DNA of 39,394 nt, from NCBI GenBank assembly GCA_020200315.1, contig JAIVIZ010000003.1, forward strand, positions 1-39,394, in the 5' to 3' direction. The position numbers and the translations under genes were made by a program. The notes beneath the pieces were generated by a model. That model did no database searches. It was not told the DNA's origin and worked only from the letters and a program-made list of their open reading frames with translations. How positions within the stretch are numbered: position 1 is the stretch's first letter; the number at the start of each line of letters is the position of its first letter. Below, in pieces: positions 1 to 39,394 of this stretch. The DNA is from Sphingomonadales bacterium. Lineage in GTDB: Bacteria > Pseudomonadota > Alphaproteobacteria > Sphingomonadales > Sphingomonadaceae.

Positions 1-139
1 GACGCGGGGGAACTGGAACGAGGTGTGGGACAATTTCGACCGCCGCGCGAAGGCGAAGGGGAGCGTCGCGAACGACGGGGCCGAGAGTGAGGTTGCGGGA
101 GAGGATATGTTTGCGCGGGCTGGTGTGGCGGCGGAGTAG
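1..139 (+). CDS. 3' end of an unidentified gene (partial)
   Basis: An open frame enters from the left edge (first full codon at position 2) and stops at TAG 137-139. It gives 45 residues, starting TRGNWNEVWDNF and ending AGVAAE, with mixed charged and small residues typical of a real protein tail. No family could be recognised from this fragment. It points the same way as the membrane-protein gene that starts 11 bases later. The reading rests only on the open frame and composition. Confidence 0.45.
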   Translation, partial: TRGNWNEVWDNFDRRAKAKGSVANDGAESEVAGEDMFARAGVAAE

Positions 140-150
140 GGGTACTCGTT

Positions 151-630
151 GTGGACGAGCCAGACATCAGCGATCACACAGTCGCAGAGATCCAGTTGAT
201 CAAACTGGATCGTTACCATTCCTTCGTAAATGAGCAAGTTGCCGCCCAGTCAAAGTGGTTAACCGCAAGCCTACTCGCGATCAACGGGGCGGGCGGCCTC
301 GCCACCCTCGAGGTGATCAAGGCTGGTCATACAGCTTTCCTCTCGGGGTCAATGTTCCTCGCGGGACTCACTGCCGCGCTACTTTCTGGAACGGCCCTCC
401 AAGAAGTTTATAATAGGTCTTCGGGACTGTATGACGAAGCATTCGGCTATTGGCTCGCTGTGAAGCATGGTCAGAGTCGAATCGAGTCAGAGGAGAGTGA
501 CAGAAGTGATAGGGCCGGAAAAATCAATCGATGGAATTTCCTACCGCCGTTGATCGGGTGGATTTCTGGTCTGTTATTTCTTTGTGGAAGCATCACACTT
601 GCCGTGCAGAGTTCTCCTAGCGTCGCATAG
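151..630 (+). CDS. Hypothetical membrane protein, three predicted helices
   Basis: 159 residues from a GTG start; the purine-rich GTAGGGG about 8-14 bases upstream could serve as ribosome-binding site. Hydrophobic stretches lie at about residues 36-56, 60-84 and 129-152. A polar, acidic loop (about 88-128, containing ESEESDRSDR) sits between the second and third, and the N-terminus is soluble and acidic. The layout recalls small membrane effectors found in accessory regions, but I cannot assign it to a named family such as SLATT. Base composition is visibly less GC-rich than the housekeeping genes further right, which fits horizontal acquisition. Function unknown. Confidence 0.7.
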   Translation: MDEPDISDHTVAEIQLIKLDRYHSFVNEQVAAQSKWLTASLLAINGAGGLATLEVIKAGHTAFLSGSMFLAGLTAALLSGTALQEVYNRSSGLYDEAFGYWLAVKHGQSRIESEESDRSDRAGKINRWNFLPPLIGWISGLLFLCGSITLAVQSSPSVA

Positions 631-808
631 TTCAGACATGTTCTGTGAGGCACGAGCGGGATTCCATGAAACCGATCGATGCCAGGACCTTAAGATCGGG
701 TAAGGTGTCCGCGATCCAGTCCAGACGCACCTAGACACAAATGACCAGCGTGCCTCACTATGATGTGAGCGCCGGAAATTGCGGTTGCCATAACCGCGAA
801 GTGCGAAC
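631..808. other. Non-coding stretch before the methyltransferase remnant
   Basis: No convincing gene. It contains a small dyad, GCGGTT-5-AACCGC (781-797), just upstream of the methyltransferase remnant, which might be a leftover regulatory site. No tRNA fold, repeat array or strong promoter was found by eye. Confidence 0.4.
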
Positions 809-946
809 ATGGTTCACCGCATGTTCCGGGCGACTGGCGATCTTCCCGAAGGCGCAATCGACCTCTTGGCCTGCGCTCGCGCGCGCAAGTTCGGGACGAT
901 CCTTGCCGGTCTGCCGTGGCAGTTCCAGAACCCCACCCGCAACTAA
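809..946 (+). pseudogene. 5' remnant of an MT-A70-family adenine methyltransferase
   Basis: From ATG 809 the frame reads 45 codons to TAA 944-946. It contains LPEGAIDLLA and, near the end, KFGTILAGLPWQFQN. MT-A70-type DNA methyltransferases of alphaproteobacteria and their phages have the catalytic DPPW motif in this same setting (GTILADPPWQFQNRTGK-like, from memory of the family). Here the catalytic Asp-Pro has become Gly-Leu, and the reading frame is lost a few codons later. What remains is therefore the N-terminal end of a dead methyltransferase. The next gene starts inside it, so a deletion junction probably lies near 925-950. The homology is recalled rather than searched. Confidence 0.6.
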
Positions 947-1467
947 CGCGGCTCGTCACGGCGCGTTTGACCGAGCGCCTGCTCGGCTCCCTGCTCATTC
1001 GTAACGATGTTCGCGGAGAACTTGCTGAGGAAATAGTAGGTTTAGCACTCGAACCTGAATGGCGATTGTGCGCTGGGGACTGGGCGGCCTTCGACCTCCA
1101 GCAGACCAACGGGCCACTGCGCATTCAGGTCAAGCAATCCGCTGCCATCCAGAGTTGGCACAACGGAGAGAGCCCCAGCGCGCGCCCGTGCTTCTCGATC
1201 GCTTCGAAGACGGGACGGTGGGAAGGCTCAACGTGGATCGCGGAGTCCAGCCGCAATGCCGACATTTACGTCTTCGGATGGCACCCCCGCACGGATGCAG
1301 AGGCTGACCACCGCGATCCAGACCAGTGGCTCTTCTACGTTGTGGCCGAAGTTGCGCTTCCGCAGCAAAAGAGCATTTCGCTAAATGTGCTCGCAAGACT
1401 GGCTCAACCGTGCCCGTTCAGCACTCTTCGCGAGAGCGTCGAAGCAGTAGTCGCGCATCTACCTTAG
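916..1467 (+). CDS. Hypothetical protein with possible PD-(D/E)xK nuclease fold
   Basis: 183 residues from GTG 916, which lies inside the methyltransferase remnant. No Shine-Dalgarno sequence is visible and the first ~12 residues look like read-through of the remnant, so the true start is doubtful (TTG 967 is an alternative). The order of features fits a restriction-nuclease-like core: acidic helix GELAEEIVGLAL (residues 34-45), Asp in WAAFDL (D60), then a strand ending QVK (71-73, a QxK variant of the ExK motif). The C-terminal half (YVFGWHP, DHRDPDQWLFYVV) looks conserved rather than random. Enzymatic activity is inference. An intact neighbour is missing, so its partner system, if any, is unclear. 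Confidence 0.65.
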   Translation: MAVPEPHPQLTRLVTARLTERLLGSLLIRNDVRGELAEEIVGLALEPEWRLCAGDWAAFDLQQTNGPLRIQVKQSAAIQSWHNGESPSARPCFSIASKTGRWEGSTWIAESSRNADIYVFGWHPRTDAEADHRDPDQWLFYVVAEVALPQQKSISLNVLARLAQPCPFSTLRESVEAVVAHLP

Positions 1468-1473
1468 ATGCGG

Positions 1474-1710
1474 CTACTCGCGCCAATACTCCGCCCGCTC
1501 GGCCCCATCGAAACCCGGCCCGAGTGCATGCAGCAGCGCTTGAAATCTCGTGCCCGACCCGGACGGGCACGGGTCATTGCGGCCGAGCTTTTCGACCAGC
1601 TCGACGCTGTTCGGTTCGTCTGGACCGCCGCGCACGAAGCGCAGCCCGCGCTTGACCCGCGTTTCGCTCGGGAAGTCCCTACGCCGCTTGGACGTCCGCT
1701 CGAAAGCAGG
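1474..1710 (-). pseudogene. Frameshifted SEC-C motif protein remnant
   Basis: On the minus strand the frame carries [15 protein letters not shown], then [20 protein letters not shown], which is a recognisable SEC-C zinc motif (usual form GRNDPCPCGSGKKFKKCC). The second cysteine is Ser here, and just after it the frame continues as QALLHALG. One base over, the same DNA reads FKRCCMHSG, which is the expected end of the motif. The best explanation is a single-base insertion or deletion near 1530-1545. The N-terminal boundary is uncertain and an open frame extends to 1809 without a convincing start. SEC-C modules bind zinc and appear as C-terminal tags on many proteins; the parent protein is not identifiable. 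Confidence 0.5.
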
Positions 1711-1895
1711 GCTGGTCGTCGTGATCGTTCTTGATCGCAACCTGCGGTGAGGAAAGGAGTTGGTCAGCCCCGAATGCGAAGTCGCGCTCCCTGCTCTCCC
1801 TCTGGGCACTTAGTTCAACATGATCCAAACACAGAATCCATGCGCATGTGCCACTTGCTTAAAGCGCGTGAAACAATGAAAGTGCGCCGGTGTAC

Positions 1896-1926
1896 GGAGG
1901 CGTCTTTCGCCTCCTGAAGGGAGGCG
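1896..1926 (+). promoter_or_regulatory. Two mutually exclusive hairpins covering the patatin gene's ribosome-binding site
   Basis: The leader has GGAGGCG (1896-1902), 5 bases, CGCCTCC (1908-1914), 5 bases, GGAGGCG (1920-1926), then ATG at 1930. The central arm can pair perfectly with either flank. Pairing with the right copy buries the Shine-Dalgarno (GGGAGG, 1919-1924), while pairing with the left copy leaves it free. This is visible directly; switching behaviour is inference. Confidence 0.55.
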
Positions 1927-1929
1927 GCC

Positions 1930-2943
1930 ATGGGCGGGTCGAAGCCATTTCGGATTCTGTGCATCGACGGGGGCGGGATACGAGGTCTGATTCCTGCAAT
2001 CTGGCTTTGCAAGCTCGAGGAGAGGCTGGCTAAGCGCAACACGAGTTTATCGCGCTCGTTCAATCTCATCTGCGGCACTTCGACGGGTTCCATCGTCGCC
2101 GCCGCAGTCGCCACGAACACGGATCTCAAGCGCGTCATCGATCTGTTCCGCGCCGAAGGACCAAAGATATTCAAGCGGTCTTGGAAACCAGGCCGCGGCC
2201 TGCTTACTTCCCGCTACGGCGCCGAGAATCTCGAGGCCGCGTTGAAAGCAGTGCTCGGCAACACACGCCTGCGTGACATTCCTCGCCACACACACTTGTG
2301 CATTCCCGCCTACGACATCGGTAACCGCCGCACCTTCTTCTTCCAGTCCTACGACCCGGACACCTCCGGGAACGAGCTCTGGAAGGCGTGCCTGGCCTCC
2401 TCGTCGGCACCGACATATTTTCCAACGCAGAAATTTGCCTTGGCGACGGGCGACGAGCGCTACCTGATCGATGGTGGAGTTTCGGCGAACAATCCAAGCG
2501 GGATCGGACTGGCCGAAGGAATTGCCTTGCTACGTAAGAAGAGCTTGAAGGATTCAGAAGAGGCTCGCGACATCCAGCTCATTTCAATGGGAACGGGCAG
2601 CAGCACGCGCAATCTTTCCCGAAAGGTCGTCGGCTCCAAAGGTGGGTTGTACTGGATGAATGCAATCCTTGATGTGATGTTCGATGGCTCCTCTGACGTT
2701 TCGGACTATGTAGCTGAGCAGATTCTAGACAGTAAGTCCTACGTTCGCCTCCAATTCGATCTGAATGCGGGATTCGGCAGTGACGACCTCGACGACGCAT
2801 CGCCGCACAATCTGCAAGAGCTTCAGTCGGCTGCCAATGATTATGTCGAGGACGATGGAAAAGCACGCTTCCAGGAGATTGTCTCGCTGCTGATGCCACC
2901 CCGGAGGACGCCCGCCGGCCCTCGTCTCGCGGCGGTGTCCTAG
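1930..2943 (+). CDS. Patatin-like phospholipase
   Basis: 337 residues. The patatin signature is complete: oxyanion loop DGGGIRG (about 13-19), nucleophile elbow GTSTG with Ser51, and the dyad aspartate in IDGGVSANNP (D181). Such enzymes cleave acyl chains from membrane lipids, with a Ser-Asp dyad rather than a triad. The ATG follows GGGAGG at good spacing. Patatins of this size serve as effectors in CBASS-type antiviral systems (CapV) but also exist alone. No nucleotide cyclase, E1/E2/JAB gene or other CBASS part is visible in this window, so a defence role is only a possibility. The leader hairpins at 1896-1926 may limit translation. Lower GC and broken neighbours suggest an acquired segment. 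Confidence 0.9.
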   Translation: MGGSKPFRILCIDGGGIRGLIPAIWLCKLEERLAKRNTSLSRSFNLICGTSTGSIVAAAVATNTDLKRVIDLFRAEGPKIFKRSWKPGRGLLTSRYGAENLEAALKAVLGNTRLRDIPRHTHLCIPAYDIGNRRTFFFQSYDPDTSGNELWKACLASSSAPTYFPTQKFALATGDERYLIDGGVSANNPSGIGLAEGIALLRKKSLKDSEEARDIQLISMGTGSSTRNLSRKVVGSKGGLYWMNAILDVMFDGSSDVSDYVAEQILDSKSYVRLQFDLNAGFGSDDLDDASPHNLQELQSAANDYVEDDGKARFQEIVSLLMPPRRTPAGPRLAAVS

Positions 2944-3152
2944 CCACTCGATTGCTGCGCAATCCTCATCTGCGCTCGGTAATTTTTCGCTTTCCTGCAG
3001 CAGCAACCCGTTTGGTTCTGCCTGCAGTTAAGCGGAAACGATAATGGCGACGCGGGCCGTCCGGCATTCGCGCGCGCTTCATGCTGCTGCGGAATGCAGG
3101 CAGTCCCTCGCTGCACTCGGGCGCCTCATGCTTGTCCCAGCAGAGAGCACTT
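2944..3152. other. Gap between the patatin gene and the rpoA operon end
   Basis: About 210 bases between convergent genes. A small hairpin GATTGC-TGC-GCAATC (2950-2964) follows the patatin stop, with a short T-rich stretch only about 20 bases later, so it is a weak terminator candidate at best. There is no open frame for ribosomal protein L17 on either strand, although rplQ normally follows rpoA. Confidence 0.5.
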
Positions 3153-3176
3153 CCAGCCTGTCCCCGGACAGGCCGG
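3153..3176 (-). terminator. Hairpin just after rpoA (possible operon end)
   Basis: A 10-base-pair stem with one mismatch (CCAGCCTGTC, 4-base loop, GACAGGCCGG) lies 8 bases beyond the rpoA stop. No T-tract follows on the minus strand, so it may stabilise the mRNA end rather than terminate by itself. Confidence 0.4.
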
Positions 3177-3184
3177 ATCGCTTG

Positions 3185-4252
3185 TCAGCCCAAGAGCTCT
3201 TGCTCCAGCTTCTTGGCCATTTCCTCGATATTTTCGGGCGGCCAGCCGGGGACGTCCATGCCCAGGCGGAGACCCATCGAGGACAGGACTTCCTTGATCT
3301 CGTTCAAGGACTTGCGGCCGAAGTTCGGGGTCCGCAGCATCTCCGCCTCGGTCTTCTGGACGAGGTCGCCGATGTAGATGATGTTGTCGTTCTTGAGGCA
3401 GTTGGCGCTGCGCACGCTGAGCTCCAGCTCGTCGACCTTCTTGAGCAGGTAGCGGTTGAGCTGGTTGGTGTCGGCCTGCGTGTCGGCCATCGACATGGCG
3501 CTCGGCTGGCCCATCATCGACGGGGCGGAGCGGATCGCGCCGTCCTCGAAGTGGACGAACAGCGCGAGCTGGTCCTGGAGGATGCGGGCGGCATAGCCGA
3601 CGGCGTCCTCGGGCGTGACCGTGCCGTCGGTTTCGACCGTCAGCGTCAGCTTGTCATAGTCCAGCTCCTGGCCGACGCGGGTGTTCTCCACGCGATAGGC
3701 GACCTGGCGCACCGGCGAGTAGAGCGCGTCGACCGGGATGAGACCGATCGCGGCGTCCGCGGGACGGTTGGCGGCGGCGGGGACGTAGCCCTTCCCGATG
3801 TCGGCGGTCAGCTCCATGTTGAGCGTCGCGCCCTGGTCGAGGTGGCAGAGGACGAGGCCCGGGTTGGTCACCTCGATGTCGCCCGACGTCGCGATCTGGG
3901 CGGCGGTGACTTCGCCGGGGCCGGTGGCGCTGAGCTGCAGCCGCTTGGGGCCTTCGCCTTCCATGCGCAGCGCGATCTGTTTGACGTTGAGGACGATGTC
4001 GGTGACGTCCTCGCGCACGCCGGCGAGGCTGCTGAACTCGTGCAGCACGCCCTCGATCTTGATCGAGGTGACGGCGGCGCCCTGCAGCGAGGAGAGGAGC
4101 ACGCGGCGCAGCGAGTTGCCGAGCGTCATGCCGAAGCCGCGTTCCAGCGGCTCGGCGACGAATACCGCCTTGCGGCGGCTGTCGCCACCCGGCTTACGCT
4201 CCAGCGCGTTGGGCTTCTTGAGTTCCTGCCAGTTTTTTGCGTTGACGGCCAT
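3185..4252 (-). CDS. rpoA: DNA-directed RNA polymerase alpha subunit
   Basis: 355 residues. The N-terminal domain (about 1-235) carries the assembly motif around [12 protein letters not shown] and dimerises to nucleate beta and beta-prime. A flexible linker (about 236-270) is followed by the C-terminal domain with helix-hairpin-helix features ([16 protein letters not shown], then [12 protein letters not shown]), which binds UP elements and activators. ATG 4252 follows AAGGGAACAAC, a good ribosome-binding site. It is the last gene of rpsM-rpsK-rpoA here. In most bacteria rplQ follows directly, but in this window the accessory patch lies there instead. The long plus-strand open frame covering it is an antisense artefact. 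Confidence 0.98.
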
Positions 4253-4320
4253 GTTGTTCCCTTGGCAGCTTGGGGGAGGCGGCGTCCCGCGGATCCCCTG
4301 ATTTCAAACTTCTTCTGTCC

Positions 4321-4345
4321 TCGCCCAAAGTACCACTTTGGGCGA
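4321..4345 (-). repeat. Perfect hairpin between rpsK and rpoA
   Basis: An 11-base-pair perfect stem (TCGCCCAAAGT / ACTTTGGGCGA) with 3-base loop ACC lies 4 bases beyond the rpsK stop and about 70 bases before the rpoA start. There is no following T-tract. The inner CAAAGTA / ACTTTG core is shared with the hairpin at 5274-5296. Confidence 0.75.
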
Positions 4346-4349
4346 AAGG

Positions 4350-4739
4350 TCAGACGCGGCGGCGCTTGCTCGGACGAACGCCGTTGTGCGGGATCGGGGT
4401 CACGTCGCGGATCGAGGTGATCTGGAAGCCGACCGCCTGCAGCGCCCGAAGCGCGCTCTCGCGGCCGGAACCCGGCCCCTTGACCTCGACCTCGAGCGTG
4501 CGCACGCCATGCTCGGCGGCCTTCTTGCCGGCATCCTCCGCGGCGACCTGGGCGGCGTAAGGCGTCGACTTGCGGCTGCCCTTGAAGCCCATCGTCCCGG
4601 CGCTCGACCAGGCGATCGCATTACCCTGCGCGTCGGTGATCGTGATCATCGTATTGTTGAACGACGCATTCACATGCGCCACCCCTGACGTGATGTTCTT
4701 GCGTTCGCGCCGGCGGAGGCGCTGCGGTGCTTGTGCCAT
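4350..4739 (-). CDS. rpsK: 30S ribosomal protein S11
   Basis: 129 residues, the usual length for the family. Diagnostic segments are [38 protein letters not shown] and the basic C-terminus [11 protein letters not shown]11 sits on the platform of the small subunit near the mRNA exit, contacting the 3' end region of 16S rRNA. It is encoded between rpsM and rpoA, the order conserved in most bacteria, with a 72-base spacer to rpsM that itself contains a hairpin. Confidence 0.98.
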
Positions 4740-4790
4740 TGGCTGGAAATCCTGACTGAAGCTGCTGTGCGGCTATTGAAAAGAAGTAAT

Positions 4791-4811
4791 GGATCGCCCC
4801 CCGGACGATCC
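4791..4811 (-). repeat. Hairpin abutting the rpsM stop codon
   Basis: GGATCG and CGATCC arms, extended by inner GC and one G-T pair to about 9 base pairs with a 3-base loop, lie directly against the rpsM stop at 4812. It is the third gene-end hairpin in this operon. The downstream minus-strand sequence is only mildly T-rich. Confidence 0.5.
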
Positions 4812-5180
4812 TTACTTCTTCTTGCCGGCGATCGGCTTGGCCTTGCCCTTGCGGGTGCGCGCATTGGTATGCGTGCGCTGACCGCGGACCGGCAGGCCCT
4901 TGCGATGGCGCAGGCCCCGGTAGCAGGCAAGGTCCATCAACCGCTTGATGTTCATCGCCGTCTGACGCCGCAGATCGCCCTCGACCGTGTAGCCGGCGTC
5001 GATCGCCTCACGGATATGCAGCACTTCCTGGTCGGTCAGGTCCTGGACCCGGCGATCAGGCGCGATGCCCAGCTTCTGCGTGATTTCCACCGCCTTGGTG
5101 CGCCCAATGCCGTGGATGTATGTCAGCGCGATCTCGACGCGCTTGTTGGTCGGGATATTGACGCCCGCGATACGTGCCAT
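4812..5180 (-). CDS. rpsM: 30S ribosomal protein S13
   Basis: 122 residues starting [15 protein letters not shown], the family's normal N-terminus; the open frame extends 28 codons further upstream but with unrelated residues. Other signatures are [11 protein letters not shown], the basic segment [25 protein letters not shown], and a lysine-rich tail. S13 lies in the head of the small subunit and bridges to the large subunit. It is first in the operon here. In many alphaproteobacteria secY and adk precede it, but here the upstream neighbour is the divergent ribF, so the gene has its own promoter (5366-5394). Confidence 0.97.
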
Positions 5181-5273
5181 GAACAGACTTCTCCTAGCTC
5201 CACAGGGCAGCGTGGCACGCCCGCCCCATCTCAAAGCATTGACCCGCCGCCCCAGCTTTCCCAATGGAGGACC

Positions 5274-5296
5274 CCATCAAAGTAATACTTTGATGG
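5274..5296 (-). repeat. Perfect hairpin in the rpsM leader
   Basis: A 10-base-pair perfect stem, CCATCAAAGT / ACTTTGATGG, with loop AAT. It lies between the predicted transcription start and rpsM, about 94 bases before the start codon. The core matches the rpsK-rpoA hairpin (4321-4345). It may be a REP-like family member or a leader structure. Confidence 0.75.
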
Positions 5297-5365
5297 AACC
5301 CTTCCGATGGAAAAACGGCGCGCGCAAGGATACGCCGCCGACAGCCGGTGAAACGGGATGGCGGC

Positions 5366-5394
5366 CAGATAGGATTGAGCTGACCTCGAGTCAA
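5366..5394 (-). promoter_or_regulatory. Sigma-70-type promoter of the rpsM-rpsK-rpoA operon
   Basis: Read on the minus strand: -35 TTGACT (5394-5389), 17-base spacer, -10 TATCTG (5371-5366). Transcription would begin near 5359, giving a leader of about 180 bases that contains the hairpin at 5274-5296. It is back-to-back with the ribF promoter. Confidence 0.65.
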
Positions 5395-5404
5395 GCGCCT
5401 GCGC

Positions 5405-5432
5405 TTGCAACGGTCCGGGTTGCCGCTAAGCG
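5405..5432 (+). promoter_or_regulatory. Predicted leaderless promoter of ribF
   Basis: TTGCAA (5405-5410), 16 bases, TAAGCG (5427-5432). The T of the -10 box is exactly 12 bases before the A of the ribF ATG (5439), so transcription would start at the start codon itself. There is no Shine-Dalgarno before ribF. Its -35 lies only 10 bases from the -35 of the divergent rpsM promoter. Confidence 0.5.
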
Positions 5433-5438
5433 GGCGCG

Positions 5439-6359
5439 ATGCAGCGCCTGACCCTCGACGCGCCGGTGCCGGACGCCTTGCGCGGGGCGATCCTCGCGCT
5501 CGGAAATTTCGACGGGTTTCACCTTGGCCATCAGGCGGTGGTCGGCCGTGCGGTGCAGCGGGGCGCGCATGAACGCCGGCCGGTGATCGTCGCCACCTTC
5601 GACCCGCACCCGATGCGGCATTTCCGGCCCAACGCGCCGCCCTTTCGGCTGACCAGTCTCGACCAGCGCGAGCGACTGTTCGGCCAGGCAGGGGCCGATG
5701 CGATGCTGGTGTTCGCATTCGAAGCGGCGCTCGCCGGGACGAGCGCGGAGGCATTCGTCGCGATGCTGGCGACGCGGATCGGAGCGGCTGGCGCGGTCAC
5801 CGGCGACGATTTCACGTTTGGCGCGGGACGACGGGGAAATGTCGCCCTGCTCAGGCAACTCGGTGAGACGCACGGACTCGCGGCGGAAACCGTCGCGCCG
5901 GTACTGCTCGACAGGGACTCGGTATCATCGAGCCGGGTGCGCGCCGCGCTGGTCGGAGGCGATCCGGGAACGGCAACCCACCTCCTCACCCGGCCGTTCG
6001 CGATTGCCGGCACGGTGCTGCACGGCGAAAAGATCGGGCGGACGCTCGGCTACCCGACGGCCAATATCGCGCTCGGCTCCTATCTGCGGCCCAAGTACGG
6101 AATCTATGCTGTGCGCGTGCGGCTCGATGACGGCAGCGAGCATACGGGCGTGGCAAGCCTCGGTATTCGCCCGAGCTTCGATCCTCCGCGCGAGTTGCTC
6201 GAGACTTATCTGTTTGATTTCGACGGCCACCTCTACGGCCGCGAAATCGAGGTCGCACTGGTGGCGTATCTTCGCGGGGAGGAGAAGTTCGACGATCTTC
6301 AGGTGCTCAAGGCGCAGATGAATGTCGATGCCGCCAAAGCGCGAAGCCTGCTTTCATGA
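5439..6359 (+). CDS. ribF: Bifunctional riboflavin kinase / FAD synthetase
   Basis: 306 residues, normal for RibF. The N-terminal FAD-synthetase domain has the nucleotidyltransferase motif GNFDGFHLGHQ (22-32) and SSSRVRAAL. The C-terminal riboflavin kinase domain begins around PFAIAGTVLHGEK and carries LGYPTANI and the GIRPSF segment. It phosphorylates riboflavin to FMN and adenylates that to FAD in the cytosol. ribF upstream of ileS and lspA is the classic bacterial order, here with a phosphodiesterase gene in between. The next gene overlaps by ATGA. Translation is probably from a leaderless transcript. Confidence 0.97.
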   Translation: MQRLTLDAPVPDALRGAILALGNFDGFHLGHQAVVGRAVQRGAHERRPVIVATFDPHPMRHFRPNAPPFRLTSLDQRERLFGQAGADAMLVFAFEAALAGTSAEAFVAMLATRIGAAGAVTGDDFTFGAGRRGNVALLRQLGETHGLAAETVAPVLLDRDSVSSSRVRAALVGGDPGTATHLLTRPFAIAGTVLHGEKIGRTLGYPTANIALGSYLRPKYGIYAVRVRLDDGSEHTGVASLGIRPSFDPPRELLETYLFDFDGHLYGREIEVALVAYLRGEEKFDDLQVLKAQMNVDAAKARSLLS

Positions 6360-7408
6360 GATATTGGCTCGGATGGATTGCCGGTGCGCTCGCGATCGGC
6401 CTGCTGTTGCTGACCTTCGTTAACGCCAGTTGGCTGGCCCCGTCGCCGCGCGGCGCGGTCCGGCTGATCGCCCATCGCGGCATCAGCCAGTTGTTCCACC
6501 ACCGCGGCCTCACCGATCGCGACTGCACGGCGAAGCGGATAGAGGTTCCGGTCCACGACCGCATCGAGGACAGCGTGCGCTCGATGCGGGATTCGGCGCA
6601 GATGGGCGCGGATATGGTGCAGGTCGACCTCGCCTCCACGGCCGATGGACGAATCGCGCTGTTCCACGATCGGACGCTCGATTGCCGGACCGACGGACGC
6701 GGCGCGGTGCGCGACCGCACGCTGGCCGAACTGCAGGCGCTCGATCCCGGCTATGGCTATAGCACCGACGGCGGCAAAACTTTTCCCTTGCGCGGACTGC
6801 GACGCGACCGGATTGCCAGCCTCGAGGAGGGGTTGGCGGCGCTGCCGGCGACCGCGATTCTGTTCACCTTCCAGAGCAGGGATCCGGCCGAAGCCGACCG
6901 GCTGATCGCCGCGCTCAAGGCGATAGGCCGCGATGTCGAGCTTCGCGGCGACGGCTTCACCGGCGACCCGGCGCCGATCGCGCACGTCCGCGATGCCTTC
7001 CCGACGGCCTGGACCTATACCAAGCCGGGTGCGACCGCTTGCACCATGGGCTATCTCAGGATCGGTTGGCTGGGGTTCGTGCCCGATGCCTGCCGCAACG
7101 GCACTATCATGGTGCCGATCGACCGCCAGTGGCTCTTCCCCGGCTGGCCGAACCGGCTGATTGCGCGGATGGCGGCGGTCGGTGCGCGGGTAATGATCGT
7201 CGGGCCGCGCGGATCGCCGGACCTCGGCCTGGGACTGACGCTGCCGGAACAGCTGGGCGAGGTGCCGGACAGCTTCAAGGGCTATATCTATGTCGACGAC
7301 ATCTGGACGCTCGGCCCGGCGTTGCGTCCCGATCGCGACATCCGCACCGAGGCACAGCAGAAGCTGGCCGAGCAGGGGCTGGCGCGTCGAAGGGCTCGCG
7401 CCGACTGA
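6356..7408 (+). CDS. Membrane-anchored glycerophosphodiester phosphodiesterase family protein
   Basis: 350 residues. A single N-terminal hydrophobic helix (about 5-22) is followed by a GDPD TIM-barrel: IAHRGIS with His40, an acidic pair (IEDSVRSM) replacing the usual ENT, then MVQVDLASTADGRIALFHDRTL holding the metal-binding Asp and second catalytic His. The family hydrolyses glycerophosphodiesters to glycerol-3-phosphate and an alcohol. With the anchor, the domain probably faces the periplasm. Substrate cannot be told from sequence. Its start overlaps the ribF stop by four bases, so the two are translationally coupled. Confidence 0.85.
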   Translation: MRYWLGWIAGALAIGLLLLTFVNASWLAPSPRGAVRLIAHRGISQLFHHRGLTDRDCTAKRIEVPVHDRIEDSVRSMRDSAQMGADMVQVDLASTADGRIALFHDRTLDCRTDGRGAVRDRTLAELQALDPGYGYSTDGGKTFPLRGLRRDRIASLEEGLAALPATAILFTFQSRDPAEADRLIAALKAIGRDVELRGDGFTGDPAPIAHVRDAFPTAWTYTKPGATACTMGYLRIGWLGFVPDACRNGTIMVPIDRQWLFPGWPNRLIARMAAVGARVMIVGPRGSPDLGLGLTLPEQLGEVPDSFKGYIYVDDIWTLGPALRPDRDIRTEAQQKLAEQGLARRRARAD

Positions 7409-7415
7409 GGCGGAC

Positions 7416-7431
7416 CCGCGCAAACGCGCGG
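7416..7431 (+). terminator. Small GC hairpin before ileS
   Basis: CCGCGC-AAAC-GCGCGG followed by TTT, 8 bases after the phosphodiesterase stop. It is short, with a minimal T-run, so it is at most a partial terminator between ribF-gdpD and ileS. Confidence 0.35.
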
Positions 7432-7468
7432 TTTCCATCCGCGTCCCCGCCCGCTAGAGCGCCGCGCG

Positions 7469-10279
7469 ATGGCCGACGCTCCCGACAAGATCGATTATAG
7501 AGACACCGTCTTCCTGCCGAAGACCGACTTTCCGATGAAGGCCGGCCTGCCGCAGAAGGAGCCGGCGATCCTCGCCAAATGGCAAGCGGCGGACCTCTAC
7601 CGACAGGTGCGCGCGGCGCGGGCCGGGCGCGAGAAGTTCATCCTTCACGATGGGCCGCCCTATGCCAACGGCGACATCCACATCGGCCATGCGCTCAACC
7701 ATATCCTAAAGGACATGGTGGTGCGCACGCAGACCCTGCTCGGCAAGGACGCGCCCTATGTGCCCGGCTGGGACTGCCACGGGCTGCCGATCGAGTGGAA
7801 AGTCGAGGAGCAATATCGCAAGAAGAAGCTCGACAAGGATCAGGTGCCGCTGCCCGAGTTCCGGGCGGAATGCCGCGCCTATGCGCAGCATTGGGTGGAT
7901 ACGCAGCGCGAGCAGTTGAAGCGGCTCGGAATCGGCGGACAGTGGGACAAGCCCTATCTGACGATGAATTATAAGGCCGAGGGCACCATCGTCGCCGAGT
8001 TGATGAAGTTCGCCGAAAGCGGCCAGCTCTATCGCGGCGCCAAGCCGGTGATGTGGTCCCCGGTCGAAAAGACCGCGCTGGCCGAGGCCGAGATCGAATA
8101 TGAGGATGTGACGAGCACCCAGATCGATGTGGCGTTCGAGATTGTTGAGAGTCCGATCCCAGAGTTGGTCGGCACTTATGCGGTGATCTGGACGACGACG
8201 CCGTGGACGATCCCGGTTAATCAAGCGATCGCCTACGGGCCGGACGTTGAGTACAAGCTCGTTGAAGAAACTGTGGTGCCTATGGGCCGTTCGTCGAAGC
8301 CAATGCGCTCCGGTCGGCGCTTCCTTATCGCAACTGAACTTGTCCATTCCTTCGGTGACCGCACCGGCTGGTTCGACCAGAATACGGACGATGCGGACTT
8401 CGGCTTCATGTCAGTCTGGGTTGGCAAGGGCTCCGACCTCGCCGGCACGGTCGCCCGCCACCCGATGCACCTTCTCGGCGGCTTCTTCGCTCGTCCGCGC
8501 CGGTTCCTCCCCGGCAACTTCGTCACGACCGATGCCGGCACCGGGCTTGTCCACATGGCGCCCGACCATGGCGAGGATGATTTCGCGCTGTGCAAGGCCA
8601 ACGGGATCGAGCCGGTGTTCGCGGTCGAGGGGGACGGGAAGTATCGCGAGGACTGGGGCTGGCTCGGCGGGCAGGGCTCGGTCATCAACACCAAGTTCAA
8701 TGCGCCCGACGGGCCGATCTGTTCGGATCTGCGCGATGCTGGGGCGCTACTCGCGGCGAGCGATTTCCGGCACAGTTACCCGCATTCATGGCGATCGAAA
8801 GCGCGGGTAATTTATCGCTGCACCCCGCAATGGTTCATCGGCATGGACGCGCCATTGGCCCCTCCCGCCGGAGCGGGAGGGGAAGAGCCACGTAGTGGCG
8901 AAGGGGAGGGCCTGCCCGGAGCCGACATGCCCTCCCCCGCTCGCCTTCGGCGAGTCGACCCCTCCCGCTCCGGCGGGAGGGGAAAGACGCTGCGCCAACT
9001 CGCCCTTACCGCCATCGCCGCGACTCGCTTCATCCCCAAAAAAGGCCGCAACCGGATCGGGTCGATGGTGGCGGACCGCCCCGACTGGGTCATCTCGCGG
9101 CAGCGGGCGTGGGGGGTACCAATCGCCCTGCTGGTTGAGCGCGGGTCGAACGCGCCGCTGGTGGATCCAATGGTCAACCAGCGGATCGTCGAGGCGGTTG
9201 CGGCGTTCGTGCTGGAGAGCGGACGCTGGCCCGATGAGCGCTGGCCGGCGGACCTCTATCTCGAAGGATCGGATCAGCATCGCGGCTGGTTCCAGTCGTC
9301 GCTGCTCGAGAGTTGCGGGACGCGCGGGCGCGCACCGTACGACGCGGTGCTGACGCACGGCTTCACTATGGACGCCAAGGGCATGAAAATGTCCAAGTCG
9401 CTCGGCAACACGATCAATCCGCTCGACCTGATGCGCGATTACGGCGCGGACATCCTGCGGCTGTGGGCACTGTCGGTCGACTTCACCGAGGATCATCGCA
9501 TCGGCAAGGAAATCCTCGCCGGGGTTGCAGATCAGTATCGCAAGCTGCGCAACACCTTCCGCTATCTGCTCGGCGCGCTCGACGGGTTCGAGGAAGCGGA
9601 GCGGGTGAGCGACGTGGCGGAGATGCCCGAGCTCGAGCGCTACATGCTGAGCCTGACGGCAGAGCTGGACGCAAAGCTAAGGCAGGCCGTCGCCGACTTC
9701 GACTTCAACAGCTACACGCGGCTGCTGGCCGATTTCTGCAACAACGACCTGTCCGCCTTCTACTTCGATATCCGCAAGGACAGCCTCTATTGCGACGCGC
9801 TGTCCGATCCGAAGCGGCGGGCGTACCGGACGGTGCTCGACACGCTGTTCCAGGCACTGGTGCGCTGGGCGGCGCCGGTGCTGGTGTTCACGGCGGAAGA
9901 AGTGTGGGGAACGCGGTATCCGGATGGGGGCAGCGTGCATCTGTTGGAGTGGCCGGAGTTGGGCAAGTGGTTCAACAGTGACCTCGACGTGATCTGGCAA
10001 TCCTATCGAGCAACCCGTTCTTACGTGAATGAAGCAATCGAACCATTTCGTGGCGAGAAGCTGATCCGATCCAGTCTGGAAGCTGAGGTGACCCTCCCGG
10101 TAATCAGCGATGCGGACTTCCTAGCCGAACTCTTTATCTCCTCGGCCGTACGTCAGGGCGAGGCATTCAAGATCGCAAAAACTCCGCTTAAAAAGTGCGG
10201 CCGCTGCTGGCGGCACCTTCCCGAAGTGACCGAGGACGGCGCCCTCTGCGCGCGATGCGAGGGGGTGGTTCATGGTTGA
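7469..10279 (+). CDS. ileS: Isoleucyl-tRNA synthetase with an in-frame repeat insertion
   Basis: 936 residues. The class I signature HIGH is at 71-74 and KMSKS at 640-644. The editing (CP1) domain lies between, including TTPWTIPVNQAIAYGP and VTTDAGTGLVHMAPDHGEDD. The C-terminal zinc finger has Cys at 910, 913, 927 and 930. It charges tRNA-Ile and clears misactivated valine. The odd feature is residues about 464-504: between GMDAPL and GKTLRQ, where homologues are nearly contiguous, sits a glycine- and proline-rich insert encoded by a palindromic repeat pair (8859-8982). Two stretches (about 8230-8410 and 9985-10200) are much less GC-rich than the rest. No Shine-Dalgarno is seen; a TAGAGC box lies 14 bases before ATG. 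lspA overlaps the stop. Confidence 0.97.
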   Translation: MADAPDKIDYRDTVFLPKTDFPMKAGLPQKEPAILAKWQAADLYRQVRAARAGREKFILHDGPPYANGDIHIGHALNHILKDMVVRTQTLLGKDAPYVPGWDCHGLPIEWKVEEQYRKKKLDKDQVPLPEFRAECRAYAQHWVDTQREQLKRLGIGGQWDKPYLTMNYKAEGTIVAELMKFAESGQLYRGAKPVMWSPVEKTALAEAEIEYEDVTSTQIDVAFEIVESPIPELVGTYAVIWTTTPWTIPVNQAIAYGPDVEYKLVEETVVPMGRSSKPMRSGRRFLIATELVHSFGDRTGWFDQNTDDADFGFMSVWVGKGSDLAGTVARHPMHLLGGFFARPRRFLPGNFVTTDAGTGLVHMAPDHGEDDFALCKANGIEPVFAVEGDGKYREDWGWLGGQGSVINTKFNAPDGPICSDLRDAGALLAASDFRHSYPHSWRSKARVIYRCTPQWFIGMDAPLAPPAGAGGEEPRSGEGEGLPGADMPSPARLRRVDPSRSGGRGKTLRQLALTAIAATRFIPKKGRNRIGSMVADRPDWVISRQRAWGVPIALLVERGSNAPLVDPMVNQRIVEAVAAFVLESGRWPDERWPADLYLEGSDQHRGWFQSSLLESCGTRGRAPYDAVLTHGFTMDAKGMKMSKSLGNTINPLDLMRDYGADILRLWALSVDFTEDHRIGKEILAGVADQYRKLRNTFRYLLGALDGFEEAERVSDVAEMPELERYMLSLTAELDAKLRQAVADFDFNSYTRLLADFCNNDLSAFYFDIRKDSLYCDALSDPKRRAYRTVLDTLFQALVRWAAPVLVFTAEEVWGTRYPDGGSVHLLEWPELGKWFNSDLDVIWQSYRATRSYVNEAIEPFRGEKLIRSSLEAEVTLPVISDADFLAELFISSAVRQGEAFKIAKTPLKKCGRCWRHLPEVTEDGALCARCEGVVHG
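8859..8982. repeat. Paired inverted REP-like (BIME-type) element inside ileS
   Basis: The left unit begins with stem CCCCTCCCGC-CGGA-GCGGGAGGGG (8859-8882). The right unit ends with CCCCTCCCGC-TCCG-GCGGGAGGGG (8959-8982). Inner parts also pair: GCCAC/GTGGC (8887-8899), GGGGAGGGC/GCCCTCCCC (8903-8937) and CTCGCC/GGCGAG (8940-8954). The right unit is an inverted copy of the left. The element keeps the ileS frame with no stop codon. Confidence 0.85.
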
Positions 10280-10889
10280 GCCTATCGATCCTCCCCGGAA
10301 CGGGGAGGTGGCAGCACGAAGTGCTGACGGAGGGGGCCCCCACCATGCTTCGCATGGTCCCCCTCCCCGTGCCGGGGAGGAATTACCGCAGCGCAACCGG
10401 GCAATCGCCTTCGCTATTGCGGGGCTGACCTTCCTTGCCGACCAGCTCGCCAAATGGTTCGTGACGGGTCCGGCCGGCCTGACGGTCGAGGGAGACCAGC
10501 GCTTCCTGCTGCCGATCTTCAGTCTCAGCCGCACGCACAACCACGGCATTTCGCTCGGCCTGTTCCGCGCCGACAGCGAGGCGGCGCGATGGGCGCTGGT
10601 GATCGTTACGGCGGCGATCGCGGTGTCGATGCTGGTGTGGATCCTGAAGGAGCCGCGGCACGGCGACCGGCTCGCGCTGGGGCTGGTGCTCGGCGGCGCT
10701 ATCGGCAATATCCTTGATCGCGTGCGGTTCGGTTACGTGGTCGACTATGCCGACCTGCACTTCGGGGCCTTCCGGCCCTTTTTGGTCTTCAATATCGCCG
10801 ATGCCGCGATTAGCATCGGCGTCGTGATCCTGCTGCTGCGCGCCTTCCTGTTGGGCGACGGAAGCTCTAAGGAGAATATCAATGCGTAA
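10272..10889 (+). CDS. lspA: Lipoprotein signal peptidase with repeat-derived N-terminus
   Basis: 205 residues, longer than the usual 150-170. The core is standard: four hydrophobic helices starting at AIAFAIAGLTFLADQLAKW (about 44-62), the catalytic aspartates in GNILDR (D149) and FNIADAA (D177), and the conserved THNHGISLG segment. It is the inner-membrane aspartyl protease that removes signal peptides of prolipoproteins, such as the BamF-like product encoded next. Residues about 5-38 (DPPRNGEVAARSADGG...) come from a palindromic repeat pair, placing an extra cytosolic tail before helix 1. ATG 10272 overlaps the ileS stop, suggesting coupling; the only clear later in-frame start before helix 1 is GTG 10308, itself inside the repeat. 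Confidence 0.93.
   Translation: MVEPIDPPRNGEVAARSADGGGPHHASHGPPPRAGEELPQRNRAIAFAIAGLTFLADQLAKWFVTGPAGLTVEGDQRFLLPIFSLSRTHNHGISLGLFRADSEAARWALVIVTAAIAVSMLVWILKEPRHGDRLALGLVLGGAIGNILDRVRFGYVVDYADLHFGAFRPFLVFNIADAAISIGVVILLLRAFLLGDGSSKENINA
10290..10380. repeat. Paired inverted REP-like element inside the lspA N-terminus
   Basis: The outer stems are CCTCCCCG-GAA-CGGGGAGG (10290-10308) and CCTCCCCG-TGC-CGGGGAGG (10362-10380). Between them are GCAC-GAA-GTGC (10314-10324), a central GGGGGCCCCC (10332-10341), and ACCATGC-TTC-GCATGGT (10342-10358). It is a head-to-head pair of a different sequence family from the ileS element. It is translated in the lspA frame without stops. Confidence 0.85.
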
Positions 10890-11295
10890 GGTCCTGCCCC
10901 TTCTGATCGCCGCCGGCGCGCTTGGCCTGACCGGCTGCGGCGCGCTCAAGGGCCGCACCAAGGGACTCGACGAGTTCGCCGTCGCGCGCAACGCGCCGCT
11001 GGTGATCCCGCCCGACTATACGCTGACCCCCCCGGTCGCCGGCACCGTCGGCATCAGCGCGACCGACGCGCAGAGCCAGGCGATCGAAGCGCTGTTCGGC
11101 GGTCCGGCGCCGCGCAGCACGACCGAATCGATGATCCTCGACAGCGCCGGCCGCGACCGCTCGTCGGTCGGCGCGCGCTCGACCGTCGGCGATCCCGACA
11201 CGCGCGTCGTCGACAAGGGCGCGGCGACACCCGCGATCCTCGCGGCGCCGGTCGCCAACGGTAAAGACGCTTCCGCGTCGACCCCGCAGCAATAA
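10882..11295 (+). CDS. DUF3035 (BamF-like) outer-membrane lipoprotein
   Basis: 137 residues. The signal peptide ends in a lipobox LTGC with Cys19 as the lipidation site. The mature part has LDEFAVARNAPLVIPPDYTL, the hallmark of DUF3035 proteins, described in alphaproteobacteria as BamF-like partners of the outer-membrane beta-barrel assembly machinery. The rest is low-complexity and Ala/Ser/Thr-rich. A strong ribosome-binding site (TAAGGAG) lies within the end of lspA, and the two genes overlap by 8 bases, so the peptidase and a client lipoprotein are made from one mRNA. The BamF name is inference from the motif. Confidence 0.82.
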   Translation: MRKVLPLLIAAGALGLTGCGALKGRTKGLDEFAVARNAPLVIPPDYTLTPPVAGTVGISATDAQSQAIEALFGGPAPRSTTESMILDSAGRDRSSVGARSTVGDPDTRVVDKGAATPAILAAPVANGKDASASTPQQ

Positions 11296-11843
11296 TGAGC
11301 GAGGCCACCCTTCCGGCGCGGCTGATCGAAGTCGAGGCGATGCTCGATCGCTCGCGCCGTCGCTTCGAGGAAGGCGCGCGGCTAGTCGAGGAGGCGCACC
11401 AGCTGGTCGCCGACATTCAGCAGCAGCTGCTCGGATCGCCGTCGACGATGACCGCCGACGAGAGCGAGGAAGCGGCGTCGCGGCTCTTGAACAGCATCAA
11501 GGCGCAGGGCGGCGAAATGCCCGAGACGCTATGCGGCGGGCGGTTGGCGGTCGATCAGCAGCAGCGGCTGATCCGCATCGACAGCCATCCGATCGGCATT
11601 ACCGAGATGGAATATCGCGTGCTCGAGCTGCTCGCTTATGCGCGCAACAATGTCGTCACGCGGACGATGCTGCTGAAGCATCTCTACCGCCGCGCCGACG
11701 ACCAGCCGCAGCCCAAGATCATCGACGTGTTCATCTCAAAACTGCGCAAGAAGTTGCGGATGGCATCGAACGGCGCCGAGTTCATCGAGACGATCCCGCA
11801 GCGTGGCTGGATCTTGCGCGACCTCGACAACGCGGGCGTTTGA
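11295..11843 (+). CDS. Winged-helix transcriptional regulator without receiver domain
   Basis: 182 residues. The N-terminal half (about 1-75) is a charged, probably coiled-coil helix rather than a phospho-receiver. The C-terminal half (about 85-178) is an OmpR/PhoB-type winged helix: ITEMEYRVLELLAYARNNVVTR, PKIIDVFISKLRKKLR and the wing FIETIPQRGWIL. The recognition-helix region resembles that of the cell-cycle regulator CtrA (KIIDVFICKLRKKL, from memory). Without an aspartate-bearing receiver, control must come through the coiled coil or a partner. The start overlaps the preceding stop by one base (TAATG), so it belongs to the ileS-lspA operon. Targets are unknown. Confidence 0.82.
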   Translation: MSEATLPARLIEVEAMLDRSRRRFEEGARLVEEAHQLVADIQQQLLGSPSTMTADESEEAASRLLNSIKAQGGEMPETLCGGRLAVDQQQRLIRIDSHPIGITEMEYRVLELLAYARNNVVTRTMLLKHLYRRADDQPQPKIIDVFISKLRKKLRMASNGAEFIETIPQRGWILRDLDNAGV

Positions 11844-11905
11844 ACGCCTCGAATTCCGAGGCGCGGATTTACGATTCGTTAGCCACGCCGGCCTAGCGTT
11901 TCGGA

Positions 11906-12259
11906 ATGATCCATCTCCTCCCCGATTCGTTCGCCGCCGAGAGCGTCACACCTTATGATGAGGCGGTCGCCCGGCTGGCCAGCATCCGCGCCGCGCTAAC
12001 GGTTGCCGAACAGGCTGCGGGCTCATCCGCGCCGCTGCCGGAACCGCAGATGCCCGCCGCCTGGCCAGAGGCCAGCGCAGCGAAGCGCCGCTGCTTCGAG
12101 ACGCGGTCGGTGGAGAGCGCCCAGGCCGCCTCGGCGGGACTCGAGATGCTTGCCGCGCAGCGTGCCGCGGGGCTGAAGCCGAACCCGCAGGCGATCGGTC
12201 GGCTGGCCGAAACGCTACGCACCGAACTGGCCGACCTCGACCGGCTGTTCAGCCTCTAA
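11906..12259 (+). CDS. Small hypothetical alanine-rich protein
   Basis: 117 residues, soluble, mostly helical and alanine-rich (LASIRAALTVAEQAA, ASAGLEMLAAQRAA, IGRLAETLRTELADLDRL). No family recognised. The helix pattern would suit a small coiled-coil or helical-bundle protein. A TAGCGT box places its T exactly 12 bases before the ATG, suggesting a leaderless transcript of its own 62 bases after the regulator gene. Its TAA stop overlaps the stop codon of convergent sseA (bases 12256-12259). Confidence 0.65.
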   Translation: MIHLLPDSFAAESVTPYDEAVARLASIRAALTVAEQAAGSSAPLPEPQMPAAWPEASAAKRRCFETRSVESAQAASAGLEMLAAQRAAGLKPNPQAIGRLAETLRTELADLDRLFSL

Positions 12260-13089
12260 GGTTTCGCCGGACCGAGTTCCTTGGGAGTCGCGGGGTCTGC
12301 CCCCCACTCGCTCCAGCTGCCGTCGTAGAGTTTCGCCGCATCGTTGCCGAGGCGATGCGCGGCGAAGATCAGGCTGTTGGCGGTCACCCCCGATCCGCAG
12401 GTCGCGACGAACGGCGCTTGAGGGTCTGCGCCCGCCACCGCAAAGGCGGCACGGATCGCGTCGACGTCCTTCATTGTGCCATCGTCGTTCCACAGATCCG
12501 GGTAGGGCAGGTTGTTCGCGCCGGGAATGTGCCCGGGCGCAACGCCGGCGCGCGGGTCGGCCTCGCTGCCTTCGAACCGCGCGCGGCCGCGAGCGTCGAC
12601 AAGAGGGAGCGACAGGCCGGGGATTTGGTCCTTGCGGACGATCTGGTCCCTCGGTTCGCGAGCGTCGAAACGAGCGACGCGCGGCGCGGGCTTTCCGGAT
12701 TCCGTAAAGCGTCCCTCCGCCACCCATTTGCCAAAGCCGCCGTCGAGAATGGCGACCTGCCGCGCGCCGAAATGGCGGAGCATGAACCAGCCACGGACGG
12801 CGCTGCGCAGCGGGCTGTTGTCATAGACCACGATGCGGTCGTCCGAGCGGACGCCGAGCGACTCCATCGCGGCGGCGAACGCGGTCGCATTCGGCAGCAT
12901 GTGCGGCGCGGCGTGGCTGTGGTCGGCGACCGCATCGATGTCGAGGAAGCGGGCGCCGGGGATGTGGCGGGCGAGATATTCGGCGCGGGCATTCCGGCCG
13001 CCGAGGAACAGGGTCGAGTCGACGATGGCGAGGTCGGGTGCACCAAGCTCCTCGCCAAGCCAGCGGGTGCTGACGAGCGCGTCCATCAT
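12256..13089 (-). CDS. sseA: 3-mercaptopyruvate sulfurtransferase (two rhodanese domains)
   Basis: 277 residues. Tandem rhodanese domains: an inactive N-terminal one ([32 protein letters not shown]) and a catalytic C-terminal one with ATCGSGVTA (Cys231). The CGSGVTA loop is typical of mercaptopyruvate sulfurtransferase rather than thiosulfate sulfurtransferase (rhodanese). It moves sulfur from mercaptopyruvate to thiophilic acceptors. The start is the first of two adjacent ATGs, overlapping the queF stop. The upstream extension of the open frame belongs to queF. Last gene of the OPT-queF-sseA run. Confidence 0.93.
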
Positions 13090-13532
13090 CCCCGGCCGCG
13101 ATAGGGCTGCACGCCCTGATCGGGCACCCACAGCCCGTTGGGTGGCGCCGCGGTCTGCCAGAAGACATCGATCGGGATGCCGCCGCGCGGATACCAGTAG
13201 CCGCCGATGCGCAGCCATTTCGGCTTCATCTCGTCCGCGAGCCGCTGACCGATGCCGACGGTGACGTCCTCATGAAAGCCGCAGTGGTTGCGGAACGAGC
13301 CGAGGAACAGCTTGAGGCTCTTGGATTCGACGATGGTCTGGCCCGGGGCGTAGTCGATGACGAGATGGGCGAAGTCGGGTTGTCCGGTCACCGGGCACAG
13401 CGAGGTGAACTCCGGCGCGGCGAAGCGGACGAGGTAGAGCGCGCCCGCGCGCGGGTTGGGGACATAGTCGAGCACCGCATCCTGCGGCGAGGAGGGCAGC
13501 GCACTCGATTGGCCGAGGAAGGCAGTGTCCAT
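13086..13532 (-). CDS. queF: NADPH-dependent preQ0 reductase
   Basis: 148 residues, the short single-domain QueF type. The catalytic Cys46 lies in [13 protein letters not shown], with Asp53 nearby; the NADPH-binding [15 protein letters not shown] motif and HEDVT complete the family pattern. It reduces the nitrile of 7-cyano-7-deazaguanine to preQ1, the step before insertion into tRNA for queuosine. The start codon overlaps the OPT transporter stop by one base, and the stop overlaps sseA, so all three are probably translated in series. Confidence 0.96.
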
Positions 13533-15562
13533 CAGCGGTAGTCGGTCTCGCCAACGCTACTTGCGGCCGCCGGATCGTCGGCGAGAGCCACGGCGCCCTC
13601 GTTGCGTGACTTTAGGTAGAGCCAGGCGATGGCGGCAACGAAAGCAAGCGATCCCAGCGGCACCGCCAGCGGGAACTCCTTGACCACCGCGAGCGGCGAG
13701 TCGCTGTTGGTCGCGCCGACGATTCCGGCGAACAGCACCCCGAACAGGCTTTCGCCGACGATCAGCCCGGTCGCCATCAGAACGCCGAGCCGCTCGGCGA
13801 AGGCGGGATTGGAGGCGGTTCGCGCCCAACGGTCATAGAACCAGCCGATCGCGGCACCGACGGGAATCAGCAGGGTGAGCGCCATCGGCAGATAGATGCC
13901 CATGCCGAGGGCGAGCGGCGGCAGCGATCCCTTCCCGCTGCGCCGCAGCAGCTCGTCGGCCACGACCGCGACCGCGCCAATCGCCGCGCCAAGCCCGATC
14001 AAATTCCAGTCGAGATTGCCGCCGAGCACGCCTTGCGCAATGGCCGAAATCAGCGCGGCTTGCGGTGCTGCCAGCGCATTGGGTCCCGCACCGGGTGCGC
14101 CCTGGAAGCCGAAGGTGCTGTTGAGCAGGCTGAGGATCGGCGGAATGACCACCGCGCCGAACAGAACTCCGAGGACCAGCGCGACCTGCTGCCGCCACGG
14201 CGTGGCCCCGACCAGCTGGCCGGTCTTCAGATCCTGCAGATTGTCGTTCGAGATGGTGGCGACGCCAAACACGATGGCGGTCACGAACAAGGCGAAGGCG
14301 ACGAGGCTCTTGGTCGCGTCGGGTGCAAGGTTGCGTCCGAAGAGGGCGGCGAGGATTAGCGAGATGCCGAGCACGGCGAGGATCCCGACGCCCGAGATCG
14401 GGCTGTTCGAGGCGCCGATCAGCCCGGCCATGTAGCCGCACACCGCCGCGATGACGATGCCAGCGACCAGAATGTAGAGGATCGACAGGCTGATCGTCGC
14501 GCCGGGGCTGGCGGCGATCGGGTTGGACGGGGCGAAGGCGGCGAGCAGCAGCCCGATCGGAATCATCGACGCGAGGATCGTCCCGAATACGATCGAAATC
14601 GGCAGGTCGCGTTCGGTCAGGTCGAGCGAGGCGTTGCCTCCGTCCCGACGGCTGCGGTTCGCCGCCATCGCCGAGCGGATACCGCCGACGATCGGGCCGA
14701 TGATCCGCAGCAGCGTCCAGATCGCCGCGATGCCAATCGTGCCGGCACCAATGAAGCGCACCTTTTCGCGAAACACCGAGTTGACGAATCCAGGAACATC
14801 GGCGGCGTGCGTCGCGAGCCCGGCGGCCGTGAGCATCGGCACGAGAATCGTCCAGCTGATCAGCAGCCCGACAAACATTGCGATGCCGACGGCGATGCCG
14901 ACGAGATGGCCGACACCGATCAGCGCCATCGACAGGCTGGTCGAGGCCGTCGTGGCGCCACTGCCGAAGCGGAAGGTGGCCGCGGCGTCCGCAGCGAGCA
15001 GCTTCGTTTGGGCGAGCGCAGCGTAGGCGGCGGAGACAAGGGACGACCAGATGATCATCGTCAGCCCGCGCTTATTCTCCTCTTCGCCGCCGACCCCGGC
15101 ACCGACCTTGAGCACTTCGGCTGCCGCGACGCCTTCGGGATAGGGGAGGTCCGAGCCGGTGACGAGCGCACGGCGCAGCGGCACAGAATACATCACACCG
15201 AGGATGCCGCCGACCACGATCACCGCGGTCGAAAGCCAGAAGGGGAAGCCGGTCCACCAGCCGACCATGATCAGGCCCGGCAAGACGAAAATGATGGCGG
15301 ACAGCGTTCCGGCCGACGACGCGATCGTCTGGACGATGTTGTTTTCCTGGATAGTCGCGCCCTTGAAGCCCTTCAGCACGGCCATCGAGATGACCGCGGC
15401 AGGAATCGATGTGGCGAAGGTCAGGCCGATTTTTAGCCCCAGATAGACGTTGGCGGCGGTGAACAGGACGGTGATCACCGCGCCGAGGATGATTCCGCGG
15501 ATGGTTAGTTCGGCGACATCGCCGCGCGATCCGGGAAGCGAGGAATCCGTCATCGTTGCCAT
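13532..15562 (-). CDS. OPT-family oligopeptide transporter
   Basis: 676 residues, almost entirely hydrophobic with about 14-16 membrane helices. Family segments include [12 protein letters not shown] followed by [29 protein letters not shown], which is the conserved NNIVQT/ASSAG region of OPT proteins. In bacteria these proton-coupled carriers take up small peptides or metal-chelate compounds; the substrate here is unknown. A GAAGG sequence before ATG 15562 can serve as ribosome-binding site, and a second in-frame ATG lies three codons in. Followed directly by queF. Confidence 0.92.
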
Positions 15563-15639
15563 GCTGCTGCGCCTTCAATCTAAAACTCGCCGGGATCGTA
15601 ACGGTCCCGCATCGCGTTCGGAAGCAGTTTCGGCTTCGA

Positions 15640-16848
15640 TCACCAGCCCGCCTCAAGGAAGCGGGTGGCGAGGGCGCAGTGCAACGCGACTCCGCGCGCG
15701 AGGTGCGCTTCCTCGACGATCATCTTCGAATTGTGGATCGGGGCGCGCGCCGAGGGGTCGCCATCGGGCGGAGCGACACCGAGAATGGCCATGGCGCCGG
15801 GCACCTTCTGCAGCACATAGGCGAAGTCTTCGCCGCCCATGATGGGCGCGGGAATGGAGTGGTAGCCATTCTCGCCGAACAGCGCCGTCGCGCAGTCGCG
15901 GATCAGGCCGACCGCGCGCGGATCGTTGATCGCTGCGGGATAGCCCGGATCGATGCTCGCTTCGGCGGTGCAGCCGTGGGCGTCGGCAATATTCTCGACA
16001 ATGCGTCGAAACGCCGCGCGCGCATCCTGACGCACCCGGTCGCTGAGCGTGCGAAGCGTGCCGACGATCTCGACCCTATCGGGGATGATGTTGTGCGCCG
16101 ATCCGGCGTTGATTTGCGTGATCGACAGCACGACCGGATCGGTAAATGTCGTTCGCCTGGCGACATAGACCTGCAGCGCCATCACGGCTTCGCAGGTGGC
16201 AGGGATCGGATCGATCGCGTCGTGCGGCATGGCGGCGTGACCACCCCTGCCGCGGACGGTGGCGAGCAGCGTATCCGTCGAAGCGAGCAATGCCCCCTCC
16301 CGACACGCGATCAGCCCGCCGGGCAGATTGGGGAAGATGTGCAGCGCGAAGGCGGCATCGGGCGCCGGATCGTCGAGCAGTCCTTCCTCGATCATGTGGC
16401 GGGCGCCGTGATGCCCTTCCTCGCCGGGCTGGAACATGAAGAGGATCGTGCCCTCGATCTCATCGCGACACCGGGCGAGAATGCGCGCCGCGCCCGCCAG
16501 CATGGCCGAATGGGTGTCGTGCCCGCAGGCATGCATGTGACCGGGGGTTCGGCTGGCGAACTCGAGGCCCGTGTCCTCGTGGATCGGCAGCGCGTCCATG
16601 TCGCCGCGCAGCAGCACGGTGCGGCCTGGGCGCGTCCCATCCAGCCGGGCAATGAAACCGGAGGTTCGCTGGCTATCGCGGATGTCGAGCGATAGGTCTT
16701 CGAGCGCCGCCTTGAGCCTCGTCGTCGTCCGATGACAGGAAAGCCCGAGCTCCGGATCGGCGTGGATCGCGCGGCGCAGGGCGATGGTGGCGGATTGCTG
16801 GGCGGCGGCCGCGGCGATCCAGTCGGTGGTCTGAAGGGTCATGGCCAT
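15640..16848 (-). CDS. M20-family amidohydrolase (N-acyl amino acid / hippurate type)
   Basis: 402 residues. Peptidase M20D signatures: RGDMDALPI, HACGHDTH (Cys108 and His110 as metal ligands), FQPGEEGHHGA with the catalytic Glu pair (143-144), RGRGGHAAMPH in the lid domain, MGGEDFAY, and HNSKMIV near the end. Such enzymes deacylate N-acyl amino acids or related amides in the cytosol using a di-metal centre. A second ATG two codons in has better spacing from GAGAGG and may be the true start. It follows the NTF2-like gene by a few bases. Confidence 0.92.
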   Translation of the reverse strand: MAMTLQTTDWIAAAAAQQSATIALRRAIHADPELGLSCHRTTTRLKAALEDLSLDIRDSQRTSGFIARLDGTRPGRTVLLRGDMDALPIHEDTGLEFASRTPGHMHACGHDTHSAMLAGAARILARCRDEIEGTILFMFQPGEEGHHGARHMIEEGLLDDPAPDAAFALHIFPNLPGGLIACREGALLASTDTLLATVRGRGGHAAMPHDAIDPIPATCEAVMALQVYVARRTTFTDPVVLSITQINAGSAHNIIPDRVEIVGTLRTLSDRVRQDARAAFRRIVENIADAHGCTAEASIDPGYPAAINDPRAVGLIRDCATALFGENGYHSIPAPIMGGEDFAYVLQKVPGAMAILGVAPPDGDPSARAPIHNSKMIVEEAHLARGVALHCALATRFLEAGW

Positions 16849-16854
16849 CGCCTC

Positions 16855-17238
16855 TCAACGCGCGTCGGATTTCGCTGGCACGAGGCTCGAATGGCGGCGA
16901 ATAACCTGCCAGCGGCCATTCTCCTTAACCCAGACGTCGGTCAGTAGCACGCGCTCGTCGACGCACTGCCCGCGGTAGCGCACCTTCCAGCACGCATCCA
17001 TCGTCGCGATGATCGTGTGCGGCAGCGACACCTGCTTGAGCACGCGCGTTTCGAGCGCAGCGATGTCCATACCCTCGAGCGCGCTCAGCCAAGCGTCGCG
17101 ATCGACCGCCATCAGACCATTGGGTCGCGCTGCGACAAGTTCGAATTGCGGATGGATGAGGTCGCGAAGCGCCGCCTTATCCTTGGTGAGCAGCGCCGCG
17201 CGCCAGCACGCCTCGAGCTCTGCGACATCGGGTGTCAC
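16855..17238 (-). CDS. NTF2-like (DUF4440-type) small protein
   Basis: 127 residues from GTG 17238; GTG codons at 17253 and 17277 are alternatives that would overlap the upstream gene. The pattern AELEACWRAALLTKDKAALRDLIHPQFELV, then a curved-sheet region ending VWVKENGRWQVIRRHSSLV, is the SnoaL/DUF4440 fold. Members range from enzymes to ligand-binding or calmodulin-kinase-association domains, so no reaction can be assigned. It sits between the HerA-like ATPase gene and the amidohydrolase gene, with only a few bases on either side. Confidence 0.78.
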   Translation of the reverse strand: MTPDVAELEACWRAALLTKDKAALRDLIHPQFELVAARPNGLMAVDRDAWLSALEGMDIAALETRVLKQVSLPHTIIATMDACWKVRYRGQCVDERVLLTDVWVKENGRWQVIRRHSSLVPAKSDAR

Positions 17239-17242
17239 GGGC

Positions 17243-18856
17243 TTATCGCCCACGGAAGAGCCCACCGAGCACGCCACGGATGAGCTGGTTGCCGAGCTGA
17301 CGCCCGACCGAACTTGAGGCCGCCCGGACCGCCGACTGAATGACCTTGTCGGTCATCGTCGGACGAGCCGCCTCACGCGCCTCTGCGGCCGCCTGCCGGT
17401 CCGCCTCGCGCTGTTGCTGGATCTGCAGCCGCTGTTGCGCGGCCTGGGCCTGGGCGGCAGCCTTGGCGGCCTGCGCGTCGAGCTTGGCCTGCTGCGCCGC
17501 GGCCTTGTCGGCATCGGTCTTCGCCTTGGTTTCGGCCGCAGCTGCCGCGGCCTCGCTGCCCTTGGCCTTGAGGATTTCCTCGGCCGAGTCCCGGTCGATC
17601 AGCGTGTCGTATTTCGATCCGATCGCGTCGGTGGTGACGATCACCTGCCGTTCCTCGGGAGTGAGCGGGCCGACGCGCGAGCTCGGCGGCTTGATCAGGG
17701 TGCGGGCGACGGGTGATGGCGCGCCGTCGGGCTGGAGCAAGGAGACCAGCGCTTCGCCGACCTTGAGCTGGGTGATGGCGGTGGCGACATCGAGGCCGGG
17801 CGAGGCGCGGAAGGTCTTGGCGGCGGCCTCGACCCCCGCCTGATCGCGCGGGGTGAACGCGCGCAACGCATGCTGCACGCGATTGCCGAGCTGCGCCGCG
17901 ACCTTGTCGGGAATGTCGACCGGATTCTGGGTGATGAAATAGACGCCGACTCCTTTCGAGCGGATCAGGCGGACGACCTGCTCGACCTTTTCGAGCAGCG
18001 CATCCGGTGCGTCCTCGAACAGGAGGTGCGCTTCGTCGAAGAAGAAGCACAGTTTGGGCTTGTCGGGGTCGCCGATCTCGGGAAGTTGCTGGAACAGCTC
18101 GGACAGCAGCCACAGGAGGAAGGTGGCGTAGAGCCGCGGGCTGGCCATCAGCTTCTCGGCGGCGAGGATGTTGACGACGCCGCGGCCCTGGTCGTCGAGC
18201 CCAAGGAAATCGTTGAGGTCGAGCGCCGGCTCGCCGAAGAAATGGTCGCCGCCCTGGCTGCGCAGCTGGAGCAGCGAGCGCTGGATCGTGCCGACCGACT
18301 GTTTCGAGACATTGCCATATTCGAGCGTCAGCTGATCGGCATTTTCCCCGACGTGGACGAGCATCGCCTGGAGGTCGTCGAGGTCGAGCAGCAGCAGGCC
18401 CTCCTTGTCGGCGATATGAAAGGCAATGGCCAGCACGCCTTCCTGGACCTCGTTGAGGTTCATCAGCCGGGCGAGGAGCAGCGGGCCCATTTCGCTGATG
18501 GTGGTGCGAATCGGGTGGCCCTGTTCGCCGAACAGATCCCAGAATTGCGCGGGATTGTCGCTGTAGGTCCAGCCGCTCATGCCGATCTCGGCGGCCCGGG
18601 CGGCGAAGATCGCATGGCTCTTGGCCGTCGGGGAGCCGGCCATGGCGAGGCCGGAAAGGTCGCCCTTGACGTCGGCGACGAAGGTCGGAACGCCGATTTT
18701 GCTCAGCCCGTCGACGATGCCCTGCAGCGTCACGGTCTTGCCCGTGCCGGTCGCGCCGGCGATCAGGCCGTGGCGGTTGGCGCGCTTGAGCTCCAGCGCC
18801 TGCGGATCGGCGCCGCCGGGACCGGCGCCGATGAAGATCGAAGTTTCGTCCACCAA
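17243..18856 (-). CDS. HerA-like ATPase (DUF853 family)
   Basis: 537 residues. Walker A GATGTGKT (34-41), Walker B KLCFFFDEAHLLF and a sensor-type segment VYFITQNPVDIP identify a FtsK/HerA-type motor ATPase. The C-terminal ~110 residues are an Ala/Gln/Lys-rich coiled coil, then a basic tail. The family is common in proteobacteria as a stand-alone gene; a role in DNA translocation or repair is assumed from HerA but unproven. The start could be TTG 18856 or GTG 18853, after AAGGTGACGCAA. It lies 66 bases downstream of degP. Confidence 0.88.
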   Translation of the reverse strand: MVDETSIFIGAGPGGADPQALELKRANRHGLIAGATGTGKTVTLQGIVDGLSKIGVPTFVADVKGDLSGLAMAGSPTAKSHAIFAARAAEIGMSGWTYSDNPAQFWDLFGEQGHPIRTTISEMGPLLLARLMNLNEVQEGVLAIAFHIADKEGLLLLDLDDLQAMLVHVGENADQLTLEYGNVSKQSVGTIQRSLLQLRSQGGDHFFGEPALDLNDFLGLDDQGRGVVNILAAEKLMASPRLYATFLLWLLSELFQQLPEIGDPDKPKLCFFFDEAHLLFEDAPDALLEKVEQVVRLIRSKGVGVYFITQNPVDIPDKVAAQLGNRVQHALRAFTPRDQAGVEAAAKTFRASPGLDVATAITQLKVGEALVSLLQPDGAPSPVARTLIKPPSSRVGPLTPEERQVIVTTDAIGSKYDTLIDRDSAEEILKAKGSEAAAAAAETKAKTDADKAAAQQAKLDAQAAKAAAQAQAAQQRLQIQQQREADRQAAAEAREAARPTMTDKVIQSAVRAASSSVGRQLGNQLIRGVLGGLFRGR

Positions 18857-18922
18857 GTTGCGTCACCTTGCGGTCAGCCCTGGCGCGGAGCCTAAGCCAT
18901 CAGCAGGGGACGCAACAAGCGT

Positions 18923-20485
18923 CTAACGCGAAGCAAGATTGATCCCGACGAATCTCTCAGGCGCGGTTCCGCGCTTGACCAGCAGGAGCACGCTCATGCG
19001 GCCGGTGGCACGGGCCTCTGAAACCGCCGCTGCGACCTGCGGCGGAGTCGTGACCAGTGCCTGATTGACCGAGATGATCACGTCGCCGCGACGCAAGCCC
19101 TTGTCGGATGCGTCGCTGTTGCTGTCGATGGCGGTGATGACGACCCCATGCGTGCCCGGCGGCAGGCTCAGGGCCTGGACCGCGCCCGGGGTCAGCGGCT
19201 GGAGGGAAAGGCCAAGGGCACGAGTTGCCGGCGCGGTGACTCCATTGCCGAAATTGCCATCGTTATTGGCATCGCCTCCGCCTGCCGCCTTGGCGAGCGC
19301 TTCCTCGCTTGGACGCTGCCCGACGACGACCGCCACCGTCTGCGGACGGCCATTGCGGATGATATTCACCGGCACCCTGCTGCCGACCGGAGAGTTGGCG
19401 ATAAGATAGGAGACCGTCTGCTCCGAAGTGACCGCCTGTCCGCCAACCCGGACGATGACATCGCCCTGCCGAATACCGGCCAGTGCGGCCGGATCGCCAG
19501 GCTGAACCGAGTTGACGAGTTCGCCACTGCCCTTTTTGAGGCCCAACGCGGCGGCGGTGTCGTCATCCTGAAGAGGCTGGAGGCCGACGCCGAGATAGCC
19601 GCGGCTCGGCTGCTGACCACGGCGCAGGGTCTCGATGACCGGCTGGGCAAGCTCGGCCGGGATGGCAAGGCCGATACCGACGCTGGCGCCCGTAGGCGAG
19701 ATCAGCGCCGAGTTGATGCCGATGACGTTGCCATTGAGATCGAACATCGGGCCGCCGGAGTTGCCCATGTTGATGCTGGCGTCGGTCTGGATGTAGCGGT
19801 CGTAGGCGCCGAAGCCGGTGATGCCGCGATGGAGCGCGGAAATGATGCCGGCGGTGACCGTGCTGCCGACGCCGTAGGGATCTCCGATCGCCAGCACCCA
19901 GTCGCCAACTCGGGCCCGCGTGCTGTCGCCCCACTGGACATAAGGGAGATTGGCGCCATCGATCTTGAGCAGCGCCAGGTCGGAAGGAAGATCCCGCCCG
20001 ATGATCCGCGCCGAATATTCCTTGCCGCTGGTGAGGGTCACGGCGACGCTGTCGACTACCCCCTTGCCTTCGGCGCCCTGGATGAGGTGATTGTTGGTGA
20101 CGATGTAGCCGTCGGGCGAGATGATGAAGCCGGAGCCGAGCGACCCGGCTTCGCGAGTCGTCGGCTGGCTTCCGTTTGACTGATCCTGCCCGTCGGGTTC
20201 CTGGCCGCCGAATTGGCGGAAGAACTGGGCCATAGGATCGGTCTGTGCCTTGACCGCGATCCGCTGCTTGGTCGAGATATTGACCACCGCCGGCTGCAGC
20301 CGGGCGGTCAGGTCGGCGAAGCTCATCGGGGCGCCGGGGCGCGGCGCCATTGCCGACGGCGCGTTCTGCGCCGTCTGCGCGCCGACCGGTCCGGTCGCGA
20401 TCGAAAAGGCCGTCCCGCCCAACAGCAGGGCGCCGGCAACACCATAGGCATAGCGCACGATCGGAGACTCCTTGGAGAAACTCAT
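18923..20485 (-). CDS. degP: Periplasmic Do/DegP-type serine protease
   Basis: 520 residues. An N-terminal hydrophobic signal (about 11-36) is followed by a trypsin-like domain with the triad His133 (TNNHLI), Asp169 (DLALLK) and Ser243 (GNSGGP). Two PDZ domains follow: GYLGVGLQP onward, and about 410-520 (GVVITAIDSNSDASDKGLRRGDVI). A Gln/Ser/Gly-rich loop at 94-110 matches the LA loop position. It degrades or holds misfolded envelope proteins. Its place directly after hflK-hflC repeats the arrangement seen with MucD/HtrA-type proteases. GAGGATG precedes the ATG. It could equally be named degQ or mucD. Confidence 0.95.
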   Translation of the reverse strand: MSFSKESPIVRYAYGVAGALLLGGTAFSIATGPVGAQTAQNAPSAMAPRPGAPMSFADLTARLQPAVVNISTKQRIAVKAQTDPMAQFFRQFGGQEPDGQDQSNGSQPTTREAGSLGSGFIISPDGYIVTNNHLIQGAEGKGVVDSVAVTLTSGKEYSARIIGRDLPSDLALLKIDGANLPYVQWGDSTRARVGDWVLAIGDPYGVGSTVTAGIISALHRGITGFGAYDRYIQTDASINMGNSGGPMFDLNGNVIGINSALISPTGASVGIGLAIPAELAQPVIETLRRGQQPSRGYLGVGLQPLQDDDTAAALGLKKGSGELVNSVQPGDPAALAGIRQGDVIVRVGGQAVTSEQTVSYLIANSPVGSRVPVNIIRNGRPQTVAVVVGQRPSEEALAKAAGGGDANNDGNFGNGVTAPATRALGLSLQPLTPGAVQALSLPPGTHGVVITAIDSNSDASDKGLRRGDVIISVNQALVTTPPQVAAAVSEARATGRMSVLLLVKRGTAPERFVGINLASR

Positions 20486-20563
20486 TCGACATCCTCGTTG
20501 ATTGCGTTCGTGCCTTCAAGGCTAGGTCAAACGCCTGAACACGGTTTGAACAGGCAGTATTCG

Positions 20564-21424
20564 TCACCGTCCGGAAAATTGTTTCAGATAGTCGCTTTGC
20601 GGCGACAGGATGACGGTCGTTGGCGCGGTCCGTCCGGTCCCGCCGTCGCCGAGGAAGGTCGTCTGGTACGACTGCATGGCGCGATAGAAGTCGTAGAAGG
20701 ACGGGTCCTTGCCGAAGCTGTCGGCATAGATTTTCGACGCGTCCGCCTGGGCCGTGGCCTGGATGATCTGCGCCTGCTTGGCGCCTTCGGCGATGATCAG
20801 GCGGGCTTCCTGCTCGCGCGCGGTTCGCATCCGGGAATAGGCGCTTTCAAGCGGCGTACCGCTCGGCAGGTCCGCTTTCTTGATGCGCACGTCGATGACT
20901 TGGACGCCATACTGGCGGGCAACGCGGTCGAGGCCGCGGCGGACATTGTCCATTACGCCCTCGCGCTCGGGCGAGAGGAGCGATGAGAAGGGCCGCTTGC
21001 CGAGCTCGTTGCGCAGCTCCGAGCCGAGATTGGGGACGAGTGCGCCTTGCAGCCCGTCGACCGAGTGCGCGCTGATGTACATGCGGAGCGGATCGACGAT
21101 CCGGTAGCGCGCGAAGGCATCGACCTCGAGCCGCTGCTGGTCGGTCGAGGTGACCTGGCGCCGCTCCATGTCGACGTCGAGCACCCGCTTGTCGATCCAC
21201 ACGACGGTGTCGACGAACGGCAGGCGCCAGTTGAGGCCTGCCCCGTCCGCGCCGAGCGCCTGACCAGACCGATACTGGTTAAGGATGTAGATCGGCTTGC
21301 CGAAGCGAACGATGATCGCCTGCCTTGTCTCCGGCACGACGATGATCGTGTTGAGCAGCACGGCCAGGGAGATGAGGGCGAGACCGGCGGTGAGCACCGG
21401 TCTGTGGAGGGCCTGACGGATCAC
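20564..21424 (-). CDS. hflC: HflC, SPFH-domain membrane protein
   Basis: 286 residues. One N-terminal transmembrane helix (about 12-31) is followed by the SPFH/band-7 domain (QAIIVRFGKPI, VEAF-type strands, RRGLDRVARQYGVQVIDVRIKKADLP) and the helical segment with AEGAKQAQIIQATAQADASKIYADSFGKDPSFYDFYRAMQ (quoted in parts; about residues 190-245). It forms the HflKC cage around FtsH and limits its proteolysis. Its ATG overlaps the hflK stop. Confidence 0.96.
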   Translation of the reverse strand: MIRQALHRPVLTAGLALISLAVLLNTIIVVPETRQAIIVRFGKPIYILNQYRSGQALGADGAGLNWRLPFVDTVVWIDKRVLDVDMERRQVTSTDQQRLEVDAFARYRIVDPLRMYISAHSVDGLQGALVPNLGSELRNELGKRPFSSLLSPEREGVMDNVRRGLDRVARQYGVQVIDVRIKKADLPSGTPLESAYSRMRTAREQEARLIIAEGAKQAQIIQATAQADASKIYADSFGKDPSFYDFYRAMQSYQTTFLGDGGTGRTAPTTVILSPQSDYLKQFSGR

Positions 21425-22491
21425 TTGGCCTCGACGATCGTCTTGTCGACGCCTTGGAGGACCCGCTCCATCGTCTCATAATACATGCGGCGGCGGGTAA
21501 CGTCGGGGGCAAGCTTGTACTGGCCGTAGACCTTGTCGAACGCCGCCGCTTCGCCCTGTGCCCGGGCGGTCAGCTGCGACGCGTAGGAGGTGGCCTTGGC
21601 GACATCGCTCTGCGCCTGCTGCTTGGCGGCGGAGACTGCCTTGAAAGCGTCGTTGACCGCGGCGGGCGGATCGGCCTGCTTGATCGCTACGCCCTGGATG
21701 AGCACCCCGGACTTGTAGCCGTCGAGCACGCGCTGCATTTCCTCCTGGACACGATTCTCGATGTCGCCGCGCTTGTCGCCCATCGCTTCCTTGAGGGTCA
21801 CATTGGCGATCGCGGCGCGCATCGTGCTTTCGGCGACCTGGCGGATGGTCTCATCGGGCTGGGCGAGCTCGAACAGATATTTCTCCGGATCGCGGATGTT
21901 CCAGCGCACCTGATAGGCGATGTCGATGATGTTCTGATCGCCGGTCAGCATCAGCGTTTCGCTCTCTTCGCTGCCGAGGTCGATCGTCTGAATCTTCTCG
22001 ACGTCGATCTTGCGAACGCGGTCGATCGGCGCCGGCAAGGTGATGCCAACGCCAGGCGAAAGGGTGGCGGCATAGCTGCCGAAACGCGTGACGACGCCGC
22101 GCTCGCCCGGCGCGATCGAGTGCATCGAGGTGAGAACGAGCCACAGCGCCAGAACGGCCGCCAGCGCCCAGACGATAAGGGCTCCATCGGGACGGAACCC
22201 GCTGCCGCTCGAAGAGCCATCGGAACCGCCGCCGCCGAGACGCTGCCGGCTTTTGCGCAGGAAATCTTCAAGGCTGCGGCCTCCACCGAACGGCGCATCA
22301 GGCCGGCGCTTGCGCACCGGCTCTCCCCACGGGCCATCGGCGCCGGCCGGCGGCTTCGGCTTGTCTTCGGCGGGAGCTCCTTCATCGGCTTCGCCAGCCC
22401 CCCATGGCCCCTTGCTGTCGGCGAACAGGCCATTGGTGGAGAAGCGGCCGGCGAGGGAGCGGAGCGCGGGGGTCCGCGGAAAAATAGTCAT
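21421..22491 (-). CDS. hflK: HflK, SPFH-domain membrane protein
   Basis: 356 residues. A long Gly/Pro-rich cytoplasmic N-terminus with the repeated GPWG motif, a transmembrane helix at about 102-125 (LIVWALAAVLALWLVL), then the SPFH domain (RGVVTRFGSYAATLSPG) and a helical region ending in TRRRMYYETMERVL. It partners HflC in a ring that encloses FtsH. The start codon is preceded by TATAGT whose T lies exactly 12 bases upstream and there is no Shine-Dalgarno, so the mRNA is probably leaderless. It leads the hflK-hflC-degP operon and is divergent from the Mrp-type gene. Confidence 0.96.
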   Translation of the reverse strand: MTIFPRTPALRSLAGRFSTNGLFADSKGPWGAGEADEGAPAEDKPKPPAGADGPWGEPVRKRRPDAPFGGGRSLEDFLRKSRQRLGGGGSDGSSSGSGFRPDGALIVWALAAVLALWLVLTSMHSIAPGERGVVTRFGSYAATLSPGVGITLPAPIDRVRKIDVEKIQTIDLGSEESETLMLTGDQNIIDIAYQVRWNIRDPEKYLFELAQPDETIRQVAESTMRAAIANVTLKEAMGDKRGDIENRVQEEMQRVLDGYKSGVLIQGVAIKQADPPAAVNDAFKAVSAAKQQAQSDVAKATSYASQLTARAQGEAAAFDKVYGQYKLAPDVTRRRMYYETMERVLQGVDKTIVEAK

Positions 22492-22595
22492 TGCGACACT
22501 ATAGGTAGCGCCGGCGCCGAAATACAGTGTCGCCCGTCGAATAGCCGGACGTCACCGCCTTGTGCCGCTTCGCCACCCCGGCGCATAGACCCCGC

Positions 22596-23528
22596 ATGAC
22601 TGAGGATATCGTCAGCGACGACAAGCGCCTGCGCTCCCGCCGCGAGATGGCCGGGGTGGTGACGCTGGTCGTCGATGCGTCCGGGCTCAACGCAGTGGAG
22701 CGCAGCGAGTTGGAAACCCGGTTGCGGTCGGCGGAGGTGGACGCGCGTGAGGTCCGCATCGCCATGACCGCGAGCAAGCCGGAGAGAAGCCTTATCGCCA
22801 TCGGCAGCGGCAAGGGCGGCGTGGGCAAGTCGACCCTCGCCGCCAATCTCGCCATTGCGCTCGCTCGGACGGGGCGGAAAGTGGGGCTGATCGATGCCGA
22901 TATCTATGGCCCTTCGCAGCCGCGCCTGCTCGGCACGTCGACGCGGCCCGAGGCGCGCAACAAGCAATTGATACCGGTGGAAGCGCATGGCGTGCGCCTG
23001 CTTTCGGTAGGTCAGCTGGTGCCGGCGGGACAGGCGCTGGCATGGCGGGGGCCGATGGCCTCGAGTGCACTGACCCAGCTGATCGAAGGCGATTGGAGCG
23101 ACGCGGAGATCATCCTGGTCGATTTGCCGCCCGGCACCGGTGACGTCCAATTGTCGCTGGTCGCCAAGGCGCGACCCACTGCGGCGGTGATCGTCTCGAC
23201 CCCGCAGGATCTGGCGCTGATCGATGCCGAACGCGCGATCGATCTGTTCGGCAAAACCGGTGTTCCGATTGCCGGCCTGATCGAGAACATGGCCGGCTAT
23301 GCCTGTCCGCACTGCGGGGAGAGTTCCGACCCGTTCGGCAGCGGCGGGGCGGAGGCAGCGGCGGCGCGGCTGGGGATCGCGTTTCTGGGTCGGCTGCCTT
23401 TGTCGGCCAGTCTGCGCGAGGCGTCCGATGCGGGAGTGCCGCCGGCGGCAGGCGAGGGGCCGGCAGCAGAGGCGTTCGCCAAGCTCGCGTCCGCGCTGCT
23501 AGACGAGGTGGAGAAAGTTGCTGCGTGA
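22596..23528 (+). CDS. Mrp/ApbC-type iron-sulfur carrier ATPase
   Basis: 310 residues from ATG 22596. The P-loop GSGKGGVGKST (about 68-78), the switch segments DADIYGPSQPRLLG and VDLPPGTGDVQL, and the CPHC cluster-binding motif (in YACPHCGESS) identify an Mrp/NBP35 carrier that moves [4Fe-4S] clusters to apoproteins. The ~65-residue N-terminal region is a shortened form of the usual MIP18-like domain. An open frame 12 codons longer exists, but a TAGACC box 10 bases before ATG 22596 favours the shorter start. It overlaps the next gene's extended frame but not its likely start. Confidence 0.94.
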   Translation: MTEDIVSDDKRLRSRREMAGVVTLVVDASGLNAVERSELETRLRSAEVDAREVRIAMTASKPERSLIAIGSGKGGVGKSTLAANLAIALARTGRKVGLIDADIYGPSQPRLLGTSTRPEARNKQLIPVEAHGVRLLSVGQLVPAGQALAWRGPMASSALTQLIEGDWSDAEIILVDLPPGTGDVQLSLVAKARPTAAVIVSTPQDLALIDAERAIDLFGKTGVPIAGLIENMAGYACPHCGESSDPFGSGGAEAAAARLGIAFLGRLPLSASLREASDAGVPPAAGEGPAAEAFAKLASALLDEVEKVAA

Positions 23529-23556
23529 CGCATTGGCACGTTCGAAGGAGAGGAGC

Positions 23557-23985
23557 ATGCCCCTGACCAACCCTGAAGAGATCGACGCATTACTGCGCGG
23601 CGCGCGCACGATCGCCATCGTCGGCGCCTCGGATCGGCCCGACCGCGCATCCCATGGCGTGATGAAGGCGGTGCAGGATCGCGGCTACCGCACCATTCCG
23701 GTCAACCCCCGCATCACCGGTGAGCATGTCCACGGCGAGTTCGTCTGGCGCGAGCTGGCGCAGATCGGCGAGCCGATCGACATCGTCGACATCTTCCGCA
23801 AAAGCGAGGACGTCGGTCCTGTCGTCGACGAGGCGATCGCGGTCGGCGCCAAGACCATCTGGATGCAGCTGGGTATTTCAAATCCAGATGCGGCCGCGAA
23901 AGCGGAAGCGGCGGGACTGAAGGTCGTTGAGGACAAGTGCCTCAAGATCGAATTGGCTCGTGCGGGAATCCGGACGCCAGCATAG
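23557..23985 (+). CDS. CoA-binding (YccU-type) protein
   Basis: 142 residues from ATG 23557, chosen because AAGGAGAGGAGC precedes it at ideal spacing; 13 upstream codons in frame are probably not used. A single Rossmann CoA-binding domain: TIAIVGASDRPDRASHGVM, YRTIPVNPR, and IWMQLGISN near the C-terminus with the conserved cysteine in EDKCLKIE. The domain equals the CoA-binding part of succinyl-CoA synthetase alpha. The physiological role is unknown. Confidence 0.9.
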   Translation: MPLTNPEEIDALLRGARTIAIVGASDRPDRASHGVMKAVQDRGYRTIPVNPRITGEHVHGEFVWRELAQIGEPIDIVDIFRKSEDVGPVVDEAIAVGAKTIWMQLGISNPDAAAKAEAAGLKVVEDKCLKIELARAGIRTPA

Positions 23986-24045
23986 GCTGAACGCCCAACC
24001 TGTTTTTTTGAGCCGGGTTCCCCCATCTGGTCGCTGGGGTGTTTG

Positions 24046-24258
24046 ATGGCGACGTTTCTCACAGTATTGATCGTGCTCGTGCTGCTCTATCGCTGGCCGC
24101 GCACGGGGAAAAAGATTCGCTCGGCCGGTTTCGCGCTCGGACTGGCGCTGTCGTCGGTGTTCGAACCCGCCAAACGCGAGGCGACCGAAATGATCGACAA
24201 ACAGAAAGATATCGGGCCGGCGCGTGTTGACGCCGAAGGGCCGCCGGCGAGAAGCTAG
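24046..24258 (+). CDS. Small single-pass membrane protein
   Basis: 70 residues. The N-terminal hydrophobic helix (FLTVLIVLVLLYRW, about residues 4-17) is followed by a basic stretch, a second moderately hydrophobic segment (FALGLALSSVF) and a polar tail (DKQKDIGPARVDAEG). No family recognised. A run of seven T lies upstream at about 24003-24009. Its TAG stop shares the CTAG palindrome with the stop of convergent pmbA. Confidence 0.6.
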   Translation: MATFLTVLIVLVLLYRWPRTGKKIRSAGFALGLALSSVFEPAKREATEMIDKQKDIGPARVDAEGPPARS

Positions 24259-25601
24259 CTCGCCGCCACCGTCATTTCGGGAATCAGCACGGTCGGGCTG
24301 TCGATGCCGTGGCGAAGCTCGAGGTCGCTGGCCGGCTCGATCGTCGCGAACATGTCGAGGAGATTGGCGGCGATGGTGATTTCGGCGATAGGGCCGACGA
24401 TCTCGCCATGCTCGACGAGAAAGCCCGCCGCACCGCGGCTATAGTCGCCGGTGATGCCGTTGACGCCCATGCCGATGAGTTCGGTGATGAGAACTGCGCG
24501 CGGGCAGGCAGCCATCAGCTGCTCGCGGCTGCGAGCCCCCCCGGTGAGATAGAGGTTGCTCGGCCCGGCGCCCGGCGCGCCCGAAGCGCCGCGAACGGCG
24601 TGGCCGGTCGGCACGATGCCAAGCTGGCGCGCGGCGGCGCTGTCGGCGAGCCAGCTCGTCAGCGCCCCATCGGCGATGAGATCGCGTGGCGAGGTCGGCA
24701 GTCCCTCGCCATCGAAGGCGCGCGAGCGCAGGCCGCGCGGCCGGAACGGGTCATCGCGGATCGTTATGCCACGCGAGAAAATCCGCGCGCCGAGCTTATC
24801 CTGGAGGAAGCTCGCCTTGCGCGCGATGCTCGATCCGGTAATCGCGCCGGCGAAGTGGCCAAGCAGTGAGGTCGCGACGCGCGGGTCGAACAACACCGCC
24901 ATCCGCCCCGGAGCGAGTTTGACCGGGTCGAGCCGCGCGGCGGCGCGTTCCCCGGCGCGGCGACCGATCTCCGCTGCATCCTTAAGGTCGGCGAGGAAGC
25001 GGCTGCTATCCCAATCGTAGTCGCGTTCCAGTCCTCCCGCTTCCCCCGCGACGACGCTGGCGGACACCGAATGGCCCGATCCGCGCCGTGCGGCGGCAAA
25101 GCCGTCCGAGGTGGCCAGCGCCATCACCGATTGCGATGCCGATGCACCGCATCCGGAACTGTTCGAAACGCGCGCGACGGAGAGCGCGGCGGATTCGGCT
25201 TCAAGTGCCCACGCCTTCAGCTCGGCGGGGTCGACCTCCGTCGGATCGTGGAGGTCGAGCTCAGCTGGCTCGCCGCGCAGCAGTAGCTCGGCTGCCGCGA
25301 GGCCTGCGAACGGGTCTTCGGGCGCTTCGCGGGCCATCGCCAGCACCCGTTCGACCAGCGCGTCGAGTGCCTGCGGGGCAAGCGCCGAACTCGCAACGCT
25401 CGCCGAACGCCGGCCAACGAACACCCGCAGACCGATTTCTTCGCTTTCGGACGAGGATACGCCTTCGAGTGCTCCCATGCGCACCTGAACGCTTTGCGAC
25501 CGATCGCCGATATAGACCGCATCGGCGGCGTCCGCGCCGGCGCTCCTCGCTCGATCGACGAGGGCGGCGGCGGCGTCGCGAGCGGCTTCGGGTGACAGCA
25601 T
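24255..25601 (-). CDS. pmbA: TldD/PmbA (TldE)-family metalloprotease subunit
   Basis: 448 residues. The beginning EAARDAAAALVDRARSAGADAADAVY, the central AVLFDPRVATSLLGHFAGAITGSSIARKASFL and the late segments RGASGAPGAGPSNLYLTGG and GMGVNGITGDYSRGAAGFLVEHGEIVGPI (both quoted in parts here) match PmbA/TldE. It pairs with TldD, which holds the HExxxH zinc site, to trim small peptides and modified peptides. No HExxxH is seen here, as expected for the PmbA side. tldD is not in this window. ubiA lies 41 bases upstream on the same strand. A TAGCCG box lies 13 bases before ATG. Confidence 0.92.
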   Translation of the reverse strand: MLSPEAARDAAAALVDRARSAGADAADAVYIGDRSQSVQVRMGALEGVSSSESEEIGLRVFVGRRSASVASSALAPQALDALVERVLAMAREAPEDPFAGLAAAELLLRGEPAELDLHDPTEVDPAELKAWALEAESAALSVARVSNSSGCGASASQSVMALATSDGFAAARRGSGHSVSASVVAGEAGGLERDYDWDSSRFLADLKDAAEIGRRAGERAAARLDPVKLAPGRMAVLFDPRVATSLLGHFAGAITGSSIARKASFLQDKLGARIFSRGITIRDDPFRPRGLRSRAFDGEGLPTSPRDLIADGALTSWLADSAAARQLGIVPTGHAVRGASGAPGAGPSNLYLTGGARSREQLMAACPRAVLITELIGMGVNGITGDYSRGAAGFLVEHGEIVGPIAEITIAANLLDMFATIEPASDLELRHGIDSPTVLIPEMTVAAS

Positions 25602-25642
25602 GGCGGAGCGGCTACCGCCTCATTCCGCCGCCGACAAGCATG

Positions 25643-26551
25643 CTACTGGGAGAGACCGATCGCCACCATGGCGAAGAACACGAGCAGACCGCAGGTGCGG
25701 TTGGAGCGGAACAGCGCGAGCGCTCCGAGTGGATCGGCGGGATCGGCGCGGATGGCTTGCCCGGCAAGGTGGATCGCGGCTGGCAGGAGCGCGAGCAGCG
25801 CGATCGGGCGCGGGTCGACGCTGTGAATCGCCGCCGCCCAACCGATCAGCGCGAGCGCGTAGAACAGCGCCACCCCCGCTGCGGCGTGCCTGCCGAGCCG
25901 GCGCGCGGACGACTTCACCCCCACCAGGGCGTCGTCCTCGATGTCCTGGATGGCGTAGAGCGTGTCGTAGCCGATCACCCAGGCGATGCTGCCGGCCCAC
26001 AGCCACAAGGCAGGTGCAGCGAGGCTGCCGGTCACCGCCGGCCACCCGACGATTGCGCCCCAGGAGAAGACCAGGCCCAGCCACGCCTGCGGCCACCAGG
26101 TAATCCGCTTCGTGAATGGGTAGGCCGCGACCGGGACGATGCTGGCGAGGGCGGCAAGCTGGGCAGCGCGCGAAAGCTGAAGCAGCACGACGAGGCCGAT
26201 CAGGCATAGGGCAATCGCCAGCGTCCAGGCTGTCCGGAGATTTGTTCGTCCGCTCGCCAGAGGGCGCAGCCGCGTGCGCGCGACGCGACGGTCGAGGTCG
26301 CGGTCGACGATGTCGTTGTAGACGCATCCCGCCGAGCGCATCGCAAACGCGCCCAGCCCCAGCCAGGCGAACAGCGGCCACCGGCCGTCGACCCCTGCAA
26401 GCGCAATGCTCCAGGCGCACGGCCAATAGAGCAGCCAGTTGCCGATTGGACGATCGAGCCGCATTAGCGAAGCCAGCGGACGCAGTGGCTCGGGCAAGGC
26501 GCCGATCAATCCGCGGCGTTCGCTATCCGGAACGGTGTCGGTCGCGCTCAC
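25643..26551 (-). CDS. ubiA: 4-hydroxybenzoate octaprenyltransferase
   Basis: 302 residues from GTG 26551. An open frame reaches 26641, but its extra residues (Cys- and Pro-rich) look non-coding. About eight membrane helices carry both prenyl-diphosphate/Mg motifs: NDIVDRDLD (first Asp-rich loop) and YAIQDIEDD (second). SLMRLDRPIGNWLLYWP is the family's N-terminal hallmark. It attaches the polyprenyl tail to 4-hydroxybenzoate in ubiquinone synthesis. pmbA follows on the same strand, and rsmE is divergent 142 bases away. Confidence 0.94.
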   Translation of the reverse strand: MSATDTVPDSERRGLIGALPEPLRPLASLMRLDRPIGNWLLYWPCAWSIALAGVDGRWPLFAWLGLGAFAMRSAGCVYNDIVDRDLDRRVARTRLRPLASGRTNLRTAWTLAIALCLIGLVVLLQLSRAAQLAALASIVPVAAYPFTKRITWWPQAWLGLVFSWGAIVGWPAVTGSLAAPALWLWAGSIAWVIGYDTLYAIQDIEDDALVGVKSSARRLGRHAAAGVALFYALALIGWAAAIHSVDPRPIALLALLPAAIHLAGQAIRADPADPLGALALFRSNRTCGLLVFFAMVAIGLSQ

Positions 26552-26693
26552 GGCGACTGCCGTAGCCAGCGGCGGTGCCGCGGGAAAGCCGCATCCACAT
26601 CGATACGAGCAATCAAACCCGGCGCATCGAAGCGGCATCACAAAACGTGGGCCGGTTCTGGCCCGGCAGCTGGACGCCCGCTAAGAGTTCCCG

Positions 26694-27467
26694 ATGCCCG
26701 CCATACCCGCCTGGCCACCACGATCACTCCCGCGCCTGTTCGTTGCCGCCCCGCTCAACGCCACCGCAACGGTTGTGCTCGACGCCAAGCAGGCGAATTA
26801 CCTCGCCAATGTGCTGCGGCTTGGCGTCGGCGGTGAAGCGCTGCTGTTCGACGGCCGCTCGGGCGAATGGTTCGCGCGGGTGCGCGAGCTCGCCAAGAAG
26901 CGGATGATCCTCACGGTTGAACGGCAGACGCGGCCGATCGAGCAGGTGCCGGATCTCACGCTCGCCTTCGCGCCGGTCAAGCGCGCACAGCTCGACTGGC
27001 TGGTCGAGAAGGCGACCGAACTCGGCGTTGCTCGGCTGGTGCCGGTCATCACGCACCGGACCGTGGTGGAGCGAGTCAAGCTCGATCGGCTCGAAGCAAT
27101 TGCGATCGAGGCGGCCGAGCAATGCGGGCGGACCCTGCTGTCCGAGATTGGCCAGCCGATCGCGCTCGATCGACTGCTGGCGGAGCGCGCACCGGCGCGA
27201 ACGCTCTATTTCGCCGACGAGCAAGGCGGGGCGCGGCTCGCCGACGCCTTTGCGCCGGGCCCCGCGATGATCCTCACCGGACCCGAGGGCGGCTTTACCG
27301 ACGAAGAGCGCACCCTCATCCGCGCCACGCCGGGCGTCCGCGCCATTTCGCTCGGCCCGCGAATTCTCCGCGCTGAAACCGCTGCACTGGCCGCCGTGGC
27401 CGCGTGGATGGCGCTGGCCGGGGACTGGCGGAGTCCCGGGCTGGCGCTGGGGCAGAGCCCCAGCTAG
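26694..27467 (+). CDS. rsmE: 16S rRNA m3U1498 methyltransferase
   Basis: 257 residues. An N-terminal PUA-like RNA-binding part (RLFVAAPL, LRLGVGGEALLFDGRSGEW) is followed by a SPOUT methyltransferase with LAFAPVKRAQLDWLVEKATELGV, then EAAEQCGR and the knot residues LTGPEGGFTDEE and SLGPRILRAETA. It methylates U1498 of 16S rRNA from S-adenosylmethionine. TAAGAG has its T exactly 12 bases before the ATG, without a Shine-Dalgarno, suggesting a leaderless message. gshA starts 10 bases after its stop. Confidence 0.95.
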   Translation: MPAIPAWPPRSLPRLFVAAPLNATATVVLDAKQANYLANVLRLGVGGEALLFDGRSGEWFARVRELAKKRMILTVERQTRPIEQVPDLTLAFAPVKRAQLDWLVEKATELGVARLVPVITHRTVVERVKLDRLEAIAIEAAEQCGRTLLSEIGQPIALDRLLAERAPARTLYFADEQGGARLADAFAPGPAMILTGPEGGFTDEERTLIRATPGVRAISLGPRILRAETAALAAVAAWMALAGDWRSPGLALGQSPS

Positions 27468-27476
27468 GGGCGCGTC

Positions 27477-28847
27477 ATGACGACACGCACCGACATGAGC
27501 GAAAGCCCGCTGATAGAGAGCAGGGACGATCTCCTGGCGGTCTTCTCGGACGGCGAGAAGCCGCGCGAGGCGTGGCGCATCGGCACCGAGCATGAGAAGT
27601 TCGTCTATCGAACCGCCGATCATCGTGCACCGAGCTACGACGAGCCCGGCGGAATCCGCGACCTGTTGATGGGGCTGACCGAGTTCGGCTGGGAGCCGGT
27701 GGTCGAGGGCGGCAACGTCATCGCCCTCGCCGGCAAGGACGGAACGATCAGCCTAGAACCGGCCGGCCAGCTCGAACTGTCGGGCGCGCCGCTCGCCGAT
27801 CTTCATGCGACGTGCGCGGAGGCGGGCCGGCATCTGGAGCAGGTCAAGGCGATCGGGGACAGGCTCGGCCTTGGCTTTCTCGGTCTCGGCATGTGGCCCG
27901 ACAAGACCCGCACCGAGCTGCCGATCATGCCGAAGGGCCGCTATCGCATCATGCTCGACCACATGCCGCGGGTGGGCTCGCTCGGGCTCGACATGATGCT
28001 TCGCACCTGCACCATTCAGGTCAACCTCGACTATGCGTCAGAGGCCGACATGGTGAAGAAGTTTCGCGTCGGGCTCGCACTGCAGCCGGTCGCGACGGCG
28101 CTGTTCGCCAACTCTCCGCTGACCGAGGGGCGGCCTAACGGCTACAAGAGCTTCCGCAGTCACATCTGGGAAGACACCGACCCGTATCGCACCGGCATGC
28201 TGCCGTTCGTGTTCGAGGACGGGTTCGGTTACGAGCGGTACTGCGACTATGCGCTCGATGTGCCGATGTATTTCGTCTTTCGGGATGGCAGATACATCGA
28301 CGTCGCGGGCAAGAGCTTTCGCGATTTTATGGCCGGACGGCTGGATGCGCTTCCCGGCGAGAAGCCGCGGGTCAGCGACTGGGTCGACCACCTGTCGACC
28401 GCCTTCCCCGAAGTGCGGCTGAAGAGTTTCCTCGAAATGCGCGGCGCGGATGGGGGCCGCTGGGGCCGGATCTGTGCGCTGCCCGCGCTCTGGGTCGGCT
28501 TGCTTTATGGCGCCAACGCGCTTGATGCCGGCTGGGACAGGGTCAAGCATTGGTCGATCGAGGAGCGCGAGGCGCTTCGCCACGCGGTGCCGCGGCAGGC
28601 GCTCGATGCCCCGCTTCCCGGCGGCGGCACGGTGCGGGATCTTGCGCGTGAAGTCATCGACATTGCCGCGGCGGGCCTGACCGAGCGGGCCGAGCTGAAT
28701 CTCGCGGGCGACAATGAAGGCGGTTTCCTCGACCCGCTGCGCGAGGTCGTCGCAAGCGGAATGACCTTCGCGGATCGACTGCTCGAGCGGTATCACGGCG
28801 AATGGGGCGGGGACGTCAGCCGGGTGTATGAAGATTTCAGCTTCTAA
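27477..28847 (+). CDS. gshA: Glutamate-cysteine ligase (plant/alphaproteobacterial type)
   Basis: 456 residues. It belongs to the class found in plants and alphaproteobacteria: WRIGTEHEKFVY near the N-terminus, VVEGGNVIALAGKDGTISLEPAGQLELSG (quoted across about residues 75-105), TCTIQVNLDY, and SFLEMRGADGG late in the sequence. It joins glutamate and cysteine, the first step of glutathione synthesis. The start may be ATG 27477 or the Met five codons on. pip follows nine bases downstream after AAGGAG. Confidence 0.95.
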   Translation: MTTRTDMSESPLIESRDDLLAVFSDGEKPREAWRIGTEHEKFVYRTADHRAPSYDEPGGIRDLLMGLTEFGWEPVVEGGNVIALAGKDGTISLEPAGQLELSGAPLADLHATCAEAGRHLEQVKAIGDRLGLGFLGLGMWPDKTRTELPIMPKGRYRIMLDHMPRVGSLGLDMMLRTCTIQVNLDYASEADMVKKFRVGLALQPVATALFANSPLTEGRPNGYKSFRSHIWEDTDPYRTGMLPFVFEDGFGYERYCDYALDVPMYFVFRDGRYIDVAGKSFRDFMAGRLDALPGEKPRVSDWVDHLSTAFPEVRLKSFLEMRGADGGRWGRICALPALWVGLLYGANALDAGWDRVKHWSIEEREALRHAVPRQALDAPLPGGGTVRDLAREVIDIAAAGLTERAELNLAGDNEGGFLDPLREVVASGMTFADRLLERYHGEWGGDVSRVYEDFSF

Positions 28848-29819
<972 letters not shown>

Positions 29820-29864
29820 CGCTTGGGGCTGGCATATCGGCGGTGAAGGATTAAGCGGGCGCGC

Positions 29865-32189
29865 ATGATCACGCCCGAAATCGTCGCCGAACACGGCTTT
29901 TCGCCCGAAGAATATCAGCGTCTCCTCCACGCGCTCGGGCGCGAGCCGAACCTCGTCGAGCTCGGCATTTTCTCGGTCATGTGGTCCGAGCATTGCAGCT
30001 ACAAAAGCTCGCGCGTGCATCTGAAGAAGCTGCCGACCGAAGCGCCGTGGGTGATCTGCGGGCCGGGCGAGAATGCCGGGGTGATCGACGTCGGCGAGGG
30101 GCCGAGCGGGACCAAGCTCGCCGCCATTTTCAAGATGGAGAGCCACAACCATCCGTCCTACATCGAGCCCTATCAGGGCGCCGCGACCGGGGTCGGCGGC
30201 ATATTGCGCGACGTGTTCACGATGGGCGCGCGGCCGGTCGCCAATCTCAACACGCTGCGCTTCGGGCGACCGGATCATCCCAAGACTCGCCACCTCGTCG
30301 CGGGGGTGGTCGCTGGGATCGGCGGCTACGGCAATTGCGTCGGCGTTCCGACGGTCGGCGGCGAGGTGAATTTCGACGCGGCTTATGATGGCAACATCCT
30401 CGTCAACGCCATGACCGTCGGCATCGCCGATCAGGACAAGATTTTCTACTCGGCGGCGTCGGGCGTGGGCAATTCGATCGTTTATGTCGGGTCGAAGACC
30501 GGCCGCGACGGCATCCACGGCGCGACCATGGCTAGCGCCGACTTCTCCGAGGACTCCGAAGAGAAGCGCCCGACAGTCCAGGTGGGCGATCCGTTCACCG
30601 AAAAGCTCCTCATCGAGGCATGCCTCGAGTTAATGGCGTCGGACGCGATCGTCGCCATCCAGGACATGGGCGCGGCGGGGCTGACTTCTTCCTCGGTCGA
30701 GATGGCGTCGAAGGGAGGCGTCGGCATCCGTCTCGACATGAATGCGGTGCCGTGCCGCGAGGAAGGGATGACGCCCTATGAGATGATGCTGTCCGAGAGC
30801 CAGGAGCGGATGCTGATGGTGCTCAAGCCTGGCCGCGAGGATGAGGCCGAGGCGATCTTCCGCAAATGGGAGCTGGACTTCGCGGTGATCGGCGAAGTGA
30901 CCGACACCGGGCGGATGGAGCTGGTGTGGAACGGCGAGACGGTCGCCGACATCCCGCTCGGGCCGCTCGCCGACGAGGCACCGCTGTATGAGCGGCCCTA
31001 TCTCACGCAGGACGAATATAAGGCGTGGGCGCAGGTCAAGCCGCTCGGCGACGTGCCTGAGAGCACCGATATCGCCGCCGACCTCTTAAAGCTGATGGCC
31101 TCGCCCGCCATCGCATCGCGGCGGTGGATCTGGGAGCAATATGACAGCCGCGTCGGCGGCGACACGGTGCAAACCGGCGGCGACGCGGCGGTGGTGCGCA
31201 TCCACGGCACGAAGCGGGCGCTGGCGATGACCACCGACTGCACCCCGCGCTATTGCTACGCCGACCCGGTCGAGGGCGGGAAGCAGGCCATCGCCGAAGC
31301 TTATCGCAACCTGTGCGCGGTCGGCGCGAAGCCGCTCGCGGTGACCAACTGCCTCAACTTCGGCAACCCGCAGCGGCCCGAGATCATGGCGCAGGTCGTC
31401 GGCTGCCTCGAAGGCATGAGCGAAGCGTGCATCGCGCTCGACATGCCGATCGTGAGCGGCAATGTGTCGCTCTACAACGAGACCAAGAACGATGACGGCA
31501 CCGGCAGCGCAATCCTCCCAACGCCGGCGATTGGGGCGGTGGGGGTGATCGAGGATTGGGAGAAGACGGCGACGATTGGGTTCAAGGATGTGACCAGTGT
31601 GTCCTTCCTCGGCACCTCGCAGGAAACACACGAAGGCGCTCGAATCCTGCTGCTTGGTACACCGGGGCACCATGTTGCACAGTCGCTTTGGTCGCGGGAA
31701 ATCCATGGTCGAACAGACGGATTGCCGCCCAAAGTCGAATTGATTGCTGAGCGAAAGGTTGGCGAATTCGTACGCAGCTGCATCACGGACGGGTCGTTAA
31801 TCGCCGCGCACGATGTTTCAGATGGAGGGGTACTCGTAACAATCGCAGAAATGGCGCTCGCAGGTAAGGTAGGCGCATTCATTTTCAACGGTCCTTGGGA
31901 GGAATTCGGCGCTTCGGCGGCCTTCGCTGAGGATCAAGGGCTCTATGTTGTGAGCACGTTGGAGCGCACGGAAGATTTTCTAGCTCGCGCTCGTGCAGCC
32001 GGCGTTCCGGCGATGATGATGGGCCGCGTCGGCGGAATAGATCCGAAGGGGGATCATCGCATCGTGATCGACTTCGTAGCTTCCGGGTACGATCAGAGCA
32101 AAGATGTAGTGATTTCTCTCACAGACCTCCGCGCCGCATACGAGGGCTTCTTCCCCAAGCTGATGGGCGCGGATGCCGCGCTCGCCTAA
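29865..32189 (+). CDS. purL: Phosphoribosylformylglycinamidine synthase subunit II
   Basis: 774 residues, the small (PurL of PurLQS) form. Markers: [37 protein letters not shown] (quoted; its first His is catalytic), the ATP/phosphate loop [15 protein letters not shown], and a late [11 protein letters not shown]. It uses ATP and ammonia delivered by PurQ to make FGAM in purine synthesis; purS and purQ are not in the window. Roughly the last 180 codons (from about 31610) are much less GC-rich than the first three quarters, with ordinary conserved protein content. TAAGCG lies 13 bases before the ATG. Confidence 0.97.
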
Positions 32190-32233
32190 ATCATAGTCAG
32201 GACGAGCAGGCCTTCCCGCGGAATAACTGCGCA

Positions 32234-32268
32234 TTGAAGCGCGCATCAGTTGATGCTATTGCTGATGC
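32234..32268 (+). promoter_or_regulatory. vapBC promoter and operator-like dyads
   Basis: TTGAAG (32234-32239), 17 bases, TATTGC (32257-32262). The T of the -10 is exactly 12 bases before the vapB ATG, so the message should be leaderless. Three half-sites overlap it: GCATCA (32243-32248), TGATGC (32251-32256) and TGATGC (32263-32268). A VapBC complex binding there would block RNA polymerase. Confidence 0.55.
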
Positions 32269-32466
32269 ATGCGAACGACCATTACCCTAGACGACAGGCT
32301 TCTTGAGGAAGCCAGCCACGCGACCGGCGTGAAAGAGCGGAGCAAACTGCTCCACGACGGGTTGCGAGCCCTGATCGCCCGCGAGAATGCTCGTGCGATT
32401 ATCGCTTTGGGAGGTAGCGACCCCGATGCCTGGATTCCGGAACGACGACGGCCGCCAATGAAATGA
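32269..32466 (+). CDS. vapB: VapB-type antitoxin
   Basis: 65 residues. It begins MRTTITLDDRLLEEA, the ribbon-helix-helix pattern of VapB antitoxins, with a helix EERSK-like segment (VKERSKLLHDGLRALI) and a C-terminal toxin-neutralising tail rich in Pro and Arg. It should bind DNA as a dimer and repress its own operon together with the toxin. Its stop overlaps the toxin start as ATGA. It is inserted between purL and a nitroreductase gene, both ordinary chromosomal genes. Confidence 0.88.
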   Translation: MRTTITLDDRLLEEASHATGVKERSKLLHDGLRALIARENARAIIALGGSDPDAWIPERRRPPMK

Positions 32467-32828
32467 TCGTGATCGATTCCTCAATCTGGATTGATCACCT
32501 TCATATTCCCGAACCAGAGCTCGTTGCGTTACTCATGCGCGATCATGCCCTGATGCATCCCCACGTATTGGGCGAGATCGCGCTCGGGAGCATCAGGAAC
32601 CGTGAGTTTGTTCTTGCCCGATTCGAACTCCTGACGGTTCCCAACGTAGCCGAGGAGGGCTACGTTCTGTATCTGATCGACGAACATGGGCTGGCCGCAA
32701 CAGGCATCGGCTACACGGATGCGCACCTGCTCGCATCGGCACTTCTTATGCCAGGCGGTCAACTCTGGACTCGCGACAAGCGCCTCCATGCCCAGGCCGA
32801 GCGGCTCGGGGTTGCCTTTCAACCTTAA
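32463..32828 (+). CDS. vapC: VapC-type PIN-domain RNase toxin
   Basis: 121 residues, one PIN domain. The acidic catalytic set is visible: Asp5 (VIDSSIWID), Glu38 (LGEIALG), Asp86 (GYTDAHLLASA) and Asp105 (LWTRDKRL). VapC toxins cut specific RNAs, often initiator tRNA or rRNA loops, when the antitoxin is lost. The four acidic residues are all present, so the toxin looks intact. Translationally coupled to vapB by a four-base overlap. Confidence 0.9.
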   Translation: MIVIDSSIWIDHLHIPEPELVALLMRDHALMHPHVLGEIALGSIRNREFVLARFELLTVPNVAEEGYVLYLIDEHGLAATGIGYTDAHLLASALLMPGGQLWTRDKRLHAQAERLGVAFQP

Positions 32829-32872
32829 CCCGCCCCCTCGTCACCTCCGCCGCAGCGCGCTAAGCGGGCGGC

Positions 32873-33550
32873 ATGAGCGCACCCTATGAGCCGCTGCCCT
32901 GGCCGGGCCTCCCGGACTATGCTCCCGACGAGATGATCGTTCGGGCACGGGCCTTTGCCGAACATGTCGCCAGGCGGCGCACCTGCCGCTTCTTCTCCGA
33001 CGAGCCGGTCCCGCGCGAAGTGATCGAGCAAGCGGTGCTTGCTGCGGGAACCGCGCCAAGCGGGGCCAACCATCAGCCGTGGCATTTCGCGATCATCTCC
33101 TCGCCCGAGGCCAAGCGCGCGATCCGCGCCGCCGCCGAACAGGAGGAACAGGCGTTCTACGCCGGCAAGGCGGGTTCCGAATGGCTGGAGGCGCTGGCGC
33201 CGCTCGGGACGGATGCAGTAAAACCCTATCTGGAGACCGCACCCTGGTCGATCGTGGTGTTCGGTCAACGCCGCGGCGGGATCCACGCCGGCGACGACAA
33301 GCAGAATTACTATGTGACGGAATCGGTCGGCATCGCCTGCGGCATATTGCTGCTGGCGTTGCATGAAGCGGGGCTTGCAACGCTCACCCACACGCCCAAT
33401 CCGATGCGCTTCCTGAACCGGCTATGCGGCCGGCCGGCGACCGAGAAGCCGGTGATGGTGATCGTGACGGGCAAACCCGCGCCGGGGGCCACCGTTCCCG
33501 CGCACGCGCTCGTTAAAAAACCGCTTGAAGCGATCGCGAGCTGGATCTGA
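32873..33550 (+). CDS. Nitroreductase-family flavoprotein
   Basis: 225 residues. The flavin-binding [22 protein letters not shown], then [18 protein letters not shown], and the late [12 protein letters not shown] are those of the nitroreductase/iodotyrosine-deiodinase-like group. These FMN enzymes use NAD(P)H to reduce nitro compounds, quinones or halogenated aromatics; the substrate cannot be told. TAAGCG has its T exactly 12 bases before the ATG and no Shine-Dalgarno is present, again suggesting a leaderless transcript. Convergent with the Hpt gene. Confidence 0.9.
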
Positions 33551-33583
33551 GCGCCGCCATCGGCGGGCAAATTCCGTTACCGA

Positions 33584-34054
33584 TCAGATTCGCCCGAAAT
33601 TCTGGTTGGCGACCTTCCGCCCGAACGCGCCTTGCGGGGCGATGCGGGTCTGGAGCGGGTTGACGGCCTTGTCGAACAGCTCGACCGTCACGCTGAACAG
33701 GCGGCGCAGCTTGACGACGTCGGGGACTAACTCATCGGGGAAGCGGCGGGTCTCGATGCAGCTGCGCGCGGTCTGTTCGATCAGCTCGGCCGTGTCGGCG
33801 AGCGGCCCCGCGCCGAACTGGCGCGATTCGCCCTTCAGCGTGTGCGCCGGGAGGACCAGCGCAACCGTGTTCTGCTCGTGCATCGCGGCTTCGATCTGGG
33901 CGAGGCTCTTGATCCCATCCTCGCGGAAATAGTTGAGGATGCGGATGAAGCCCGGACCCAGCTCGGCCCGGTTCTTCTCGAAATAGACCCAGTCGACGAG
34001 GTCGAGTTGATCGTCGGTCACGGCGGCTCCCTGCCCCGGCACCAGGGGCGACAT
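33584..34054 (-). CDS. Orphan Hpt (histidine phosphotransfer) protein
   Basis: 156 residues. A four-helix Hpt domain with the phosphorylatable His71 in PAHTLKGESRQFGA, followed by ADTAELIEQTARS. Such proteins relay phosphate between hybrid kinases and response regulators. No kinase or receiver gene lies nearby. ATG 34054 has TAGAAA whose T lies exactly 12 bases upstream (leaderless). A GTG at 34021 has a good AGGGAG ribosome-binding site and would give a 145-residue protein; both starts are plausible. Confidence 0.85.
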   Translation of the reverse strand: MSPLVPGQGAAVTDDQLDLVDWVYFEKNRAELGPGFIRILNYFREDGIKSLAQIEAAMHEQNTVALVLPAHTLKGESRQFGAGPLADTAELIEQTARSCIETRRFPDELVPDVVKLRRLFSVTVELFDKAVNPLQTRIAPQGAFGRKVANQNFGRI

Positions 34055-34147
34055 TCGCCATTTCTAGCCGCGAAAGGGTAAAGGGCTGGTTATTATCGAT
34101 CGGTCCAGTGGCTGGAGACTGCACCGTTGCGGACCACATCTCAGCCG

Positions 34148-35557
34148 CTAGCGACCTGGTTGTGACGGCCGCCCGCCGCCCGGATTAGCGGTGTGATAGG
34201 GGTTTTTCGTCGCTCGCATTGTCAGCCGCAGCGGCACCGGCCCCAGCTTCAAGTCGCGGCGCATCGAGTTGATCAGGTAGCGGTGATAGCTGTCGGGCAG
34301 CTGGTCGACCCGGCTGCCGAAAATGACGAAGCTCGGCGGGCGCGACTTGACCTGCGTAATGTAGCGCAGCTTGATCCGCTTGCCGCCCGGCGCCGGCGGC
34401 GGGTTGGTGTCGATTGCACGTTCGAACCAGCGGTTGAGCTCGCCCGTGGTCACCCGCCGCGACCAGGCGTCGCGCAGCTCGAACGCAACCTTGATCAGCG
34501 TGTCGATGCCTTTTCCGGATTTCGCCGACACGGTGAGCAGGGTCACGCCCTTGAGCTGCGACAGCCCTTCCTCCAGCGCCGCCTTGATCCCGTTGAACAG
34601 CGCCGACGCGCCCTCGGCGACATCCCATTTGTTGAGCGCAATGATCAGCGCCCGGCCTTCCTCATGGACCGAATCCGCAATGCGCAGATCCTGCGCCTCA
34701 AGCCCGCGCGTGGCGTCGAGCAGCAGGACGACGACTTCGGACATGTCGATCGTCCGGCGCGTGTCCATCGCCGACAGTTTCTCGAGCTTGTCCTCGACCT
34801 TGGCGCGCTTGCGGAGGCCCGCGGTGTCGACCAGCCGGACGGGGCGCAATTGGCCCTCCTCGTCGCGCCACTGCCACTCGAGGCTGATCGAGTCGCGCGT
34901 GATCCCCGCCTCCGGGCCGGTGATCATCCGCTCCTCACCGAGCATGCGGTTGACGAGGGTCGATTTGCCCGCGTTGGGGCGACCGACGATCGCCAGTTTG
35001 AGCGGTCCGCCTTCTTCCTCCTCTCCCGCTGGCGGGAGAGGGCAGGGTGAGGGTTCTTCCTTTTCGACATGAGGGCGGAGCGCCTCGAACAGGTCGACGA
35101 GGCCCTCGCCATGCTCCGCGCTGATCGCCATCGGGTCGCCGAGCCCGAGCTTATAGGCTTCGAGGCGTCCGGCCTCGGCGCCGCGCCCCTCGGCCTTATT
35201 GGCGGCGACGATCACCGGCGTGTCCTGGCTGCGAAGCCAGCGGCCGATTTCCTCGTCCAGAGCGGTCAGTCCCTCGCGCGCGTCGATCAGGAATAGCGCC
35301 AAATCGGCATCGGCAACGGCGGCCTGGGTTTGCTGGCGCATCCGGCCCGGCAGGCTGGCCGGATCCTCATCCTCGAACCCGGCGGTGTCCATGATGGTGA
35401 ATTCGAGGCCCATCAGTTGCGCTTCGCCCTCGCGCCGGTCGCGGGTCACGCCGGGCCGGTCGTCGACCAGCGCCACGCGCTTGCCGACCAGCCGGTTGAA
35501 CAGGGTCGATTTGCCGACATTGGGCCGGCCGACGATCGCAACGATGGGGAGCGGCAT
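34148..35557 (-). CDS. der: Ribosome-assembly GTPase Der (EngA) with repeat-derived linker
   Basis: 469 residues from the Met of MPLPIVAIVGRPNVGKST; an upstream 23-codon extension is not expected. Two tandem GTPase domains have P-loops GRPNVGKS and GRPNAGKS, with DTAGFEDED and VDTAGLRKRA switch II regions and NKWD in the second. A C-terminal KH-like domain (RYITQVKSRPPSFVIFGS) follows. It acts in late 50S assembly. The linker (about residues 167-182, EEPSPCPLPPAGEEEEGG) is encoded by a palindromic repeat (35020-35041), in frame. Homologues have an acidic linker there. Confidence 0.95.
   Translation of the reverse strand: MPLPIVAIVGRPNVGKSTLFNRLVGKRVALVDDRPGVTRDRREGEAQLMGLEFTIMDTAGFEDEDPASLPGRMRQQTQAAVADADLALFLIDAREGLTALDEEIGRWLRSQDTPVIVAANKAEGRGAEAGRLEAYKLGLGDPMAISAEHGEGLVDLFEALRPHVEKEEPSPCPLPPAGEEEEGGPLKLAIVGRPNAGKSTLVNRMLGEERMITGPEAGITRDSISLEWQWRDEEGQLRPVRLVDTAGLRKRAKVEDKLEKLSAMDTRRTIDMSEVVVLLLDATRGLEAQDLRIADSVHEEGRALIIALNKWDVAEGASALFNGIKAALEEGLSQLKGVTLLTVSAKSGKGIDTLIKVAFELRDAWSRRVTTGELNRWFERAIDTNPPPAPGGKRIKLRYITQVKSRPPSFVIFGSRVDQLPDSYHRYLINSMRRDLKLGPVPLRLTMRATKNPYHTANPGGGRPSQPGR
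35020..35041. repeat. REP-like palindrome within the der linker
   Basis: CCTCTCCCGC-TG-GCGGGAGAGG, flanked on the right by GCAGGGTGAGGGTTC. The combination (CCCTCACCCTGCC next to an inverted CTCTCCCGC) matches a repeat type seen in many proteobacterial genomes, from memory. It is translated as part of Der without disturbing the frame. Confidence 0.75.
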
Positions 35558-35601
35558 GGGGGTGCAGTGAAGGGATCGGGCGCGGGGGTCAATGAACTCT
35601 C

Positions 35602-35623
35602 CTCCCCGCGAAATCGCGGGGAG
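35602..35623 (-). repeat. Palindrome between bamB and der
   Basis: A perfect 9-base-pair stem CTCCCCGCG-AAAT-CGCGGGGAG lies 8 bases after the bamB stop and 44 bases before the der start. No T-tract follows. It may be a single REP unit or a transcript-stabilising hairpin. Confidence 0.6.
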
Positions 35624-35631
35624 CATGGACG

Positions 35632-36960
35632 TTACCGATAAGCCGCCAGCCGCCCGCTGTCGGTGAGCACGTACAGCGTCTTGTTCGCCACGACCGGCGA
35701 CACGCTGACCGGCCCACCCGCGCTCGTCTGGCTCTGGATCGCGCCATTCGCCGGATTGACGTTGATCAGCGCGCCGGTGGAGCTGGTCAGGATCAGGCGG
35801 TCGCCGGCGAGGATCGGCCCTTCATAGCTGATCGGGTTGGCCTTGCTCTTGGGCTTGCGGAAACGCGGCAGCTGCGAAATCCAGCGCACCTTGCCCGTGG
35901 CCCGTGCGACCGCGACGAGCTTGGCCTCGTCGGTGACCAGGAACACCCAGTCGCCGACCACACACGGCGTCGAAATGCCGGCCAGGTTCAATTCCCAGAT
36001 GCGCTGGCCGCTGATGAGGTCGAGGGCGACCATGCGCCCGCCCTGGCCCAGCGCGAACACCTGGCCATTGTCGATCACCGGATCGGCATCGACATCCGCG
36101 AGCGACGACACGCTGGTGCGGATGCTGGTTCGGGCAAGCGTGTCCTGCCAGACGATCCGGCCATTCTCGTAGCGGTAGGCATTGAGCTCGCCGGACGAGA
36201 AGCCCGCGACGACCGTCCCCTGCGCGATCGCCGGGGCGCCCGCGCCGAACACGCCGGCGATCTCCAGCGCTGCCGCGTTCGACCAGTTGGTCGTGCCGTC
36301 CGCCTGCTTCAGGCTGTAGATCTGATTGTCCTGGCTCATCGCGTATACGGTGCCATTGGCGACGCTCGGCGCGCCGCGTAGCGGACCGCCGGGGCGGACC
36401 TGCCAGATTTTCCCGCCGTTGCCGGCATCGAGAGCGGCGATGAAGCCAAGGCCATTGGTGGCGAACACGCGGCCCGCATCGACCGCGACGCCACCACCGA
36501 ACAGCGCAGCGCCGCCGCGCGGCAGGGTGCCGAACTGGGTCGACCAGAGCAGGCTGCCGTTGCGCTCGTCGAACGCGCGTACGGTCGATTGCGTGTCGAT
36601 CGTATAGATTTTGCCGCCCGACACCACCGGGGCACTCGCCAACCGCGTGCCTTTGCCCGCGCCAGCGCCGATCGACACGTTCCATGCCTGACCGAGTGAG
36701 GCGCCCAGCGCGAGATGTCCCGGTGCCTTGTTCGGGCTGCCGCCGGGCTGACTCCAGTCGGCGTTGAGCTGCGCCGGAGGAAGGCTCATTGGGATCGCCG
36801 CGGTGTCATCATCGACGCTGATGTCGGCTTCGCTCGACAGGATGGCGATGCGCTCGCCGACGACGGGCGTCTTCGGCTTGCCGCCGCGATGCAGCACGCT
36901 GCACCCGGTGAGTGCGGCGCTCAGCATCAGGAGCCCGGTCAATTGACGGAAACGGGTCAT
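35632..36960 (-). CDS. bamB: Outer-membrane assembly lipoprotein BamB
   Basis: 442 residues from ATG 36960, which follows AAGGACGAAGTTGG; an open frame extends 44 codons further but into the TPR gene's spacer. The signal peptide ends in LTGC with lipid-anchored Cys20. The rest is an eight-bladed PQQ-type beta-propeller with repeated blades such as GGKIYTIDTQSTVRAFDERNGSLLWST (quoted in part) and GGRMVALDLISGQRIWEL. BamB supports BamA during outer-membrane protein insertion. The upstream TPR gene and downstream der repeat the yfgM-bamB-der order known from E. coli. Confidence 0.93.
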   Translation of the reverse strand: MTRFRQLTGLLMLSAALTGCSVLHRGGKPKTPVVGERIAILSSEADISVDDDTAAIPMSLPPAQLNADWSQPGGSPNKAPGHLALGASLGQAWNVSIGAGAGKGTRLASAPVVSGGKIYTIDTQSTVRAFDERNGSLLWSTQFGTLPRGGAALFGGGVAVDAGRVFATNGLGFIAALDAGNGGKIWQVRPGGPLRGAPSVANGTVYAMSQDNQIYSLKQADGTTNWSNAAALEIAGVFGAGAPAIAQGTVVAGFSSGELNAYRYENGRIVWQDTLARTSIRTSVSSLADVDADPVIDNGQVFALGQGGRMVALDLISGQRIWELNLAGISTPCVVGDWVFLVTDEAKLVAVARATGKVRWISQLPRFRKPKSKANPISYEGPILAGDRLILTSSTGALINVNPANGAIQSQTSAGGPVSVSPVVANKTLYVLTDSGRLAAYR

Positions 36961-36973
36961 TCCAACTTCGTCC

Positions 36974-37684
36974 TTACTGAGCGGGAGCGGTGGTGATCTG
37001 GGCGAGCGCGGCACTGGCGTCGACGCCAAGAGTTCCAGCCATCTGCACGGCGCGGCCGCGGATGGTTTCCGGCACTCCGCGGTCGGCAGCAATGGCGGCG
37101 AACAGCCGGCCTGCTTCGCTCTTGCGGCCCGCCTTGAGCAGCGCGAGCGCCGTCATCTCGCCAGCACTTCCAAACCAGGCATTACCGGGTCGGGCGAGCG
37201 GATCAAGCCGGTCGATTACGGCCTGCGGCTGCAACGTGTCGAACTCGAGCGCCGTCTGTCGGATGGTGGCGACTTCGCGCCAAGGCTGCGCGATGCCGCC
37301 GTCGGCGGCGACATCCTTGTAAATGCCGATCGCCTTCGGCCTGTCGTTCTGCTGTAGCGCGAGGGCGGCGCGAGTCAGCCGTGCGGAGACGCTGATCGCA
37401 TCGGCGTGAGCCTGTTCCAGCGCATCGAGCTGGCCGGCGACGGGGGCGATATTGCCGCTGCCGATATTCTCGATTGTCGCCGCCATCGCCTCGCTGTCGG
37501 CGGCGGCCTGCTTGGCTTGATGATCGCGCCAGAAGAGCCATGCACCAATCGCGAGCAGAAAGAGGACCACGCCGGCAATGGCCCATTTGCCATAGGCTTG
37601 CGCCGCATCGCGAAGCTGGTCGCGGCGGAGATTCTCATCGACTTCGCGAGCGAAGGTTTCGCTCTGATCTGGGGCAATCGCCAA
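36974..37684 (-). CDS. YfgM-like TPR protein, membrane anchored
   Basis: 236 residues if started at TTG 37684 (GAGGACC upstream); ATG 37717 would add 11 residues with no ribosome-binding site. Conserved beginning TFAREVDENLRRDQLRDAAQAYGKW, then one transmembrane helix (about 36-55), then an Ala-rich TPR-like helical repeat region in the periplasm. The TPR_21/YfgM family works with the SecYEG translocon and periplasmic chaperones in E. coli, and lies before bamB and der there too. The function here is inferred from that order and the topology. Confidence 0.85.
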   Translation of the reverse strand: MAIAPDQSETFAREVDENLRRDQLRDAAQAYGKWAIAGVVLFLLAIGAWLFWRDHQAKQAAADSEAMAATIENIGSGNIAPVAGQLDALEQAHADAISVSARLTRAALALQQNDRPKAIGIYKDVAADGGIAQPWREVATIRQTALEFDTLQPQAVIDRLDPLARPGNAWFGSAGEMTALALLKAGRKSEAGRLFAAIAADRGVPETIRGRAVQMAGTLGVDASAALAQITTAPAQ

Positions 37685-37717
37685 GAATGGTCCTCGTCGC
37701 TCCCCTTCGGGAGGCAT

Positions 37718-37970
37718 GATGCGTGGGGAGCGCGACGCTTCCTTCCCCAGCGATGATGAACGGAAGCTGGCGGTTCCTAGCGGCGCGTTCCGGCAAAGGC
37801 AAAGGGCGGCGGTGGAGCGGACAGCGATGCAGAGTGAATTTTGCGCACCAGTCTCCCGGTGGCAAATGCTTGACCTATGTTACCCGGCGGAACCGCAGGG
37901 GCCCCAATTCGATTCGACTGCGTGGCGCGACGCAAACATGTCTCGCCTAACCGACAAACAGGAGAACAAC
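37718..37970. other. Spacer between divergent YfgM-like and WGxxG genes
   Basis: About 250 bases. A TTGACC (37870-37875) is a candidate -35 for the plus-strand gene, but no good -10 is seen at standard spacing. An open frame runs through from 37716 into the WGxxG gene, but its residues look non-coding. Confidence 0.35.
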
Positions 37971-38240
37971 GTGCACATCATCAAACCAGGTCTCGTGACC
38001 TTGTCCGCGCTCGCGCTCGCCGCAACCAGCGCGAATGCGCTTGCACAGTCGACGACGAACACGACGTCATCGGATGCGACGATGACAGCGCCCGTGCAGA
38101 ACGATAATGATGGCGACAGCGGCAAGTGGGGGCTGCTCGGCCTGCTCGGCCTCGCGGGCCTGCTCGGGCTGAAGCGCCGTGATCATGACCACGACCATGA
38201 TCGCAATCGCACGGGCACATCCGGAACCACCCGGCCGTAG
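37971..38240 (+). CDS. Small secreted WGxxG-type protein with C-terminal helix
   Basis: 89 residues from GTG 37971, chosen because AGGAGAACAAC precedes it; the frame is open further upstream. A signal peptide (cleavage likely after ALAQ, about residue 24) is followed by a Ser/Thr/Asp-rich stretch (TTNTTSSDAT), then KWGLLGLLGLAGLLGLKRR, a glycine/leucine helix ending in basic residues. This resembles the WGxxGxxG short-protein family and sorting-signal-like C-terminal anchors. A DHDHDHD tail follows and could bind metal. Function unknown. Confidence 0.72.
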   Translation: MHIIKPGLVTLSALALAATSANALAQSTTNTTSSDATMTAPVQNDNDGDSGKWGLLGLLGLAGLLGLKRRDHDHDHDRNRTGTSGTTRP

Positions 38241-38342
38241 CTCGCAGGATCACCAGCACAGCGACTCGTTTAGAGTCCGCGGTGCCGGTGCTTGCCCGAG
38301 CAGTCAGGCGGACACCAGGCACTCACGACGGCGGTAGAGTCG

Positions 38343-38459
38343 ATGTTCTTTCTGTTCAATGGCCGTTTGGGGTGCCTCAAGTCCCTGCTGATCTCGGTTG
38401 TCGGCACCCTCATCTTGCTCGCGCTTCTCGGCTGGCTCCACGTGCCCCGCGGGTGGTGA
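38343..38459 (+). CDS. Very small membrane protein (38 residues)
   Basis: ATG 38343 to TGA 38457-38459. The product begins MFFLFNGRLGCLKS, continues with a strongly hydrophobic helix LLISVVGTLILLALLGWL, and ends HVPRGW. The positive residues before the helix and the clean single helix look like a genuine small membrane protein. No family recognised. GGTAGAG lies just upstream, but at 4-10 bases from the ATG it does not fit a leaderless -10 box. It lies between the WGxxG gene and convergent panB. Confidence 0.5.
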   Translation: MFFLFNGRLGCLKSLLISVVGTLILLALLGWLHVPRGW

Positions 38460-38497
38460 CGAGGAAGCAAGGCGGAATGCGGGCAGGACAGATGAAA

Positions 38498-38524
38498 TCT
38501 GCGACGTTGCGAACGCGTCGCAGA
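38498..38524 (-). terminator. Probable terminator of panB
   Basis: A perfect 9-base-pair stem, TCTGCGACG / CGTCGCAGA, with a 9-base loop lies 3 bases after the panB stop. On the minus strand it is followed by TTTCATC, a short T-run, so it is a weak intrinsic terminator. Confidence 0.5.
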
Positions 38525-38527
38525 CAT

Positions 38528-39394
38528 TCAGCCGCTCTTCGTTTGATAGGTCTGCTCGGCGGTGGGGAAGGCGCGGGCGCGGACTTCGCCGGCGTAGGTT
38601 TCAGCCGCGGCGGTGATCCTGCTCGCCAGATCGTCGTAGCGCTTGACGAAGCGCGGCGTGCGCTCGAACAGGCCGAGCATGTCCTCGGTCACCAGCACCT
38701 GCCCGTCGCATCGCGCCGACGCGCCGATGCCGATGACCGGCACCGGAACCGCGGCGGTGATATCCTCGGCGATGGTCTCGAGCACCCCCTCGGCGACAAT
38801 GCAGAAGGCGCCCGCGTCGGCCACCGCGCGGGCATCGGCGAGGATTCGCGCCGCCTCGGCCTCGCTCCGCCCGCGAGCGCCATAGCCGCCGAGCTGGTTG
38901 ACCGCCTGCGGGGTGAGGCCGACGTGGCCGATCACCGGAATGCCGCGCTTCGACAGGAAGTCGATCGTGGGCGCCATCGCTTCGCCGCCCTCGAGCTTGA
39001 CCGCCGCGCAGCCACTTTCCTTCATGACGCGGGACGCCGAGGCGAAGGCCTGCTCGGGCGAACCCTCATAGCTGCCGAACGGCATGTCGACGCCGACCAG
39101 CGCATGCCAGCTGCCGCGCACCACCGCGGCGCCATGCGCGCACATCATGTCGAGCGTGACCGGGACGGTCGAGGGCAGGCCGTAGATCACCTGACCCAGG
39201 CTGTCGCCGACCAGCAGCAGGTCGCAGTGCGGATCGAGCAGCTGCGCCATGCGCATCGTATAGGCGGTGAGCATGACGATCGGCTCGGCGGTGGTGCCGC
39301 CGACCTTGCGCGCACGGAGCGCCGGGACCGTCATGCGCTTGCCCGGAACCGGCGAGGGCGTCGCGCGGCTCGTTGCCGTATCGATGATGAAGGT
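38528..39394 (-). CDS. panB: Ketopantoate hydroxymethyltransferase (5' end beyond window)
   Basis: The gene runs off the right edge. Before the internal Met at 39334 the frame stays open and reads [20 protein letters not shown], which resembles the normal start of sphingomonad PanB, so the true start lies just outside. Family motifs are [47 protein letters not shown] and [15 protein letters not shown]. It adds a hydroxymethyl group from methylene-tetrahydrofolate to 2-oxoisovalerate in pantothenate and CoA synthesis. panC is not visible. Confidence 0.95.

Follow-up and report, generated by a model that had tools for sequence, protein, structure and literature searches.

The gene encoding Der (EngA), the two-GTPase ribosome-assembly protein, carries in this sphingomonad a short palindrome that is read in frame as part of the linker between the two GTPase domains. 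Judged by its copies elsewhere, the palindrome is a dispersed repeat of the REP type. We consider it very probable that, as a whole, the best explanation is the entry of such a palindrome into the disordered linker of Der and its persistence there through tolerance.

The palindrome within der

The der gene occupies positions 34148..35626 of the window (the whole analyzed stretch of 39,394 nucleotides, contig 96 of a 2.18 Mb, 87% complete genome in 202 contigs) and is encoded by the complementary strand; its ORF matches TIGR03594 (GTPase_EngA) with 528.7 bits against a cut-off of 306.7. The palindrome CCTCTCCCGC-TG-GCGGGAGAGG (35020–35041) is composed, on the + strand, of CCTCTCCCGC (35020–35029), TG (35030–35031) and GCGGGAGAGG (35032–35041), and is followed by GGGTGAGGG (35045–35053); both the palindrome and its G-rich flank are present exactly as the first-pass annotation had described them. 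The right arm with the G-rich tail GGGAGAGGGCAGGGTGAGGG plus TTCTTCCTTTT (35034–35064, + strand) is common to other copies of the repeat. At der the palindrome is solo, with no doublet, and five of the six frames of 35017–35068 are open.

Read from the complementary strand, the element lies within the interdomain linker VEKEEPSPCPLPPAGEEEEGG (35006–35068), a predicted coil of which at least the middle is repeat-derived. The peptide EEPSPCPLPPAGEEEEGG is present in Der, and its codons (35006–35059) span slightly more than the previously indicated 35011–35058. An AlphaFold2 model based on 18 sequences (mean pLDDT 73.1, pTM 0.51) placed a coil at residues 188–208, with pLDDT below 50 at residues 189–204; the repeat-encoded segment is accordingly predicted to form a flexible, disordered joint, as had been proposed.

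A second palindrome, CTCCCCGCGAAATCGCGGGGAG (35602–35623), is located between the stop codon of the upstream gene and the likely start of der, and adjoins the mechanically chosen ATG at 35626. The true start of der is likely to be Met24 (35557), the position at which the alignable Der sequences of relatives begin, these having been trimmed to about this point before alignment.

Copies of the repeat in the genome and the family

Within the window, GGGAGAGGGCAGGGTGAGGG gave one match at up to 3 mismatches, against 0.01 expected, while the 16-base core gave one match at up to 2 mismatches, against 1.22 expected, which is not unusual. The 21-mer GCGGGAGAGGGCAGGGTGAGG was found three times in the genome at up to 3 mismatches (with 0, 1 and 3 mismatches), and its reversed control not at all. 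A copy of the der 22-mer with a single mismatch occurs at another place in the genome; its partner, 83 bases away, is inverted and more diverged. The two other copies of GCGGGAGAGGGCAGGGTGAGG lie in inverted orientation to each other on contig 55 (locus L002), directly after a stop codon, and the frame that comes next reads FVNIGERTNVTG and is presumably that of methionine synthase. This doublet (positions 1480–1640 of L002) separates two reading frames, which we take to resemble two parts of methionine synthase, and the repeat element contains the sole start codon found in the vicinity of the downstream frame. Inverted doublets of the der palindrome type occur in the genome at L002 and at L217.

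The wider class CTCCCGN1-10CGGGAG is represented 50 times in the source genome versus 4 times in the reversed control, and this count is the highest among the 71 genomes of the genus (0–41 in the others); for CTCCCCGN1-10CGGGGAG the numbers are 55 versus 0. In the own-genome sequence examined, the der subtype CTCTCCCGC-2nt-GCGGGAGAG has seven copies including that of the window, and the insert in alaS is like this subtype, but has a longer loop.

At up to 2 mismatches the 22-mer was detected in 16 of 119 genomes of the family (reversed control, 0). Four of these (G116, G118, G014 and G006) have no palindrome around the match, which leaves approximately 12 real copies, and the latter often have TCTTCTTC after the tail together with an inverted partner. 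Within the genus, a 24-base version of the der repeat was present in 6 genomes out of 71, which makes the exact subtype rare among near relatives. In view of the tail, the copies in the genome and the class count relative to the reversed control, we reject a chance palindrome, and the repeat origin suggested previously is borne out by the single-mismatch copy and the 50 versus 4 class members.

The Der linker in relatives

We examined 139 Der loci, some of which represent one species in two collections; 124 were parsed and 15 were not. Among the 124 parsed linkers, PSPCP, PLPPA or the CTCCC..GGGAG palindrome is found in that of the window alone, although linker length varies. The observations named in the first-pass annotation as refuting the proposal were not made: the repeat exists elsewhere in the genome, and the peptide occurs in 1 of the 124, so that an ancestral linker peptide is unsupported. 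A loose spaced-arm pattern flagged nine other linkers among the 120 parsed in that comparison, but was judged too lax; of these 120, the window's linker was again the only one with the CTCCC..GGGAG palindrome.

The Der linkers of relatives, of which the closest named ones belong to Sphingomonas, are variable in length and usually acidic. By the measure used across the 124 linkers the region comprises 36 residues here (median 33, range 29–51). Counted from VE to GG, the linker has 21 residues, as in G162, the nearest relative by Der (83% identity), while 17 is common elsewhere in the genus. The acidic residues on either side of the core (VE.EE and EEEEGG) are similar to those found in relatives' linkers and could be ancestral. 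An insertion, as originally claimed, is consistent with the repeat-derived nature of the DNA, but a net gain in length is less certain: the linker, some four residues above the genus norm, is no longer than that of G162. The equal length in G162 makes replacement within the linker as possible as net insertion; the repeat-derived DNA may equally have been added or have taken the place of older codons.

Repeats in other conserved genes

Palindromes were collected from 40 own-genome stretches around listed palindromes, the window and L002, which gave 64 clusters (not all of those in the genome). These were screened by codon usage for frames spanning the cluster, followed by family searches. Eleven of the 64, Der included, lie in frame inside recognized conserved proteins: IleS, Der, AlaS, the beta subunit of GlyS, SufC, a biotin carboxylase (by best structure, the propionyl-CoA carboxylase alpha subunit PccA), methylmalonyl-CoA mutase (Mcm), CarA, an acyltransferase E2, TruB and MurD. 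L210 and L220:5677-7254, with spanning frames that have no Pfam match, were left out of this number, as was L225, encoding a cyclopropane synthase in which the repeat precedes the recognized domain. At L213, L220 and L229 the opposite strand also had a frame that passed the codon screen, and the frame with the family match was taken.

For six of these proteins the structure alignments are interrupted at the repeat and resume after 0–14 chain residues; the structure positions flanking the break are 81/82 in SufC, 414/417 in IleS, 531/534 in Mcm, 378/385 in GlyS, 159/172 in TruB and 178/193 in CarA. The structure alignment of PccA is poor exactly at the repeat, the repeat of E2 separates the lipoyl domain from the E3-binding domain, and MurD shows a larger gap (58/84), its N-terminal alignment not being significant. 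From the alignment gaps, the sites in the ten other proteins would correspond to loops. The view that in-frame elements occupy tolerant positions can be extended to these further conserved genes, in which homologues show a gap or a linker. The bias in frame for which a check had been suggested was not found: palindromes are read in all three frames, which rules out a strict single-frame bias.

Within the window itself, an in-frame repeat doublet is located inside ileS (8843..8986, + strand, residues 459–506), where IleS chain 8c9e_A passes from 414 to 417. Another (10291..10379, + strand) is translated after the start codon and ahead of the body of LspA, provided that lspA starts at the ATG at 10272. 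Both inserts had been compared with that of der; they are indeed palindromic repeats, but not of the same kind, since they are doublets and belong to other subtypes.

The repeat-bearing truB sequence is part of a single open frame (L242:781-2298, − strand) that begins as thymidine kinase (approximately the first 128 positions) and continues as TruB, with the repeat in the TruB part. This frame may represent a fusion, a frame run-through or an assembly effect.

For 50 of the 64 clusters no spanning frame passed the codon screen, which is imperfect, the lspA doublet being among the 50. Ten of the 64 were flagged because the coding sequences flanking them differ in frame. All ten are gene junctions and not disrupted genes; in nine of them the upstream gene reaches its stop codon immediately ahead of the element, and in one (L217) within it. 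In the latter (L217, 1190–1296) the last residues of the upstream gene, together with its stop codon, come from a repeat doublet. The junction screen is a weak one (under the stricter cut, 7 of the 11 clusters identified as in frame were picked up), and a broken gene could escape it.

The IleS loop as a possible recurrent site

The IleS site was read in 43 of the 71 genomes of the genus, the source genome (G000) included. The sample consisted of the 25 best-scoring loci and 20 chosen ones, minus one duplicate and one unparsed locus, and is not random, several genomes having been chosen for an alignment break at the site. Repeat-like inserts of at least three sequence types were found in eight of the 43 (window 8843–8986 and L255, L258, L265, L274, L276, L288 and L293), an observation that goes beyond the first-pass annotation and for which we claim no priority. 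Four of these inserts (G000, G138, G182 and G159) contain a stem of at least 10 bp, versus none of 86 flanking control stretches of 130 bases with a stem exceeding 8. The inserts of G134, G125, G136 and G127 were judged repeat-like by reading, and SLGTNG...SSFVPSEVEG is common to G125 and G136.

For five of the eight inserts (G000, G134, G125, G127 and G138) copies were found elsewhere in the same genome, the G000 stretches searched having been fetched because they bear palindromes; for G182, G159 and G136 no copy was detected beyond the IleS site in the 64–100 kb sampled. Of five non-repeat inserts used as a control, one was not extracted and four had 0–1 matches each, two of the matches falling at the IleS site of G159 itself. 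The other 35 genomes have either a longer non-repeat insert (27) or a short loop (8) at this site. The longer insert (L254, L257, L259, L263 and others) usually shows an RW..EGG pattern.

On the IleS tree the eight carriers need six changes, at least four of which are forced by well-supported branches (bootstrap not settled). Shuffling of the carrier labels gave a mean of 5.6 changes and values as low in 421 of 500 trials, which indicates that the carriers are not clustered on the tree. The repeat of G138 contrasts with the bare QPIEGGTTLRQ of G139, G150 and G135 from the same clade; G129 is nearly bare, and G176 and G147 of this clade have a non-repeat insert. We lean towards the interpretation that the IleS loop between QWFxxMD and LRQ is a recurrent landing site, which several palindromic families (unrelated, to judge by their differing sequences) would have entered in frame and independently in different species, with the Der linker as a rarer site of the same process.

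Proposed origin and maintenance of the der element

According to the explanation we favor, the segment would be a single REP-type palindrome of approximately 34–45 bp, CCTCTCCCGC-NN-GCGGGAGAGGGYAGGGTGAGGGTTCTTC, corresponding to one half of an inverted doublet seen at other places in the genome and in the family. Transposition or copying would have brought it into the linker of Der, which is acidic and disordered, and tolerance by the linker could explain its persistence: the frame is kept, there is no stop codon in the frame used, and neither GTPase domain is touched. The peptide PSPCPLPPAG would then probably be only a neutral spacer. Tolerance rather than function is most likely the reason for the persistence of the element.

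The strongest competitor, which we nevertheless regard as unlikely, is that the element is kept for a role in DNA or RNA (an mRNA hairpin, a protein-binding site or attenuation within der), with the peptide as a by-product. The der-strand RNA can form a GC-rich hairpin (−20.4 kcal/mol over 42 nt, as a raw folding energy), and REPs are described in PMC3733652 as mostly intergenic and thought to act at the RNA level. However, the element is present in no other parsed Der linker, and different genes and element types are affected alike. It is less probable still that the linker, acidic and GC-rich as it is, drifted to its present sequence through chance or codon bias and that the palindrome is a coincidence: as in relatives, the core is bordered by acidic GAA/GAG codons, and the core itself is unexceptional in the window, but the rarity of the 20-mer tail, its sharing by copies elsewhere and the further in-frame palindromes in conserved genes argue against it. 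That the repeat joined two unrelated der fragments through an assembly or binning error is, despite the fragmented assembly, the least credible reading, since both halves of Der align through to the same 17 relatives and the upstream gene lies beside der in all eight relatives tested.

Relationship to known elements

The presence of repeats within ORFs is a phenomenon already in print, of which the present genome provides an unusually clear set of examples. As reported in PMC3733652, intragenic REPs of the GTAG/CGTC families are short dispersed palindromes, single or dimeric, some lying wholly inside conserved ORFs. Both tRNA synthetase genes and truB are affected in E. litoralis and S. alaskensis, the former also in X. 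oryzae and the latter also in S. maltophilia; sphingomonad relatives are thus among the hosts. The der element is likewise a short dispersed palindrome inside a conserved ORF, but within 35017–35068 it has neither the GTAG nor the CGTC that these superfamilies carry at one stem end. In the main text of PMC3733652 EngA and GTPase are absent and 'der' appears once; no paper on repeats in der/EngA was among the matches listed.

The classic case is that of the palindromic elements of Rickettsia (RPEs), described in PMC2229807 as selfish DNA of palindromic structure that is tolerated within the reading frame of conserved proteins. Both RPEs and the der element are palindromes read in frame within a conserved protein, but RPEs measure 105–146 bp and the der element, which is solo, approximately 40 bp (a comparison by description).

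We also considered mobilization by a transposase. A REPIN consists of two REPs in inverted orientation with a cognate RAYT (Y1_Tnp). The inverted doublets at L002 and L217 would fit such an arrangement, but at der the palindrome stands alone, and a search for the Y1 transposase (PF01797) found none in the source genome at its 87% completeness; a RAYT-driven REPIN is unsupported for the der element. PF01797 was found in 3 of the 71 genus genomes and in 5 of 14 control genomes. The source genome is the richest of the 71 in CTCCCGN1-10CGGGAG palindromes, yet no Y1 transposase was found in it. With its short dispersed palindrome and mostly intergenic clusters, as in REPs, and its in-frame position in a conserved protein, as in RPEs, the der element is best filed, on present sequence comparisons, as a putative REP-type, RPE-like protein-coding palindrome of unassigned family.

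Significance

Several of the 11 repeat-carrying proteins are essential in model bacteria. The genome analyzed is that of an alphaproteobacterium outside the Rickettsiales in which at least 11 conserved proteins carry repeat-encoded segments, which makes it possible to test the old question of whether palindromes of this protein-coding kind are junk that is tolerated or serve as raw material. At the IleS site one species bears a repeat where close relatives have a bare loop, a natural experiment on the positions at which a protein accepts insertions. If the IleS loop is indeed a recurrent landing site, the repeats would provide essential proteins with a lasting supply of new disordered segments.
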